Translations under genes and position numbers: made by a program
NCBI RefSeq assembly: GCF_000143145.1
Contig: NC_014313.1
Span: forward strand, 1,798,001 to 1,862,000
DNA length: 64,000 bases
Direction: 5' to 3'
Source: Hyphomicrobium denitrificans ATCC 51888
GTDB taxonomy: Bacteria > Pseudomonadota > Alphaproteobacteria > Rhizobiales > Hyphomicrobiaceae
Notes under the pieces: generated by a model
What the model was told of the DNA's origin: nothing
Databases searched by the model: none
The model's input: only the letters and a program-made list of their open reading frames with translations
Part shown: piece after piece, positions 1 to 64,000 of the stretch
Position numbering within the stretch: the stretch's first letter is position 1
Layout: each line of letters starts with the position of its first letter

Positions 1-264
1 GTAAACGAGCGCGATATTTGCGCTGTGCACGTTTCGCCGCTTCGATTTCGTCTCAAACTTTCTCGCGTACGTCTGCAGGCCAATGCCGGTGCATATCGTC
101 AACGAACAGATGGTCCAGACAAGTAGCCAGCCGAAAGGAATAGCGCCCACGAACGCGATGAACGCAATCACGGCGTTGATCGCGTACCCGATCATCGCGA
201 ACGTCGTTGTGCGCGCGATGCTCGTCATCTGCTCTTTGTAGACGCGGAGCCTAATGAGATGCAT
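1..264 (-). CDS. Membrane protein, N-terminal part (runs off window edge)
   Basis: An open frame starts at an ATG at 264 and runs without a stop for 88 codons to the window edge, so only the N-terminus is present. It begins MHLIRLRVYKEQM and has two hydrophobic segments at about residues 22-42 and 46-63, followed by a basic stretch. Two membrane helices after a short charged lead suit a membrane-anchored signalling protein such as a diguanylate cyclase or histidine kinase, but the output domain lies outside the window, so this is inference. The start overlaps the 3' end of the Hpt-like gene by 14 bases, which suggests co-transcription and coupling. Confidence 0.6.
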   Translation of the reverse strand, partial: MHLIRLRVYKEQMTSIARTTTFAMIGYAINAVIAFIAFVGAIPFGWLLVWTICSLTICTGIGLQTYARKFETKSKRRNVHSANIALVY

Positions 265-628
265 GGCGCAGATAATCTTCGATAGCATGAATTGCGCGGC
301 CACCGGCATCGACGACGGCTGCTGAAAGGTCAGAGTCATACGGCGCATCTGGATCGTACCGGAGCTGATAGACCAATCGCTCGCTGGCAAGCGCAAGCTC
401 TAGAAGGCCAAGCGTTTCAGCAGTCGTCGAGAGATCATGAAGAACCTTGAACTGCGCAGCAGGTGACGCGTCCTTGCATTTCTCGAATTCGTACAGCCGG
501 TCGCGCAGCACGTCCTGAAAGTCGCCAATGATATCGAGCGCTGCAGACGTACCGATCGACTTTCGCATATCCGACAATCGTCGAGTATCGATGAGGGTTG
601 CTGTAGATGTTCCGCCAAATACAGGCAT
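251..628 (-). CDS. Hpt-like (histidine phosphotransfer) domain protein
   Basis: This 125-residue, probably all-helical protein carries LHDLSTTAETLGL around His64, which lines up with the Hpt signature HxLKGxAxxLG. The Lys and Gly after the His are replaced by Ser and Thr. Hpt proteins relay phosphate between a hybrid kinase and a response regulator. If His64 is still phosphorylated this would be a free phosphotransfer module; if not, a degenerate docking protein. It overlaps the start of a two-helix membrane protein by 14 bases, so the two probably form a signalling operon. Family assignment rests only on this motif and the size. Confidence 0.5.
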   Translation of the reverse strand: MPVFGGTSTATLIDTRRLSDMRKSIGTSAALDIIGDFQDVLRDRLYEFEKCKDASPAAQFKVLHDLSTTAETLGLLELALASERLVYQLRYDPDAPYDSDLSAAVVDAGGRAIHAIEDYLRHASH

Positions 629-672
629 GTCTCGATCAAAAATTCATCGGGTTACAAATCTAGCGCTATATT

Positions 673-692
673 GGGGTATCCTGTCTTACCCC
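673..692. promoter_or_regulatory. Inverted repeat upstream of the Hpt-like gene
   Basis: GGGGTA, 8 bases, then TACCCC form a perfect inverted repeat about 45-65 bases upstream of the Hpt-like ATG at 628. The position suits an operator for a dimeric regulator. No regulator is identified. Confidence 0.3.
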
Positions 693-904
693 TGAATTAA
701 TCCGCACGCGGTCGCCGGCGACGAGCCATCGCTTCCTGCCCTAAAGTCGCAGGCTGGAGCCTTTGTTCCGGCGTTACAACGCGGCCATACGATCGCGGCA
801 AGCCCCATTATTCGAGGCGTTTTTCAGGTGCTGACGATGTGAAATGAATTGTTAGCTATGATCGTAAATGCGGGGCCACGCACACGATCGGCGGGCGGAT
901 GTCG
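693..904. other. Intergenic stretch without convincing gene
   Basis: No reading frame with a good ribosome-binding site, codon bias or recognisable product is seen here. Together with the doubtful ORF that follows, this makes about 740 bases of poorly coding DNA between the Hpt-like gene and enolase. No RNA gene or terminator was recognised. Confidence 0.4.
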
Positions 905-1294
905 TCAGGATTTGTTCCGCCTGGCGACTAGTTTATCGGAGCCTGGGTGCCGGGTCTCAATCAATTTCCGTCCGACCCGAACCGTGTACCAAACGGCGAA
1001 GAATGGCGATGCCAGCAGGAGAACAGTGGCGTCCGACGTAAGACGGATACCGCGCACGACGACACGCGTGACGAGCGTTCTCGGACGCGGACCGTATTCA
1101 TACGGCAATGCAGAAGTCTGAGGCAGTGGTGAACTCTGTTCCTCCCGATTTGCAACGGGAGCCGGGCGGCGCGCGACCGCAGATGACAACACGCGCCGTT
1201 TTGACGCCGCGAAACTGCGCGCGCGTTTTTTGAAGAGCGTTCGTTTTTGTGAGAGAGCGCTCGAACTCCGGGGCTTTACGCTTGACTGACCCAC
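905..1294 (-). CDS. Possible small membrane protein (doubtful)
   Basis: This open frame of 129 codons, GTG start, lies downstream of enolase on the same strand. The first 60 residues are basic and low-complexity. Near the C-terminus there is one hydrophobic segment (TVLLLASPFFAVWYTV, about residues 90-105) followed by a basic tail. Third-position G+C in the C-terminal part is lower than in neighbouring genes, so the frame may be chance or recently acquired DNA. I do not recognise the family and list it because the hydrophobic segment is clean and the strand fits an eno operon. Confidence 0.3.
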   Translation of the reverse strand: MGQSSVKPRSSSALSQKRTLFKKRARSFAASKRRVLSSAVARRPAPVANREEQSSPLPQTSALPYEYGPRPRTLVTRVVVRGIRLTSDATVLLLASPFFAVWYTVRVGRKLIETRHPGSDKLVARRNKS

Positions 1295-1381
1295 AACATC
1301 CCCGTTCCGTTCCGTCGTCGAAGCGCAAACGCGCCCTCGACGATCCTGGTTCCGCGAGATGTCTTTTTTGCGGCCTTCTTC

Positions 1382-2737
<1,356 letters not shown>

Positions 2738-2813
2738 CTATTACTACAGGAGCAAAGTCCTGCCGGGCGATGTCTCCCTACCCGAACGGCTAGTTAACTG
2801 AAAGGCGGAGCGT

Positions 2814-3173
2814 ATGGCGGAAGCGAAAACCTGGACGGGCGGCTGCCACTGTGGCCTGGTTCGCTACGAGGTCGAATCGGATCTTGCAAGCCTGGTCACC
2901 TGCAACTGTTCCATTTGCCAGAAGCGCGGATCGATCCTGACATTCGTGCCACTCGCCAAGTTTCGGCTGTTGTCGGGCCGTGAGGCGCTGACGGACTACC
3001 AGTTCAACAAGCATATCATTCATCACCTGTTTTGCTCGACCTGCGGCGTTGCTTCGTTCGCGGAGGGCGACAATCCGAACGGAGGCCCAATGGTCGCCGT
3101 CAACGTGCGCTGTCTCGACGGCGTCGATGTCACTGCAATGACGCCAACCCAATTCGACGGAAGAAGTCTCTAG
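2814..3173 (+). CDS. GFA (CENP-V/glutathione-dependent formaldehyde-activating) family protein
   Basis: A 119-residue zinc-binding protein of the GFA fold. The cysteines are arranged as in the family: GGCHCG near residue 10, CNCSICQKRG near 31, and CSTCGVASF near 74. Family members include the bacterial formaldehyde-activating enzyme Gfa, but most are uncharacterised, so no substrate can be assigned. A GGAG ribosome site lies just before the ATG. The stop codon is 3 bases before the GTG of queC, so the two genes are probably co-transcribed, without evidence of a shared pathway. Confidence 0.85.
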   Translation: MAEAKTWTGGCHCGLVRYEVESDLASLVTCNCSICQKRGSILTFVPLAKFRLLSGREALTDYQFNKHIIHHLFCSTCGVASFAEGDNPNGGPMVAVNVRCLDGVDVTAMTPTQFDGRSL

Positions 3174-3176
3174 ACC

Positions 3177-3875
3177 GTGCCCCAAACGTCTGCCCTCGTC
3201 CTTTTTTCAGGCGGCCAGGATTCGACCGTTTGTCTCGCCTGGGCGCTCGACCGCTACGAACGTGTCGAAACCGTCGGGTTCACCTATGGCCAGCGCCATG
3301 CCGTCGAACTGGCGCAGCGGCCGGTCATCCGGTCCAAGCTTGCGAACCTCAGCGGCGGATCGAAGCTCGGCGACGACGCCGTGCTCGATCTTCCGGCGCT
3401 GCAGAGCATCAGCGACACGGCGCTGACGCGCGAAACCGAGATCACCTTCGCCGCGACGGGGTTGCCAACAACGTTCGTTCCAGGGCGCAATCTCTTGTTT
3501 CTCACCTACGCGGCGGCACTGGCGTATCGCCGGGGCATCGGGACGCTCGTCGGCGGCATGTGCGAGACGGATTTTTCCGGCTACCCAGATTGCCGGAATG
3601 CGACCGTCCAAGCGCTGGCGCAAGCGCTGTCGCTCGGGCTCGATACGCATCTCGAAATCGAGACACCGCTGATGTTCATCGACAAGGCGGCGACGTGGGA
3701 TCTCGCGGACAAGCTCGGCGGGAAAGCCCTTGTCGATCTGATCGTCGAAGATACGCACACGTGCTATCTCGGCGATCGTTCGCATCGCCATGCGTGGGGA
3801 TATGGTTGCGGAACTTGTCCGGCTTGCGAGCTTCGCGCCAAGGGATGGAATGAATGGCAGGCTCGGACGACCTGA
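3177..3875 (+). CDS. queC: 7-cyano-7-deazaguanine (preQ0) synthase QueC
   Basis: QueC converts 7-carboxy-7-deazaguanine to preQ0 using ATP and ammonia, in the cytoplasmic route to queuosine. The 232-residue protein has the ATP pyrophosphatase loop [12 protein letters not shown] at about residues 10-21 and a C-terminal zinc site formed by Cys196, Cys211, Cys214 and Cys217 (CYLGD ... CGTCPAC). Translation starts at GTG, giving [10 protein letters not shown], only 3 bases after the upstream stop. Its 3' end overlaps the next small gene by 22 bases. The pathway partners queE, queD and queF lie within 4 kb downstream on the same strand. Confidence 0.96.
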
Positions 3876-4099
3876 AGCGCGGCGTCGAGTTGGCGCTCAA
3901 TGGCGATTGGGAGGGCGCACACGCCATCGCGCAGCAGAGCGAGAGCGATCCGGACTTCTGCTGGCTGCACGCCTGCCTGCACAAGATCGAAGGCGATCCA
4001 AACAACAGCCGCTACTGGTACGTCAAGGCGGGGCGGCGGTTCGAGGATTTCAGCGAAACCGGCGACGAGTTGCGCGCACTTCTTGCGTCGCTCGCCTGA
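3854..4099 (+). CDS. Conserved hypothetical 81-residue protein overlapping queC
   Basis: A small acidic, helical-looking soluble protein that starts inside the last 22 bases of queC, so its translation is probably coupled to it. It has [17 protein letters not shown] near the N-terminus and [20 protein letters not shown] in the middle, a pattern suggesting a short TPR-like pair of helices. I recognise it only as an uncharacterised alphaproteobacterial protein. There is no signal peptide or membrane segment. Overlap with queC may reflect only genome compaction, so no queuosine role is assigned. Confidence 0.75.
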
Positions 4100-4105
4100 G
4101 AGAAA

Positions 4106-4591
4106 TCAGAACTCGAAGATGAGGCACGTCGTCGTGGCGTGCGCGAGCAGTTTGCCGTTGGCATCCGTCAGGCGGCCTTCCGCCGCCGCGCCGCGCCGAC
4201 CTCGGCTCAACAGCGTTCCTTCGGCGCGGACGATGCCGGTTTCCTTCGTCACAGGGCGCAACAACGAGACCTTGAATTCCATTGTCGTAAAACCGGTGCC
4301 CTTGGGCAGCGCGGAGAGCACGGCGCAGGCCATGCACGAGTCTAGCAGCGTCGCGGTATATCCGGCGTGCACGGTACCGATCGCATTGTAGTGCTCGAAC
4401 ACGGGTGTCGAGACGAACACGGCGCGCCCCTGCTCCACCTCGGCGAGTTCTAGGCCGAGCGTCTTCGCGATCGGCATGCCCGGCAACTCGCCGCGCTGCA
4501 TTTTCTGCAAGTATTCGAGGCCCGTCATCGAGGCGAGCAACTCGGGGCTAACAATGACTGTCGAAACGTCGGGGGGCTGGCTTGCTGTCAT
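4106..4591 (-). CDS. PaaI-type hotdog-fold thioesterase
   Basis: A 161-residue hotdog-fold acyl-CoA thioesterase of the PaaI/YigI type. The N-terminal 60 residues precede the core motif HAGYTATLLDSCMACAV, whose His-x-Gly and Asp sit where PaaI enzymes bind and cleave the thioester. The C-terminal strand set ends in LAHATTTCLIFEF. Such enzymes hydrolyse short-chain or aromatic acyl-CoAs, but the substrate cannot be read from sequence. It lies convergent to the small gene after queC with only 6 bases between stops, which leaves no room for a separate terminator. Confidence 0.85.
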   Translation of the reverse strand: MTASQPPDVSTVIVSPELLASMTGLEYLQKMQRGELPGMPIAKTLGLELAEVEQGRAVFVSTPVFEHYNAIGTVHAGYTATLLDSCMACAVLSALPKGTGFTTMEFKVSLLRPVTKETGIVRAEGTLLSRGRRGAAAEGRLTDANGKLLAHATTTCLIFEF

Positions 4592-4922
4592 GGCGGCCGT
4601 TCATGGCTTGCTTAGGAAAAACGCGCAACCGGCAGCGGATACGCAGCGCGAGATTCACGGCTCCGGTGCTTCGTGTCCACCCTTAACTTGGCCCGGGCAA
4701 AGGAACCGCAGGTCCACACGCTTCATACCGCTGAAGCAAAGCGCCGTGGGCCAGAATCGCGGCAGCCGAGGTGAGACAACCCATCTCGTCGGCTTTGATT
4801 CCTCGCAAATGGCGTTGCGAACGATCCGGCTATGCTCGCCGACACGCTCTCCAGCGATATAGCCATTTGGAAATTTGACGCTGGGCCGACGGCGGCGCCG
4901 CGCCGCATTTGCAGGAAACGCA
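4592..4922. other. Intergenic region between thioesterase and radical SAM genes
   Basis: These 331 bases separate two divergently transcribed genes and should hold both promoters. Frames here lack ribosome sites and look like chance. The only clear signal is the GCAGGAAACGCA ribosome site just before 4923. Confidence 0.4.
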
Positions 4923-5951
4923 ATGGATTTTTCCGAACTGATCGCACAGGTGACGAGGCCTGACCCTCCGAAGGAGCTTGCGTTGCAACTGTTGCAGCGT
5001 TCGCGCGAACCGGCGCTCGCGTTGCAGCTCTTCGCCGCCGCGTCGAAGATCCGCGACGAGACGATGGGCAAAACGCTGTGGTGGTCGGCCGGTATCTCGT
5101 CGATGATGCCCTGCCGGGTCGAGCCGCTCTGCACATACTGCACTTATTTCACGGTCAAGTCGTTTCCGCTCGATGAGCTGGTTGCGTCGGTGAAGGCGAT
5201 CGAAGACCTCGGAATCCGTCATCTGCATCTTTCCGGCGGCACCGATCTCGCAGGCTACGACAACGAACTCTGCGAAGCCGTCAATGCGATCCGCGACGTC
5301 TCGTCGATCGAGATCGAAATCAATCTCGGGCCATCGCTGACGCGAAACGGCGTGCGGCGGTTAAAGCAGCTCGGCGTCGCCAGCATTACGAGTTCGCTGG
5401 AAACGTTCAATCCCGAGATCTTCGCCAAGGCAAAACCTGGCGACAGCCTGGACGCCAGGAAGGCATTGATCGAGATGTGTCAGGACGAGGGGATGCCCGT
5501 GCGCAGCATGATCCTCGTCGGTCTCGGCGAAAGCGAGGCGGACCGGATCGACCATCTCTATTGGCTGCTGCAATTCCCTCGACTCTATCATCTGCGCTTC
5601 TCGCGCTTCATGCCTTATCGAGGCACGTCATGGGAGGACCACCCGCGCTGCTCGCCCTGGGAGGTCGCACGCCTCGTTGCGGTGGCGCGCCTCCTGATGC
5701 CGCATGTCGACCTTGGCCTCGCCGCCGGCAACAGCCCCGACGACATCCCGCTCTGGTATGCCGCGGGCGGCGGCAATCAGGTGCTCGGCGCGTCCGTCTC
5801 CATGCGCCAGGGCAGAGTGAAGGCCCAGCCGGGAGAGACCGTCATTCCGGTGACGGATCGGGTATCGCTGGTCAGCCGCATGGGGCACATCGAGCAGTTC
5901 GTTCGCGGTCTTGGCCGGGATATCGGCTCGGCGGCTCCGCAACTGCGCTAA
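4923..5951 (+). CDS. Radical SAM protein of the BioB/HydE/HmdB type with a CX5CX2C motif
   Basis: A 342-residue TIM-barrel radical SAM protein. The iron-sulfur ligands are Cys64, Cys70 and Cys73 (CRVEPLCTYC), a CX5CX2C spacing instead of the usual CX3CX2C. That spacing is described for HmdB, the enzyme of the Hmd hydrogenase cofactor pathway, which belongs to the biotin-synthase-like group. LHLSGGTD follows as the SAM-binding GGE-like motif, and the C-terminal third resembles the BATS region of BioB and HydE. I chose the ATG at 4923 because AGGAA lies 5 bases upstream; an upstream TTG would add 16 basic residues. It sits between queC and queE, but its substrate is unknown. Confidence 0.8.
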   Translation: MDFSELIAQVTRPDPPKELALQLLQRSREPALALQLFAAASKIRDETMGKTLWWSAGISSMMPCRVEPLCTYCTYFTVKSFPLDELVASVKAIEDLGIRHLHLSGGTDLAGYDNELCEAVNAIRDVSSIEIEINLGPSLTRNGVRRLKQLGVASITSSLETFNPEIFAKAKPGDSLDARKALIEMCQDEGMPVRSMILVGLGESEADRIDHLYWLLQFPRLYHLRFSRFMPYRGTSWEDHPRCSPWEVARLVAVARLLMPHVDLGLAAGNSPDDIPLWYAAGGGNQVLGASVSMRQGRVKAQPGETVIPVTDRVSLVSRMGHIEQFVRGLGRDIGSAAPQLR

Positions 5952-6005
5952 GCCTCGGTGGTCTCGAAGCCTGCGACCTTAACTTGACTTGGCACACGGC
6001 GGCCC

Positions 6006-6040
6006 TAGAGCCTTTCCGAGGGAACCGCGGAAAGGCTCTA
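6006..6040. repeat. 13-bp perfect hairpin between radical SAM gene and queE
   Basis: TAGAGCCTTTCCG and its exact complement are separated by 9 bases. The hairpin begins 54 bases after the radical SAM stop. It lacks a T-run, so it may be a mobile palindromic unit or a weak attenuator rather than a standard terminator. Confidence 0.6.
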
Positions 6041-6055
6041 GCTCCTAGTGTTGTC

Positions 6056-6098
6056 GTGCTTCTGGTCGGAAAACCGGTTCCCACTTTTCCGGAAGCAC
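6056..6098. repeat. REP-like palindromic element with AAAACCGGTTCCCACTTTTCC core
   Basis: The outer arms GTGCTTC and GAAGCAC and the inner arms CGGAAAA and TTTTCCG pair around ACCGGTTCCCAC. From memory, this core matches a short intergenic palindrome present in many copies in Hyphomicrobiales genomes. It lies 15 bases upstream of the queE start codon, so it would be transcribed in the queE leader. Confidence 0.65.
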
Positions 6099-6113
6099 TC
6101 CAGGTATCGCGCC

Positions 6114-6740
6114 ATGTATGCCGTCAAAGAAATTTTCTACACGCTGCAGGGCGAAGGCACGAACGCCGGGCGGCCGGCGGTTTTCTGTCGCTTCGCGGGC
6201 TGCAACCTGTGGACCGGCCGCGAGGTCGACCGCGCCAAGGCCGTCTGCCAGTTCTGCGATACGGACTTCGTCGGCACCGATGGCGAGGGCGGCGGGCGCT
6301 TCCGAACGGCAGACGATCTGGCGCGGGCGTGCCGGGCCGCGTGCGGTTCCGATGGTGACATGCTTGTCGTTCTGACGGGCGGCGAACCCATGCTGCAAGT
6401 CGACCAGGAACTGGTCGACGCCCTGCACGCGCGCGGCTTCACGATCGCCATCGAAACGAACGGCACGCTGCCCGTGCTCGAGACGATCGACTGGATCTGC
6501 GTGTCGCCGAAAGCCGGTTCGCAACTTCAGCAGAAGCACGGCCACGAGTTGAAGCTGGTCTATCCGCAGGAGGGTGTCGATCCGGCGGACTATGCCGATC
6601 TCGCCTTCCAAACCCGTTTTCTGCAACCGATGGACGGGGCGACGCGCGAAGCCAACACGCAGGCGGCCGTCGCTTATTGCAAAGCGAACCCTGGGTGGCG
6701 GCTATCGCTTCAGACCCATAAACTGCTCGGAATTCCTTAA
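6114..6740 (+). CDS. queE: 7-carboxy-7-deazaguanine synthase QueE (radical SAM)
   Basis: QueE rearranges 6-carboxytetrahydropterin to 7-carboxy-7-deazaguanine, the ring contraction that makes the deazapurine. The protein has 208 residues. The start MYAVKEIFYTLQGEG is the normal family N-terminus; an upstream in-frame extension to 6048 runs through a palindromic repeat and is rejected. Cys30, Cys45 and Cys48 form the CX14CX2C motif typical of proteobacterial QueE (family knowledge), and LTGGEP follows as the SAM-binding motif. It lies downstream of the CX5CX2C radical SAM gene and 86 bases before queD. Confidence 0.96.
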   Translation: MYAVKEIFYTLQGEGTNAGRPAVFCRFAGCNLWTGREVDRAKAVCQFCDTDFVGTDGEGGGRFRTADDLARACRAACGSDGDMLVVLTGGEPMLQVDQELVDALHARGFTIAIETNGTLPVLETIDWICVSPKAGSQLQQKHGHELKLVYPQEGVDPADYADLAFQTRFLQPMDGATREANTQAAVAYCKANPGWRLSLQTHKLLGIP

Positions 6741-6826
6741 TTTAACGCCTTTCCGCGCCAGCTTGCCGCGAACGCGGCCGACCGCGCGGGGTGGCGCGGC
6801 CCGGCGAAATCCCCTATTTCAGCGCG

Positions 6827-7213
6827 ATGCAGATCTACAAAGACTTCAGGTTCGAGGCGGCGCACTTTCTGCCCTCCGCAGCGCCGGGCACGCCGAATGC
6901 GCGCGTGCACGGGCACTCGTTCCGCGCTCGCGTCGTCGTCGAGGGCGAGCCCGGCCGCGACACGGGCTACATCTTCCATTTCGATGAGCTGTCGTCGGCA
7001 TTGCGCGAGACAGAGGAAGACCTCGATCACCGCATGCTGAACGACATCGAAGGCTTGAGCGCACCGACGCTCGAACGCATCGCAATGTGGATCTGGAACC
7101 GCTTATCGAACCGCGTGCCGGGTCTCGTTCAAGTCGAAGTGCATCGCGACAGCTGCAATGAGGGCTGCGTTTATCGCGGGCCTTCGCGCTCAACTCAACT
7201 CGCGGCGGAGTAA
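6827..7213 (+). CDS. queD: 6-carboxytetrahydropterin synthase-like protein QueD, catalytic Cys replaced
   Basis: QueD makes 6-carboxytetrahydropterin from dihydroneopterin triphosphate, the product of FolE. This 128-residue protein has the three zinc ligands His13, His28 and His30 (FEAAHFLP and RVHGHSF), the LDHRMLND motif and the C-terminal CNEGCVYRG typical of QueD. The catalytic Cys that precedes the HGH motif in E. coli QueD (Cys27) aligns here with Asn24. Either a QueD subgroup uses another residue or activity has changed; its position between queE and queF argues for a queuosine role. The ATG at 6827 gives the standard N-terminus; a GTG at 6791 would add 12 residues. No strong ribosome site is visible. 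Confidence 0.88.
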
Positions 7214-7218
7214 CGACG

Positions 7219-7677
7219 ATGGCTCGCAAGCCGCAGGTGAAACAGCTTGGCCGCAATGTCAGTCTGCCGCGCGATCCGGACGAAGCGGAGCTCGAACGCG
7301 TCGCAAATCCGCACGCCGACACGCATTACGCGGCGAGATTTACGGCGCCCGAGTTCACGTCGTTATGTCCGGTGACGGGTCAGCCGGACTTCGCGCATCT
7401 GGTCATCGACTACGTTCCGAATGCGTGGCTCGTCGAGAGCAAATCGCTGAAGCTCTATCTCGCGTCGTTTCGCAATCATGGGGCATTTCACGAGGATTGC
7501 ACCGTGGCGATCGGTAAGCGCATCGCGGCGCTGATCGAACCGCATTATCTCAGGATCGGGGGATACTGGTATCCGCGCGGCGGCATTCCGATCGACGTAT
7601 TTTGGCAGACGGGCACGCTTCCCAAAGATGTCTGGCTTCCCGATCAAGGCGTCCAAACGTACAGAGGACGAGGCTGA
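7219..7677 (+). CDS. queF: NADPH-dependent preQ0 reductase QueF (short type)
   Basis: QueF reduces the nitrile of preQ0 to the aminomethyl group of preQ1, which Tgt then inserts into tRNA. The 152-residue length marks the short (unimodal) form. The catalytic Cys50 is in [13 protein letters not shown] with Asp57 nearby, and the NADPH/substrate motif [16 protein letters not shown] follows from Glu73. It starts 5 bases after the queD stop with a GGAG site upstream. With queC, queE and queD it completes the route from FolE product to preQ1 within this window. The stop codon lies in the loop of a hairpin. Confidence 0.96.
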
Positions 7678-7688
7678 GCCTCGTCCTC
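7664..7688. terminator. Hairpin between convergent queF and secreted-protein genes
   Basis: GAGGACGAGGC and GCCTCGTCCTC form a perfect 11-bp stem with the 3-base loop TGA, which is the queF stop codon. There is no T-run on either strand. The convergent arrangement suggests a two-way transcription block or 3'-end protection element. Confidence 0.5.
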
Positions 7689-7720
7689 CGCATAAATCCG
7701 TACGGATCAATCGCTACAGA

Positions 7721-8014
7721 TTATCTGTAGTAGCGGTGATGACGGTGATGACGGTAGTGGGGGCGATAGTAGTTGTTACGCCAGCCGTAACGACGGTAGC
7801 TGTAACCCCACGGGCGAGCATACCCGCGATGACGCCAGTTATGGCGATGGCGCCAATGGCGACGGCGGTACTGTGTTTTCTCCACCAGCGAGTTGCCGGC
7901 CTTCGCGCTCGACTGCAGAGCCGAGACGTTGCTGCCGATCGTGGCAGCTTGCGAGCCGGTGGCGGCAAAGCCGAAGCCTAATGCGAAGGCGACTGCCAAA
8001 AATAGTTTACGCAT
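7721..8014 (-). CDS. Small secreted His/Arg/Tyr-rich protein
   Basis: A 97-residue precursor with a clear signal peptide (MRKLFLAVAFALGFGFAATGSQA, cleavage near residue 23) and a short polar middle. The C-terminal half is built almost only of His, Arg, Tyr, Trp and Asn in patterns such as YRRRHWRHRHNW and HYRHHRHHRYYR. Similar low-complexity periplasmic proteins are common in Hyphomicrobiales and have no established role; metal or polyanion binding is conceivable from composition. The gene is convergent with queF, and a ribosome site (GGAG) precedes the ATG. Confidence 0.75.
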   Translation of the reverse strand: MRKLFLAVAFALGFGFAATGSQAATIGSNVSALQSSAKAGNSLVEKTQYRRRHWRHRHNWRHRGYARPWGYSYRRYGWRNNYYRPHYRHHRHHRYYR

Positions 8015-8316
8015 CGAATTCTCCTAAGCTGAGTGTGTCGTAAGATTTTGTCCGCCGAGCTTCAATTCGAATGCTCGTTGCGCAGCGAACAACTCCGCTT
8101 CTGTTGAACGCCGCAGCACGGTTTGCGCTGCAGGTTGTGTTCTAGGAGACGCCCGAGAACATGTTTGTTGAACTCATCAACGGGCGTCATCCGTCGGTCT
8201 TTCGTATCGCCGACAAAGATCCCGTCTTTGTGACGCGCGGTTGAACGACAGCTGAACGTATCTGCGACTTGAAGCGATAGGTGCGCCGGCAGATAGATAA
8301 TTTTCTGAGAAGCAAA
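8015..8316. other. Intergenic region with inverted repeats and a possible short ORF
   Basis: About 300 bases lie upstream of the secreted His/Arg/Tyr-rich gene. They hold an inverted repeat GACGCCCG/CGGGCGTC (8148-8155 and 8181-8188), a compact hairpin ACAAAGA-tcccg-TCTTTGT (8213-8231), and a 27-codon frame at 8161-8244 listed separately. No other gene is seen. Confidence 0.4.
8161..8244 (+). CDS. Possible 27-residue small protein
   Basis: An ATG preceded by AGGAG (11 bases upstream, rather far) opens a 27-codon frame encoding a short, mixed-charge peptide that starts MFVELINGRHPSVF and ends VTRG. The frame also spans two inverted repeats, which could instead mean an RNA structure. No family is recognised, and conservation is needed to accept it. 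Confidence 0.25.
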   Translation: MFVELINGRHPSVFRIADKDPVFVTRG

Positions 8317-9252
8317 TTAAACTGGCGGCGCACGATCCTCGGGGAGTGGGATGAATTCCTGTTCATCGCCGGGAACAATATCAAACTTGGCTTGCCGCCA
8401 ATCGTTCCGCGCTTCGTTGATGCGCTCCTTCGAACTCGACACGAAATTCCACCAGATATGGCGCGGACCATCCATCGGTTCACCGCCTAAAAGCATCAGG
8501 CGGGCATTCGATTCCGCCAAGATGGAGATGCGGTCGCCGGGCTTGAAGACCAGAAGCTGACCGCTCTCGAACGACTCGCCCGCGATATCGATGCGGCCCG
8601 CCACGACGTAGACGGCGCGCTCATCATAGCCGGGATCGAGCGGCAGAATCGAACCCGGCGCGAGGACCGCTTCGGCATAAAAGCAGTCGTGCGGAAAGCT
8701 CGCAGGCGACGTCGCGCCATACAGCGATCCGACGACGAGGCGAACGCGTTTGCCCTCGCCTTCAAAGCGCGGAAGTTCATCGACCGCATGATGCGCGAAC
8801 GCCGGAGCGGTTTCCTCGTGCGACTTCGGCAAGGCCATCCAAGCTTGAATGCCGAAAAGGTTCTGGCCGTCGGTACGCCGTTCCAGTCCGGTTCGTTCGG
8901 AATGAACGATGCCGCGTCCGGCCGTCATCAGGTTGACCTCGCCCGGCCGGATCGCCAAGGCCGATCCAAGACTGTCGCGATGCATGATCTCGCCATCGAA
9001 CAGGTAGGTGACGGTCGAGAGCCCGATATGCGGATGCGGGCGGACGTCGATACCGCGACCGGCGAGGAACTGTGCCGGACCCATCTGATCGAAGAAAATG
9101 AAGGGGCCGACCATCTGCCGTTTTGCCGACGGCAACGCGCGGCGCACCTCGAACCCGCCGAGGTCGTGGGCGCGTGGAATGATGACGTGCTCGATCGCGT
9201 CGCACGACTTGGCGTCGCCCGGGATGGGATCGTTGTCGGTCAGCCAGCTCAT
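8317..9252 (-). CDS. Pirin family protein (bicupin)
   Basis: A 311-residue two-cupin protein of the pirin family. The N-terminal cupin keeps the metal ligands: the HPH of [13 protein letters not shown], the His of [10 protein letters not shown] and a Glu in RGIVHSERT. Some bacterial pirins are quercetin 2,3-dioxygenases and others are redox-sensing partners, so the specific activity is unknown. The C-terminal cupin spans about residues 190-285 and ends in a region rich in charged residues. The start [12 protein letters not shown] is followed by [19 protein letters not shown], the usual pirin beginning. The gene stands alone, divergent from the LprI-like gene. Confidence 0.88.
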
Positions 9253-9408
9253 CGGTACTCCTTCCTGCCCGCCAACCAGATGAAGGCGGCTGTCGGCAAA
9301 TCGCGGTAAGTTCCGGCGTTCATCTTATTACGTTTTCATATCGGTTCTGCGCTTCCTGCGCATGCGTGGGATGAGTAAAAGGCGTAGGCCACGTTTGGAA
9401 CCATTCCC

Positions 9409-9813
9409 ATGAAACGCCTGATCGCCACGATCGTTCTCCTGCTGCCCCTCGCTCCACTCTCTGCGTACGCGCAGAAGATCGACTGCGAGAACGCCTCGTC
9501 CACCGTCGAAATGAACTTCTGCGCGGAGAAGGATTTCAAGGCGGCCGACAAGGATTTGAACGTCGCGTATGCCAATGCTGTCGCGTTCATCAAAGAACGC
9601 AAGCTCGATAAGCCCTATGACTCCGCGAGTTTCGAAGAGGCGCTACGCGTGTCGCAACGTGCCTGGCTCGCCTTTCGCGACGCCGACTGCAAGGACCTGA
9701 TCGCCCAGGAATGGAGCGGCGGTACAGGGACGGCCGCGGCCAGCCTCGAATGCATGACGGCCAAGACGCAAGAGCGGACGAAAGAACTCAAAGACCGCTA
9801 CGAAGAGCATTGA
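9409..9813 (+). CDS. Secreted LprI-like (DUF1311) protein
   Basis: A 134-residue precursor with a signal peptide (MKRLIATIVLLLPLAPLSAYA) and the DUF1311/LprI domain. The domain shows CENASSTVEMNFCAEKDFKAADKDLN at the start, AWLAFRDADC in the middle and a final Cys in LECMTAKTQERTKEL. The paired cysteines probably form disulfides in the periplasm. The family is named after a mycobacterial lysozyme inhibitor, but most Gram-negative members are of unknown role. It stands alone, with the next gene in the same direction 185 bases downstream. Confidence 0.82.
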   Translation: MKRLIATIVLLLPLAPLSAYAQKIDCENASSTVEMNFCAEKDFKAADKDLNVAYANAVAFIKERKLDKPYDSASFEEALRVSQRAWLAFRDADCKDLIAQEWSGGTGTAAASLECMTAKTQERTKELKDRYEEH

Positions 9814-9998
9814 CCGGTTCGAAGGACAGGCTCCCCGCCCCGCGATAGATCGGCAACCGTGGAGGGGAAAACTCCACCGCAAGCGCCGTCACCGCCACCG
9901 ATCCGACGTTATTGCCACTTTAAACGAGGCCTTATCGTCAGACCGCTGCCAAGGTGAGTGATGGCACTCACTGACTGTTGGCCGGTCAAAGGAGACAC

Positions 9999-10502
9999 AT
10001 GTCCATGAAGCCGTCGCTCGCCACAACGTCCTCCATTCTCGCAGCCGCCGTCGCGGTCGTTGCGGCCGCCAGCATCGAGGCAAAGCCCGCTGCGGCTGCA
10101 CCGAAGATCACGCTCGGCACGTTGAAGTGCAAAGGCCACGGCGGGGTCGGCCTCATCCTCGGCTCTAAAGAACAGATGCGCTGCGTGTTCACGACAGCCG
10201 TCAGCGCGCGCCGGCATCCGTACATGGCGACGATCACGAAGATCGGCGTCGATATCGGCTTCACGGGCGAAAGCACGCTGGTGTGGACCGTTCTCGGCAC
10301 GACGGTCGACGTCGCGGAAGGCGCGCTTGAAGGCGGCTACGGCGGGGTTACCGCAGGCGTAGCCGTCGGCATCGGCGCCAATGCGAACGCGCTTATCGGC
10401 GGCTCCGGCAAATCGATCGTTCTGCAGCCCATCAGCGTCGAAGGCCAGACGGGCCTCAACCTCTCCGCCGGCGTCGCCGGACTGACGCTGGAGCGCGGCT
10501 AA
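9999..10502 (+). CDS. Secreted DUF992 family protein
   Basis: A 167-residue precursor with a signal peptide ending near AKPAAAA and the DUF992 pattern: [42 protein letters not shown], then a Gly/Ala-rich stretch ([21 protein letters not shown]) and [22 protein letters not shown]992 proteins are small exported proteins confined largely to alphaproteobacteria and lack a known function; the Gly-rich part looks like an outer-surface or beta-rich domain. The ATG at 9999 follows AAAGGAG by 5 bases; an upstream in-frame start at 9978 is less likely. Its stop overlaps that of the convergent thrS by 4 bases. Confidence 0.85.
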
Positions 10503-12451
10503 GCGCTCGTACGCAAATCCGGCGGGATAGCTTCGGCGGCGAGGGATTTCAGAGCGTCGTCGAGGCTCATCACGGTCTGATCCTGTGAGCCGAGGCGGCG
10601 GACCGAAACTTTCCGCTCTTCCGCTTCGCGCTTGCCGACGACGAGCAGCACCGGAACTTTCGCCAGCGAGTGCTCGCGCACCTTGTAATTGATCTTCTCG
10701 TTGCGAAGATCGGTCTCGACGCGCAGGCCCAGCGCCTTCGCCTTTTGAGCGACCTCGTTGGCGTAGTCGTTAGCGTCCGAGACGATGGGCGCGACGACGA
10801 TCTGCAGCGGCGCGAGCCACAGCGGGAAATGTCCGGCGAAGTTCTCGATCAGAATGCCGGTGAAGCGTTCGAGCGACCCGAACATCGCGCGGTGGACCAT
10901 CACCGGCGTTTTCTTTTCCGAGTGCTCGTCGATGTAGAACGCGCCAAGGCGTCCGGCGAGGTTGAAGTCGACCTGAGTCGTGCCGCACTGCCAGTCGCGG
11001 CCGATGGCGTCCTTCAAAACGTATTCGAGCTTCGGACCATAGAACGCGCCCTCGCCCGGCTGGATTTCGGTCTTGATCAGGCCGTTCGAACGCCGCTTGA
11101 CCTCGTCGAGCACGTCTCCCAGCGCCTTCTCGGCTTTGTCCCAAAGCTCGTCCGCGCCGACGCGTTTCTCGGGCCGGGTCGAAAGCTTGATGACGATCTC
11201 CTCGAAGCCGAAGTCCTTGTAGATCGAGAGCATCAGATCGTTGATCTTAAGGCATTCCTCCATGATCTGATCTTCGGTCAGGAAGATGTGCGCGTCGTCC
11301 TGGGTGAAGTGGCGCACGCGCAGCATTCCGTGCAGCGCGCCCGACGGCTCGTAGCGATGCACCTTGCCGAACTCGGCGATGCGATACGGCAGGTCGCGAT
11401 AGCTCTTCAAACCGTTCTTGTAGATCTGCACGTGGCCAGGGCAGTTCATCGGCTTGCAGCAGAACACGCGCTCGTCCGGCAGAACGGTCGTGAACATGTT
11501 CTCTCCGTAGTTTTCCCAGTGACCGGAGAGTTCCCAGAAGTGCTTCTCCATCATGTCGGGAGAATTCACTTCCTCGTATCCGGCGCGCTGCTGCTGACGG
11601 CGCATATACGCAATCAGCGTTTGGAAAAGCGTCCAGCCCTTGGCGTGCCAGAAGACGGAACCCGGCGCTTCTTCCTGGAAATGGAAAAGGTCCATCTCGC
11701 GGCCGAGCTTTCTGTGGTCGCGCTTCTCGGCTTCTTCAAGCTGATGCAGATAGGCTTTCAGCTCATCCTCGGTCGCGAAGGCGGTGCCGTAGATGCGCTG
11801 CAGCTGCGGATTGTTGCTGTCGCCGCGCCAGTAGGCGCCCGCGAATTTCATCAGCTTGAACGCCTTGCCGATCTGGCCGGTCGAGGTCATGTGCGGACCG
11901 CGGCAGAGATCGAGCCATTCGCCCTGCTTGTAGATCTTCAGGTCTTCGCCCGCGGGGATCGCGTCGACGAGTTCGATCTTGAAGACCTCGCCCTTGTCGC
12001 GGAAGAACTTCTTGGCGTCATCGCGCGACCAGAACTCTTTCGTGAACGCCGCGTTCTTGGCGATGATCTCGCCCATCTTCTTTTCGATCTTCGGAATGTC
12101 TTCCGGCTCGAACGGCTGCTGCTTGGCGAAGTCGTAGAAGAAGCCGTTGTCGATCACCGGGCCGATGGTCACCTGGGTGCCGGGCCAGAGCGATTGCACT
12201 GCTTCCGCCATGACGTGCGCGGCGTCGTGCCGGATCAGCTCCAAGGCTGCCGGATCGGTGCGGGCGACGAAATTGATCGATACGTCTTTGTTGATCGGGT
12301 CGGCCAAATCCGACAGCACGCCGTCGAGTTGCATAGCGACGGTTCGCTTGGCGAGCGATGGCGATATGGATTTGGCGATTTCGAGGCCCGTCGTTCCGGC
12401 TTTGACCTGGCGCTGTTTGCCGTCGGGGAACGTAATGGTGACGTCGGTCAT
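10499..12451 (-). CDS. thrS: Threonyl-tRNA synthetase
   Basis: ThrRS charges tRNA-Thr and edits mischarged Ser. The 650-residue protein has the TGS domain (residues 1-60), the second additional domain with the editing motif [17 protein letters not shown] (His-x3-His), and the class II core. The core's zinc site includes Cys in [13 protein letters not shown], motif 2 is visible in [25 protein letters not shown], and motif 3 in GRLGAFY...[13 protein letters not shown]. The anticodon-binding domain follows from about residue 545. I chose the ATG at 12451 because AGGAGG lies 6 bases upstream; a GTG at 12481 would add 10 residues. Its 3' end overlaps the convergent DUF992 gene by 4 bases. Confidence 0.97.
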
Positions 12452-12682
12452 GTCGGGCCTCCTGTGCTCACTCGCCGCCAACGGGCGCGGCGTAAGACGA
12501 TGTCGAGACCGCTAATGGGGGGACGGCCGGTTCAAGTCAAGGCGTCTTAACGGTTCGTGAATTGTCCGGTGGCCGCAGGCGTTGCCGAAGTCCTTACGGG
12601 ACCGACGCAATTCTAGGGATTCGCAGAGGCCAATTCTTACGCTTCTGGCGTAGCGTCAGTTTCTCAGATCGGGGGAGCCGCC

Positions 12683-13165
12683 GTGTCAGCCGCAAAACTT
12701 CTCATCCGCAAGCGGATGGTCAACATCCAGGGCAAGGTGCGCCCGACATGTTTCGTGCAGGCAGTTGTCGAGCCCGCCGTGCAGGCTGCGCTCGAAACGC
12801 ATTTCATGACCGAGACCTTGTTCCGCCGCGCCGCCTATTCGCAGAGCTGGCCCGAGGGCACCATCAAGATCCCGCCTGCGGTCGCACCGTCGCTCGCCGC
12901 GTTTCTGAAGAACGACGCGTGCCCGGAGATCACGGTGAAAACCATTCTCGCGGGGCAATTATACCAGGGCGCCAATGCCTGGGAGATGATGTGCTTCGAG
13001 CTGATCGCGAAAGTCGCGTTCGACAACCTGCTCGAACTGATGCGCAGCGTCATGCAGCTCGATCGCGATGTTTTCTTTCCCGGGTCGGCTCATGATCTTT
13101 CGGCTTTCGAGGCCGATGCAGCGTCGGACGCTTCGGTGCCTCAGTCGTCGGTCGCGGCCGCCTGA
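12683..13165 (+). CDS. Hypothetical soluble protein, 160 residues
   Basis: A cytoplasmic protein with no signal peptide or membrane segment, GTG start preceded by GGGGGA. It begins MSAAKLLIRKRMVNIQGKVRP, and the middle has WPEGTIKIPPAVAPSLAAFL and WEMMCFELIAKVAFDNLLELMRSVMQLD, probably a long amphipathic helix. The last 25 residues are Ala/Ser/Asp-rich and likely disordered. I do not recognise the family. Codon use matches the neighbours, so it is probably a real gene. It is convergent with yidD, whose frame begins to overlap near its 3' end. Confidence 0.7.
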   Translation: MSAAKLLIRKRMVNIQGKVRPTCFVQAVVEPAVQAALETHFMTETLFRRAAYSQSWPEGTIKIPPAVAPSLAAFLKNDACPEITVKTILAGQLYQGANAWEMMCFELIAKVAFDNLLELMRSVMQLDRDVFFPGSAHDLSAFEADAASDASVPQSSVAAA

Positions 13166-13446
13166 GCGTGCCGTCCCCATCGCCCGTAGCGCCACGGCGC
13201 GAACGGGTGGCGATCGGCGCGAATGTCCGGCACCGGATCTATTCCGTGGGTGCCGCCCGGTCCGCAGCGCAGGAAGCGCGATAGCGTCAGCCAGAAGCCG
13301 CGCCACGCGCCGTTGAGCTCGATGGCCTCTAACCCATACTGCGAGCACGTGGGCCAGTGGCGGCATTGGCCGCCGACCAGCGGTTTGAACGTGACACGAT
13401 AAACGTGGATCGGCGCTTTCATCAGCGCCTTGGCAATGCGGCTCAT
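13141..13446 (-). CDS. yidD: YidD membrane protein insertion efficiency factor
   Basis: YidD is a small inner-membrane-associated factor that helps YidC insert proteins. The 101-residue form used here starts MSRIAKALMKAPIHVYR; a start at 13485 would add 13 residues without a better ribosome site. The conserved core is present: GGQCRHWPTCSQYGLEAI with its three-residue-spaced cysteines, and FWLTLSRFLRCGPGGTHGIDPVP. The C-terminal 25 residues extend beyond the core. The gene overlaps the 3' end of the convergent hypothetical gene by 25 bases. In many relatives it lies close to hisI and folE, as here. Confidence 0.92.
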   Translation of the reverse strand: MSRIAKALMKAPIHVYRVTFKPLVGGQCRHWPTCSQYGLEAIELNGAWRGFWLTLSRFLRCGPGGTHGIDPVPDIRADRHPFAPWRYGRWGRHAQAAATDD

Positions 13447-13563
13447 CGATATTGGCTGGCAGCTAACAGACACAACCCTCAGCAAAGCCCATGTTCCTGC
13501 AAGAGCGCAAGTGCGGAGCTTGCGGGGCCTTCATCAAAGCGAAATCTGGGTTGCGGGGAAGTT

Positions 13564-14226
13564 TTACGGCTGCGGCGAGGCGGGAGACGCCGGGGCTGAT
13601 GATTTCGAATCCGATGGCTGAGCGGCAGCAGCCTTGGCGGCTTCGGCGTCTTTGCGAGCGGTCTGCAACTCGGCGTTCAGTGTCTCGATCTGCTTTTGAA
13701 GCAGCACGACAGCTGCCTCGGCATCCGCCTTGGCTTTTTCGGCCGTCGCCCTGGCGTTTTCAGCGTCGGCTCTCGCCTTCTCCTGCTCCGCCTTGGCTGT
13801 GTTGGCGTCGTCCAAAGCCCGACCCGACTTCGCCTGCTGGTCTTCCGTGGCGGCGAGCTTCGATTTCAGGTCCTGAATTTCCTTGTCCAAGCCCTGAGTT
13901 TTCGCTTCGAGTTCGGTGACCTTCGCCATCGCCGTCGAGACGTCGGCCTTGCCTTCCTCGACCTGACGCAAGGCGTCGGCCTCGGCGGTTTTCAAGCGCG
14001 CGATTTCTTCCTGCGCGGTTTTCCGCTGACCGAGCGCATTGTCGACCTGCTTTCTCAATGCGTCGGCTTCGCTCTTGAGGGTGGAGAGCTGCCCTTCGGC
14101 CGACGTCTTGCCCTGAAGACCGTAAATCGTGAGCACTGCGAGGACGGCGATCGCGCCCCATTTGATCGCGCCCATGGGCGAATGGCTATCGCTGCCCGGT
14201 TTAACGTTGTCGCCGCTGGACGCCAT
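13564..14226 (-). CDS. Membrane-anchored coiled-coil protein
   Basis: A 220-residue protein starting MASSGDNVKPGSD, with one transmembrane helix at about residues 20-39 (GAIKWGAIAVLAVLTIYGLQ). A long coiled coil of Ala/Lys/Glu heptads follows from about 45 to 195, for example KAEQEKARADAENARATAEKAK split across several similar blocks. The tail is Ser/Pro/Ala-rich. Repeated AKADAE/ARADAE units suggest internal expansion. It would sit in the inner membrane with the coiled coil in the periplasm or cytoplasm. No family is recognised, and low complexity makes database similarity unreliable. Confidence 0.7.
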   Translation of the reverse strand: MASSGDNVKPGSDSHSPMGAIKWGAIAVLAVLTIYGLQGKTSAEGQLSTLKSEADALRKQVDNALGQRKTAQEEIARLKTAEADALRQVEEGKADVSTAMAKVTELEAKTQGLDKEIQDLKSKLAATEDQQAKSGRALDDANTAKAEQEKARADAENARATAEKAKADAEAAVVLLQKQIETLNAELQTARKDAEAAKAAAAQPSDSKSSAPASPASPQP

Positions 14227-14474
14227 CAACACTCTCCATTCCCTTCATCCCGCGCCGGTCCCTATGCGTGAGCCAAGGGCGAACGCGCGCAACCCCGTAG
14301 GGCATACCCGCAGGCGCGAAAGACTTCCACTCCCAGTTTTCCCGTTCGGGCGGAACACGCATGAGACAATGTCGCGGGAAGAAATGCTGCTCGGGACCAG
14401 GACGCAAAATATCGGAAAACCGACCCTTGCTGATGAGCGCCGGAGCGAGGCGCCGAATGTTTTTGTCGTAAAGG

Positions 14475-14933
14475 TTATTGCCCGGCGACCGCTGCGTCGC
14501 GCCCGGCGGCGATATCGTCAAGCGCGCTTTCAACAGCATCGAACACAAGCAGGGTCGATGCGTGGCGAGCCTTATAATTGCGAACCGGCTCCAGCGTTGC
14601 GAGGTCGGCCCAGCGCCCGGCCGGTGGAGGGCCGCCGTCCTTCAACATGGCGCGCATCTTTCTGGCGACGGCGCGAAGCTCATCGGGCGTCGATCCGACG
14701 ATTTCGCGCGCCATGACGGAGGCCGAGGCCTGGCCCAGCAGGCACGCCTTGACGGACTGTCCGTAATCGCTGACGCGGCCGTCGCGGAGCGACAGATCGA
14801 TGGTTACGGTCGAGCCACAGAGCTTGGAATGGGCCGTCGCCCGGGCATCGGCATGCTCCAGGCGTTCGGTGTGCGAAATCGCACCAGCCAGCTCCAGGAT
14901 GCGCGTATTGTAGATTTCGTCGAGGTCGGCCAT
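14475..14933 (-). CDS. U-type iron-sulfur cluster scaffold-like protein
   Basis: A 152-residue protein of the IscU/SufU/NifU-N fold. Cys39 (KLCGSTVTIDL) and Cys64 (VKACLLGQASASVM) match the first and second cluster ligands of SufU. The third ligand region, which in SufU reads RIKCATL, is KARHASTL here, with His124 in place of Cys. Such proteins are annotated as Fe-S scaffold proteins, but the Asp between the first two ligands and the third Cys are not kept in canonical form, so carrier or sulfur-relay roles are also possible. It is divergent from folE, with 135 bases between the start codons. Confidence 0.8.
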   Translation of the reverse strand: MADLDEIYNTRILELAGAISHTERLEHADARATAHSKLCGSTVTIDLSLRDGRVSDYGQSVKACLLGQASASVMAREIVGSTPDELRAVARKMRAMLKDGGPPPAGRWADLATLEPVRNYKARHASTLLVFDAVESALDDIAAGRDAAVAGQ

Positions 14934-15068
14934 GGAAACCTATGGTTCACCGACGCCCTGCATCGACACTCGTCCAAATGCCCGGCTCGTCGTATATTGG
15001 GCCTTCTATATAGGGTACGCCGGCCGCCAAGGCGAGGACCGGCATTCGCTCGCAACGCTACGGATCAC

Positions 15069-15680
15069 ATGAAAAAGCTCACCCTCCCGACGCCCGTTAC
15101 CGCGCTGTCGCCGCGCCGCCCGTCGCGCGCCGAGGCCGAAGAGGCCGTGCGCACGTTGATCGCCTGGAGCGGCGACAATCCGGCGCGTCCGGGACTGGAG
15201 AAAACCCCGGAGCGGGTGGCGGAAGCGTTCGGGGAATACTTCAAAGGCTACAAGCAGGACGCGCTGGCGGAACTTGCCCAGACGTTCGAGGATCCGTCCG
15301 GCTATAACGAAATGGTGCTGCTGAAGGATATCGCCTTCGAGAGCCATTGCGAGCACCATATCGCGCCCTTCTTCGGCAGCGCGCATGTCGCCTATCTGCC
15401 GTCGGACCGCATCGTCGGCTTGTCGAAGATCGCGCGCGTCGTCGATATCTTTGCCCGGCGTCTGCAGACGCAGGAAAGTCTTACCGAACAGATCGCGACA
15501 ACGCTCGAGGAAGGGCTTCAAGCGAGAGGCGTCGCGATCATGATGAGCGCGCGTCATCACTGCATGGCGGCGCGCGGTGTTCAGCAGCGTGACGTGGCCA
15601 CCGTCACGTTTCGTTTTCTCGGCGAGTTCGAGCGCAATTCGGCGTTACGCGATCGCTTCATGGCGGTGGTCCGCGACTAG
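15069..15680 (+). CDS. folE: GTP cyclohydrolase I
   Basis: FolE converts GTP to dihydroneopterin triphosphate, the shared precursor of folates and, through QueD, of queuosine. The 203-residue protein has the zinc-binding segment SHCEHHIAPFFG (Cys and His), KIARVVDIFARRLQTQE, and the second zinc/catalytic segment SARHHCMAARGV. The ATG at 15069 gives the usual N-terminus; the frame is open far upstream, but the extension crosses the divergent scaffold gene and is not used. hisI follows 24 bases downstream. It is the only type I cyclohydrolase seen here and lies 7.4 kb from queF. Confidence 0.97.
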   Translation: MKKLTLPTPVTALSPRRPSRAEAEEAVRTLIAWSGDNPARPGLEKTPERVAEAFGEYFKGYKQDALAELAQTFEDPSGYNEMVLLKDIAFESHCEHHIAPFFGSAHVAYLPSDRIVGLSKIARVVDIFARRLQTQESLTEQIATTLEEGLQARGVAIMMSARHHCMAARGVQQRDVATVTFRFLGEFERNSALRDRFMAVVRD

Positions 15681-15704
15681 CCGCCGTTCCGCAACAGGAT
15701 CAAC

Positions 15705-16154
15705 ATGACTGATACGAGCAAAAGTTCGCCTGCGCTTCGGCCTGGCGAGACCATCGAACAGACGTCGTCCTTTCTTCCCAAGTTCGGTTCCGACGGACTG
15801 ATTCCCGCCATCGTTTCCGATGCGAGATCGGGCAACGTTCTGATGTTCGCGCACATGAACGAACAAGCGCTTCAGCAAACGATCGCGACCGGGTTCGCGC
15901 ACTTCTGGAGCCGGTCGCGCGGCAAGCTCTGGAAGAAGGGCGAGGAGAGCGGCAATCTTCTCTCCGTCAAAGAAGTCAGAACAGATTGCGATCAGGACGT
16001 CGTCTGGCTTCTCGCCGATGTCGAGGGCGACGGCGTTGCCTGCCACACGGGCGCGCCGTCCTGTTTCTATCGCCGCCTCATCGCGTCGCCGGACTCATCC
16101 GGAAGCCTGAGCCTCGAATCCGCTGGCCTGCCGCTTGACGCCGATCACGATTGA
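15705..16154 (+). CDS. hisI: Phosphoribosyl-AMP cyclohydrolase
   Basis: HisI opens the purine ring of phosphoribosyl-AMP, the third step of histidine synthesis. The 149-residue single-domain enzyme has no fused HisE. Landmarks are [13 protein letters not shown], the [18 protein letters not shown] block, the metal-binding [12 protein letters not shown] with Asp/Cys ligands, and [11 protein letters not shown] with two further cysteines. A 25-residue N-terminal lead is longer than average. It is 24 bases after folE, an arrangement common in Hyphomicrobiales, and the two are likely co-transcribed although the pathways differ. Confidence 0.96.
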
Positions 16155-16194
16155 CGTTCGCGCACGAGCTTGAGTTGCTTCAGCTACAATGGGC

Positions 16195-16223
16195 GTAACC
16201 GACTGCGTTCATCGATCGGTTAC
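16195..16223. repeat. Short inverted repeat after hisI
   Basis: GTAACCGA and TCGGTTAC flank 13 bases, about 40 bases after the hisI stop. Without a T-run it could be a weak terminator or an operator for the patatin gene at 16333. Confidence 0.35.
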
Positions 16224-16332
16224 CTCTTGGTAGCGGCGTCTTAATGCGCCCGCGTTAGCATTCTCCAAAAGGAAAGACCTGAAAGGCCATCGCGCTTCGA
16301 CGCGTTCCGCCCGAGACGGTCGGGAGTGCCAC

Positions 16333-17352
16333 ATGCCGGGGATGTCGGACGTAAAGGTCGGATTGGCGTTAGGCGGAGGCGCGGCGCGAGGATGGGCCCA
16401 CATCGGCGTCCTCAAGGCGCTGGCGCGAGCCGGCATTCAGCCTGATATCATCGCGGGCACGTCGATCGGCGCGGTCGTCGGCGGCTGCTATTCCGCCGGT
16501 CACCTCGATAATCTTGAGCAATGGGCGCTCGACCTGACGCCGAAGCGGATCTTCGGATATCTCGATTTCAACCTCGCAGGCACGGGACTGATCAGCGGCC
16601 AACGGCTTTGCGGACGTCTCGAACAGCATCTCGGCGATTGCAATATCGAAAGCCTGAAAACGCGCTTCACCGCCGTTGCAACGGAAGTCGGCACGGGGCA
16701 CGAGCATTGGCTGTCTCGCGGGCGGCTCGTCGATGCCGTTCGCGCGTCCTATGCGCTGCCCGGCGTGTTCAAGCCGGTCAAGGTCAACGGGCGCTGGCTA
16801 TTCGACGGCGCGCTGGTCAATCCGATCCCGGTTTCGGTGTGCCGCGCGCTCGGCGCGAGGTACGTCATCGCGGTCAATCTCAATTTCGATATTCTCGGGC
16901 GCGGCAGCGTCATGTCGATGCCGGAAGCGCTCTATCAGGGGGACGACGAGCAAAGTCTCGCGGTGGATGAAGACGCGCGCGCGGATAAGGCGACGACCGG
17001 CGTTCGCGCCTTGCTGCATCGGCAGTTCTTCGGACGTGGCGACGGAGCGCCAGGAATCTCGACCGTCATGGTCGATGCGTTCAACATCGTGCAGGACCGC
17101 ATCGCGCGATCTCGCCTCGCGGGCGATCCGCCGGACGTGATGATCTCACCCAGATTGCAGGATGTCGGGCTTTTCGATTTTCATCGCGCCAAGGAGGCGA
17201 TCGAACGCGGCAGCCAGGCGCTCGAACGTCAGCTCGACGATATCGTTCGCGAGATCGGAACGCGAGAAACGAAACGCGCGCCGAGCGTCGAGGAACGCGG
17301 GCGCGCGCTGTCCATGTCGTCTTCGAGTGCGCTTCAGCCGGTCGCCAAGTAG
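16333..17352 (+). CDS. Patatin-like phospholipase
   Basis: A 339-residue serine lipase-like hydrolase with the patatin domain in its first 200 residues. The oxyanion-hole motif GGGAARGWAHIG lies near residue 14, the nucleophile elbow GTSIG (family GxSxG) near 44, and the dyad Asp in DGALVNPIPV near 160. The RssA/YchK-type bacterial members act on membrane phospholipids or acyl esters. The C-terminal third is charged and ends in a Ser-rich tail. No signal peptide is present, so it should be cytoplasmic or membrane-peripheral. Its 3' end overlaps the convergent CBS gene by 19 bases. Confidence 0.9.
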   Translation: MPGMSDVKVGLALGGGAARGWAHIGVLKALARAGIQPDIIAGTSIGAVVGGCYSAGHLDNLEQWALDLTPKRIFGYLDFNLAGTGLISGQRLCGRLEQHLGDCNIESLKTRFTAVATEVGTGHEHWLSRGRLVDAVRASYALPGVFKPVKVNGRWLFDGALVNPIPVSVCRALGARYVIAVNLNFDILGRGSVMSMPEALYQGDDEQSLAVDEDARADKATTGVRALLHRQFFGRGDGAPGISTVMVDAFNIVQDRIARSRLAGDPPDVMISPRLQDVGLFDFHRAKEAIERGSQALERQLDDIVREIGTRETKRAPSVEERGRALSMSSSSALQPVAK

Positions 17353-17780
17353 CCGCGCATCGCGGTCACTTCCAACTCGACCTCAGCGGTGTGATGCTTG
17401 ACGATATCGCCGATCGAGACGATTCCGATGAGAGCGTCGTCGTTGATCACTGGCAGATGACGGAAGCGGCCGCGCGTCATCGTATCCATGATCTCGTCGA
17501 TCGTGCAGGTTTCCGAGCACGATACGACGTTACGGGTCATGCCACGACTTGCGGGCATTTTCAGTGCTTCCGCACCATGCTCGGCGATCAGGCGAATGAT
17601 GTCGCGCTCTGAAATGATGCCGACGACCTTGCCGGTCTCGCCAACGATAACGATGGCGCCAATCTTGCGGCTCGACAAGCGTAGCGCGATTTCCTGAATC
17701 GTATCTTCCTGCCGCGCCGTCATCACACCGCGCGCCTTCGACTTGAGTATCTGTCCGATAATCACAGCTCCAGCCTCCAT
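17334..17780 (-). CDS. CBS-domain pair protein
   Basis: A 148-residue protein formed of two CBS motifs: KARGVMTARQEDTIQEIAL...VVGIISERDIIRLI and MTRNVVSCSETCTIDEIMDTM...LIGIVSIGDIVKHH. Free CBS pairs bind adenine nucleotides such as AMP, ATP or NADH and regulate partner proteins; the partner is unknown. I use the ATG at 17780. A GTG at 17765 with GGAGG 9 bases upstream is an equally good start and would shorten it by 5 residues. A longer open frame reaching 18077 overlaps the rhomboid gene and is rejected. Confidence 0.88.
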   Translation of the reverse strand: MEAGAVIIGQILKSKARGVMTARQEDTIQEIALRLSSRKIGAIVIVGETGKVVGIISERDIIRLIAEHGAEALKMPASRGMTRNVVSCSETCTIDEIMDTMTRGRFRHLPVINDDALIGIVSIGDIVKHHTAEVELEVTAMRGYLATG

Positions 17781-17943
17781 TTCTGGAAGACCGCGCCGAA
17801 TATAGCGGACGATATGCGCCCTGGTGTCTATGGCGCGCTGTCCGGTATCTGGCCCGGCTTCCGCAGCGTCTCCCACTGATATGTCCGCTCTTGGCGGCGA
17901 ACTATATCGAAGGCTGAGGCAATTTTGTCGCGAATGCAAGCAC

Positions 17944-18672
17944 TCAATCGAATTCCGACGCAGGCGGAGCAGTGTTTTGCGTTGCAGCATCAAAAGCGCC
18001 GAATGCGAATAGGCCGAATACATATCCGCCGATATGCGCTTCCCATGCAATCGCGCCACTTTCACCGAATTTGCCAAATCCTACAATTGCCAGGAGATTT
18101 ACGCCGACGAATACGAGCGACGCGAGAACGACGCGGCGATCTTTCAGACTTTGCACAAGCGACATGCGCGGAATCGATCGCGGTTGCTCGCGAAGCAAAT
18201 AGCCTTCGCGGCGATCAATGGCGTTGAACAGGAACCGCATCACGCCGCCCATCATCGCGGAGATGGCGCCTGACGCGCCGATCACCGGTGCAGCAAGACC
18301 GGGATTGAACACGAGAAACAGCAGCGCGCCTGCGAGCCCGCCCATGATCGAGAAGGCGAGGAAGCGCAGGCTGCCAAGCCGCGCGCAAAGCACGGAGCCG
18401 AATGCCAGAAGCCACGCCGCATTAAATCCGAGGTGCATGATGTCGGCGTGCACGGTCATGTGGGTGATCAGCGACGTGATCGATGCGGTGTCGCCTCCGG
18501 GCAGCTGGGAAGCGAAGCCCGCATAGCGCGCCGGGATGAACGCCAGGGCGAGAACCCACCACTCGTATTGCAGCGGGGACAGAAGCGAGAGCGCAACGTG
18601 AACGGCGATCAAGACGGCGAGCGTCGCAAGCACTCCACCCGGCACATTGAAGATTGGTTCTCGCTTGGTCAC
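17944..18672 (-). CDS. Rhomboid-family intramembrane serine protease
   Basis: Rhomboids cleave transmembrane segments within the bilayer. The 242-residue protein has about six membrane helices and the complete catalytic set: His80 and Asn84 in HLGFNAAWLL, the nucleophile Ser134 in GASGAIS, and His213 in AHIGGYVFG. A loop of about 50 residues between helices after the serine carries a basic stretch (REQPRSIPRMSLVQSLKDRR). Substrates cannot be predicted. It lies upstream of the CBS gene on the same strand, with about 160 bases between them. Confidence 0.92.
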   Translation of the reverse strand: MTKREPIFNVPGGVLATLAVLIAVHVALSLLSPLQYEWWVLALAFIPARYAGFASQLPGGDTASITSLITHMTVHADIMHLGFNAAWLLAFGSVLCARLGSLRFLAFSIMGGLAGALLFLVFNPGLAAPVIGASGAISAMMGGVMRFLFNAIDRREGYLLREQPRSIPRMSLVQSLKDRRVVLASLVFVGVNLLAIVGFGKFGESGAIAWEAHIGGYVFGLFAFGAFDAATQNTAPPASEFD

Positions 18673-18883
18673 GGGCTTCCCACTCTGACGGCTGGAGGGT
18701 TCGCGGCTCCCCGGCCTCGTTAAGGTTCATGTCGATCGCAGGCGCGTTAACCGGCTGCGTGCGCCGGGCTCCTCCCCGATGGCATGAAGGATGCTCCCTC
18801 GTCCACAGGTCCGACACTCGCCGCGACGGCGTGTACCGGAATGGCACGGCTCAGGCCGATACCTTAGCCAACAGGACGGGCGC

Positions 18884-19516
18884 ATGCTCATGCAAGAATC
18901 TGTCAGTCAAGCGCTCTATTCATATTGGAATAGTCTCCGCGGCGACCGTGTGGCGCCGAAGCGCTTCGAAATCGAGCCATCGTGCATTTCGGGAAATCTG
19001 CCCGACACATTCATCCTGGAACGCGTCAGCCCATCGAGCTTGCGCTTCCGCCTCGCCGGAACTCGCATCTGCGAGGCGTTCGGCATCGATTTTCGCGGCG
19101 TCGATCTGTTCCGGCTTTTCGAGGATGGCGACGCGCGCATCATCGCGCAGCAAATCGCCAGCGCTTCAGAGGGTGCCGTCTGCGTGTTTCGGATCAGCGC
19201 CGGCAGCACGAGCGGGCTTTCGACTGAGTTCGAGCTTCTGATCTTGCCGCTGACGCACACGCGCGACACGGTAGATCGCTTCCTCGGCGCGCTGACGCCT
19301 GTCGCGAGGCCGAACTGGCTCGGAACCGTTGCGCTGACCCAACGCAAGCTCCTCAGCCATGAACTGATCTGGCCCGACGGCGTCGCCCTTCCCACAGAGC
19401 AAGGCAGCAATATTCCAGTCCTGATGCCGACGATCCGCGAGGCGCGGATCGTCCGCTCGAACCGGCGTCAATTCAGGGTTTACGAAGGCGGTCTCAGCCG
19501 CGTCGATAACGAGTGA
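18884..19516 (+). CDS. PAS_5-type PAS domain protein
   Basis: A 210-residue cytoplasmic protein starting MLMQESVSQALYSYWNSLRGDRVAPKR, the usual beginning of alphaproteobacterial PAS_5 (DUF1488-unrelated, PF07310-type) proteins. The PAS-like core spans about residues 25-150 with FRLAGTRICEAFGIDFRGVDLFRLF, and no enzymatic output domain follows. Such stand-alone PAS proteins are proposed sensors or adaptors; MopJ of Caulobacter is an example with a cell-cycle role, cited as family knowledge. The ATG at 18884 follows AGGACGGG; an upstream frame to 18791 is Arg-rich and unlikely. A PilZ gene follows in the same direction. Confidence 0.82.
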   Translation: MLMQESVSQALYSYWNSLRGDRVAPKRFEIEPSCISGNLPDTFILERVSPSSLRFRLAGTRICEAFGIDFRGVDLFRLFEDGDARIIAQQIASASEGAVCVFRISAGSTSGLSTEFELLILPLTHTRDTVDRFLGALTPVARPNWLGTVALTQRKLLSHELIWPDGVALPTEQGSNIPVLMPTIREARIVRSNRRQFRVYEGGLSRVDNE

Positions 19517-19594
19517 TCATTTTGGCTCAAAACTAACCTTTCGGCGCGTTAAGGGCGGCGAGAGCCAACATCGCAACCGATTATGACGCGCAAA

Positions 19595-19609
19595 TTAGAA
19601 GTTCATTAA
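19595..19609 (+). promoter_or_regulatory. CtrA-like site upstream of PilZ gene
   Basis: TTAG-N7-TTAA resembles the CtrA consensus TTAA-N7-TTAA with one mismatch. It lies about 90 bases before the PilZ start codon, and PilZ-type genes are often cell-cycle controlled in this class. Assignment is by motif only. Confidence 0.35.
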
Positions 19610-19699
19610 GGACCGTTCCTCATAGTCGAGGCGGGTCGTCTCCGAGCCGCTCGCGGCCGATGTCCCAACCAGGTTTTTTCAGGACCTCAAGGACCGGCA

Positions 19700-20326
19700 A
19701 TGGCCGCGTATTCGACAACACTCCGCGAACATTTGCGCCCCCAGGACGCAGCCGTCGCGCGCGACATGCGCCGGCATCGCCGTTTGCCGTTGTCGCTGGC
19801 CGGACGCTTCATGCGCGCCGACCGAAACGAATTCAACTGCCAGCTCGAAAACATCTCCGTCGGCGGCGCGGCTGTCGTCTCTCCGCACGCGCCTGAAGTC
19901 GGCGAGCGCGTCATCGCGTATTTCGATCACCTCGGAGGCGTCGAAGGCGTCGTCGCGCGTCACACGCCCGATGGTTTTGCCTTCAGTTTCAAAGTCACCG
20001 AGCACAAGCGGGAAAAACTCGCAGCACAGATTATGTGGCTCATCAACCGGAGTGACTTCCCGGAAGAAGCCGGCCGTTTGCACGAGCGCGTCGGAACTCG
20101 CGGGCGACGGACGACGTTGAGGGTCGAAGACGTCATCATCGACGTGGAACTGCTCGATCTTTCAGCATCGGGCGCGTCGCTTGGTACGCCAGCACGACCG
20201 CCGCTCGGGAGTTTTGTCGTTGCCGGCAAAACCAGGGCAATCGTTCGGCGACATCATGCGCAGGGCATCGGGGTGCAATTCTTGACTCTGCAATCTCCCG
20301 AGGCGTTGCGCGACAGTTTTCCATAA
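19700..20326 (+). CDS. Double PilZ-domain protein
   Basis: A 208-residue cytoplasmic protein with two PilZ-like domains. The first (about residues 22-115) has RRHRRLPLSLAGRF, matching the c-di-GMP-binding RxxxR motif, and ENISVGGAAVVS, matching D/NxSxxG. The second (about 125-205) has LLDLSASGASLGTP, again a D-x-S-x-x-G motif, but its RxxxR is less clear (GRRTTLRVE). PilZ proteins bind cyclic di-GMP and control motility or surface polysaccharide. The tandem arrangement resembles alphaproteobacterial DgrA-like and Mcp-type regulators, without assignment to either. A CtrA-like site lies upstream. Confidence 0.85.
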   Translation: MAAYSTTLREHLRPQDAAVARDMRRHRRLPLSLAGRFMRADRNEFNCQLENISVGGAAVVSPHAPEVGERVIAYFDHLGGVEGVVARHTPDGFAFSFKVTEHKREKLAAQIMWLINRSDFPEEAGRLHERVGTRGRRTTLRVEDVIIDVELLDLSASGASLGTPARPPLGSFVVAGKTRAIVRRHHAQGIGVQFLTLQSPEALRDSFP

Positions 20327-20431
20327 TCGTTTTGCGTTGGTTGTGTGATGCCCCAAATCGCCCGCCGAGTTGCCAAAATCTCGAAGTTAAATTTTTATAC
20401 GTTTTTAGCGCGAATGCCGATGACAGCATTC

Positions 20432-21172
20432 ATGCTAAAAACAAGTGTTTCGCGTAGTGTATCGTACCGTGTTCGAGGGCGTATCATGATGTACGGTAGC
20501 GTGGCCATTGGCGTGGCCTTGAGTTTTGTGGCCATGGCTATGCCGGCGGCGGCGCAGCACCTTGCCATAGTCAGTCCGGCAGCGAAGCGCGCTCCGGAAT
20601 TCATGCGGATCTACGGCAGCTCGCAGCCTCCTTATGGCTTCGTCTCGTTCTGCGAGCGGGAGCCGTCGGAGTGCGTCTCCAAGAATTACACCGACGCGCG
20701 CATTGAGGCGACGCCGGAGAACCTGAGCGAGCTCGACGTCGTCAATCGCACGGTCAATCATGAGATCGAACCGGCGACCGATATGGAAGTTTACGGCGTC
20801 ACCGAATACTGGACGCTGCCGAAGACGCGCGGCGACTGCGAGGACTACGCGCTTCTCAAGCGCCACCGTCTGATCGCACGCGGCTGGCCGTCGAGCGCGT
20901 TTCTCATGACGGTCGTTCGCGACGAAAAGAACGAAGGGCATGCGGTGCTGACCGTGCGCACGACGCTCGGCGACTACATTCTCGACAACAAGATCGACAT
21001 CGTCCGGCTGTGGAACCAGACGCCGTACCACTACGTGATGCGGCAATCGTTTGTCGATCCGAAGGCGTGGGTCTCGCTCGATCCGAACGATGCTTCGACG
21101 CCGTCGGCAATTGCGGGCGTTCAGTCGAACCCGGAACCCACCGAGTTTCAGGGCATCGAAGTCTTTCCCTGA
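20432..21172 (+). CDS. BTLCP transglutaminase-like cysteine peptidase (LapG-like)
   Basis: A 246-residue exported protein with the bacterial transglutaminase-like cysteine proteinase domain (PF06035). The catalytic triad is Cys136 in RGDCEDYALLKRHRL, His170 in EGHAVLTVRT and Asp185 in YILDNKIDIV. The related LapG cleaves a surface adhesin under c-di-GMP control; the substrate here is unknown. From ATG 20432 the protein has a basic lead and a signal peptide ending in MAMPAAAQ. A later ATG at 20486 has a better GAGGG ribosome site but would leave an uncharged N-region. It follows the double-PilZ gene, a suggestive link to c-di-GMP. Confidence 0.88.
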   Translation: MLKTSVSRSVSYRVRGRIMMYGSVAIGVALSFVAMAMPAAAQHLAIVSPAAKRAPEFMRIYGSSQPPYGFVSFCEREPSECVSKNYTDARIEATPENLSELDVVNRTVNHEIEPATDMEVYGVTEYWTLPKTRGDCEDYALLKRHRLIARGWPSSAFLMTVVRDEKNEGHAVLTVRTTLGDYILDNKIDIVRLWNQTPYHYVMRQSFVDPKAWVSLDPNDASTPSAIAGVQSNPEPTEFQGIEVFP

Positions 21173-21212
21173 ACCTGGCCCTAAAACTGGCCCCGAAACT
21201 GGTTCGAGCAAT

Positions 21213-21250
21213 CAAGTCTCGCCTCTGCCGTCGGCATCAGGCGAGACTTG
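21213..21250. terminator. 12-bp hairpin between convergent genes
   Basis: CAAGTCTCGCCT and AGGCGAGACTTG form a perfect 12-bp stem with a 14-base loop between the BTLCP peptidase and gamma carbonic anhydrase genes. There is no T-run, so termination is inferred from position. Confidence 0.5.
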
Positions 21251-21278
21251 TGACCGTCGCGTGATATCGCGATTGGCG

Positions 21279-21812
21279 TCAGGATGCCTGTGGCTTTAGT
21301 CCGGCGGCAAAGCGCTTCCAGTTGGCGACGTAGCGTCCCGCGCCGCGCTGAAAGCGCACGATCTCGTCATCGCTGATCTGACGGATGATCTTTCCCGGCG
21401 AGCCCATCACCATCGAACGCGGCGGAATTTCCTTGTTCTCGGGGATCAGCGTATTCGCTCCGATGACGCATTCGTCACCGATCTTGGCGCCGTTCAGAAT
21501 GATCGAGCCGATGCCGATCAGGCTGCCGCGCCCGATCGTGCAGCCGTGCAGCATGACCATATGGCCGATCGTGCAATCGGCGCCGATCGTCAGCGGGAAA
21601 CCGGGATCGGTGTGCAGCACGCAGCCGTCCTGCACGTTCGAACGCTCGCCGATCGTGATCCACTCGTTGTCGCCGCGCAGCACCGCGCCGAACCAGACGC
21701 TGGCGTCCTCCTCCAGCTTGACCTTGCCGAGCACCACCGCGTTGGGCGCGACCCAGAAGGCTCCACTGGCAGGCGTTGCAACGTCAACGCCGTCCAGGTT
21801 GTAGAGAGTCAT
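21279..21812 (-). CDS. Gamma-type carbonic anhydrase family protein
   Basis: A 177-residue left-handed beta-helix protein of the YrdA/CaiE/gamma carbonic anhydrase group. Hexapeptide repeats run through most of the length, and the three zinc-ligand histidines are visible in [17 protein letters not shown] and nearby. Many members lack proven carbonic anhydrase activity. The ATG at 21812 has GAGGAA six bases upstream; the ORF's TTG at 21818 is less likely. It is the last gene of a cysE-DUF3126-gamma-CA cluster on the minus strand with gaps of about 20 bases, which suggests one operon. Confidence 0.9.
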
Positions 21813-21830
21813 CGGCAATTCCTCGCAGTC

Positions 21831-22046
21831 TCAAACGCCTTCGAGATCCATATCGAGGATGGCCATCTGCAGCTGATAGGAGATCTCGCCCTCGTCTTCT
21901 TCGCGATAGAGCGCGGCGACGAACTCGCCGTTGATGAAGACCTCGGCCATGTCGTCTTTCTTCGGCTGCGGCCGAACTTCCAACGACGGCGCGCCGAACG
22001 TTTTACGCAAATAGGCCTGCAGCTTTGCTAGCTCGTCTTTCTTCAA
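21831..22046 (-). CDS. DUF3126 family protein
   Basis: A 71-residue soluble protein, MKKDELAKLQAYLRKTFG... followed by MAEVFINGEFVAALYREEDEGEISYQLQMAILDMDLE. This matches DUF3126, a small acidic family almost confined to Hyphomicrobiales and relatives, with no known function. It lies between cysE and the gamma carbonic anhydrase gene with gaps of 21 and 18 bases, an order I recall from related genomes, so a link to cysteine synthesis is possible but unproven. Confidence 0.85.
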   Translation of the reverse strand: MKKDELAKLQAYLRKTFGAPSLEVRPQPKKDDMAEVFINGEFVAALYREEDEGEISYQLQMAILDMDLEGV

Positions 22047-22067
22047 GTTTTTCTCTCCTGGTGAGCG

Positions 22068-22895
22068 TCAGAGGCCGCCGAAATCGTCAACCCAACCCTG
22101 CTCCATCGAGCGGGCGGGTTCCGAACAACCGGCACTGCCAACAATTTTTGCCGGAACTCCGGCGACGGTAACATTCGGAGGAACGTCCGATAGGACGACC
22201 GACCCGGCGGCGATGCGCGAGCACGAGCCGACTTTGATGTTGCCGAGGATTTTAGCGCCCGCTCCGACGAGGACGTTATCGCCGATCTTGGGGTGGCGGT
22301 CTCCTGTTTCCTTGCCGCTGCCGCCGAGCGTCACGGCATGCAGGAACGAGCAGTTGTCGCCGGCGGCCGCCGTTTCGCCAACGACGAAGCCGGTCGCGTG
22401 ATCGAGCATGATCCCCTGCCCGAAGCGCGCCGCCGGGTGAATGTCGACGCCGAAAAAGCGCGAGCCCTGGCTTTGCAGATAAAGCGCGAAATCGCGGCGG
22501 CCTCTTTTCCAAAGCGCGTGCGCGAAGCGATGCGTGACCAGCGCGTGAAAGCCTTTGAAATAGAGCAGCGGGTCGAGATAGCGCGTGCAGGCCGGATCGC
22601 GATCGTAGACGGCCGAGAGATCGGCCCGGAAAATCTTGCCGAGTTTATTGTCGTCCTGAAGCACGCCGAGGAACGTCTGCGAGATCAGCCCGGCGTCGAC
22701 GTCGGTGTGATTGAGACGCTGCGCGAGACGATGGCATATCGCCTCCTCGAGATGCTCATGGCTCAGAACCGTCGCAAAGATGAAACTGCCGAGCGCGGGC
22801 TCCGCCGTCATCGCGGCCTGCGCCTCGGACCGTATCTGCGCCCAGATAGGGTCGACGATCTGGATCTTCGTCGTTGCTGTCTTGGCGTTCGACAC
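22068..22895 (-). CDS. cysE: Serine O-acetyltransferase
   Basis: CysE acetylates serine with acetyl-CoA, the first committed step of cysteine synthesis. The 275-residue protein has the N-terminal helical domain (DPIWAQIRSEAQAAMTAEP, then HRFAHALWKRGRRDFALYLQSQ) and the left-handed beta-helix catalytic domain starting DIHPAARFGQGIMLDHATGFVVGETA. The catalytic His is in LDHATG, and the CoA-site loop is GGSGKETGDRHPKIGDN. The C-terminal tail ends in DFGGL rather than the usual Ile, which in many CysE proteins mediates inhibition by cysteine and complex formation with CysK. It heads the operon with DUF3126 and gamma-CA. Confidence 0.95.
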   Translation of the reverse strand: MSNAKTATTKIQIVDPIWAQIRSEAQAAMTAEPALGSFIFATVLSHEHLEEAICHRLAQRLNHTDVDAGLISQTFLGVLQDDNKLGKIFRADLSAVYDRDPACTRYLDPLLYFKGFHALVTHRFAHALWKRGRRDFALYLQSQGSRFFGVDIHPAARFGQGIMLDHATGFVVGETAAAGDNCSFLHAVTLGGSGKETGDRHPKIGDNVLVGAGAKILGNIKVGSCSRIAAGSVVLSDVPPNVTVAGVPAKIVGSAGCSEPARSMEQGWVDDFGGL

Positions 22896-23124
22896 GTAAG
22901 GGCCTCTTGCTCGCAGGTTCCGGCATCATCAGGCCGGCAATATGACCCGTCCTCTGACGATTATCCCAGCCGATTAACGATGGCTCGCGCCCGGGTCAAT
23001 CAGAGAACCTGTCCTCAGTATATAAGTCTTACCGCACCGCGCGCATCTGCCACCGGCGCCGATCTTTGCCGTACCCTGAATTGCTCATTAAATAGCCCCC
23101 CGACAGTCATAAGGATGGCCCGGA

Positions 23125-23925
23125 ATGGCAGAGACCAACGGCGACGGCCCGACGCTAAGATATGGCAAAGACGGCGCAATCGCCTGGATTACGGCCGACA
23201 ATCCATCGCGCATGAACGCGCTGACCGGGGGCATGTGGGGCGCGCTTCCCGGGGCGATCGAACGGGCCACCGCCGACAATGAGGTTCGCGTCGTCGTGCT
23301 GCGCGGGGCGGGCGACAGAGCCTTCTCGGCGGGCGCCGACATCTCTGAATTCGAGAGCGGACGCACCGGCGACGCCGCCAAGGTTTACGATGCGCTGAAC
23401 GATGCCGCTTTCAACGCGTTGATCGATTGTCAGAAGCCGACGATCGCAATGATCCAGGGATTTTGCCTGGGCGGCGGTCTCGGACTGGCGCTCTGTTGCG
23501 ATATGCGGATCGCGGACGACACGAGCCAGTTCGCAATTCCCGCGGCCAAGCTCGGCATTGGTTACAACGCGCGGTGGGTTCGTCCCATCCTTTCCGCTGT
23601 GCCTGCCGATCGCGCCAAACAGCTGCTGTTCACGGGCCGCCGTTTCCGCTCCGCCGACGCGGAAGCGATGGGGCTCATTACGCAGCTCGTGCCGAAAGGC
23701 GAAATCGAAGCGACCGTCAGAGCCCTGGCGCAGGAGATCGCCGAGAACGCGCCGCTGTCGGTCGCTGCCGCGAAATGCGTGATCGACGAAATCTCACGGC
23801 GGCCGGAGCATCCGGACATGGCGAAACTCGACGCCGCTGTCGAAGCCTGTTTTGCGAGCGCCGATTACGCCGAAGGCCGGCGCGCCTTTCTTGAGAAGCG
23901 AAAACCGGTTTTCAAAGGCCAATGA
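23125..23925 (+). CDS. Enoyl-CoA hydratase/isomerase family protein
   Basis: A 266-residue crotonase-fold protein. The oxyanion-hole segments are GAGDRAFSAGADISEFES (residues ~66-83) and GFCLGGGLGLALCCDMRIADD (~112-132). Glu is missing at one of the two usual catalytic positions, as far as can be read from FAIPAAKLGIGYNARW, so isomerase, hydrolase or hydratase activity cannot be separated. Its final codons overlap the next gene by 4 bases (ATGA), making translational coupling with the polysaccharide deacetylase likely, an odd partner for a CoA enzyme. Confidence 0.85.
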   Translation: MAETNGDGPTLRYGKDGAIAWITADNPSRMNALTGGMWGALPGAIERATADNEVRVVVLRGAGDRAFSAGADISEFESGRTGDAAKVYDALNDAAFNALIDCQKPTIAMIQGFCLGGGLGLALCCDMRIADDTSQFAIPAAKLGIGYNARWVRPILSAVPADRAKQLLFTGRRFRSADAEAMGLITQLVPKGEIEATVRALAQEIAENAPLSVAAAKCVIDEISRRPEHPDMAKLDAAVEACFASADYAEGRRAFLEKRKPVFKGQ

Positions 23926-25061
23926 GATATTCGAGTCATAGATTTGCTCTTTCTCTGATCGCAGGACTCTCGGGTCTCGCGTTCGCGACGGCGGGGTTAG
24001 CCGCCGATGCGGCGGTTCAAAATGCGTGCTTCTCGGCCGCCGCGCTCGCAGGCGTGCCGGGAGAAGAGTTGGCCGCGAAAGGCAATCGCAGCTTCGATGC
24101 GCCGATCAAGCTCGGAGATTTCAAACCGGCCCCGGCCGTGCCGGATACACTGCGCGGCGCGATCCGGCGCGTCGATATCGCGAGCGGAGAAAAGGTCGTC
24201 GCGCTGACGTTCGATCTCTGCGAGCAGCGCGGCGAGATCGCCGGATACGATGGCCGCATCTTCGATTATCTGCGGCAGCAAGGCGTCAAGGCGACGTTCT
24301 TCGCAGGCGGCAAATGGATCGCCTCGCACCGCGCCCGCACCGAACAGCTGATGCTCGATCCGTTGTTCGAAATCGGCAATCACACGGAAACGCATGCGAA
24401 CCTGAGACTGCTTGCTCCGGCTGTAGTGCGGCAGCAGGTGGTCGCTCCGCAAAAAGCTTATGCCGACGCGCGCGCCGATCTTGGCGGCAACCAGTGCCTC
24501 GCCACGTCGCCAAACGCATTGCGTGACATTCCCGAGCTGCCGAAAGTTTTTCGCTTTCCCTATGGCGCCTGCAACGACGCGTCGATGAAAGCCGTCAACG
24601 ATGCCGGGATGCTCGCGATCCAATGGGATGTCGCGACCGGCGATCCCGATCCACATACGTCGGCGAAGCGCATTGCGGATGCGATGGTCAACGAGACCAA
24701 GCCCGGATCGATCATCGTCAATCACGCCAACGGGCGCGGCTGGCACACGGCCGAGGCGCTGCTCATCGCCATTCCGAAGCTCAAGGCGAAGGGCTACAAA
24801 TTCGTCACCGTCAGCGAGCTTGTCGGCATGGGCAAGCCCGTCATCACGGCCGAGTGCTACGACCGCAAGCCCGGTGACACCAACCGCTACGATTTCATCG
24901 GCGCCCTGCAGCATCCGCTGAACGCAGCGTCACGCCAGCAATCGGTTGCATCAGCTCCGGCACAACGCGCGGCAACGGCGAAGGCAAGCAAGCCCTGGGC
25001 GACGTCGGTCAAGCCGCAGCAGCGTTCGCGCGCAAAGCAACCGGCCGACGGCGCGAAGTGA
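23922..25061 (+). CDS. Exported polysaccharide deacetylase-like (NodB domain) protein
   Basis: A 379-residue precursor with a signal peptide (to about AGLAADA) and a NodB deacetylase domain at about 75-290. Motif 1 reads TFDLCEQ, with catalytic Asp98 but Leu99 in place of the metal-binding second Asp of TFDD. Motif 2 is GNHTETHANL with metal ligands His154 and His158, and motif 3 is RFPYGACN. The C-terminal 60 residues are Ala/Lys/Gln-rich and disordered. Likely substrates are cell-wall or surface N-acetylated glycans in the periplasm. It overlaps the upstream crotonase gene by 4 bases and ends 1 base before the GNAT gene. Confidence 0.87.
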   Translation: MRYSSHRFALSLIAGLSGLAFATAGLAADAAVQNACFSAAALAGVPGEELAAKGNRSFDAPIKLGDFKPAPAVPDTLRGAIRRVDIASGEKVVALTFDLCEQRGEIAGYDGRIFDYLRQQGVKATFFAGGKWIASHRARTEQLMLDPLFEIGNHTETHANLRLLAPAVVRQQVVAPQKAYADARADLGGNQCLATSPNALRDIPELPKVFRFPYGACNDASMKAVNDAGMLAIQWDVATGDPDPHTSAKRIADAMVNETKPGSIIVNHANGRGWHTAEALLIAIPKLKAKGYKFVTVSELVGMGKPVITAECYDRKPGDTNRYDFIGALQHPLNAASRQQSVASAPAQRAATAKASKPWATSVKPQQRSRAKQPADGAK

Positions 25062-25062
25062 C

Positions 25063-25560
25063 ATGGCGAGCCTGCGCATGAAGGCCGTTCGGCTGAAGGG
25101 GTTCGACCTCGAGCCCATGACGCCGGTCGCGGCGAAAACCGTCGGGCCCCTGCTTTCACGTATCGATCCCTGGGCGCGTTATGCCTACACGGGCGAAGCA
25201 TTGACGGCGTTTCTCGCGAACGAGGAAGCCGGCGCGCCGCGTTTCGCGATCAAGGCCGACCGCGTCATTGCTGGAGCGATCAGCATTCGAAACAACTGGC
25301 TGCGCGGTCCTTACCTGCAGTTTCTCGGCATTCTTCCCGGCTATCAAAGCCACGGTATCGGCGGCGCGATCCTCGACTGGTTCGAGAGCGAAGCGCGCAG
25401 CATCGGCGCGCAAAATCTCTGGGTCGCGGCGTCGGAGTTCAACACGCGTGCGCTGTCCTTTTATGAGAAGCATGGATTCAATCGCATCGCGACTCTGAGC
25501 GATCTCGTCGTCGAGGGAAGCTCGGAGATTTTGTTGCGCAAGCATCTGACGGCGGACTGA
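25063..25560 (+). CDS. GNAT family N-acetyltransferase
   Basis: A 165-residue single-domain GNAT protein. The acetyl-CoA-binding motif A is YLQFLGILPGYQSHGIGGAILDWF (Q/RxxGxG/A as QSHGIG), followed by LWVAASEFNTRALSFYEKHGFNRIATL, the typical beta5-alpha4 ending. The acceptor is unknown. The start ATG lies 1 base after the deacetylase stop, so this is the third gene of the crotonase-deacetylase-GNAT operon. A longer open frame upstream is Arg-rich and lies inside the deacetylase gene; it is rejected. Confidence 0.87.
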   Translation: MASLRMKAVRLKGFDLEPMTPVAAKTVGPLLSRIDPWARYAYTGEALTAFLANEEAGAPRFAIKADRVIAGAISIRNNWLRGPYLQFLGILPGYQSHGIGGAILDWFESEARSIGAQNLWVAASEFNTRALSFYEKHGFNRIATLSDLVVEGSSEILLRKHLTAD

Positions 25561-25953
25561 ACGGCGATCTCTTCCGTCGTGAAGCGCATTTCAAAGTGTA
25601 AGGATAATTATTTACAGTTCTTTTTTGTGCGCCGCATTTCTTGCGCGGCTGGCGATCACGCCGTCAGATTTTTCGCAACGCATGAAATAAGCGCTTGGCG
25701 GATCGGCGATTGGAAACGTGGATTTTTCCGTCACTCGACGATCGAAGCCATCGCGACGGGCGTGCGATGCATATGACGGCTTCCGATGTGATCGCACGCG
25801 TCCCGACGTATCGAAACGCCTAGAAATCAAGGCGTTCTCTCTGCATCGCAAAATGCTTTTAACTTGTCAGCACTGCTTGCGGCTGCGTAGCTGTCATCAC
25901 GCTTCGGAGAGAGGCGCGACGGAATCCAAAACTCTCATTTGAGAGGTGACGGT
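25561..25953. other. Intergenic leader before small membrane ORF
   Basis: These 393 bases have a lower G+C content than the genes on either side and no convincing frame of more than 60 codons. A short hairpin AACGCCT/AGGCGTT lies at 25815-25836. The region probably holds the promoter of the 27-residue ORF at 25954 and may encode an RNA ending at the terminator near 26175. Confidence 0.4.
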
Positions 25954-26037
25954 ATGACCTTGCAAGCGAGTTTCAATGCCCTTGCTACTGTCCTGTCATT
26001 TGGTTTCGTTTTTGCGGTCGTGATCGGGGCAATCTGA
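25954..26037 (+). CDS. 27-residue single-helix membrane protein (small ORF)
   Basis: An ATG preceded by GAGAGG at 7 bases opens a 27-codon frame whose product begins MTLQASFNALATV, continues as one hydrophobic helix (LSFGFVFAVVIGAI) and ends at TGA. The helix is clean, with no charged residues, and a short polar N-terminus. A strong terminator lies 105 bases downstream, so it could be an independent transcript. I do not recognise a named family; small single-helix proteins often attach to respiratory or transport complexes, but no partner is indicated. It was found by reading the intergenic region directly. Confidence 0.55.
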   Translation: MTLQASFNALATVLSFGFVFAVVIGAI

Positions 26038-26142
26038 GAGCGACTTTCGAGAGGAACGCCTGAATCGCAAACCCGCGGCAAACGCTCCAAGGAGCCAACG
26101 AGACGGGGACTTTGCAGGAAGCCTGGCGCGAGCCAAATGACC

Positions 26143-26179
26143 ATCGGCGCGGCACTGATGTGACCGCGCCGATTTTTTT
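26143..26179 (+). terminator. Rho-independent terminator
   Basis: ATCGGCGCGG and CCGCGCCGAT form a perfect 10-bp stem with an 11-base loop, followed by seven T. It ends the transcript carrying the 27-residue ORF. On the opposite strand the hairpin lacks a T-run but lies just after metH and may help there too. Confidence 0.85.
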
Positions 26180-26201
26180 GGACATCCGTAGTGTTGGGTG
26201 A

Positions 26202-28895
26202 TCAGGCCGCTTTCGTCGTCGCGGTCTGGCGGTCGTAATTCAGAACCGGCGACAGCCAGCGCTCGGCTTCTTCCACCGTCCAGCCCTTGCGCGCCGCATA
26301 GTCGACGACCTGATCGCGTTCAACCTTGCCAACGCCGAAGTAATGGCTTTCGGGATGCGCGTAGTAGAAGCCGGATACGGCGGCGCCCGGCCACATCGCG
26401 AAACTTTCCGTCAGCTCGATGCCGGCATTGTTCTGCACGTCCATCAGCTTCCAGATCGTGGCCTTTTCCGTATGGTCGGGCTGTGCGGGATAACCGGGCG
26501 CGGGACGAATGCCCTGATACTTTTCAAGGATCAGATCGTCATTCGTCAGCTTCTCGCCCTTGGCGTAGCCCCAAAGCTCGCGGCGCACTTTATGGTGCAT
26601 CGCTTCGGCGAAGGCTTCGGCGAGGCGGTCGCAGAGCGCCTTCGCAATGATGCGGCTGTAGTCGTCGGTTTTCTTGATGTGCTTGGCGATCGCTTCGTCT
26701 TCTCCGATGCCAGCGGTCACGGCGAAGCCACCGATATAATCGGCGACGCCGGTTTCCTTCGGCGCGATGAAATCGGCGAGCGCGGTGTGCGCGCGGTTAC
26801 GCGACGGATCGCGGGCGATCTGCTGGCGCAGCGTGTGCAGCGTCGTCAACTGCGTCGAGCGGGTATCGTCCGTATACACCTCGATATCATCGCCGATGCT
26901 GTTCGCGGGCCAGAAGCCGACGACGGCAGACGCCGTCACCCATTTCTCCTCGACCAGCCGCTTCAACAAAACCTGGGCATCGTCGAAGAGCTTCTTCGCC
27001 TCGGACCCGACCTTGTTATCGGTCAGAATTTGCGGATAGCGGCCCGCAAGCTCCCAGGCCTGGAAGAACGGAGTCCAATCGATGTACGGCACGAGAGAGG
27101 CGAGGTTGTAGTTCTGGAATGCGCGGACGCCGAGAAAGCTCGGCTTCACCGGCTTGAACGCGTTCCAATCGATCTTGAACTTGTTGGCGCGTGCGGCTTC
27201 GATCGTGATGCGCTGTTTGCGCGCTTCGTGTGCAAGGTGATTTTCGCGCACCTTCGCGTATTCGGTTTTGATGTTCTGGACGAACGGCTCTTTTTCGGTT
27301 TCCGAAAGCAGGTTCGAGACGACACCGACGGCGCGGCTGGCGTCGAGCACGTAGACCGCCTGACCCTTCTGATAGTTCGGGCTGACCTTGACGGCGGTGT
27401 GCACCTTGCTTGTCGTTGCGCCGCCGATCAGCAGCGGACACGCGAAGCCTTCGCGTTCCATCTCGGCGGCGACGAAGCACATTTCATCGAGCGACGGCGT
27501 GATGAGGCCTGAGAGGCCAATCATGTCGACCTTCTCTTTTTTTGCGGTCTCGAGAATCTTGGCGGCGGGAACCATCACGCCAAGATCGATCACCTCGTAG
27601 TTGTTGCACTGGAGAACCACGCCGACGATGTTCTTGCCGATATCGTGGACGTCGCCCTTCACCGTCGCCATCAGGATCTTGCCGGCTGATGGCATCTGAT
27701 CAACGCCCGAGGCGATCTTTTCCGCTTCAAGATAAGGCTGCAGATAGGCCACAGCCTGCTTCATCACGCGCGCCGACTTGACGACCTGCGGCAGGAACAT
27801 CTTTCCGGCGCCGAAGAGATCGCCGACGATATTCATGCCCGCCATCAGCGGACCCTCGATCACATGCAGCGGCTTTTCAGCCTTGGCGCGTGCTTCTTCG
27901 GTATCGACCTCGATGAATTCCGTGATGCCGTGGACGAGCGCGTGCGAGAGCCGTTGCTCGACCGTGCCTTCGCGCCAGGTGAGATCCTTCTCCTTGGCTT
28001 TCGCGCCGCCCTCGCCTTTGAACTTCGGCGCGGCGTCGAGAAGGCGATCCGTTGCGTCGGGACGCTTATTGAAGATCACGTCCTCGCAGAGATCGCGCAG
28101 TTCGACCGGGATGTCGTCGTAAACCGTCAGCTGACCGGCGTTGACGATGCCCATGTCCATGCCGGCCTGAATGGCATAGTAGAGAAACACCGAGTGCATC
28201 GCCTGGCGCACTGGCTCGTTGCCGCGAAATGCGAACGACAGGTTCGAGACGCCGCCCGAGATATGCACGAGCGGCATCTTCTCTTTGATCTGGCGCGCCG
28301 CTTCGATGAAGGCGATGCCGTAACCGTTATGCTCCTCGATGCCGGTCGCGACGGCGAAGATATTGGGATCGAAAATGATGTCTTCGGGCGGAAAGCCGAC
28401 TTTCTCCGTCAGCAGCTTGTAGGCGCGCTCACAGATCGAGACCTTGCGTTCGATGGTGTCGGCTTGGCCGACCTCGTCGAAGGCCATGACGACGACGGCC
28501 GCGCCGTAGCGCAGAACCTTGCGCGCCTGTTCGAGGAACGGCCCCTCGCCTTCCTTCATGCTGATCGAGTTGACGATCGCCTTGCCCTGCACGCACTTCA
28601 GGCCCGCCTCGATGACGCTCCATTTCGAGCTGTCGATCATGACCGGCACGCGCGAGATGTCGGGCTCGGACGCGATCATGTTCATGAACGTGGTCATCGC
28701 CTTCTCGGAATCGAGCAGGCCCTCGTCCATGTTGATGTCGATGATCTGCGCGCCCGCCTCGACCTGCTGGCGCGCGACGGTCAGCGCACCCGCATAGTCG
28801 TTCTGCTCGATCAGCTTGCGAAACTTCGCCGACCCTGTGACGTTCGTTCGCTCACCGACGTTGATGAACAATTGCGCGGCATTTCCTGCTGTCAT
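26202..28895 (-). CDS. metH: Methionine synthase, folate/B12/activation part (split MetH)
   Basis: This 897-residue protein carries the C-terminal three modules of cobalamin-dependent methionine synthase. The methyltetrahydrofolate-binding barrel is at about 1-290 ([16 protein letters not shown]). The B12 domain is at about 320-530 with the cobalamin ligand motif DVHDIGKNI. The SAM-binding reactivation domain is at about 560-897 with RPAPGYP. The homocysteine-binding module is absent here and encoded by the upstream gene, 10 bases away. Together the two should transfer a methyl group from methyl-THF to homocysteine. The hairpin after its stop is shared with a convergent transcript. Confidence 0.96.
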
Positions 28896-28905
28896 TTTTC
28901 TGATT

Positions 28906-29967
28906 TCACCCGTGGACGAAAGGTTCGAGGCCGGAGAGGCGCAGGCGCGGTTCCAGTTTCGTCGGCGTCCGCGGCTTGTAGTTCTTTGCGTGGTTGGCGA
29001 TGTGCGAGATGTGATCGGGCGTCGAGCCGCAGCAACCGCCGATGACGTTGATCAGTCCGTCGGCAAGCCAGGGTTCGACCTTGCACGCCATTTCATCCGG
29101 CGTTTCGTCGTATTCACCCATCGCGTTCGGCAATCCGGCGTTCGGATAGGCCGAGATGCGGACATCGGCGACGTGGCAAAGCTCGGCGATGTAGGGGCGC
29201 ATCAGCTCGGCGCCGAGCGCGCAATTCAAGCCGATTGAAAACGGCTTCAGGTGCCGCATCGAATACCAGAAGGCTTCCGCAGTCTGGCCCGACAGCGTGC
29301 GCCCTGAGCGATCGGTGATCGTGCCCGAAATCATGATCGGCAGCTCGAGATCTTTTTCCTCGAACACCTCGAGCGTCGCAAAGCCCGCCGCCTTGGCGTT
29401 CAAGGTGTCGAAGATCGTTTCGATCAGAATGATGTCGGCGCCGCCGTCGATCAATCCGCGCACCTGCTCTTTGTACGCGTCGCGCAGTTCGTCGAAATTG
29501 ACGTTGCGAAAACCAGGATCGTTGACTTGCGGGGAAATCGACGCCGTACGATTGGTCGGGCCGACGGCTCCGGCAACGAAACGTGGTTTCTCCGGCGTTC
29601 TGGCGGTCGCGGCGTCGGCGGCGCTGCGTGCGAGCTTCGCGGCCGCGACGTTGATCTCGTAGCCGAGCTCGTCCATGTGATAGTCGGCGAGCGAGATGCG
29701 CTGCGCGTTGAACGTGTTCGTCTCGATGATGTCCGCGCCGGCGTCGAGATATTCGGCGTGAATGCCTTCGATGACCTTCGGCTGCGTCAGGACGAGCAGA
29801 TCGTTGTTGCCTTTGACGTCCTTGGAATGATCGGCGAAGCGCTCGCCGCGATAGTGTTCTTCGCCGAGCTTGTGGCGTTGAATCATTGTGCCCATCGCGC
29901 CGTCGATGATCAGGATGCGTTCGCTCGCGGCCTTTTCCAGCGCTGCCCAACTCGGCTTACGTCTCAT
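28906..29967 (-). CDS. Homocysteine S-methyltransferase module of split methionine synthase
   Basis: A 353-residue protein equal to the N-terminal homocysteine-binding barrel of Met[14 protein letters not shown] opens the barrel, and the zinc ligands are Cys in GLNCALGAE and the pair in [11 protein letters not shown]. The start at 29967 is preferred because GAGG lies 7 bases upstream; a frame to 30018 would overlap metF. It lies between metF and the rest of MetH and must work with the latter because it has no B12 domain. In most bacteria these modules are fused in one chain of about 1200 residues, so this is a gene split rather than a frameshift: each part has its own start and stop. Confidence 0.93.
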
Positions 29968-29995
29968 CTTATGCCTCGCATTCAGTGTGTTCGGG

Positions 29996-30913
29996 TCACG
30001 CCGCGTTGGCGCTGGCATCCGTTCTCGCAGACCTCAAGCCCAACAGGTGGCAGATGGCGTAAACGAGGTCGGCGCGGTTCAATGTGTAGAAGTGGAATTT
30101 CTTGATGCCTTCGTCGACGAGGTCCATCACCTGCTCGGTCGCCGCCGCTGCCGCCACCAGGTGCGTCGTCGCCGGGTCGTCTTCCAGGCCTTCGAAACGG
30201 CGCGCCAGCCATGACGGCACTGTCGCACCGGCGCGCTTCGCAAATCCCGACACCTGCTTGAAATTGTGGATCGGCACGATGCCCGGCGAGATCGGCACCC
30301 AGATTCCGGCGGCACGCGCGCGTTCGAGATAGCGCAGGAAGTGCGCGTTATCGAAACCGAACTGCGTGATGATGCGATCGGCGCCGGCGTCAACCTTGGC
30401 TTTCAGATTTTCGATATCGGCTTCGACCGACGGACTTTCCGGATGCGTCTCCGGATAACCCGCAACCGAAATCTCGAAGTTCGCGATCTTCTTCAGTCCG
30501 GCGACGAGATCGGCGGCATTGGTATATCCGCCCGGATGCGGCTCGTACTTCGTGCCTGCGCCCTGAGCCGGATCGCCGCGCAACGCCACGATATGGCGAA
30601 CGCCCGCGTCCCAGTATGCTCTGGCGACAGCGTCGACCTCTTCCTTCGATGCATCGACGCACGTCAGATGCGCGGCGGGCTTCAGATCGGTTTCACGCAG
30701 AAGACGCGTGACGGTCGCGTGCGTGCGTTCGCGCGTCGAGCCACCTGCTCCATACGTAACGGACACGAACTCGGGGCGCAGCGGCGCAAGACGCGAGATC
30801 GACGACCAAAGCGTCTCCTCCATCTTCTCGGTCTTCGGAGGAAAGAATTCGAAGCTGACGACGATGTCGCCGGAGCCGAGAAGCTTGCTTTTGCGTTCGT
30901 TGCCCTGAGCCAT
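29996..30913 (-). CDS. metF: Methylenetetrahydrofolate reductase
   Basis: MetF reduces methylene-THF to methyl-THF with FAD, supplying the methyl donor for the methionine synthase encoded next. The 305-residue barrel has the early [16 protein letters not shown] (catalytic Glu), [30 protein letters not shown] and [11 protein letters not shown] motifs. The ATG at 30913 overlaps the stop of the regulator gene in TGATG, with GAGGAGG 7 bases upstream, so translation is coupled. A GTG one codon earlier is less well spaced. Confidence 0.96.
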
Positions 30914-31941
30914 CACCGAGCCTCCTCAAGAGTGCCGGTGGCCGCGGCATCTCTGTTCGTATTGCCTTTGAAGTCCCTCGGCCGCTCCGCAAGCCAAAGC
31001 GTAACCGTCAAGATTTTCTCGCTGCCTCCCGGCTTGCGGGTCAGATCACGCACCATGCGCGGAACGAGACCGGCATCCTTCAGCCAGTCGCTGATCTGGT
31101 CGTGCGAAAAGCCAAGACGCTCGTGCGCTTCTTCTGTGCGCAGGAATTCCAATTCGTGCGGCGCGAAATCGACGATCAGCAGCTTGCCACCGGGCGCCAG
31201 AACGCGCGCCGCCTCGCGGATCGCGAGCGATGGATCGGACAAAAAGTGCAGGATCTGATGCATCACGATGGCGTCGGCCTGGCGGTCGGCGATCGACAGC
31301 GCATAAATGTCGCCGTGCCGGACTTGCGCGCGCGTGCAGCCGTCCGTGTTCAGCTTGGCGCGCGCGTACGCCAGCATCGCCTGATTGACGTCGATGCCGA
31401 GCCCACGCTCGAAGCGATCGGAAAATAGTTCAAGCGCGCGGCCGGTGCCCGTTCCGAGATCGAGCAGGAAGCGAAACGGTCCGCTGCCCATCGCTTCGCG
31501 CATCGCGGCTTCGACTTCCCGTTCCGCGACGTGCAGCGTGCGGATGCGGTCCCAATCGGCGGCGTGCTTTTCGAAGAAGGCTTGAGCGGACGCCTCGCGC
31601 TCCCGCTTTAAAGCATCGGCCCGTTCGCGATCGAGGCGAACCGCCGCCTCGGACGGGTCGACGTCGGCCACGAGGCGCAATGCCAAACGGCCACCCGGCT
31701 GGCGGTCCGAGATGTGGAAATAGACCCAGCTGCCCTCGCGGAAGCGTTCGATCAGGCCGGCTTCGAACAGCAGCTTCAGGTGGCGGCTGATGCGCGGCTG
31801 GCTTTGCCCGAGGACCAGGGTCAGATCCTTGACGTTCAGCTCCCCGCCCGCGAGCAGCAGAAGAATGCGCAGGCGCGTCGGCTCGGCCGCTGCTTTCAGC
31901 GCCGTCACGAGATCCGATGTTTTGAGTTCCGCCGTCGACAT
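30913..31941 (-). CDS. ArsR-type regulator fused to SAM methyltransferase domain
   Basis: A 342-residue fusion: a winged-helix ArsR domain (about 1-85, with AAEPTRLRILLLLAGGELNVKDL and QSQPRISRHLKLLFEAGLIERFREGSWVYF) and a class I methyltransferase domain from about 135 (FLLDLGTGTGRALELF as SAM-binding motif I). It heads the metF-metH operon and should sense SAM or SAH to control the methyl cycle, comparable to SahR-type ArsR regulators (inference from context). The start MSTAELKTSD is preferred over an ATG at 31953 because the promoter's -10 lies over the latter; the mRNA would then be nearly leaderless. Confidence 0.9.
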   Translation of the reverse strand: MSTAELKTSDLVTALKAAAEPTRLRILLLLAGGELNVKDLTLVLGQSQPRISRHLKLLFEAGLIERFREGSWVYFHISDRQPGGRLALRLVADVDPSEAAVRLDRERADALKREREASAQAFFEKHAADWDRIRTLHVAEREVEAAMREAMGSGPFRFLLDLGTGTGRALELFSDRFERGLGIDVNQAMLAYARAKLNTDGCTRAQVRHGDIYALSIADRQADAIVMHQILHFLSDPSLAIREAARVLAPGGKLLIVDFAPHELEFLRTEEAHERLGFSHDQISDWLKDAGLVPRMVRDLTRKPGGSEKILTVTLWLAERPRDFKGNTNRDAAATGTLEEAR

Positions 31942-31947
31942 GGCGGG

Positions 31948-31976
31948 AAACATATAAACATATGTTTATGTGTCAA
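31948..31976 (-). promoter_or_regulatory. Promoter with embedded palindromic operator for the methionine operon
   Basis: On the minus strand TTGACA (31976-31971) is followed by 16 bases and TATGTT (31954-31949). The perfect palindrome ATAAACATATGTTTAT (31954-31969) fills the spacer and extends to 22 bp with one mismatched pair. It has the form of an ArsR-family operator, so the first gene of the operon probably represses its own promoter. The expected transcription start falls at about 31942, next to the ATG at 31941. Confidence 0.7.
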
Positions 31977-32011
31977 GCTCTCTTTGGGCCTATCAAAACC
32001 TCGGACAGTCC

Positions 32012-32026
32012 TTAACCACGTTTTAG
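32012..32026 (+). promoter_or_regulatory. CtrA-like site upstream of hypothetical membrane gene
   Basis: TTAA-N7-TTAG, with the favoured TTAACC half, lies 57 bases before the ATG at 32083. It differs from the CtrA consensus by one base. Motif evidence only. Confidence 0.35.
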
Positions 32027-32082
32027 CAAGCGTCCGCATACCGTTCTCCAAGCGCCTGGGCGGCGTGGAAGCGGTGATGTAG

Positions 32083-32718
32083 ATGCAGCAACAATCTCCT
32101 GAGTTCGTGGTGATTTCCGGCGCAATGTACCAGCTGCCGATCACTCTGCGACGCAGCGAGCCCAAGATCGCGAAGCTACCCGGCTTGCTTCTGATGGCAA
32201 CGCTTGCAGCGCTGATCGTCGTCCCGCAAATCGGTCTGGCGGTGTACGCCGTAGCGTCGCCGGAGCTCCGCGCCGTGCTCGTGGCCAATCCGATCGCGGC
32301 CGTCGAGCTTGCGATCGCTCTCGTATTCTGGGCGGCCCTCGTCTGCTGGCCGCTGCGCAACATCGTCATCGCCATGGCGTCCGACCGCATCATCGATATT
32401 CGCAATGGCGACGTCATGGTCGTCGACAGAACGCCGTTCTCGACGCAGGGCTGGCGGATGCCGCTTTCGACCTATGCGGGCGTTTCGGTGAAAATCCGGA
32501 CATCGCTTTCCAGCGTCGTGCGCGACGTCGTTCTGGTCCATCCCGAGGCAAGCCGCAGCGTCACGCTGGCGACGGCGGAACAAGTCGGACAGGGCGAAAT
32601 TCTCGAGCTTTGCCGCATCCTTGGGCTGCCTTTGCTACGACCGGATGCGGTGACGGGGGCGAACGGGCCATCGGGCGGCCACAAATTCGACGCTGATCTT
32701 GCACCGGCCGGAGCGTAA
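32083..32718 (+). CDS. Hypothetical membrane protein with C-terminal cytosolic domain
   Basis: A 211-residue protein with two membrane helices at about 33-55 (LPGLLLMATLAALIVVPQIG) and 70-92 (AAVELAIALVFWAALVCWPL). A soluble part of about 110 residues follows, with strand-like segments such as DRIIDIRNGDVMVVDRTPF and VSVKIRTSLSSVVRDVVLVH. This layout resembles small PH-like membrane proteins, where the soluble part would be a beta-rich sandwich, but no family motif is secure. It is divergent from the methionine-operon regulator and has a CtrA-like site in its promoter region. Confidence 0.7.
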   Translation: MQQQSPEFVVISGAMYQLPITLRRSEPKIAKLPGLLLMATLAALIVVPQIGLAVYAVASPELRAVLVANPIAAVELAIALVFWAALVCWPLRNIVIAMASDRIIDIRNGDVMVVDRTPFSTQGWRMPLSTYAGVSVKIRTSLSSVVRDVVLVHPEASRSVTLATAEQVGQGEILELCRILGLPLLRPDAVTGANGPSGGHKFDADLAPAGA

Positions 32719-32842
32719 TCGGGCATCGTTTTGACGAGATTGTTGCTTCTCTACCGCGGTAGGTCTGGTTTGTGCGAGCAGACAGATGGCGGCACATCCC
32801 TTTCGGGCTGACTTGAGAAGAGAGAACTGGTAAGGGGCGACT

Positions 32843-33445
32843 ATGCGAGGGTTAGACACGCAGATGACAATTTGGACGCGGACGCGCTCCGCCTGCTGGC
32901 TAATTGCCATAATGGTCTGCGTCGCGGCGCTGACGACAACGAATGCACGCGCGGAATCGCCCGCAGCCTATATGCAGGGCGTTCAAAACGAACTGCTGGC
33001 CGCGCAACGCACCGGCGGTGTCGTCGCCTTCAGCGACGTTCTGCGCAAGCACATGGACGTCCCCAACATCGGTTTGACGGCGCTTGGACCGCATGCGCGC
33101 ACGCTGCCGAAGGCCGAGCGTCCGAGCTATTACAACGGCATGATCAACTTCATCGCCAAATACGCGGCGAAAACGGCTCCGGAATATCCGGTGGCGAGCG
33201 CTGTCGTCGTCGGCCAGGGTCCTGGCGATGCTGGCGGCACGAATGTCGACGCGCGCATCACACTGCGTTCCGGTGCGACGTACGACATCCGCTGGCTCGT
33301 GATGAAGTCGGGCTCCGGGTACAAGGTGCGCGACGCGCAGGTCGTCGGCTTCTGGATGACGTCGTTCCTCGACGATCTTTTCCAGAACTACATCACCGAG
33401 AACGGCAATAATCCCCGCGCGCTGGTGCTGGCTCTCAGCCGCTGA
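32843..33445 (+). CDS. MlaC/Ttg2D-type periplasmic lipid-transfer protein
   Basis: A 200-residue precursor with an N-terminal hydrophobic signal (ACWLIAIMVCVAALTTTNARA) and the Tol_Tol_Ttg2 (MlaC) domain. It shows FSDVLRKHMDVPNIGLTALGPHARTL, YYNGMINFIAKYA, DARITLRSGATYDIRWLVMKSGSGYKVRDAQVVGFWMTSFLDDLFQNYI. MlaC proteins carry phospholipids between outer and inner membranes and normally work with MlaFEDB; those genes are not in this window, so it may serve another Mce-type system. A strong terminator follows, so it ends its transcript. Two possible starts (MRGL and MTIW) differ by 7 residues. Confidence 0.87.
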   Translation: MRGLDTQMTIWTRTRSACWLIAIMVCVAALTTTNARAESPAAYMQGVQNELLAAQRTGGVVAFSDVLRKHMDVPNIGLTALGPHARTLPKAERPSYYNGMINFIAKYAAKTAPEYPVASAVVVGQGPGDAGGTNVDARITLRSGATYDIRWLVMKSGSGYKVRDAQVVGFWMTSFLDDLFQNYITENGNNPRALVLALSR

Positions 33446-33466
33446 GCGCGATGAAATCACAGAATC

Positions 33467-33508
33467 GCACAACCGGCGGGCAGACGATTCCCGCCGGTTG
33501 TGCTTTTT
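33467..33508 (+). terminator. Rho-independent terminator after the MlaC-like gene
   Basis: GCACAACCGGCGGG and CCCGCCGGTTGTGC form a perfect 14-bp stem around a 9-base loop and are followed by five T. Confidence 0.9.
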
Positions 33509-33781
33509 GTGCACGCATCGAGGATATTTTTCACCGTGCCCGATGTGCCTCTTAATCTCGCTCGCATTGGCTCTTATGTGGATCGGATGCGCGCAGCGTG
33601 TCGATGGCGGCACGCATGTCCGCGCCTACGTTCCCATTCGCGGTAATCTCATTGACACCGCTGTTCGCCTGCGGGCGCTAGCGATGCTATCGACGTGTGA
33701 TGCCCGGCACGTGGGATGCCGGTCAGGTTGAAGCTGGCTTGCAACATGAAGCAAGGCCGCGAAGCAGGTAAGGAGGCCGTC
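33509..33781. other. Leader region of the PRC-barrel gene
   Basis: These 273 bases lie between the terminator and the TTG start of the PRC-barrel gene. An in-frame extension and a 77-codon frame cross it, but neither has a suitable ribosome site. The only strong signal is AAGGAGG at its end. Confidence 0.4.
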
Positions 33782-34432
33782 TTGTTCTCGGCGAAAACGT
33801 ATTCTCTGGCGAGCGCTTCATTTGCTGCCGCCATGCTGGTGCTCGGAACTTCTCCAGGATATTCCGCGACGAACGACAGGATCGTTCTCGCGCAGCAGGC
33901 CGAGCCGGCTGACGCTGCACAGGCGGAACAGACCCTCTCCGCAAACGAGGAAACCGCGCAGGCCCCTGAGGCCGACGCGCCTGCGGACGGCCAGAGCGCG
34001 CCGGCACCGGAAGGCGGCGATACCGCAGCTCCAGCGCCGGAGCCCGAGGCTCCCGCTGCTCCCGCCGACGCCACCGAGGCCCCTGCTCCCGAAGGCGCTG
34101 CTCAGGAACCGGCCCCGGAAGCTCCGGCAGCCGAAGCCGCTCCGGACGCCGCGGGTGCTGCGAGTTCGACCATCGAAGCCAGCCAGCTCAAAATCGGCCA
34201 GGCCGTTCTCGGCTCGGACGGCGCGAAGATCGGCGAGATCAACGGCGTGAAGTCGGATACCTCCGGCAAGGTGCAGGAGATCCTGGTCACGGCCGGAACG
34301 CCCGCCGGCATGAACGCGCAGGTCTATGCCATTGGCGGCGACAAGATCACCGAGGTTTCCGACGGCGTGAAGCTGTCGATCAGTTCGGAGGAAGCCAAGC
34401 AGTTGCCGATCGTCGACAAAAGCAACGGCTAA
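33782..34432 (+). CDS. Exported PRC-barrel domain protein with Ala/Pro/Glu-rich linker
   Basis: A 216-residue precursor starting at TTG, preceded by AAGGAGG at 5 bases; the start gives a proper signal peptide (FSAKTYSLASASFAAAMLVLGTSPGYSA). Residues 45-125 are a low-complexity linker of Ala, Pro, Glu and Asp. The last 80 residues form a PRC-barrel (SQLKIGQAVLGSDGAKIGEINGV ... VQEILVTAG). PRC-barrels occur in the photosynthetic reaction centre H subunit and RimM, and as stand-alone periplasmic proteins in this order, where their role is unknown. A strong terminator follows. Confidence 0.85.
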   Translation: MFSAKTYSLASASFAAAMLVLGTSPGYSATNDRIVLAQQAEPADAAQAEQTLSANEETAQAPEADAPADGQSAPAPEGGDTAAPAPEPEAPAAPADATEAPAPEGAAQEPAPEAPAAEAAPDAAGAASSTIEASQLKIGQAVLGSDGAKIGEINGVKSDTSGKVQEILVTAGTPAGMNAQVYAIGGDKITEVSDGVKLSISSEEAKQLPIVDKSNG

Positions 34433-34455
34433 GCTCCCTACACTGCCTGTTTTTT

Positions 34456-34487
34456 AAGCCGCGCTTTCTCGAAAGCGCGGCTTTTTT
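34456..34487 (+). terminator. Rho-independent terminator after the PRC-barrel gene
   Basis: AAGCCGCGCTTT and AAAGCGCGGCTT pair as a 12-bp stem around CTCG, followed by a run of six T. Confidence 0.92.
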
Positions 34488-34594
34488 CATGGCGGTTTAT
34501 CCAAACTGCCGATCCCCACTTGGCTAATGCCGGTTGAGTCCATTACCCAAGTTCCCGCACGCGATGAAACTCCGCGCAGCCGGGAGAGAAATTC

Positions 34595-36463
34595 ATGACG
34601 CCGAGAATGAGCCGCTATGCGGCCGCAGTATTCGCAATTGTCGGAATGGCGATGCTTTTACCGGCTCCGTCCGGATGGGCGGACGAGGCGCTCGACACCA
34701 GCAAGCTGCCGCGCATATCCGGCGGCAAGGAAATCTACGCCAGTCCGCTGTCGACGATTTTCACCGCGCCGTCGTCCGTCGCCGATACGGCCGCCGAGAC
34801 GCTCAAGGTCTTGAGCGCCGATGGCTGGCAACAATACGGCCGCGTCTCTGCGAGCGAACAGGCAAATCCCGACATGGTGCTCGCGTCTCTCAAGAAAGGC
34901 GCGCAGGGGCTTTCGGTTTTCATCAATGCGGCGCCCGCGCAGAATAATGCGACCAGCGTCACGTATTCCGGCGTGCCCCTGGAGCACGACCTGCCGTTCC
35001 CGAAAAACGCGACCGAAATCAAATTCGATGCCGATCGTCCGCATCTCAAATGCACGACGCCTGACACCGTCGAAGCCACGTCCGATTTTTTCAGAACGGA
35101 GTTGATCGCGCGCGGCTGGTCACCGTGGTCGAAGGAGGACTCGGCCAAAGCCGCGTATGCCGACAAGAAAACGGAGAAAGGTCTTTTCTCCTACTACGTT
35201 CAAGACAATCAAAAGCCGCTCATCCTGACGCTGCAAAAGAGCGACGACGGCAAGACGGCCGTCAACCTCGAGAGCATTCCGCCACAAATTCTTTTCGCGG
35301 CCAAAGAAGCGCCCGAAGACAAGCCGGAGCCGACTCCGCAGCCGTCCGCGCCGACGGCGCATGACAAGCTCGGCGACGCCATGGATGCGCTGGCGCTCGA
35401 CATTATGGAGCAAGCGAAGAAGGCGACGAAAGACGCTCTTGCAGGCGTCACCGCACCTCAGCCGCCAGCCGATGCACGCGCCGCTCAGGCATCGCAACCG
35501 CAGTCGAAGCTCACGGCCCTTGCGGGCAACTCAGCACCGATCCCCGTACCATCGACGGCTGACGGTCTCGATTTCGACGGAAGCGCCGGACGTCTCGATT
35601 ACAACAGTTCATCCAGCGTTGCCGAGGTCGTCGCATTCTATCGCGCCGAGATGCCGGCGCTCGGCTGGAGCGAGCGCAAGACCGTCATCAATCAGCCGAA
35701 CATGGTCGCGCTCGAATTCCACAAAGGCGAGCAGGAGGTTTCACTCACCATCATGAAGATGGGAACGTCGGTCAATGTGACCGGCGCGGGCTCGGCTTTG
35801 CAGAAAGAGGAAGCGGTTGCGCCAGACGCCTCTGCTTCCGAGACTTCATCCGGCAATGACACGACGCAGGCGCTGGAAGCCGACGAAGCGGGCGGACTGC
35901 CTGTGCCGAAGCCGCACTCGCTGAGCGGGAGTGAAAAGTCGCTGTTCCGATATAGCGCCAATGCCAGCGTGCCAGCGAAGCTCGCGTCCGTTCTCGAATT
36001 CTATCGCGCCGAACTTGGCAAGCGAGGCTGGACCGAGGATACCTCCAAAGCAGTCATCAAGCCCGACGAGGTCGTGCTTTATTATACGATGCCCGAAGGT
36101 CCGGCCGTCCTGAGGCTCGGCCGTGCCAGCGGCGAGACGACGGCTCAACTGTCGATCCGGCAGACGGAGGCCGCGAAGAAATCCGGACTGATGCCGAAGC
36201 CAGGCCAGACGAAAATTCTATTCGGCAACATTCTCGAAACGCCCGCGACGCTTGTGATCGCCGGAAAGACGATCAAGATTCCGGGTGGCGCGGGGAGCAA
36301 AGCTCCTGACGGCCCGACGCTCGAACTCGCTCCGGGCAAGCACGCCTACAGCTTGAAGGGGTCGAAAGCTCCGATGGCCAACGATACCGTCGAGGTCGCA
36401 GCTGACGAAATCTGGGGCCTGATGGTCGGGCCGGGCGGCGTGCTGCCGGTGCAGATGTACTGA
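34595..36463 (+). CDS. Large exported protein with four repeats of an FYRxEL-GW unit
   Basis: A 622-residue precursor with a signal peptide (to about SGWADEA). Four units of roughly 85-100 residues share a pattern: a leader LPxP/IPVP, a segment ending in an aromatic-rich helix such as FYRAELGKRGW, then a strand pair. The helix motifs are ETLKVLSADGW, FFRTELIARGW, FYRAEMPALGW and FYRAELGKRGW. Residues 235-330 form a charged, Gln/Pro-rich linker between units two and three. The C-terminal 90 residues (PATLVIAGKTIKIPGG) look like a PEGA-type beta domain. I do not recognise the family. It may be an envelope scaffold, but this is only inference from export and repeats. Confidence 0.8.
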   Translation: MTPRMSRYAAAVFAIVGMAMLLPAPSGWADEALDTSKLPRISGGKEIYASPLSTIFTAPSSVADTAAETLKVLSADGWQQYGRVSASEQANPDMVLASLKKGAQGLSVFINAAPAQNNATSVTYSGVPLEHDLPFPKNATEIKFDADRPHLKCTTPDTVEATSDFFRTELIARGWSPWSKEDSAKAAYADKKTEKGLFSYYVQDNQKPLILTLQKSDDGKTAVNLESIPPQILFAAKEAPEDKPEPTPQPSAPTAHDKLGDAMDALALDIMEQAKKATKDALAGVTAPQPPADARAAQASQPQSKLTALAGNSAPIPVPSTADGLDFDGSAGRLDYNSSSSVAEVVAFYRAEMPALGWSERKTVINQPNMVALEFHKGEQEVSLTIMKMGTSVNVTGAGSALQKEEAVAPDASASETSSGNDTTQALEADEAGGLPVPKPHSLSGSEKSLFRYSANASVPAKLASVLEFYRAELGKRGWTEDTSKAVIKPDEVVLYYTMPEGPAVLRLGRASGETTAQLSIRQTEAAKKSGLMPKPGQTKILFGNILETPATLVIAGKTIKIPGGAGSKAPDGPTLELAPGKHAYSLKGSKAPMANDTVEVAADEIWGLMVGPGGVLPVQMY

Positions 36464-36486
36464 CCGGCAGACAGTTCGCATTTGAA

Positions 36487-36670
36487 CTAGCGTTCGAAGC
36501 GCTTGAACTTGATGCGATGAGGCACTCTTCTCTTGGCGCCGGCGACTCCGCTACGCGGAGCCGGCGGCCTGCGCGCAATTACCGCTCAAAGCGCTTGAAC
36601 TTGATACGATGCGGCACTCTTCCCTTTGCGCCGGCGACTCCGCTGTGCGGAGCCGGCCGCCGGCGCGCAG
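36487..36670. repeat. Two 92-bp tandem units, each copying the 3' end of ettA plus a hairpin
   Basis: Starting at 36487 and 36579, two units each contain 37 bases matching the last 37 bases of ettA (36671-36707, a third copy with the same 92-base spacing) and 55 bases with a hairpin (CTCCGC, 3-base loop, GCGGAG, flanked by CCGGC/GCCGG). Read on the minus strand, every copy encodes [11 protein letters not shown] followed by a stop. Differences among the copies fall only at third codon positions, including the stop (TAA or TAG). The spacer halves are about 85 percent alike, with the loop bases varying and the stems kept. Confidence 0.85.
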
Positions 36671-38329
36671 TTACCGCTCGAAGCGCTTGAACTTGATGCG
36701 ATGCGGCTCGACGGCCTCGTCGCCCAGGCGGCGCTTCTTGTCTTCCTCGTAATCGGCGAAGTTGCCTTCGAACCATTCGACGTGGCTGTCGCCTTCGAAG
36801 GCCAGAATGTGCGTCGCGAGGCGATCGAGGAAGAAGCGATCGTGCGAGATGACGACGGCGCAGCCGGGGAAATCTTCGAGCGCCGCTTCAAGCGCGCCGA
36901 GCGTTTCGGTGTCGAGGTCGTTGGTCGGCTCGTCGAGGAGCAGCAGGTTGCCGCCCTCTTTCAGGAGCTTCGCAAGATGCACGCGGTTGCGTTCGCCGCC
37001 CGATAGCAATCCGACCTTCTTCTGCTGGTCGGCGCCCTTGAAGTTGAACCAGCCGCAATAGGCGCGCGACGGCACTTCCTTCTTGCCGCCGAGCAGCATC
37101 TGATCGAGGCCGCCGGAGATTTCCTCCCAGACGGTTTTCTTGTCATCGAGGTGCGCGCGCGACTGGTCGACGTAAGCGATCTTCACGGTATCGCCGAGAC
37201 GGATCGATCCGGCGTCAGGTTCTTCCTGGCCGGTGAGCATCTTGAACAGCGTCGTCTTGCCGGCACCGTTCGGACCGATGACGCCGACGATGCCGCCGGG
37301 CGGCAGCTTGAACGAGAGATTGTCGATCAGCAGACGGTCGCCGAAACCTTTGCTCAGTCCGTCGGCCTCGATCACGACGCCGCCGAGGCGCGGGCCGGTC
37401 GCGATCTGGATGCTGGCGCGGCCGTTCTCTTCGCGTCCGGCTTCGTCGGCGAGTTTTTCATACGCGGTGATACGCGCCTTCGACTTGGCCTGACGGGCCT
37501 TCGGCGAGGAGCGGATCCATTCGAGTTCGCGCGAAAGAGCCTTTTGCTTGCCCTCTTCCTGCGCCTTCTCGGCGGCTTCGCGCTTCGCGCGTTGTTCGAG
37601 CCAGCCGGAGTAATTGCCCTTCCACGGTACGCCCTGGCCGCGATCGAGTTCGAGGGTCCATTCGGTGATGTTGTCGAGGAAGTAGCGATCGTGGGTCACG
37701 AGAATGACACAACCCGTATATTCGCGGAGATATCGTTCGAGCCACGCGACGCTTTCGGCGTCGAGATGGTTGGTTGGTTCGTCGAGCAGGAGAATGTCGG
37801 GCTTCGACAACAGCAGCCTAGTCAGTGCGACGCGGCGCTTTTCGCCGCCCGACAGTTTCGTCACGTCGGAATCGCCCGGCGGAGACCGAAGCGCATCGAG
37901 CGCCTGCTCGACCTGGGCGTCGAGGTCCCAAAGGTTCTGCGCGTCGATCTGGTCCTGCAGCGCCGTCATTTCGTCCGCCGTCTCTTCGGTATAGTTGGCG
38001 GCGATTTCGTTGTAACGATCGAGGATCGCTTTCTTCTCGGCGACGCCTTCCATCGCATTGCCGAGCACGTCCTTCGTCTCGTCGAGTTCGGGTTCCTGCG
38101 GGAGATAGCCGACCTTGATTCCATCGGCCGGGCGCGCCTCGCCGATAAAGTCGTCAACGACGCCCGCCATGATTTTCAGAAGCGTCGATTTACCCGCGCC
38201 GTTCAAACCGACGACGCCGATCTTCGCACCCGGCAGGAACGACAGCGAAATGTCCTTCAGCACCTGCTTTCCGCCCGGATAGGCCTTGGAGAGCTTGTGC
38301 ATATGGTAGACGTACTGGTGTGCGGCCAT
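36671..38329 (-). CDS. ettA: Energy-dependent translational throttle protein EttA (ABC-F)
   Basis: EttA is a ribosome-binding ABC-F ATPase that gates the first elongation steps according to the ATP/ADP ratio. The 552-residue protein has two nucleotide-binding domains: Walker [10 protein letters not shown] and GPNGAGKTT, signatures LSGGEKRR and LSGGERNR, Walker [12 protein letters not shown] and [11 protein letters not shown]. The linker (P-site tRNA interaction motif) is at about residues 245-320 and the short EttA arm at about 90-140. The C-terminus is [16 protein letters not shown], typical of the family. Downstream, two extra copies of the final 37 bases follow in tandem, each in a different frame. 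Confidence 0.96.
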
Positions 38330-38453
38330 CGGGGGCGCCTCTGCGTAAGACGTTTAAGGGGTTAGGCGCGCGTTCTAGCCGATCGCTGCGCATTGCTCAA
38401 ATATATCATTGGGCTCGCGTTTCAACCCGCTCAGACCGCCGCATGCCGCGGGT

Positions 38454-39485
38454 TCAGCGCGGCGGCGCCGAAACGAGGCCGGGGAGCATTTTCGCGCGTT
38501 TCGTCCAACGGCGCACAATCTCGGATGCGATCACGTCAGCGGAGTGAAGCGGCCTGTAGCTCCAGGTTTCGATTTCACTTCCGGGGGCTGGCGGCGGCCG
38601 CGTGACGCCGTGTTCGGCGAGCGCTTTATGGAAGCGATCGAACTTCGCGCCACCGCCGGAGGGCGAAAAAATATAAATCGGTCGCCCGGTCGCGGCAGCC
38701 TCGCACGTCATGCTGACGCTGTCGGCGGTAATGAGAAACATGTCGGCGTGGGCGAGAAAATCCGGATAGGGATTGTTTTCGCCGCCATCCCAGAACAGCG
38801 CATTCGTATCGCGCACGGCGTCCTTGATACCGGCCGCGAGCTTCTCCGGTGTTCGCCGCGATGTCGTGATCATCAGACCGAAGCCGCGGTGCGCGAAATC
38901 CTTGAGACATGCGACAAGCCGGGATTGGTCGTCGTCACTGTAGGTGTAATCGCCGTTCGGTCCGCCGATCAGGCAGGCGACGCGCGGCTGCGGCAGCGCG
39001 GCGATTGCCGCCGGCATGTGCGCGCGCAGAGCTTCGAGCCGTTGCGGCGAATAGCGATGCGGGGCGGTGAGCGTCGTGATGACATTCAATCCGCGCAAAC
39101 GGTCATGCTCTGGAACCCAGATCAGGTCGGCGGTGCCCGGTCCCGTTCGCGGGTCCATGAGAATGACCGTGTACGTCTTAAAGCCTGCCAGCCGGCGAAG
39201 CGCGCGGAGATAGGGGATCGTCGTGCGGCCCGTCGCAAACGCGATGACCGGCCACGGGGGAGCAAACTGCGCGCCCGGCTGTCCGAAGCGTTCACGGGGC
39301 GCGACAGGACCCCAGGGCGCCATCCACTTGAAGACGCCGCTCGGCGCGACGCGCTTCACCTCGGCCTTCTGACCCAGCGCCTCGACGACGCCAAAGCACT
39401 GAGCCTCGTGCCCGGCCTTGCCGTCGGAGATGATCCAGGCCGTCTGGCCTGCGAGGGGGTGATCGTCGAGTGGAGAAGCGGTCAT
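38454..39485 (-). CDS. ELM1-like (DUF1022) protein
   Basis: A 343-residue soluble protein of the family named after plant mitochondrial fission factor ELM1. Landmarks are WIISDGKAGHEAQCFGVVEALG, RTTIPYLRALRRLAGFKTYTVILMDPRTGP, ACLIGGPNGDYTY, MITTSRRTPEKLAAGI, and the C-terminal block ITADSVSMTCEAAATGRPIYIF, which resembles the nucleotide-sugar-binding part of GT-B glycosyltransferases. Bacterial members may act in lipopolysaccharide or glycolipid synthesis; this is inference from the fold. It lies upstream of ettA on the same strand, about 125 bases away. Confidence 0.86.
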   Translation of the reverse strand: MTASPLDDHPLAGQTAWIISDGKAGHEAQCFGVVEALGQKAEVKRVAPSGVFKWMAPWGPVAPRERFGQPGAQFAPPWPVIAFATGRTTIPYLRALRRLAGFKTYTVILMDPRTGPGTADLIWVPEHDRLRGLNVITTLTAPHRYSPQRLEALRAHMPAAIAALPQPRVACLIGGPNGDYTYSDDDQSRLVACLKDFAHRGFGLMITTSRRTPEKLAAGIKDAVRDTNALFWDGGENNPYPDFLAHADMFLITADSVSMTCEAAATGRPIYIFSPSGGGAKFDRFHKALAEHGVTRPPPAPGSEIETWSYRPLHSADVIASEIVRRWTKRAKMLPGLVSAPPR

Positions 39486-39616
39486 GCGGCGATGTTTTCA
39501 TCTCTTCGGCGTCGGGTGTCGAGCCCCGAAGCAGCCGCACTAACGAAACAAACGAAACGTGGTGCGATGGAGCAGCGTTCCTGATATTACACTCGCGCCT
39601 CCTGGAACGAATGTTA

Positions 39617-40105
39617 ATGGCAATAGAACTCGACGCGACCGACTGGCGAATCCTCAAAGAGCTGCAGGCCGACGGCCGGATGACGAACATCGCGCTCGCC
39701 AACCGGATCGGGCTTTCCGCGCCGCCGTGCCTGCGCCGGGTTCGCGCGCTCGAGGAAGCCGGGCTGATTTCGGGATACACGGCGCTGATCGATGAGGTCG
39801 CGCTCGGATATGCTCTGACCGCGTTCGCCATGGTCCGCCTGCACAATCAGGCCGAGTCCGATCTCCGCGCTTTCGAAAATCGCGTTCTCGGCTGGCCCCT
39901 CGTCCGGGAGGCCTACATGCTTTCCGGCGAAAGCGATTTTATGCTGAAATGCATCGCGCGCGATCTGCCCGAGTTCCAAAGCTTCGTGCTCGATGCGCTG
40001 ACGTCGGCGCCGAACGTCGCGAGCGTCAAGACGTTCCTGACCATTCGAAGAACCAAGCGCGAGCCTGGCGTTCCGATTGCTGTGACTGGACCGGAAGAGA
40101 CCTGA
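39617..40105 (+). CDS. Lrp/AsnC family transcriptional regulator
   Basis: A 162-residue regulator with an N-terminal helix-turn-helix (LDATDWRILKELQADGRMTNIALANRIGLSAPPCLRRVRALEEAGLI) and a C-terminal RAM/effector domain (YALTAFAMVRL ... GESDFMLKCIARDLPEFQSFVLDAL). Lrp-type proteins form octamers and respond to amino acids. The target is not evident: it is divergent from the ELM1-like gene and upstream of a small secreted protein. Start choice lies between ATG at 39617 and the ATG two codons earlier at 39611; both fit. Confidence 0.92.
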   Translation: MAIELDATDWRILKELQADGRMTNIALANRIGLSAPPCLRRVRALEEAGLISGYTALIDEVALGYALTAFAMVRLHNQAESDLRAFENRVLGWPLVREAYMLSGESDFMLKCIARDLPEFQSFVLDALTSAPNVASVKTFLTIRRTKREPGVPIAVTGPEET

Positions 40106-40128
40106 CACACGAACGAAGTCGAGGACGC

Positions 40129-40698
40129 ATGCAGGGCCTTATGAGCAATCCGACACTCATGCGCTTCATGCTTCTCGCCGGTTCGCTGTCACTCGGTGTG
40201 GCGAGCAACGCGTCGGCGACGTCGAGCGATCTCTACGATCGTTATTTCTCGAACGTGCTCGCCGGGCGGCCGTGTTTCGCGGCAACCTACAACGAAGCGC
40301 ATCTCAAAACGCACCCGGCGCAACGCGTGCGCAGCATCGAGGTCGACTTGGCCAAAACGAACTCGGATGGCTCGCCGAATTCCGCCGATCGTTTCCAGCT
40401 CGGCTTCGCGCTAATGCTTTCAGTCAAAGACGAGTGGTACGGACAGGCTGCAAGCTGCAAGGCGAGCGATCAGGGTTTCGACTGCTTTCTCGAGGCAGAC
40501 GGCGGCATCTTCCGCTTGAGCCCGATCGGCGCCGGCGGTCTGAGACTGAAGACGGGCGAAACCGGGCTAGCGCTCGAAGGCACGGCGGATACGGTCGAAC
40601 TCAGCGGCACCGAAGGCGACGACAGAGTGTTCGATCTCCTGCCTTCACAGCGCGAATGCGACGCGGCGCGCGCCTACTTCGACGGCGATAGCGATTAA
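40129..40698 (+). CDS. Secreted hypothetical protein with conserved cysteines
   Basis: A 189-residue precursor starting MQGLMSNPTLMRFMLL with a signal peptide ending near SNASA. The mature part has Cys in RPCFAATYNEAHL, ASCKASDQGFDCFLEADGG and SQRECDAARAYF, likely forming two periplasmic disulfides, and a beta-rich middle with FQLGFALMLSVKDEWYG. I do not recognise the family. It follows the AsnC-type regulator by 24 bases and may be co-transcribed. A GAGGA site lies close before the chosen ATG; the ATG at 40141 is an alternative. Confidence 0.72.
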   Translation: MQGLMSNPTLMRFMLLAGSLSLGVASNASATSSDLYDRYFSNVLAGRPCFAATYNEAHLKTHPAQRVRSIEVDLAKTNSDGSPNSADRFQLGFALMLSVKDEWYGQAASCKASDQGFDCFLEADGGIFRLSPIGAGGLRLKTGETGLALEGTADTVELSGTEGDDRVFDLLPSQRECDAARAYFDGDSD

Positions 40699-40729
40699 TT
40701 CCAACGCAGACGAGAGCGCTGCGGCGGCG

Positions 40730-41203
40730 TTACTTCCAGGAGACTTTCAGAACTTCGAGGGTCCGCGTGCCCTTCGGCGTCGTGACGTCGACGCTCTCGC
40801 CATTCGTCTTGCCGATCAACGCGCGCGCGATGGGCGACGAGATCGAGATCTTGCCGTTCTTCAGGTCGGCTTCGGTGTCGCCGACGATGGTGTACGTCAC
40901 CTTGTCTTCGGAATCTTCGTCCTGAAGCGTGACCGTCGCGCCGAACTTGACCGTGTCGCCAGAGAGCTTCGACGTATCGATGACCTCGGCGCGATTGATC
41001 TTGTCCTCAAGCTCAGCAACGCGGGCTTCGTTCAGCCCCTGCTGTTCCTTGGCGGCATGATATTCCGCGTTTTCCGAAAGGTCGCCGTGGGCGCGCGCTT
41101 CCGAGATCGCAGCGATGATGCGCGGACGCTCGACAGCTTTCAGCCGCTGCAGCTCCGTTTCGAGGTTCTTGTATCCCTCGATGGTCATCGGCACCCGTTC
41201 CAT
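40730..41203 (-). CDS. greA: Transcription elongation factor GreA
   Basis: GreA enters the RNA polymerase secondary channel and triggers cleavage of backtracked RNA. From the ATG at 41203 the protein has 157 residues, and the acidic coiled-coil tip [21 protein letters not shown] puts Asp41 and Glu44 at the canonical numbers, which supports this start over the in-frame codon at 41302. The C-terminal FKBP-like domain has [33 protein letters not shown] lies 6 bases before this ATG. It is downstream of carB on the same strand, an order frequent in the class. Confidence 0.95.
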
Positions 41204-41344
41204 CATCTTCTCCACGTCTCGAACGGTCTCTACTCGCGGAGCGCCGGCTCCGACCCAGTTAAACTCGCGCTTTAATGAATAGAAAAGTGGCTGTGCTGGC
41301 ACGCGCTATTCAAAAGCGTTCAGATCACCTGTATTGCGAACGGC

Positions 41345-44300
41345 TCAATGATGCGCAAAAGCCTGCAGCGGCGCCACTTGAAGCGTATCGGAATTCAACG
41401 CCCTGATGGCTCGTGTGACAGCCACTGCCCCTGACAATGTTGTATAATAGGGGATGTGGTGAAGCAAGGCCGTGCGCCGGATGTCCTTGCTGTCGCTCAG
41501 CGCCTTGGAACCTTCGGTTGTATTAAAAACAAGGTGGATATCGCCGTTTTTGATCGCGTCGACGATATGCGGGCGGCCTTCCAGAACCTTGTTGATGCTT
41601 TCGCACTGAATTCCGTTCGCTTCCAGGAACCGCTTCGTGCCGCGGGTGGCGACGACCTTGAAGCCCATCGCTTCGAGTTCCTTCACCGGGCCGACGATCC
41701 GCGCCTTGTCGCTTTCCTTGACCGACACGAACACCGTGCCGCCCGAGGGCAGCGTCTGTCCGGCGCCGAGCTGGCTCTTGCCGAAGGCCATTGCGAAATC
41801 GTGGTCGATGCCCATGACCTCGCCGGTCGAACGCATTTCCGGTCCGAGGATCGGATCAACGCCGAGGAAGCGCGCGAACGGGAATACGGCTTCTTTGACG
41901 GCGATGTGTTTGTAGACCGGCTTCTTCAGCTCGAAGCTCGCGAGGGGCTTGCCCGCCATGATCCGCGACGCGATCGAGGCGATCGGCAGCCCGATGACCT
42001 TGGCAACGAACGGCACCGTTCGCGAGGCGCGCGGATTGACTTCAAGAATGAAGACCTCGCCGTCCTTGATCGCGAACTGAATGTTCATCAGGCCGACCAC
42101 ACGCAGCGCCAGAGCAAGCTCACGCGCCTGCCGTTCGAGTTCGGTGATGATGTCAGCCGAGAGCGAGTGCGGCGGCAGTGAGCAGGCGCTGTCGCCCGAG
42201 TGGATGCCGGCTTCCTCGATGTGCTCCATGATGCCGGCGACGAACGTATCCTTGCCGTCAGAAAGGCAATCGACGTCGACTTCGACCGCGTCGGTCAGAT
42301 AGCTGTCGATCAGAAGCGGGCGCCTCTCGGAGACGACGAGTTCGGACGGACGGTCGAGCGTCGCGGAAAGACGCGTGACGTAGCGATCGACCTCGCTGCC
42401 GTCGTGGACGATTTCCATCGCGCGGCCGCCGAGCACATACGACGGACGAATGACGACCGGATAGCCGATCGTTTCGGCAACGGCGCGCGCCTCGCCCGGC
42501 GTTTTGGCGATGCCGCTTTTCGGCTGCTTGAGATTGAGCTTTTCGATGAGCGCCTTGAAGCGATCGCGGTCTTCGGCAAGGTCGATCGCATCGGGCGATG
42601 TGCCGAGGATCGGAACGCCGGCTTCTTCCAGCGCGCTCGCGAGCTTCAGCGGGGTCTGGCCGCCGAACTGAACGATGACGCCCTTGAGCTTGCCCTTGCT
42701 GCTTTCGACGCGGATGATTTCGAGCACGTCTTCGGCAGTCAGCGGCTCGAAGAACAGGCGGTCCGAGGTGTCGTAGTCGGTCGAGACGGTTTCCGGGTTG
42801 CAGTTGACCATGATCGTCTCAAAGCCCGCCGCGGTCAGCGCAAAGCAGGCGTGGCAGCAGCAGTAATCGAACTCGATGCCCTGGCCGATTCGGTTCGGGC
42901 CGCCGCCGAGAATGACGATCTTTTCTTTGTCAGAAGGATCGGCTTCGCAGACGGGATCGCCGCTGAGGCCGGTTTCGTAGGTCGAATACATGTAGGCGGT
43001 GGGCGACGCGAATTCCGCCGCGCACGTGTCGATGCGCTTGAAGACCGGCGTCACGCCCAGGTCGTGGCGCGCGCGGCGAACGTCGGCTTCGCTCACCTTT
43101 GCGAGGTGCGCCAGACGCGCGTCCGAGAAGCCCTGCGCCTTGAGCGCGCGAAGCTGCGTCTCCGTCTTCGGCAGGCCGTGCGCGATGACGCGCGCTTCCG
43201 TATCGACGACGCCTTTGATCTCGGCGAGGAACCAAGGATCGATCTTGCTGTACTGGTGGACCTCTTCCTGCGAGAAGCCGAGGCGGAACGCCTGCGCGAC
43301 TTTCAGGATGCGGTCGAAGGTCGGTCGCGAGACGGCGGCGCGCACGACGTTCTTGTCGTCGCCCTGCCCGATGCCGTCGAGATGGATATCGTCGAAGCCG
43401 GTCAGGCCCGTTTCCATCGATCGCAATGCTTTCTGCATGCTTTCGCGGAACGTGCGTCCGATGGCCATCGCTTCGCCGACCGACTTCATCGACGTCGTCA
43501 GCGACGTGTCGGAGCCGGGGAATTTCTCGAACGCGAAGCGCGGAATCTTGGTCACGACGTAGTCGATCGTCGGCTCGAAAGATGCCGGCGTCGCGCCGCC
43601 TGTGATGTCGTTCTGGATTTCGTCGAGCGTGTAGCCGACGGCGAGCTTGGCCGCGACCTTGGCGATCGGGAAGCCGGTGGCCTTCGAGGCGAGCGCGGAC
43701 GAGCGCGAGACGCGCGGGTTCATCTCGATGACGACGAGGCGGCCGTCGGCGGGATTGACTGCGAACTGGACGTTCGAGCCGCCGGTTTCGACGCCAATCT
43801 CGCGCAGCACTGCGATCGAGGCATCGCGCATGATCTGGTATTCTTTGTCGGTCAGCGTCAGCGCCGGTGCGACCGTGATCGAGTCGCCGGTGTGCACGCC
43901 CATCGGATCGACGTTCTCGATCGAGCAGATGATGATGCAGTTGTCCGCCTTGTCGCGGACGACCTCCATCTCGAATTCCTTCCAGCCGAGGACGCTTTCC
44001 TCGACCAGGATCTGCGTCGTCGGCGAGGCGTCGAGCCCGCGCTCGGCGATCTCGAAGAATTCCTCGCGGTTGTAGGCGATGCCGCCGCCGGTTCCGCCGA
44101 GCGTGAACGACGGCCGGATGATCGCGGGCAGGCCGACATGCTCAAGGGCATCGGCCGCTTCTTCACGCGTGTGGGCGAGCTTGGAGCGCGGCGTCTCGAG
44201 CCCGATCGTCTTCATCGCCTCACGGAAGAGCTGGCGGTCTTCGGCCTTGTCGATCGCAGCCGCGTTGGCGCCGATCAGTTCGACGCCGTGGCGCTGCAGA

Positions 44301-44620
44301 ATGCCCTGCTGATGAAGCGCCAGCGCGGTGTTCAGCGCCGTCTGTCCGCCCATCGTCGGCAGAATCGCGTCGGGCTTTTCCTTGGCGATGATTTTCGCGA
44401 CGACTTCGGGCGTGATCGGCTCGATGTAAGTTGCATCCGCCAGATCCGGGTCCGTCATGATCGTCGCCGGATTGGAGTTGACCAGAATGATCCGGTACCC
44501 CTCCTCGCGCAGCGCCTTGCAGGCCTGCGTACCGGAATAGTCGAACTCGCACGCCTGGCCGATGACGATCGGGCCGGCGCCGATGATGAGGATGGATTTG
44601 ATATCGGTGCGTTTGGGCAT
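41345..44620 (-). CDS. carB: Carbamoyl-phosphate synthase large subunit
   Basis: CarB makes carbamoyl phosphate from bicarbonate, ATP and the ammonia supplied by CarA, for arginine and pyrimidine synthesis. The 1091-residue chain shows the duplicated ATP-grasp halves: [25 protein letters not shown] at the start, and [26 protein letters not shown] in the second half. Other landmarks are the [13 protein letters not shown] and [13 protein letters not shown] loops, and the C-terminal MGS-like allosteric domain ([20 protein letters not shown]). I use MPKRTDIKS at 44620; the longer frame adds 3 residues. Four genes separate it from carA, so the two subunits are not in one operon. Confidence 0.97.
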
Positions 44621-44784
44621 GCCGCGCAAGCGTTTGGCCGAGGCGAAAGCGGGCGACGCAGCCGGCTCGGCGATTGATGTTTCTGATCTCAGGCTAAGGG
44701 GGGCTTATAGGCAAAGGCGGACGGAGGGGGAACCCTGAAAATACTGCGGCATAGGGTTTCGCAACTGTCACACTGTGTCAGAAA

Positions 44785-45999
44785 CTACGCCCTTTCCTCT
44801 TTCGCATGCTTCAAGGACGGCAAAAACAAGGTGAGCAGGCCAAGCAGCGGCAAATAAGAGCAGACGTGGTAGACATAGTCGATGCCTTTGGCGTCGGCGA
44901 CGATGCCGAGAACGGCGGCAGCGATTCCCGCGATCCCGAACGCGAATCCGAAGAACAGCCCCGAGATCATGCCGACACGCCCCGGCACCAGTTCCTGGGC
45001 GAAGACGACGATCGCCGAAAACGCCGACGCCAGCACGACGCCGATGACGATGGTGAGCGCAATGGTCCACTCGAGATTGGCGTAAGGCAGCGCCAGCGTG
45101 AATGGCAGAACGCCAAGGATCGAGATCCAGATCACCGTCTTGGTGCCGATGCGATCGCCGATCGGGCCGCCGAGAATCGTACCTGCGGCGACGGCGCCGA
45201 GAAACGCGAACAGCATCAGCTGCGACTGCTGCACGGATACGCCGAATTTATGGATCGCGTAGAATGTGTAGTAGCTCGTCAGGCTCGCCATGTAGATGTA
45301 TTTCGAGAAGACGAGCACGGCCAATGTCGCAATCGCAAGTATGGTGCGATCGCGCGGAAAGGGCATTGCGGCAGCTTCGGCGCCAGCTTTCGGACGCGCG
45401 CGAACGGCGCTTCCCCACTGGCTGATGCGCCAGAGAATGGCGATGCCGAGGAGCGCGACGAGCGCGAACCACGCGATGCTCGACTGTCCATAAGGAAGCA
45501 CGATGAACGCCGCGAGCAACGGTCCGAGCGCCGTTCCGAAGTTGCCGCCGACCTGAAACAGGGACTGTGCGAGGCCGTGGCGTCCGCCGGATGCCAGCCG
45601 GGCGATGCGCGATGATTCAGGATGAAAGACAGCCGATCCGAGACCGACCAGCATCGCTCCGATGAGCAGCATCGCGTAGCCGTGCGCAAATGACAGCAGG
45701 ACCAGTCCGAGCAGCGTCGAGGTCATGCCGGCGCTGGTCGAATATTCGACGGGACGGCGATCGGTGTAATAGCCGATGAGCGGCTGCAGCAGCGAGGCGG
45801 TGCCTTGAAACGCGGTCGTCAAAAGCCCGATCTGCCAAAACGACAGGCCGTAGCTGGTCTTCAGCATCGGATATACGGCGGGCAGCAACGACTGCATCAC
45901 GTCGTTGAGCAGATGGCAGAAGCTCACCGCCAGCAAAATCGAGAACGTTACCTTGGCGGCCGCCGGTCGGGCGTCCACGGATGACTCAATTGCGCTCAT
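44785..45999 (-). CDS. MFS transporter of the fosmidomycin-resistance (Fsr) type
   Basis: A 404-residue major facilitator protein with about 12 membrane helices in two halves. The N-terminal part has SFCHLLNDVMQSLLPAVYPMLKTSYGLSFWQIGL followed by GYYTDRRP, the pattern of the Fsr branch, and the loop between helices 6 and 7 is short and basic. Fsr-type carriers export small drugs and possibly formaldehyde-stress compounds in other bacteria, but substrate cannot be predicted. It lies between carB and two related secreted-protein genes on the same strand. Confidence 0.88.
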   Translation of the reverse strand: MSAIESSVDARPAAAKVTFSILLAVSFCHLLNDVMQSLLPAVYPMLKTSYGLSFWQIGLLTTAFQGTASLLQPLIGYYTDRRPVEYSTSAGMTSTLLGLVLLSFAHGYAMLLIGAMLVGLGSAVFHPESSRIARLASGGRHGLAQSLFQVGGNFGTALGPLLAAFIVLPYGQSSIAWFALVALLGIAILWRISQWGSAVRARPKAGAEAAAMPFPRDRTILAIATLAVLVFSKYIYMASLTSYYTFYAIHKFGVSVQQSQLMLFAFLGAVAAGTILGGPIGDRIGTKTVIWISILGVLPFTLALPYANLEWTIALTIVIGVVLASAFSAIVVFAQELVPGRVGMISGLFFGFAFGIAGIAAAVLGIVADAKGIDYVYHVCSYLPLLGLLTLFLPSLKHAKEERA

Positions 46000-46125
46000 G
46001 AGGATCTATCTCCGGCCGCCGCTTGTAGCGGCATAGCCGGCAGAGGTCATCCTTGGAGAGGGCATAGCAGCCATCGAAGCGCGGGCAGTACCGGCGACGA
46101 TCCTGGAGGCCGTACCAGCGCCGCC

Positions 46126-46887
46126 TTACTTGCCGGTATCGGATGCCGCACCCGGAGCCGGCGCTGGCGAAGCCGGCGGCGCAGCGGCAGGAGCGGGAGC
46201 CGGAGCCGGAGCCGGAGCGGTGATATCCTTCGGCGGCTCGATCTTGAGGTCGAGCGGGAACGCATACGTCGTCTTGAAGATCGGCTTGTCGTCGCGGCCC
46301 GGAACGAGCAGCGCATTGCTGTACGGCAGGCCGGTCATGGCATCGACGTAGAACACGCGATAGGTCTGGTTTCGGAACGACTCGCCTTTGGCGGGCTGAC
46401 TTTCGAGCTTGTAGGACATGACGTCATGTCCATCGACCTTGGTTTTGCCGTTGCAGGCGTAGCTGCCGATATCTTTCTGCTCGACGAGAACGGACTCTTC
46501 GACCTGCGTCTGCAGTTGTCCGGCGACGTTCGCGGGCATCGGCGTCCAGCTTCCCTCGCCGCGGCGCGACCACGCTTCACGCCCGATGAGGATGATCTCC
46601 GACGACGCATTCGTCACGGTGTTCGTCACCTTCTGGTGCATGCGATCGGGGAGGATGTAGTCAACCTCCATCGTCGACGGACCGTTCTCGGTGATCATGT
46701 TGCTGGTCATGCGGAACCAGGACGACTTGCGCAGCTTCTGCAGCGACGCGGCGACTTCCTGGCTGCACGGATTGGGCGGCGTCTTCGCTTCGGCGGCTTC
46801 AGGCGCGGCTCCGAGCGGGATCGGCTCCGCTTGCGCAACGCTCACGATTGAGGCGAAGGCGGCAAGGGCACTTGCAAAGCGACGCAT
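46126..46887 (-). CDS. Exported protein of a local paralogous pair, Pro/Ala-rich tail
   Basis: A 253-residue precursor with signal peptide MRRFASALAAFASIVSVAQA. The core has NMITENGPSTMEVDYILPDRMHQKV, SEIILIGREAWSRRGEG and a final YAFPLDLKIEPPKD; the C-terminal 30 residues are a PA-rich repeat encoded by GGAGCC units. The core shows the pattern [ID]Y[MI]xPD[KR]MxQ[TK]VT-x-ILIG-[NR]xAY also present in the next gene, so the two are paralogues. The fold may be LolA-like, with a beta-sheet that binds lipid, but this is inference. ATG 46887 is chosen over the frame's start at 46974, which extends upstream of the signal peptide. Confidence 0.78.
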   Translation of the reverse strand: MRRFASALAAFASIVSVAQAEPIPLGAAPEAAEAKTPPNPCSQEVAASLQKLRKSSWFRMTSNMITENGPSTMEVDYILPDRMHQKVTNTVTNASSEIILIGREAWSRRGEGSWTPMPANVAGQLQTQVEESVLVEQKDIGSYACNGKTKVDGHDVMSYKLESQPAKGESFRNQTYRVFYVDAMTGLPYSNALLVPGRDDKPIFKTTYAFPLDLKIEPPKDITAPAPAPAPAPAAAPPASPAPAPGAASDTGK

Positions 46888-46924
46888 TGACGAAATCCTT
46901 GAGAAAAGCCGGACGCAGCGAAAT

Positions 46925-47548
46925 CTAATGAAGCTTTTGCACGGGCGCGTTTGCCGGCGCAACGATCTCGACATCGGTCGGATAGGAATACTTCACTTTC
47001 AACGCGGGAGGCGCGCTGCCGCCGAGCGCCGCGATGATATTGTAGGCGGGTTTGCCGCTTGCCGGATCGACGTAGACGGTACGCGCCATGACCGTTGATG
47101 GGTCCGCGCCGTCGGCGGCTTTCTCCGCAAGCCGGTACGCGACGAAATCCTGATCATCGACCTTCAAGTTGCCGACGCACTCGAAATCACCGAGGTTTTT
47201 CGGCGCGCCGACCGCTGAGGCAAACTCCGCGATGATCGATTGCGTGAATTGCGGCAGGAGTTCCTCGAACGCCCCGCCGGATCCGGCATAGGCGCGATTG
47301 CCGATCAGCATCGTCTGCTGCTCGCCGGGCATTGCGGGCGAGGTCACCGTCTGCAGCATCTTATCGGGCGGCATATAGTCGATAACCATATGCACTTCGC
47401 CTTCCGCCGACGGCTGGCTGAACTCGACGCGGAAAACCTTGGATGTGCGCTGCTTCTCGAATGCCGCGAGAACGTCCTTGCTGCAATCGGCAGCGGATGC
47501 GGGGGCGGCCACCGCAATCATGAGACAAGCCAAACGAAGTGCGCGCAT
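46925..47548 (-). CDS. Exported protein, second member of the paralogous pair
   Basis: A 207-residue precursor (MRALRLACLMIAVAAPASA signal peptide) related to the following gene: EGEVHMVIDYMPPDKMLQTVTSP and QTMLIGNRAYAG correspond to the matching segments there. A conserved Cys follows the signal peptide (ADCSKDVLAAFEKQRTSK) and another lies in DFECVGNLKVDDQDFVAYRL. The two genes are 37 bases apart and probably co-transcribed. GGAGGA precedes the start; the ATG at 47548 has the better spacing than the ATG one codon before it. No function is assigned. Confidence 0.78.
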   Translation of the reverse strand: MRALRLACLMIAVAAPASAADCSKDVLAAFEKQRTSKVFRVEFSQPSAEGEVHMVIDYMPPDKMLQTVTSPAMPGEQQTMLIGNRAYAGSGGAFEELLPQFTQSIIAEFASAVGAPKNLGDFECVGNLKVDDQDFVAYRLAEKAADGADPSTVMARTVYVDPASGKPAYNIIAALGGSAPPALKVKYSYPTDVEIVAPANAPVQKLH

Positions 47549-47661
47549 CATTCCTCCGGGTGTTTTTCCCTGGCTTATAGCCAAGTTTGCCCGTGGCGCG
47601 TGCTTAAAGTTCAGCAAGGTTTATCGGGCGGCGATGGCTCGGCCGCCCCGGTCGCTTTGGC

Positions 47662-48861
47662 TCAGCGCTCGCGGCGCGCGGCCTGGCCTTTCTGCTCGCG
47701 CATCAGGTTGACGAAGCGCGTGAAGAGATAGTGACTGTCCTGCGGGCCGGGCGACGCCTCGGGATGGTGCTGCACCGAGAACACCGGCTTGCCTTCGAGC
47801 GCCAATCCGCAATTCGATCCGTCGAACAACGACACGTGCGTTTCGACGACGCCTTTGGGCAGGCTGTCGCGATCGACGGCGAAGCCGTGGTTCATCGAGA
47901 CGATCTCGACCTTGTTGGTCGTGAAGTCCTTCACGGGATGGTTGGCGCCGTGATGGCCCTGATGCATTTTGCGGGTCTTGCCGCCGAGTGCGAGGCCCAG
48001 CATCTGGTGGCCGAGGCAGATGCCGAAAACGGGCTTGCCGCTCTCGACCAGCTTCTTGATTTCGGGCACCGCGTATTCGCCGGTCGCCGCCGGATCTCCA
48101 GGGCCATTCGACAAAAAGACGCCGTCGGGATTGCGCGCCAGCACGTCCTCGGCCTTCTCGGTTGCAGGGACGACCGTCACCTTGCAACCCGCCGAGGCGA
48201 GACAGCGGAGAATATTGCGCTTCAAGCCGTAGTCGATGGCGACAACGTGAAACTCGGGATTTTCATTGCGCGTGAAGCCCTGGTTCCAGACCCAGCGCTG
48301 CTCGTCCCACGAATAGCTCTGCCCGCTCGTTACATCGGGAACGAGATCGAGACCGAGAAGGCCGGACCAGGCTTTCGCCTCGGCCTTCAGTTTATCGATG
48401 TCGAAATTGCCTGACGGATCGTGCGCGATGACGGCGTTCGGCATGCCCTTCTCACGGATGCGGGCGGTGAGCGCGCGCGTATCGATGCCGCTGATGGCGA
48501 TGATGCCGCGCGTCTTCAGCCAGGCATCGAGATTTTCGGCGGAGCGATAGTTCGACGGCTCGGTGATGTCGGCGCGCAGAACGCAGCCGCGCACGCCCGA
48601 GCGCGAGGCAAGGTTCGACGTTTCGGTGTCTTCCGAATTGGCGCCGACATTGCCGATATGGGGGAACGTGAAGGTGATGATCTGGCCGGCGTAGCTCGGA
48701 TCGGTCAGAATTTCCTGATAGCCGGTGATGGCGGTGTTGAAGCACACCTCGCCGACGGCCGAGCCTGTCGCGCCGAGACCGCGCCCGGCGATCACGGTGC
48801 CGTCGTCGAAAACGAGGCGTGCGGTCAGGGGCACATCTGTCCAAGGTTCAGGTGCAGTCAT
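47662..48861 (-). CDS. carA: Carbamoyl-phosphate synthase small subunit
   Basis: CarA is the glutaminase subunit that supplies ammonia to CarB. The 399-residue protein has the N-terminal CPSase_sm domain (TAEPxx ... [38 protein letters not shown]) and a class I amidotransferase domain: oxyanion/elbow [20 protein letters not shown] with the nucleophile Cys, and catalytic His-x-Glu in [16 protein letters not shown]. It is divergent from yqeY with about 170 bases between start codons. carB lies 3 kb away, with unrelated genes in between, so expression must be coordinated in trans. Confidence 0.96.
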
Positions 48862-49030
48862 CGGTCATCCGGGTGTTGGAGCGCCAAGCCGCTTAGCGGC
48901 TGAAATTGCGCCGGAACCTATGGGAACGTCCCTGCTCCGTCAATTGCGCGAGATATGCCGCACCGGGGCCCTCTCTTGCCCTGGCGGACATGCCCTCCTA
49001 AACCACGGTCTTGCAATTCAGGAGGCGACC

Positions 49031-49468
49031 ATGCGTGCCAAGATCAGCAACGACCTCAAGGGGGCGATGAAAGCCGGAGAGAAACAGCGCGTCGCGACGC
49101 TGCGTCTCATCAACGCCGCCATCCAGTCTGCCGAGATCGAAGCGAAGAAAGACCTCGACGACGCGGGCATCCTTGCCGTCATGACCAAGATGGTGAAGCA
49201 ACGCCGCGACTCCATCGAGCAGTACACCAACGGCGGCCGTCCCGACCTCGCCGAGACCGAGCAGGCCGAGATCGCCATCATCGAGGCGTATCTGCCCAAG
49301 CAGATGGACGAGAGCGAAGTCGCGGCCGCCGTTCAATCGGCGATTCAGGAAGCGGGCGCTGCTTCGGCGAAGGACATGGGCAAGGTCATGGGCGTGCTGA
49401 AAGCGAAGTACGCCGGGAAGATGGATTTCCAGAAGGCGAGCGCCGCCGTCAAAGCCGCGCTCGGCTAA
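49031..49468 (+). CDS. yqeY: GatB/YqeY domain protein
   Basis: A 145-residue, all-helical protein: MRAKISNDLKGAMKAGEKQRVATLRLINAAIQSAEIEAK, VKQRRDSIEQYTNGGRPDLAETEQAEIAIIEAYLPKQM, and KDMGKVMGVLKAKYAGKMDFQKASAAVKAAL. The fold matches the tRNA-binding tail domain of GatB, but YqeY alone has no proven activity. AGGAGG lies 6 bases before the ATG, which settles this start against a longer open frame from 48725. It begins the yqeY-dnaG-rpoD order that is common in alphaproteobacteria. Confidence 0.92.
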   Translation: MRAKISNDLKGAMKAGEKQRVATLRLINAAIQSAEIEAKKDLDDAGILAVMTKMVKQRRDSIEQYTNGGRPDLAETEQAEIAIIEAYLPKQMDESEVAAAVQSAIQEAGAASAKDMGKVMGVLKAKYAGKMDFQKASAAVKAALG

Positions 49469-49611
49469 AGCTTTCAGGCCCGCCCGGCAGGGCTGTGGAA
49501 AGCGGGTATGCTTGCTGGCATTTTGCTCAAGCGGCGCAACGCGCTCCGGCGAATCACTTAATCCAGTCGTACAGGACGAAATCTGGGATTTGCCGAGGCT
49601 TCCGCGCACCG

Positions 49612-51597
49612 ATGCGATTCAATCCGAATTTTCTGGATGAGATCCGCGCGCGGCTGCCGGTCAGTCAGGTCGTCGGCCGCAAGGTGGCGCTGAAGAAGGC
49701 CGGGCGCGAGTACAGGGGCCTGTCGCCGTTCAAGACCGAGAAAAGCCCGTCTTTCTTCGTCAACGACCAGAAGGGCTTCTACCATTGCTTCGCCTCGGGC
49801 GAGCATGGCGACATCTTCACTTTCCTGATGAAGACCGAGGGCCTCGAATTTCCGGAGGCCGTCGAGCGTCTCGCGCAGGAAGCGGGCGTTCCGATGCCCA
49901 AGCAGCCGGAGCGCAACGTCGCCGACGAAGACCAGCGCGACAGGCTCTATCGGCTGCTCGAAGCCTCAGCGGCGTTTTTCGAGGAGAGCCTGCGCTCGGG
50001 TCTTGGCGCGGAGGCGCGGCGCTACATCGAAAAGCGCGGGCTTCAGCACGAAACCGTTCGGGCCTTCCGGCTCGGCTTCGCGCCGAACTCGCGCACGGCG
50101 TTGACGGCGCATCTCAAGGGCAAGGGTTTCTCGCTCGCCGACATGGCCTCGGCGGGCATGCTGATCGCGGGCAGCGACATCCCTGAGCCCTACGATCGCT
50201 TCCGCAATCGCGTCATGTTTCCGATCCTCGATCTCAAGGGGCGGGTCATCGCGTTCGGCGGGCGGGCGCTCGAAAAGGACGTTCCGGCGAAGTATCTGAA
50301 CTCTCCCGAGACGCCGCTCTTCCACAAGGGGCACACTCTGTTCAACGCAGCGCGGGCGCGATCGGCGGCTCATGACAAGAACCGCGTCATCGTCGTCGAA
50401 GGCTACATGGACGTGGTGGCGCTCGCCGAAGGCGGTTTTGCCGAGTCCGTGGCGCCTCTGGGCACGGCGCTGACAGAAGATCAGGTCAAGCTGCTCTGGC
50501 GTTTCGCGCCGGAACCGACACTTTGCTTCGACGGCGACAGTGCCGGTCGCAAGGCCGCCGACCGTGCCGTCGAGGTCGCGCTGCCGTGGCTGAAGCCCGG
50601 CCATAGCCTCGGCTTCGCATTCCTGCCGGATGGCCTCGATCCGGACGACCTCATCCGGCAGCAGGGCGCGGCGGCGATGTCGGACGCGTTGTCGAAAGCG
50701 CGGCCGCTGGTCGACGTTCTCTGGGATCGCGAGCTTCGCGCCGCCCCCTCCGATACGCCGGAACAGCGTGCGGCGCTCGAAGCCCGTCTTTTTGCCCTGG
50801 TCGGTACGATTCAGGATGCAACCGTGCGTTCGCACTATCAGCGCGAGCTCCGCGACAGGTTGTATCAGCTTGGACGCAATCGATTTCCGCGCCCGATGGC
50901 GGGATTGCCGACCGGCCGGCAGGGTGGCGGCATCGCGCAGGCGTCTTATGCTCGCCCGGTCGCAGCGCCGGACTGGAAGGCGCGCGACCGTGCCCGGCTC
51001 AACGGTCCAGAGCGACGTTTCACGAAGAAAAACAATGCGCCTGAGTTGGTTAACGCCAGCCCGGAGCTCGCCGGACACATGCAAAGCGTGCTCCCGCGCG
51101 AGGCGCTGATCATGAAGACGTTGCTCAACCATCCCTGGCTGATCGACGAGCACTCGGAAGCCATCGCGGTCATCGAATTTTCATCGCAGCCGCTCACCGC
51201 GCTCCGGGACGAGATTTTAGCGGTGCATGCGCGGCAGAATTCCCTTGACAGGGCCTCTCTAGGCACCCAATTGAGCAAATCGGGGGTTGCAAAGGTGGTG
51301 GACCTCGTCGCGCGAACGATTACGCACATCAGCGACCGTTTTGCCGAGCCAGATGCCTCCGCCACTGATGTCGAAGCCGCCTGGAACCATATTCTTGCTT
51401 TGCATCAGCGGCAGGACGCTTTGGGGCGCGCGCTGAAGGCAGCGGAAGAAGCTTGGTACCGGGATTGCACGGAAGAGGCTGAGACTCACCTTCTCGACAT
51501 CAAACGCCAGATCGCCCGCGAGGCGTCGATGGACCAGATGGATACCGAGATCGACCAACCCGCCGACGACACTCCGATCGTTAAGCGCGCCGGTTAG
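49612..51597 (+). CDS. dnaG: DNA primase DnaG, zinc-finger ligands degenerate
   Basis: DnaG synthesises RNA primers at the replication fork with the DnaB helicase. The 661-residue protein has an N-terminal CHC2-type domain (residues 1-95), the RNA polymerase/TOPRIM core (VIVVEGYMDVVALAEGG, and the metal-binding DGDSAGRKAADRA) and a C-terminal DnaB-interacting domain. The canonical zinc ligands Cys-x2-His...Cys-x2-Cys are Ser38, Lys41, Cys59 and Ser62 here, so zinc binding is probably lost; similar losses occur in other Hyphomicrobiales. ATG 49612 is preferred because the upstream frame to 48955 lies over yqeY. rpoD follows by 112 bases. Confidence 0.94.
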   Translation: MRFNPNFLDEIRARLPVSQVVGRKVALKKAGREYRGLSPFKTEKSPSFFVNDQKGFYHCFASGEHGDIFTFLMKTEGLEFPEAVERLAQEAGVPMPKQPERNVADEDQRDRLYRLLEASAAFFEESLRSGLGAEARRYIEKRGLQHETVRAFRLGFAPNSRTALTAHLKGKGFSLADMASAGMLIAGSDIPEPYDRFRNRVMFPILDLKGRVIAFGGRALEKDVPAKYLNSPETPLFHKGHTLFNAARARSAAHDKNRVIVVEGYMDVVALAEGGFAESVAPLGTALTEDQVKLLWRFAPEPTLCFDGDSAGRKAADRAVEVALPWLKPGHSLGFAFLPDGLDPDDLIRQQGAAAMSDALSKARPLVDVLWDRELRAAPSDTPEQRAALEARLFALVGTIQDATVRSHYQRELRDRLYQLGRNRFPRPMAGLPTGRQGGGIAQASYARPVAAPDWKARDRARLNGPERRFTKKNNAPELVNASPELAGHMQSVLPREALIMKTLLNHPWLIDEHSEAIAVIEFSSQPLTALRDEILAVHARQNSLDRASLGTQLSKSGVAKVVDLVARTITHISDRFAEPDASATDVEAAWNHILALHQRQDALGRALKAAEEAWYRDCTEEAETHLLDIKRQIAREASMDQMDTEIDQPADDTPIVKRAG

Positions 51598-51709
51598 GCG
51601 CGTGGACGTTTATCCGGCCCCGGGCATTGCGATGCGGCAACCGTCCGGGACCTGAAAGATTGATCTTAAGGCCGGTCCCTCAGAACGGCCTGTACACAAG
51701 GACAGCAGA

Positions 51710-53710
51710 ATGGCACGCGCCCAGCAGGCAGCTCAGAAAACGGAAGAGAAAGAGCAACCGGCAGCCGACGCGCCCGAGCGCGACAGCCCCCTGCTCGACC
51801 TTTCCGACCAAGCGGTCAAACGCCTTTTGAAGTCGGCGAAGGCCAAGGGCTACGTGACGCTCGATCAGCTGAACTCGGTGCTGCCGTCGGAAGAGGTTTC
51901 GTCCGATCAGATCGAAGACCTGTACGCGACGCTCTCCGACATGGGCATCACGGTCGTCGAGAACGAGGACGGTGAAGAAGCCGCCGAAGGCAGTGAAGAG
52001 AGCGGCGACGAAGAGGAAGGCCGCGCGCTGGTCGCGCAGAACAACGCCCTCGTCAAAAGCGAGACGAAGTCCGAGCCTGCCGAGCGCACCGACGATCCCG
52101 TGCGCATGTACCTGCGCGAGATGGGCTCCGTCGAACTCTTGTCGCGCGAAGGCGAAATCGCCATCGCGAAGCGCATCGAGGCCGGCCGCGAAGCCATGAT
52201 CGCGGGCCTCTGCGAAAGCCCTCTGACGTTCCAGGCCATCATCATCTGGCGCGACGAACTCAATGAAGGCAAGATTCTGCTTCGCGACATCATCGATCTC
52301 GAAGCGACCTACGAAGGGCCGGAAGCGAAAGAGGTTCAGGAAGCCGCATCGGAAGATTCGCCCGAGCCGGAGCAGCCTGCTGCTAATCAGCGTCCCTCGG
52401 GCGCGCCGGAAGGCGAAGGTGATGACGACGACGAGTTCGAGAATGCGATGTCGCTCGCTGCGATGGAAGCCGAACTGAAACCGAAAGTCCTCGAGACGTT
52501 CGACCAGATCGCGGCGACCTACAAGAAGCTCCGCAAGCAGCAGGACAAGAAGCTCGAGCAGCAGCTCGTTGGCGACCAGGGCTCGCGCCAGCAGCAGAAG
52601 GCTTACGAGAAAATCCGCGACGAGATCATCGTCGACGTGAAATCGCTGTCGCTCAACAACAACCGCATCGAGAGCCTCGTCGAGCAGCTTTACGCGATCA
52701 ACAAGCGCCTGATCGGCCTCGAAGGCCGCCTGATGCGTCTTGCCGACAGCTACGGCGTGCCGCGCCAGCACTTCATCGACGAATACTACGGCAACGAACT
52801 CGACCAGACGTGGCTCGACCGCGTCGCCGGCAACGGCAAGAAATGGGGTCAGTTCGTCAAGACCGAGCGGACGCAGGTCGTGGATATTCGCACTGAAATC
52901 CATCAGCTCGCGACGGAAACCGGCCTCGAAATTCCCGAGTATCGCCGCATCGTCAAGGCGGTGCAGAAGGGCGAGCGCGAGGCGCGTCAGGCGAAGAAGG
53001 AAATGGTCGAGGCCAACCTTCGCCTCGTCATCTCGATCGCTAAGAAATACACCAACCGCGGCCTGCAGTTCCTCGATCTCATCCAGGAAGGCAACATCGG
53101 CCTGATGAAGGCGGTCGACAAGTTCGAGTACCGCCGCGGCTACAAATTCTCGACCTACGCGACGTGGTGGATTCGTCAGGCGATCACGCGCTCGATCGCC
53201 GACCAGGCGCGCACGATCCGTATTCCGGTGCACATGATCGAGACGATCAACAAGATCGTCCGTACGTCGCGCCAGATGCTGCACGAGATCGGCCGCGAGC
53301 CGACGCCGGAAGAACTCGCAGAAAAGCTTGCGATGCCGCTCGAAAAGGTGCGCAAGGTTCTGAAGATCGCGAAGGAGCCGATCTCACTCGAAACGCCGAT
53401 CGGCGACGAGGAAGACTCGCACCTCGGCGATTTCATCGAGGATCGCAACGCGGTGCTGCCGATCGAAGCGGCGATCCAGTCGAACCTGCGCGATACGACG
53501 ACGCGCGTGCTCGCCTCGCTGACGCCGCGCGAAGAGCGCGTGCTGCGCATGCGCTTCGGCATCGGCATGAACACCGACCACACGCTGGAAGAAGTCGGCC
53601 AGCAATTCTCGGTGACGCGCGAACGCATCCGTCAGATCGAAGCCAAGGCACTGCGCAAGCTCAAACATCCGAGCCGGTCGCGCAAGCTGCGAAGCTTCCT
53701 CGATAACTGA
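51710..53710 (+). CDS. rpoD: Primary sigma factor RpoD (sigma-70)
   Basis: RpoD directs RNA polymerase to housekeeping promoters. The 666-residue protein has region 1.1 with an acidic stretch ([19 protein letters not shown]) and region 1.2 ([22 protein letters not shown]). A non-conserved insert with a second acidic run follows at about 200-245. Then come region 2 ([18 protein letters not shown] and the -10 recognition helix [20 protein letters not shown]), region 3 and region 4 with its -35 helix-turn-helix ([20 protein letters not shown]). The length and insert are typical of alphaproteobacteria. A perfect terminator follows by 6 bases. Short leader of 112 bases after dnaG. Confidence 0.97.
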
Positions 53711-53716
53711 TCCAAC

Positions 53717-53744
53717 AAAAAGGGCCGCGAAAGCGGCCCTTTTT
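53717..53744 (+). terminator. Rho-independent terminator of rpoD
   Basis: AAAAAGGGCCGC and GCGGCCCTTTTT pair around a GAAA tetraloop, beginning 7 bases after the rpoD stop. The T-run on both strands lets it work in both directions, also for the convergent EthD-type gene. Confidence 0.93.
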
Positions 53745-53766
53745 CATTGGTGAGAAAATTCTCGCT

Positions 53767-54081
53767 TTATCCGACGACGACGTCGCTGATCTGGATGACG
53801 GGAGACAGGTCGGTGTAATTCTTGATGTCGGCCATGATCTCTTTCGCGTGCGGACCGAAGCCTGCCTGGAAGGCATCGACGGAATCGCAAAACAGGTGGC
53901 ACATCGCGACGTAGGTGGCCGGAGCGCCGGGCGCGCCGCCCGCGATGCCTTTGTCGACCGTATAAGACTTGCAGCTGTCGCCCATTTTGGCTTTGACCAT
54001 CGGCATGTGCTTTTCGGCGTAGTACGCGTGATCGAAACGCGCTCCGGGAGTGTTCGGGTACATCACGCTAACCTTGATCAT
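53767..54081 (-). CDS. EthD family protein
   Basis: A 104-residue ferredoxin-fold dimeric alpha/beta barrel (DABB) protein: MIKVSVMYPNTPGARFDHAYYAEKHMPMVKAKMG, with the conserved His pair typical of EthD, and a second strand-helix-strand unit (TYVAMCHLFCDSVDAFQAGFGPHAKEIMADI). EthD was named from the ethyl tert-butyl ether pathway, but most members are unassigned and may be small oxygenases. AAGGAGG lies 9 bases before the ATG at 54081, so the longer frame to 54168 is rejected. Convergent with rpoD, sharing its terminator. Confidence 0.86.
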   Translation of the reverse strand: MIKVSVMYPNTPGARFDHAYYAEKHMPMVKAKMGDSCKSYTVDKGIAGGAPGAPATYVAMCHLFCDSVDAFQAGFGPHAKEIMADIKNYTDLSPVIQISDVVVG

Positions 54082-54188
54082 GGCTGTCTCCTCCTTCAAT
54101 CGCGCGGAAGCGCGCTCTGGCGCGTGCTTAGGACTGCCGGCGCACGTGTGCAACCAGGTTCGCGCCAAGTCATCGTATATGCGGCGGT

Positions 54189-54647
54189 CTATTCGATTTT
54201 TATGATTTCAGCTTCGCCGCTTCCGGCCTTGACGGTATCGCCTGCGGCTTTTCCCAGAAGCGCCTGGGCCAACGGCGAAACGTAGGAGATCGAGCCCTTC
54301 GCGGGATCGGCTTCGTCCTCGCCGACGATGCGGAATTTCTGCATGCGGCCGTCGTCGCGTTCGAGCGTGACGCGGGAGCCAAACGCTACGACCGAGGCGT
54401 CGCTCGCAGGCGGCTGAAGCTCCGCCGTCGCGAGGCGCTGGCTCCAGTAGCGGAGATCGTGGGATGCGCGTGCAATTGCGTTGCGATCGTCCGACTCGCG
54501 CGCGGCGTTCAGGTCCTCCTGCAGGCGCTTGATCTCGCCCTCGATCAGCGCGAGCCCTTCCGGCGTCACGAGGTTGCGATGCTCGGAAACCAGCCTCTCG
54601 GGAAGCTCGTCGAGCGCCTCTGTTTCTTTGACGAATGCTCTGCTCAT
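54189..54647 (-). CDS. GreA/GreB-family paralogue with altered tip
   Basis: A 152-residue protein with the Gre two-part layout: an N-terminal helical hairpin (GLALIEGEIKRLQEDLNAARESDDRNAIARAS) and a C-terminal FKBP-like domain (FGSRVTLERDDGRMQKFRIVGEDEADPAKGSISYVSPLAQALLG). At the coiled-coil tip, where GreA has DLSENAEY, this protein reads ASHDLRYWSQ (residues 61-70), with one acidic residue. It therefore may bind RNA polymerase without stimulating cleavage, like Gfh-type factors; this is inference. It differs from the true greA at 40730. It starts 37 bases from the divergent yjbQ gene. Confidence 0.82.
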   Translation of the reverse strand: MSRAFVKETEALDELPERLVSEHRNLVTPEGLALIEGEIKRLQEDLNAARESDDRNAIARASHDLRYWSQRLATAELQPPASDASVVAFGSRVTLERDDGRMQKFRIVGEDEADPAKGSISYVSPLAQALLGKAAGDTVKAGSGEAEIIKIE

Positions 54648-54684
54648 TGCGTTAACATAGGAAGTTCAGGAGCCCGGTTCCAGC

Positions 54685-55104
54685 ATGCGCCAATTGCAAC
54701 AGACCATCACGATTAACACGGATGGCGTCAGCCTCACCGAATTTACGAAGACTGTCGCTGAGATCGTCGAAGCTTCCGGGATTGAAGCCGGGCTTGCGCA
54801 TGTTTTTTGCCGCCACACCTCGGCATCCCTTTTGATCCAGGAAAACGCCGATCCCGACGTGCAGCGTGATCTCGTGGCGTTTTTCAAGCGGCTCGTGCCG
54901 GACGGCGATTCCCTCTTCATTCATCGCGCCGAAGGTCCCGACGACATGCCCGCGCACGTTAAAACCGCGCTGACGAAGACGACGCTGACCATTCCGGTTG
55001 CGAGCGGCAAGCTGATGCTCGGCACCTGGCAGGGGATCTATCTTTTCGAGCACCGGCGGCGGCCCCACGCGCGCTCCATTGTCGTTCACGTCGTCGGCGA
55101 GTGA
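54685..55104 (+). CDS. YjbQ (UPF0047) family protein
   Basis: A 139-residue protein with the UPF0047 pattern: VFCRHTSASLLIQENADPDVQRDL, DGDSLFIHRAEGPDDMPAHVKTAL, and GTWQGIYLFEHRRRPHARSIVVHVVGE. The conserved His and Asp residues coordinate a metal in structures of the family. E. coli YjbQ has been reported to have weak thiamine phosphate synthase activity, but the physiological role is open. Divergent from the Gre paralogue; no operon partner in the next 150 bases. Confidence 0.9.
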   Translation: MRQLQQTITINTDGVSLTEFTKTVAEIVEASGIEAGLAHVFCRHTSASLLIQENADPDVQRDLVAFFKRLVPDGDSLFIHRAEGPDDMPAHVKTALTKTTLTIPVASGKLMLGTWQGIYLFEHRRRPHARSIVVHVVGE

Positions 55105-55259
55105 GAACTCCGCTAGCCAAACGCGCTTTTTTGCGTTTCGAACTCGCCCGGACGTCAGAAATGTCGCGTTTACCGCAGTCAGCATGCGCATGGAAGGCGG
55201 GGGGCTGACCTGCTAAGACCGCCACGAGTTTTCATGAATCGGAAGCCTGGAGATCCCCG

Positions 55260-55694
55260 ATGTCCGACACGACTGCTGAATCGCAAGCCCGCAGTGCAAC
55301 CGCCGCTTTGATCCGCGATTACTACGCCGCCTTCAACCGCGGCGACACCGACGCGATGATCGAGTTCATGACCGACGACGTCATCCACGACATCAATCAG
55401 GGCGAGCGGCGTCAGGGCAAGGAGAAGTTTCGCGCCTTCAACGCGCGCATGACGCACAATTACAAGGAAGAGCTCAAAGACATCGTCGTGCTCGTGTCGA
55501 AGGATGCGACGCGCGCGGCGGCGGAATTCAACGTACACGGCGTTTACAAGAACACCGAGGAAGGCCTTCCCGATGCGGTCGGTCAGAAATACGTGCTGCC
55601 CGCCGGAACGTTTTTCGCGATCCGCGGCGGTAAGATCGCGCGCGTCACGACGTATTACAATCTGACCGACTGGATCGCGCAGGTCGCAGGCTAA
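55260..55694 (+). CDS. NTF2/SnoaL-like protein (ketosteroid-isomerase type)
   Basis: A 144-residue cone-shaped alpha+beta protein: ALIRDYYAAFNRGDTDAMIEFMTDDVIHDINQGERRQGKEKF, then FNVHGVYKNTEEGLPDAVGQKYVLPAGTFFAIRGGKIARVTTYYNLTDWIAQV. This matches the SnoaL-like part of the family often annotated as ketosteroid-isomerase-related. Catalytic residues cannot be transferred because the family is diverse. It sits 14 bases before the GNAT gene and is likely co-transcribed with it and the nitrilase. Confidence 0.82.
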   Translation: MSDTTAESQARSATAALIRDYYAAFNRGDTDAMIEFMTDDVIHDINQGERRQGKEKFRAFNARMTHNYKEELKDIVVLVSKDATRAAAEFNVHGVYKNTEEGLPDAVGQKYVLPAGTFFAIRGGKIARVTTYYNLTDWIAQVAG

Positions 55695-55708
55695 AGAGGA
55701 CGATGCGG

Positions 55709-56317
55709 ATGGCAGCGGCGGAGAAAAAGAAGCTCGACGTCAAGTCGGTTACCGGGGAGGACATCTACAAGATCCTTCCCGATCTCGCGCGGCTGCGCAT
55801 CGTCGTCTTCCGCGATTGGCCGTATCTTTACGACGGCACGCTCGAGTACGAAGAAAAGTATCTGAAGAGGTTTGCCGCTGCGAAAGGCGCCGTCGTCATC
55901 ACGGCCTATGACGGCACGGAGATGGTTGGGGCGTCGACCGCCGCGCCGATGATCGAGCACGCGGACGAGTTCGGCGAGCCGTTCCTCAAGGCGGGCTACG
56001 ACATCTCGAAGATCTTCTATTGCGGCGAGAGCGTGCTTCTCAAAAGCCATCGCGGCTATGGCCTTGGTCACGCGTTCTTCGACGGCCGCGAGGCGCAGGC
56101 GCATAAGCTCGGCGGATTTCAGTATTCGACATTCTGCCGGGTCGTCCGTCCCGACGATCACCCGTTGAAACCGGCGGATTATGCCCCACTTGATCCGTTC
56201 TGGAATAAGCGCGGCTACCATCCTGTCGACGGCATCGTTGCCACCTATGACTGGAAGGATGTCGACCAGCCGGACGAAACCCGCCACGACATGCAGTTCT
56301 GGATGAAGACGCTTTGA
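55709..56317 (+). CDS. GNAT family acetyltransferase, operon partner of a nitrilase
   Basis: A 202-residue protein with a GNAT core: an early LPDLARLRIVVFRDWPYLYDG, the acetyl-CoA-binding ESVLLKSHRGYGLGHAFFDGRE (R/QxxGxG as HRGYGLG) and FQYSTFCRVVRPDDHPLKP. An ATG at 55703 lies too close to GAGGA, so 55709 is chosen. It overlaps the nitrilase gene by 4 bases. GNAT and nitrilase genes occur fused or adjacent in several bacteria; the pair may acetylate and then hydrolyse the same small molecule (inference). Confidence 0.83.
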   Translation: MAAAEKKKLDVKSVTGEDIYKILPDLARLRIVVFRDWPYLYDGTLEYEEKYLKRFAAAKGAVVITAYDGTEMVGASTAAPMIEHADEFGEPFLKAGYDISKIFYCGESVLLKSHRGYGLGHAFFDGREAQAHKLGGFQYSTFCRVVRPDDHPLKPADYAPLDPFWNKRGYHPVDGIVATYDWKDVDQPDETRHDMQFWMKTL

Positions 56318-57225
56318 CGAAGCAGCCAAAGTCTTTGAAAGTCGCGAGTGCGCAATATCCCATCGGCCAGCCGAATACGCTTGCCGAATGGGAGCAGAAG
56401 GTTGCTGTCTGGGTGAAGAATGGCGCCGCGACGGGCGCCTCGCTTCTCGTCTTTCCGGAATATGCCGCGATCGAGCAGGCCGCGTGCTTCGGGCCTGAGG
56501 TCTACGGCGATCTGAAGCTGACGCTGGCGAAGGTCGCGAAGCTGACCGCCGAGCGCGTGCAGTTCCACGCCGATCTCGCGAAGAAGCACAAGGTCCACAT
56601 TCTGACCGGATCGGGGCCGCTGCTCAAATCGGACGGCAGCTACGTCAACGCGGCGCAACTCGTGACGCCGGACGGCTCAATCGGCGAGCAGGAAAAGCTC
56701 GTGATGACGCCGTTCGAACGCGACTGGGGAATTTCCGCCGGAACCGTCGTGCGCGTGTTCAAGACCAAGCTCGGCACGTTCGGGATCGCGATCTGCTACG
56801 ACAGCGAATTTCCGCTGCTCGTCCGCGCGATGGCGGAAGCCGGTGCCGAAGTCGTGCTGGTGCCGTCGTGCACCGAGCGCGTCTCGGGCTATCACCGCGT
56901 GCGCACGGGATCGCTGGCGCGGGCGCTCGAAAACGGCATCGCGACGGTGCAAAGCCCGACCGTCGGCGATGCACCGTGGTCTCCGGCCGTCGATTTCAAT
57001 GCCGGCGCGGCGGGCATTTACGTGCCTTCCGAACAGGGCGTCTCCGACACGGGCGTGCTCGCGCAGGGCACGCTCAACGCCGCCGAATGGGTTACGGCGG
57101 CGATCGATCTCGAACGGCTGCGCCGCGTGCGCGAGATGGGCGAGATGCACAATTACTGCGACTGGGCCTTGCAGCCCGGCGCGCCGATGCGGCGAGTCGA
57201 CGTCGAGACCGTCGAACTCGCCTAA
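56314..57225 (+). CDS. Carbon-nitrogen hydrolase (nitrilase superfamily)
   Basis: A 303-residue nitrilase-fold amidohydrolase. The Glu-Lys-Cys catalytic set is visible as FPEYAAIE, GEQEKLVMTPFERDWG and GIAICYDSEFPLLVRA. It starts at TTG within the last codons of the GNAT gene (4-base overlap), so it is translated by coupling. The family acts on amides of small acids, for example omega-amidase, N-carbamoylputrescine or beta-alanine-type substrates; which one cannot be read here. It ends 9 bases from the convergent SIMPL gene. Confidence 0.9.
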   Translation: MTKQPKSLKVASAQYPIGQPNTLAEWEQKVAVWVKNGAATGASLLVFPEYAAIEQAACFGPEVYGDLKLTLAKVAKLTAERVQFHADLAKKHKVHILTGSGPLLKSDGSYVNAAQLVTPDGSIGEQEKLVMTPFERDWGISAGTVVRVFKTKLGTFGIAICYDSEFPLLVRAMAEAGAEVVLVPSCTERVSGYHRVRTGSLARALENGIATVQSPTVGDAPWSPAVDFNAGAAGIYVPSEQGVSDTGVLAQGTLNAAEWVTAAIDLERLRRVREMGEMHNYCDWALQPGAPMRRVDVETVELA

Positions 57226-57233
57226 CAATCTGC

Positions 57234-57971
57234 TTATTTCAGCGCCCAGGTTGTGGTGACGCGCGCTTCGAGCGTGCTCGTTCCGCGTTCGACCGGCACC
57301 GACGCGGCCTGCGCCTTGGCAAAGCGCGGCGCGGCGAAGACCACCGGAGCGTCGGGCGTCGTTTCTTCCGATATCTGAAGTACCTGCCCGACCTCGGCGC
57401 CCGCGGCGGTTGCCAACAGCTTGGCGCGGCGCAAGGCGTTTGCGATCGCATCCTTGCGTGCGTCGTCCTTCAGCGTTTCGGCTTTCGAAACCTCGAATGC
57501 CAGACCTTGAATCTGATTGGCGCCGGCGCTCACCAGATCATCGAGCACCGTTCCGAGATTTCCAAGATCGCGAACGATCACAACGACCTGATTGCTGACG
57601 CGGTAGCCTCTGAGCGTCGGCGGCTGGCCGTCCTTGGAGTAATCCATAACCGGCTCGACATTGAACGACGCCGTCTGAATGTCCTTCGCGTCGATGCCTT
57701 TCGTTTTAAGCGCCGAAATGACTTTGTTCATCGCCTCGGAGTTGGCGGTCAGTGCGTCGCGTGCGGCTGGGGCTTCGGTCGCGACGCCGGAGGTGATGCG
57801 CGCCTGATCGGGCTCGGCCTCGGCCGTCCCCGTCGCTGAAACCGTGATCGTGCGTTCCATGTCTTTATCCCCGGCATAGCTTGCGGAAAGCGGCAGCATC
57901 GCGATCAGAGCGGCGGCGACGACGCCTGTGAGAATTGTTCCTTCAAAAGCGCGCAGCTTATTGTTCAGCAT
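57234..57971 (-). CDS. Exported SIMPL (DUF541) domain protein
   Basis: A 245-residue precursor with a signal peptide (MLNNKLRAFEGTILTGVVAAALIAMLPLSASYA in two parts, cleavage near 33). The SIMPL domain follows: ERTITVSATGTAEAEPDQARI, VISALKTKGIDAKDIQTASFNVEPV and RGYRVSNQVVVIVRDLGNLGTVLDDLVSAGANQIQGLAFEV. Members include E. coli YggE, linked to oxidative stress, and BP26 of Brucella, a periplasmic antigen; function is still unclear. Convergent with the nitrilase gene. Confidence 0.9.
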   Translation of the reverse strand: MLNNKLRAFEGTILTGVVAAALIAMLPLSASYAGDKDMERTITVSATGTAEAEPDQARITSGVATEAPAARDALTANSEAMNKVISALKTKGIDAKDIQTASFNVEPVMDYSKDGQPPTLRGYRVSNQVVVIVRDLGNLGTVLDDLVSAGANQIQGLAFEVSKAETLKDDARKDAIANALRRAKLLATAAGAEVGQVLQISEETTPDAPVVFAAPRFAKAQAASVPVERGTSTLEARVTTTWALK

Positions 57972-58079
57972 CGATTTTCAACTCCTCCGACTGGCACAAA
58001 TGTCGCTATAGATCGTTGGCGGAAAAAAGAAGGCAAAAGGCTGTCGGGCCGTTGAACATCTGGTATGAGAGCCCGGCGT

Positions 58080-58155
58080 GGGCCCGTAGCTCAATGGTTA
58101 GAGCTGACGGCTCATAACCGTCTGGTTCCAGGTTCGAGTCCTGGCGGGCCCACCA
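58080..58155 (+). tRNA. tRNA-Ile2 (anticodon CAT, lysidine type)
   Basis: A 76-base tRNA including an encoded CCA. The acceptor arms GGGCCCG and CGGGCCC pair fully, the D-arm is GCTCAATGGTTAGAGC, the anticodon stem is GACGG/CCGTC around CTCATAA, and the T-arm is CCAGG-TTCGAGT-CCTGG. Anticodon CAT suits Met or the AUA-reading Ile2. The body resembles E. coli ileX (TAGCTCAxTGGTTAGAGC and CTCATAA) more than elongator Met, so Ile2, modified by TilS, is preferred. Confidence 0.88.
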
Positions 58156-58665
58156 ATCATATCAATGACATAGAACGTTTGAGCCGAGCTGTCCGCGCGT
58201 TTCGCGCGAGGCGCCGGTCGATGTCGCATCATCGCTCCTCGCATTGCATGAGCATGTCTCTCCGGCAATTGCCGATCGCCTTTGCTGCGCTCAACGCTTT
58301 TTCCGAGTTTTGCCGAGCGAGCCGCAGGTGACGCTCGAGCGACGCGTAGCGATGCAAACGGCCTCCGTGAGTGAGACGCGGATCGCGATTTCGCGTTCGG
58401 CCTGATTGCTCCTCACACTGCGCGAGTCAGACACCGCATCGCGTGCAATAGACGCGATTACGCGCTCATCTTCATGTTGCGACAGCGCATTGCGATCTGC
58501 GACGCATTCGCAGAGACTTCGTTTGCGTGCTGTTTCAAGCGATTGCAGGCTTTCGCAATCTGTATTCTTCAGTGTACGATTTTCTGTGCGTGACAGACTG
58601 CGTCGCTGTGGCGGTGCATTGGACTTGATCTTTTGGAGGCTGCGGCCGGTTAGCGAGGAGACACG
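58156..58665. other. Intergenic region between tRNA-Ile2 and nhaD
   Basis: These 510 bases hold no credible ORF (an 87-codon frame at 58406-58669 is Ser/Arg-rich and lacks a start signal), no tRNA and no clear terminator. They may hold the nhaD promoter and a long leader. GAGGAG before 58666 is the nhaD ribosome site. Confidence 0.45.
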
Positions 58666-60057
58666 ATGAGTGGCATTTACAGCAGGCTGTGGCTTTCGCT
58701 CGCCTTCGTCTTTGCCTTCTCGCTTGCCTCATCTGCCCACGCGCTTGAAACCACAGCAAATATCGACCTGACGCGCCATCCCGTCGGGATTCTGAGCCTC
58801 GCCATTTTCTTCATCGCTTATGGCCTTGTGGCCGTCGAGAAGGCCATCCAGCTGCGCAAGTCGAAGCCCGTGATGCTCGCGGCCGGCCTCATATGGGCGC
58901 TGCTTGGCATCATCTACGCGATGCATGGCGAAAGCAAAGCCATAGAAGCCGCCGCCAAGCACGTCATTCTCGACTACGGCGAGTTGATGCTGTTCCTCGT
59001 GGTGGCGATCACCTACGTCAATACCATGCAGGAGCGGCGCGTTTTCGACGCTCTGAGAAGCAAGCTCGTCAACCTCAATCTCTCATACCGCCAGCTTTTC
59101 TGGCTTGTCGGCGGATTGGCCTTCGTATTCGGCCCGATCATCGACAACCTCACCACGGCATTGGTGATGGGCGCCGTCGTCGTCGCGGTCGGCGTCGGCA
59201 ATTACCAGTTCATCGTGATGGGGTGCATCATCATTGTCGTCGCCGCCAATGCCGGCGGCGTCTTCTCGCCGTTCGGCGACATCACGTCCCTCATGGTCTG
59301 GCAGAAGGGCAAGCTCAGCTTTTTCGAGTTCTTCTATCTGTTCCTGCCGTCGCTGGTGAACTTTCTCGTTCCGGCAACGCTGATGCATTTCGGCGTTCCG
59401 AAAGGCGTGCCCGAACCGTGGGGCGATGCGAAACGTCTGAAGCACGGCGGCATCGCGGTCATCTGGCTGTTTCTTGCGACAATCGTGACGGCCGTGTCGT
59501 TCAAGACGTTCCTCGGCCTGCCGCCGGCGCTCGGGATGATGCTCGGCCTCGGATACCTGCAGATGTACGGCTACTTCCTGCAGCGCATCGCCCAACGTCG
59601 CAACGACAAGGACTTCGGGTTCGACTCGCTGCGCGAGATGCGACACGTCGAGTGGGATACCCTGCTCTTTTTCTTCGGCATCATTTTCGCCGTCGCCGGG
59701 CTTGGCGTCGCGGGATATCTCGCGCTGCTGTCGAATTATCTGTACGGCACTCTCGGCGCGACAACGGCGAATATCGCAATCGGAATTCTCGGTGCGGCGT
59801 TCGACAACATTCCGCTGATGTTCGCGGTGCTCACCATGAACCCCGACATGTCGAACGGGCAATGGATGCTCGTGACGCTGAGCACGGGCGTCGGGGGCAG
59901 TCTCGTGTCCATCGGGTCCGCAGCGGGCGTCGTTCTGATGGGGCTCGTGCGCAATCACTACACGTTCATGAACCATCTCCGTTGGGCATGGGCGATTGCG
60001 ATAGGCTTCGTGGCGAGCATCTTCACGCATTTGTGGGTGAATGCCGCGCTGCTCTAA
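58666..60057 (+). CDS. nhaD: NhaD-type sodium/proton antiporter
   Basis: A 463-residue inner-membrane antiporter with about 12-13 helices. It has a cleavable-looking N-terminal segment (MSGIYSRLWLSLAFVFAFSLASSAHA) typical of alphaproteobacterial and plant NhaD. The core shows FGPIIDNLTTALVMGAVVVAVG with the Asn-Leu-Thr-Thr-Ala motif of the ion-transporter superfamily, NAGGVFSPFGDITSLMVWQKGKL, and the second repeat FDNIPLMFAVLTMNPDMSNG with GVGGSLVSIGSAAGVVLMG. It exchanges Na+ or Li+ for H+. The ATG follows GAGGAG by 5 bases. A long non-coding leader precedes it. Confidence 0.93.
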   Translation: MSGIYSRLWLSLAFVFAFSLASSAHALETTANIDLTRHPVGILSLAIFFIAYGLVAVEKAIQLRKSKPVMLAAGLIWALLGIIYAMHGESKAIEAAAKHVILDYGELMLFLVVAITYVNTMQERRVFDALRSKLVNLNLSYRQLFWLVGGLAFVFGPIIDNLTTALVMGAVVVAVGVGNYQFIVMGCIIIVVAANAGGVFSPFGDITSLMVWQKGKLSFFEFFYLFLPSLVNFLVPATLMHFGVPKGVPEPWGDAKRLKHGGIAVIWLFLATIVTAVSFKTFLGLPPALGMMLGLGYLQMYGYFLQRIAQRRNDKDFGFDSLREMRHVEWDTLLFFFGIIFAVAGLGVAGYLALLSNYLYGTLGATTANIAIGILGAAFDNIPLMFAVLTMNPDMSNGQWMLVTLSTGVGGSLVSIGSAAGVVLMGLVRNHYTFMNHLRWAWAIAIGFVASIFTHLWVNAALL

Positions 60058-60245
60058 GGCTCGCGGCGTGAGACAGCCGCGATCGCAATGAAACGCAAAT
60101 TTGAATCTGGTTTTCATAACAATGAAAGCTCAATTCGGACTTGCGGGTGCGAATTGCGCTGTCCGACGCCGGAATATTCGCTAACATTGCGGCACGGGCC
60201 AGAGGACACTTGGGGGAGGACGCTCAAACCAAGGAGTTCATGATC

Positions 60246-60545
60246 ATGAAAAAGATGATTATCGCGACCGCCTTCTGCGCGCTTCTCTCTGGCGCGGCTC
60301 TCACTCCCGCACTTGCTGACGATCAGCCTGCAAATGATCCTGCGCGCCACCGCATGGGCGATGACGGAAAGCTTCCGGCAACAAACAGCGCGACGACACG
60401 GGTGCCTGACATGGGCGCAGGGACGGGAGAGAGCAGCGGCGCATCGGGCTCGCATCGCATGGGTAATGAGGGCACGCTTCCCGCGACCGGCAATGTCGGC
60501 ACGCGCGTTCCCGATCAGGGCGCAGGCACGCAAAACCCGAAATAG
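60246..60545 (+). CDS. Small secreted protein with two near-identical repeats
   Basis: A 99-residue precursor with signal peptide MKKMIIATAFCALLSGAALTPALA. The mature part is mostly two repeats of about 33 residues: RHRMGDDGKLPATNSATTRVPDMGAG and SHRMGNEGTLPATGNVGTRVPDQGAG. They share HRMGxxGxLPAT...TRVPDxGAG. No Cys or hydrophobic core is visible, so it may be unfolded in the periplasm. AAGGAG precedes both ATG 60240 and ATG 60246; the latter has normal spacing. No family is recognised. Confidence 0.75.
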   Translation: MKKMIIATAFCALLSGAALTPALADDQPANDPARHRMGDDGKLPATNSATTRVPDMGAGTGESSGASGSHRMGNEGTLPATGNVGTRVPDQGAGTQNPK

Positions 60546-60647
60546 CAATCCGCAGACGTTCGAGGACGGCCGCACACATGCGCAACCGGCAGCACGAGCG
60601 TGCCGGTTGCGATCGCGGTCGTTCTTCGCCTTCAATCTCGCGGACGA

Positions 60648-61001
60648 CTATGACGGCCGCGAGAAAACGTAAGCGAGGCCGGTGAGCATCAATGCGGCTA
60701 CCGCGATCGCGGGGATGGCCGACGGTTGCGTTCCGATCCAGAATAGAACGTAGCCAACGGCACATCCGCCGAGCGCGGCGAGCTTTGCGTGCCGTGGGAT
60801 CGCGCCGCGCTCTCGCCAATCGCGCAGCAGCGGACCGAAGACCCGATGCGACAGCAACCACGCTTCAAGGCGCGGTGACGATCTTGCGAAGCAGGCTGCC
60901 GCGAGAATGATGAAGGGGGTCGTCGGCAAAATCGGCAGGAACGCCCCGACGACGCCCAGCGCGACGAAGAACAGTCCGGCTGAGGCGAATAAGATGCGCA
61001 A
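60648..61001 (-). CDS. DUF454 (YbaN) inner-membrane protein
   Basis: A 117-residue membrane protein of the YbaN family. ALGVVGAFLPILPTTPFIILAAACFARSSPRLEAWLLSHRVFGPLLRDWRERGAIPRHAK is the signature block, followed by two helices (ALGGCAVGYVLFW and IPAIAVAALMLTGLAYVF). The function is unknown. It stands alone, convergent with the repeat-containing secreted gene and divergent from the following GNAT gene. Confidence 0.9.
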   Translation of the reverse strand: MRILFASAGLFFVALGVVGAFLPILPTTPFIILAAACFARSSPRLEAWLLSHRVFGPLLRDWRERGAIPRHAKLAALGGCAVGYVLFWIGTQPSAIPAIAVAALMLTGLAYVFSRPS

Positions 61002-61187
61002 CGGATGAGGATCTTTCGTTGGAGCCTAAGCTTCGGCGAACCGGCGTTTCGACGTCGACGATCGAGACAGATTGTGTGTACGCTCGACGAGTGACGATAT
61101 CGACTCCGTGCCGGATGGACACTACGGCGGCGGTGTCGAATTTCGCCGCAGCCTGCCTCCATCCCAATCCTTAGAAAGATACGATAT

Positions 61188-61592
61188 TTGGCCATCGCCT
61201 ACGAACGAACGGACGATCTCGATGCGGATACCTTTATCCGCGTTCTCAAAAACTCAGGTCTTGCCGAGCGGCGTCCGGCCGATGACCGCGACCGCATCGC
61301 GCGCATGCTCGCGGGATCGAATCTGGTGATCGTCGCGCGCGATGGCGGTGATGTGGTCGGCGTGGCGCGTTCCGTCACCGACTTCGCGTACTGCTGCTAT
61401 CTGTCGGACCTCGCCGTCGATCGCGCCTATCAGGGCCGTGGTATCGGGCGGCGATTGATCGAGGAAACCCGGCGCGCGGCGGGGCCGGAAGCGATGTGTC
61501 TGCTGCTGTCGGCGCCGAATTCGATCAGCTTCTATGAGGCGATCCAGATGCCGAGCCAGCCGCGTGCGTTCATGTTTCCACGCGAGCGCTAA
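61188..61592 (+). CDS. GNAT family N-acetyltransferase (YitI/Eis-like small type)
   Basis: A 134-residue GNAT protein with TTG start (MAIAYERTDDLDADTFIRVLKNSGLAERRP). Motif A is LSDLAVDRAYQGRGIGRRLIEETRR (QGRGIG binds acetyl-CoA) and the core ends in APNSISFYEAIQM. Small bacterial GNATs of this form acetylate amines of metabolites or antibiotics, but the acceptor is unknown. The gene lies 10 bases from the convergent alpha-hydroxy acid dehydrogenase gene. Confidence 0.86.
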   Translation: MAIAYERTDDLDADTFIRVLKNSGLAERRPADDRDRIARMLAGSNLVIVARDGGDVVGVARSVTDFAYCCYLSDLAVDRAYQGRGIGRRLIEETRRAAGPEAMCLLLSAPNSISFYEAIQMPSQPRAFMFPRER

Positions 61593-61601
61593 AAGCCGTC
61601 G

Positions 61602-62759
61602 TCACTCCGGATCGACGAGCGACGTCTTCCCGATGTCGGCAATTGTCCGCAGACCTGCGAGCGCCATCGTGACATCGAGCTCCTTGGCGATGATCTCGAT
61701 AGCCTTCGTCACGCCCTCCTCGCCAGCCGCGCACACGCCATAGAGATACGCGCGGCCGAGCAGGCAGCCGCGCGCGCCCAGCGCCAGCGCGCGAAAGACG
61801 TCCTGGCCGGAACGGATGCCGCCGTCGAACAGAATTTCCGTTTCCGACCCGACCGCGTCGGCGATGCGGGGCAGGATCGAGATCGACGACGCCGCACCGT
61901 CAAGCTGGCGTCCGCCGTGGTTCGAAACGACGATGGCGTCGGCGCCGGCTTTCACGGCCTCGCGCGCATCTTCGACGTCGAGGATGCCTTTGACGATCAG
62001 CTTGCCCGGCCAGCGCTCCCTGATCCAGGCCACGTCGTCCCATGACAGCGCCTGATCGAACTGGCTGTTGATCCAGTCCATATAGGACGTGAGGTTTTCC
62101 GTGCCCGCGATGCGTCCTACGACGTTGCCGAATGTTCTGCGCTTGCCGAGCAGCACGCCCGCGATCCAACGCGGCTTGGACAGAATATGCGCGATGGTCT
62201 TCAGGCGGATGCGCGGCGGCACCGTCATGCCGTTGTGAATGTCGCGATGGCGCTGTCCGAGAACTTGCAAGTCGGCGGTCAAAACCAGCGCGCTGCACCT
62301 TGCTGCGTGAGCGCGTGCGATCAGATCGGCAATGAAGCCGCGATCCTTCATGAAGTAGAGCTGAAACCAGAACGGCTTCTCGACCGCGTTTGCAACGTCT
62401 TCGATCGAACAGATCGACAGCGTGCTGAGCGTATAGGGAATGCCCGCCTTTTCGGCCGCGCGCGCGGCTGCGATCTCACCGTCGCGATGCGCCATGCCAG
62501 TCAAGCCGACGGGACCCAGCGCCAACGGAAGCGGCTGCTTCACGCCGAGCAGAGATTGCGAAAGATCGCGGTTCGACGCGCCGCACAGAATGCGCTGGCG
62601 AATTTTTATGCCGGCGAGGTCATCGCGGTTGGCGCGCAGCGTCTGTTCGGAATATGAGCCGGACTCGTAATAGTCCATGAACTCGCGTGGCACCTTGCGG
62701 TGCGCGATGCGGCGCAGATCCTCGATGCTGGCGACGGATTTCAGCACCACGCGACGCAT
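61602..62759 (-). CDS. FMN-dependent alpha-hydroxy acid dehydrogenase (LldD-like)
   Basis: A 385-residue TIM-barrel flavoenzyme of the L-lactate dehydrogenase/glycolate oxidase family. It shows the beginning IEDLRRIAHRKVPREFMDYYESGSYSEQTLRANRDDL, FMN-binding LTADLQVLGQRHRDIHNG, the catalytic His motif VSNHGGRQLDGA, and the phosphate loop FDGGIRSGQDVFRALALGARGCLLGR. The loop after LTAD differs from canonical LldD, so lactate is only a guess; mandelate or other 2-hydroxy acids are possible. It would pass electrons to the respiratory chain at the membrane. The cyclophilin-like gene follows upstream by 33 bases, same strand. Confidence 0.9.
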   Translation of the reverse strand: MRRVVLKSVASIEDLRRIAHRKVPREFMDYYESGSYSEQTLRANRDDLAGIKIRQRILCGASNRDLSQSLLGVKQPLPLALGPVGLTGMAHRDGEIAAARAAEKAGIPYTLSTLSICSIEDVANAVEKPFWFQLYFMKDRGFIADLIARAHAARCSALVLTADLQVLGQRHRDIHNGMTVPPRIRLKTIAHILSKPRWIAGVLLGKRRTFGNVVGRIAGTENLTSYMDWINSQFDQALSWDDVAWIRERWPGKLIVKGILDVEDAREAVKAGADAIVVSNHGGRQLDGAASSISILPRIADAVGSETEILFDGGIRSGQDVFRALALGARGCLLGRAYLYGVCAAGEEGVTKAIEIIAKELDVTMALAGLRTIADIGKTSLVDPE

Positions 62760-62792
62760 CCATCGGTTGCGCGTTGTCGGCGGGGCTTCGCG

Positions 62793-63170
62793 TCAGCCAT
62801 CTTCTTGAATGGAAATCGCGACGCCCGGGTGGACGCACTTGAGTTGGCGAACGTCGTCCAGAGCTTTCGCCCAGACGTTAGATGGCCCGGCGAGGCGGAT
62901 TTCTCCGCGCGTCCGCGAAAGGGGCGTTGGGCCGAAGCCGATCGCGATCGCGTCGCCGTCGGGCCAGAATGCGATGTCGCCCGGCTTGACGACGACGCGG
63001 GCGTCAGGCTCAGCGGCGGACGAGACCGGCGCATCGAAGTAGACTTCCTCGCCCCACGTCCTCGCGGCGGCTTCGATCGGCAGCGCGGCCCATATACGCT
63101 CTGCAGTTGGCGTATCGAGCAATTTCGCGCGAATTGATACGCCTCCGGCCCGGATCACAATCTTCCGCAT
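62793..63170 (-). CDS. Cyclophilin-like fold protein (COG2164 type)
   Basis: A 125-residue protein: MRKIVIRAGGVSIRAKLLDTPTAERIWAALPIEAAARTWGEEVYFD, then KPGDIAFWPDGDAIAIGFGPTPLSRTRGEIRLAGPSNVWAKALDDV. The beta-barrel pattern matches small archaeal/bacterial cyclophilin-like proteins of COG2164, which lack the classical prolyl-isomerase active site. The ATG at 63170 gives the normal length; the open frame to 63236 adds 22 basic residues and is rejected. It precedes the alpha-hydroxy acid dehydrogenase gene by 33 bases on the same strand. Confidence 0.85.
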   Translation of the reverse strand: MRKIVIRAGGVSIRAKLLDTPTAERIWAALPIEAAARTWGEEVYFDAPVSSAAEPDARVVVKPGDIAFWPDGDAIAIGFGPTPLSRTRGEIRLAGPSNVWAKALDDVRQLKCVHPGVAISIQEDG

Positions 63171-63441
63171 ACGCCTCAACCCCTTAAGGCCTGCGCGACC
63201 GGGACGAGACGCGGCCGCAAGGACCAAGCTTCTCATTGCAGCGCGAAGTCTTCAAGGGTCTCGGCGGCACATGCGGCAAACAATTTCGCAGGATCGAAAA
63301 CGAGCGCATCGGCCGCGCGTGGGAACGCGATCCCGTCCAAAGGGTCGCACGGCGGAGCACAAAGCGGATTTGCGTTCTAAGACTGGCGTGCTCCGGCGGC
63401 GCACTTTTCGCCGGAGCATCAGGAAGAGCCGAGGATTTTCC

Positions 63442-64000
63442 TCAGGCCGGCGGCGGTCCGAAAATCATCACCGCGTTGAGGCCACCGAATGCGAACGAGT
63501 TCGACATCGTGTAGGTGACTTTCTTTTCGCGGCCGACGTTCGGGATGTAGTCGAGGTCGCAGCCGTCGCCCGGCTCGTCGAGACCGATCGTCGGCGGCAC
63601 CCAGCCTTCCTGCATCGCCTTGATGCAGGCGACCGCCTCGATACCGCCACCGGCGCCGAGCGGGTGCCCGTGCATCGACTTGGTCGAGGAAATCGGAAGC
63701 TTGTAGGCGTAGTCGCCGAAGACGTTTTTGATCGCCTTGGTCTCGTTGATGTCGTTGTCCATCGTCGCGGTGCCGTGCGCGTTCAGATAGTCGATCTGCT
63801 CCGGCTTCAGCCCCGCATCGTCGAGCGCACCCTGCATGGCGACGCTCGGACCTTCGACGGTCGGCTTCACCATGTCCTGGCTGTCGGAGGCCATGCCGTA
63901 CCCGCACAGCTCGGCAAGGATCGTCGCGCCGCGGGCCTGCGCGTGTTCCAGGCTTTCGAGCACGAGGATGCCCGCGCCTTCCGCCAGCACCGTTCCGTTG
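63442..64000 (-). CDS. Beta-ketoacyl-ACP synthase, C-terminal part (runs off window edge)
   Basis: The frame enters from the window edge with NGTVLAEGAGILVLESLEHA and continues with the thiolase-fold half of a type II ketosynthase: NAHGTATMDNDINETKAI with the active-site His, and SSTKSMHGHPLGAGGGIEA with the Lys and second His. It ends in SFAFGGLNAVMIF. The active-site Cys lies outside the window. The sequence is FabF-like; its role in general fatty acid or very-long-chain (lipid A) synthesis cannot be decided because the partner genes are not visible. Confidence 0.93.
   Translation of the reverse strand, partial: NGTVLAEGAGILVLESLEHAQARGATILAELCGYGMASDSQDMVKPTVEGPSVAMQGALDDAGLKPEQIDYLNAHGTATMDNDINETKAIKNVFGDYAYKLPISSTKSMHGHPLGAGGGIEAVACIKAMQEGWVPPTIGLDEPGDGCDLDYIPNVGREKKVTYTMSNSFAFGGLNAVMIFGPPPA

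Follow-up and report, generated by a model that had tools for sequence, protein, structure and literature searches.

The window analysed here, a stretch of 64,000 nucleotides from Hyphomicrobium denitrificans ATCC 51888, carries on its reverse strand an open reading frame of 552 residues (36671..38329) that encodes the energy-dependent translational throttle protein EttA, matching the NCBIfam models TIGR03719 (929 bits) and NF008775 (925 bits), both over cut-off. The named relatives of this EttA also gave the genus, Hyphomicrobium, within which the comparisons below were made. Converging on ettA from the forward strand is an open reading frame of 622 residues (34595..36463), for which an NCBIfam search returned no match. 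In the short interval between the two genes lies a tandem array built from the end of ettA itself. Read in the direction of the gene, the order is the body of ettA, core A (36671..36707, the last 37 nt and true coding 3' end of the gene), hairpin 1 (36616..36670, 55 nt), core B (36579..36615, a silent copy of the gene end), hairpin 2 (36524..36578, 55 nt) and core C (36487..36523, a further silent copy, with no hairpin behind it). All three cores lie on the reverse strand, at spacings of exactly 92 and 92 bases, and 23 nt separate core C from the stop of the convergent gene. The array has a TRF score of 352, the five remaining rows in the window scoring 62 or less. A preliminary description of this DNA had reported three 37-base ettA ends at a 92-base period, which these coordinates confirm, and a 55-base hairpin after each of them, which they do not, since three cores are accompanied by only two hairpins and it is the distal core that goes without.

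The two hairpins are in different states of repair. Hairpin 1 has an intact outer stem (R1 match 36610-36674 on the plus strand, 58.8 bits; folding energy -32.7 kcal/mol, z -3.08), and hairpin 2 shows partial decay of its outer stem (R1 match 36518-36582, plus strand, 51.2 bits; -26.8 kcal/mol, z -1.70). They differ at 7 of 55 positions; two of these lie in the loop and two disrupt outer-stem pairing in hairpin 2, so that the earlier statement that stems are kept is only partly true. Unconstrained decay is therefore visible in hairpin 2, directly beside cores that have remained synonymous.

Translation confirmed that all three cores read the same peptide. Core A differs from core B at CGC/CGT and TTC/TTT, with CGT and TTT private to B, and from core C at CCG/CCT, GAG/GAA, CGG/CGC and TAA/TAG, C having the second form of each; all six variable columns are thus third positions, as had been claimed. 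Six columns drawn at random from the 36 would fall exclusively on third positions with a probability of 0.00047, although this nominal P of 0.0005 is weakened by the fact that the array was chosen for its synonymous pattern. By eye, against the sequences of relatives, three of the six changes could be assigned to the silent copies (CGT and TTT in B, CCT in C), and the probability of three out of three falling at third positions is 0.031. The other three pairs, GAG/GAA, CGG/CGC and TAA/TAG, may have changed in the working ettA, because relatives use all of these forms. The synonymous differences therefore exceed what plain neutral decay would lead one to expect (P 0.0005 to 0.03), and the synonymy itself stands, but the contention that non-coding debris would not show it was too strong, given that no more than half of the changes are assignable to silent copies.

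The spacer between the cores proved to belong to a family of GC-rich palindromes dispersed over many loci unrelated to ettA. With the array as query, our search of the 3.64-Mb chromosome on which it lies, in which 40 of 71 candidates were scored, gave at least 57 matches at E up to 10. Among 60 genomes searched, this one included, 40 had a match at E <= 0.001, and every one of the 21 further genomes of the genus was among them. The query for this search also contains the ettA end; for the hairpin part itself, matches were present in at least 17 of the 21. An alignment of 33 copies has a common core, GACTC-NNN-loop-NNN-GAGCCGGCC, with a variable outer stem around it. Pairing is kept in 97% of its 495 cells, with 111 two-sided changes, and the covariation score is 0.634, compared with 0.147 for shuffled controls and no more than 0.168 for slid ones. 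A covariance model gave at least 82 hits in the chromosome's own genome (150 of 4376 candidates scored), and 112, 71 and 56 hits in the relatives G018, G003 and G017 respectively; within the window it gave two, both at the ettA array. Copies of the palindrome were seen downstream of genes at ettA, at sucA and at an HPr-like gene. The spacer is thus a dispersed repeat and does not belong to ettA alone. A known RNA family was also considered and rejected, Rfam giving over positions 30000-42000, at E up to 1, two weak matches and none at the array, and we found no description of this palindrome family in Hyphomicrobium in the literature searched.

The family is strand-polarised. Over whole chromosomes, the pattern GACTCN{8,11}GAGCCGGCC occurs in forward and reverse orientation 40 and 17 times in G000, 38 and 2 in G003, 48 and 12 in G007, 30 and 7 in G017, and 6 and 62 in G018. 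A replication-oriented repeat would be expected to flip between replichores, which the bias in G000 does not: it shows no switch along the chromosome, the successive quarters having plus and minus counts of 7/2, 8/2, 22/11 and 11/1 (a cluster at 1150-1168 kb excluded). In 20 evenly spaced 10-kb pieces per genome, GC skew is mostly of one sign along the chromosome and agrees with the orientation of the palindrome, being positive in 18 of 20 pieces in G000 and negative in 14 of 20 in G018 (overall -0.0235). At five loci (L004, L017, L022, L023 and L233), inspection by eye places the hairpin directly 3' of the T tract of an apparent intrinsic terminator. A second palindrome family may coexist with this one, as ccgtcatcccggcgaaggccgggatcca-like sequences near hairpins (at L231 and at loci of other relatives) resemble, by eye, CGTC-tagged REPs as the excerpts available to us describe them.

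The palindrome family, which is widespread in the genus, also enters reading frames. Hairpin-containing open reading frames match terminase, portal protein, MazG, class I tRNA synthetase and UvrB. A Pfam scan took ten of the hairpin-bearing frames listed and returned no match for four of them; across L218, L204, L213 and L212 it placed class I tRNA synthetase (ileS-like), MazG and UvrB above the cut-off and a HAD hydrolase below it. The excluded cluster (L188, G000:C1:1150000-1168000) has twelve model hits within 10 kb (1153336-1163158), amid terminase and portal genes and with hairpins inside the open reading frames of both; from its appearance, it may be a gene transfer agent cluster.

Relatives allow the ettA locus to be viewed without the array. 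An ettA match was present in 20 of the 21 other genomes of the genus, and none of these 20 had a second core (query 164-200) at E <= 0.001, a threshold that strongly diverged copies would escape; secondary matches in five genomes span query 99-172 only. Three of the 20 (G007, G011 and G017) have a single hairpin of the family directly behind the ettA stop, with a different outer stem, GGCTTCC/GGAAGCC. This arrangement is the single-unit state from which tandem duplication would start. Measured by the refuting conditions that the preliminary description had set, its view of the copies has a mixed outcome: relatives lack the units and the spacer is dispersed, both of which tell against it, and the copies stay synonymous, which tells for it.

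Other hairpins were examined for copied flanking DNA in two ways. The flanking-duplication test used 76 of the 82 genome hits (short matches were dropped) and 228 controls, whose largest score was 54. Only two arrays exceeded all controls in direct duplication of their flanks: that at ettA (64 and 62) and another, at 3300.8 kb, with a score of 81. With 47 and 49, the array at 2253 kb stayed below the largest control. The linker test covered 32 neighbouring same-strand hairpin pairs at 23 loci in this genome and four relatives, its input being 62 of 80 matches, three genome-model hits and the two window hits, with partial, weak, isolated and opposite-strand matches left out. Arrays L191, L205, L207, L210, L238, L240, L243 and L246 stood outside the scripted test, and L228 was excluded because its hairpins are more than 120 nt apart. 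In 9 of the 32 pairs, distributed over six arrays, the linker repeats the right flank, which at the present locus is ettA's side; the copied flank is absent in the other 23. The ettA array is the only tested one whose outer left flank also bears a copy, namely core C. One array, L247 (G009:C1:225000-226300), has five tandem palindromes in units of about 69 bp, each a hairpin plus a linker of 26-28 nt that repeats the right flank.

In two arrays the copied flank holds a coding gene end: that of ettA and, as a second clear case, that of a gene at 3711 kb in G018 whose predicted product is HPr-like. Native and copied versions of the HPr-like end (EECVGDA and stop) differ by one synonymous change, GCT/GCC, and by one change behind the stop. 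An array with 95-96-bp units lies in this genome between two genes that we take to be sucA and sucB. In G017 a single hairpin stands behind sucA; when the linker was aligned with the end of sucA in that relative and the bases after it, none of 2000 dinucleotide shuffles did as well. Against the array's own sucA end 37 of 2000 shuffles did so, and 59 of 2000 when G009 was used; for the second linker against G017 the figure was 58 of 2000. On these alignments the sucA linker is probably a copied gene end, and the copy is frame-broken. Thus gene-end capture recurs, the HPr-like end having also been copied, and synonymy is not a rule, since the sucA copy has lost its frame. A further 'gene end' flagged by script at L244 falls between the second and third hairpins of that locus and was set aside as a chance open reading frame.

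We consider it likely that a REP-like palindrome was amplified in tandem together with its flanking DNA and carried the 3' end of ettA along. This agrees with one suggestion of the preliminary description, in which the hairpin unit takes the end of the gene with it, as the unit indeed consists of a dispersed palindrome and the adjacent end of the gene. Several observations count against it. Plain duplication of a core with its hairpin gives equal numbers of the two, whereas the array has three of the former and two of the latter; it alone among the tested arrays has the copy in its outer left flank as well; the ettA hairpins of relatives have another outer stem; most of the tested pairs lack a copied flank; the synonymous differences exceed plain neutral decay; and the sucA linker resembles the sucA end of its own genome only weakly. 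The unequal numbers would follow directly if a hairpin had instead inserted into the C-terminal part of ettA and duplicated about 37 bp of its target, thereby restoring the gene end, and one unequal crossing-over had followed, which yields three cores, two hairpins and a core C at the outer edge without a hairpin. We regard this as unlikely, in that among the 76 full-length hairpins no duplication exceeded the largest of the 228 controls outside ettA and 3300.8 kb, and by eye no residues are repeated on either side of the hairpin in the ileS-like frame. Long target duplication as a general feature of hairpin insertion was rejected on the same count of two arrays among 76 hairpins. Gene ends with their hairpins could also have come in from ettA genes of other strains, entering through recombination at one border and an illegitimate join at the opposite border, such that every core was once a working one; the cores do differ much as other Hyphomicrobium ettA ends do, mostly at third positions. 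Such a history requires two illegitimate events at one boundary, however, and A and B share a stop codon and a hairpin, B and C share a junction, and no relative's ettA end that we compared (by eye) bears a hairpin with the outer stem of the array, all of which makes it distinctly improbable.

The preliminary description had offered as one explanation repeated integration of an element that uses and restores the ettA 3' end as its attachment site, and integration is indeed known to leave repeated gene ends with their coding sense kept. We give this next to no chance: the 55 bp between cores are the largest thing there, leave no room for an integrase and recur at dozens of other places, and a search at E <= 0.001 found no second core in any of the 20 relatives with an ettA match, so that the proposed attachment-site scars find no support. 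Slightly less improbable, though we would still give it very little chance, is that the units arose by pasting in copies of a transcript's 3' end, the family spreading by reverse transcription primed at T tracts. On the sense strand the order at ettA is gene end, stop, hairpin and an A-rich stretch (GGGAAGAGT and GAGAAGAGT), and the HPr-like array in G018 is also A-rich. If this were true, the arrays would be serial snapshots of a working gene end and hence synonymous, and the one-sided chromosomal orientation of the family and its place behind T tracts would share its mechanism.

Under tandem amplification with the flank, the array would have begun with a REP-like palindrome directly behind the ettA stop, between ettA and the convergent gene. 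Palindrome and ettA-side flank would then have been duplicated in tandem, probably via replication slippage or template switching at the hairpin, perhaps with later unequal crossing-over between units. Because the copied flank begins inside the gene, every unit takes with it the final 37 bases of ettA; the core next to the gene body codes, and the others are silent. The synonymy may be partly chance, the changes being few, and crossing-over or deletion among near-identical units may at times swap another core into the coding position and remove broken cores. Loss of a distal third hairpin behind core C would account for three cores and two hairpins, although when that hairpin was sought by alignment with G014, 370 of 2000 shuffles did as well, which is not significant. 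The significance of a hairpin right behind a stop codon is that its tandem amplification multiplies the 3' end of the gene, a concrete way in which palindromes could copy pieces of coding sequence. A strange array of synonymous gene ends would thereby be explained without a new mobile element, and it serves as a warning that repeated gene ends are not to be read as attachment-site scars.

Attachment sites at gene 3' ends are nevertheless a natural comparison, as there too a repeated gene end keeps its coding sense; the ettA array shares this with them, but with no element, integrase or such site found in the relatives searched. Rickettsia palindromic elements are palindromes within the reading frames of functional genes. 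The Hyphomicrobium hairpins likewise lie inside frames that stay open, a likeness drawn by description only, and here most attention went to the copies behind genes. These Rickettsia elements are named in the excerpts of PMC3733652, which describe REP palindromes as short, present in many copies and found both between and inside genes, repair genes among them. REPs are there said to lie predominantly downstream of coding regions, with many intragenic ones in replication and repair genes, and those with a CGTC tag to be mainly alphaproteobacterial and without a dedicated transposase (PMC3733652). To the extent of that account, the Hyphomicrobium palindrome is likewise short, many-copy, and both intergenic and intragenic. 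It differs from tagged REPs in having a variable outer stem around the conserved GACTC...GAGCCGGCC core, and neither a GTAG nor a CGTC tag was found in the consensus of the 33 copies. Neither Hyphomicrobium nor the copying of gene ends comes up in the passages on REPs in those excerpts.

REPINs, as the portions of PMC3116915 available to us present them, are inverted pairs of REPs linked to RAYT transposases, and in Pseudomonas fluorescens SBW25 their ordered clusters are tandem, near-identical units that include flanking sequence. The Hyphomicrobium arrays resemble these in having tandem units with flank; unlike them, their palindromes are single and no Y1 transposase was found. The search for the Y1 (RAYT-type) family PF01797, the only transposase family searched, was negative in the one genome tested, its control being positive in 5 of 14 known genomes, and a RAYT-driven REP was rejected accordingly. 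In a broad sense the family is REP-type, being a dispersed palindrome with conserved pairing that forms tandem clusters with flanking DNA (9 of 32 pairs), and both REP and REPIN clusters, in the parts of these two sources at hand, repeat in tandem with flanking DNA (PMC3733652, PMC3116915). Thus, we conclude that the kind of repeat cluster is already known, and that it is the coding flank and the synonymous copies that make the ettA array notable.
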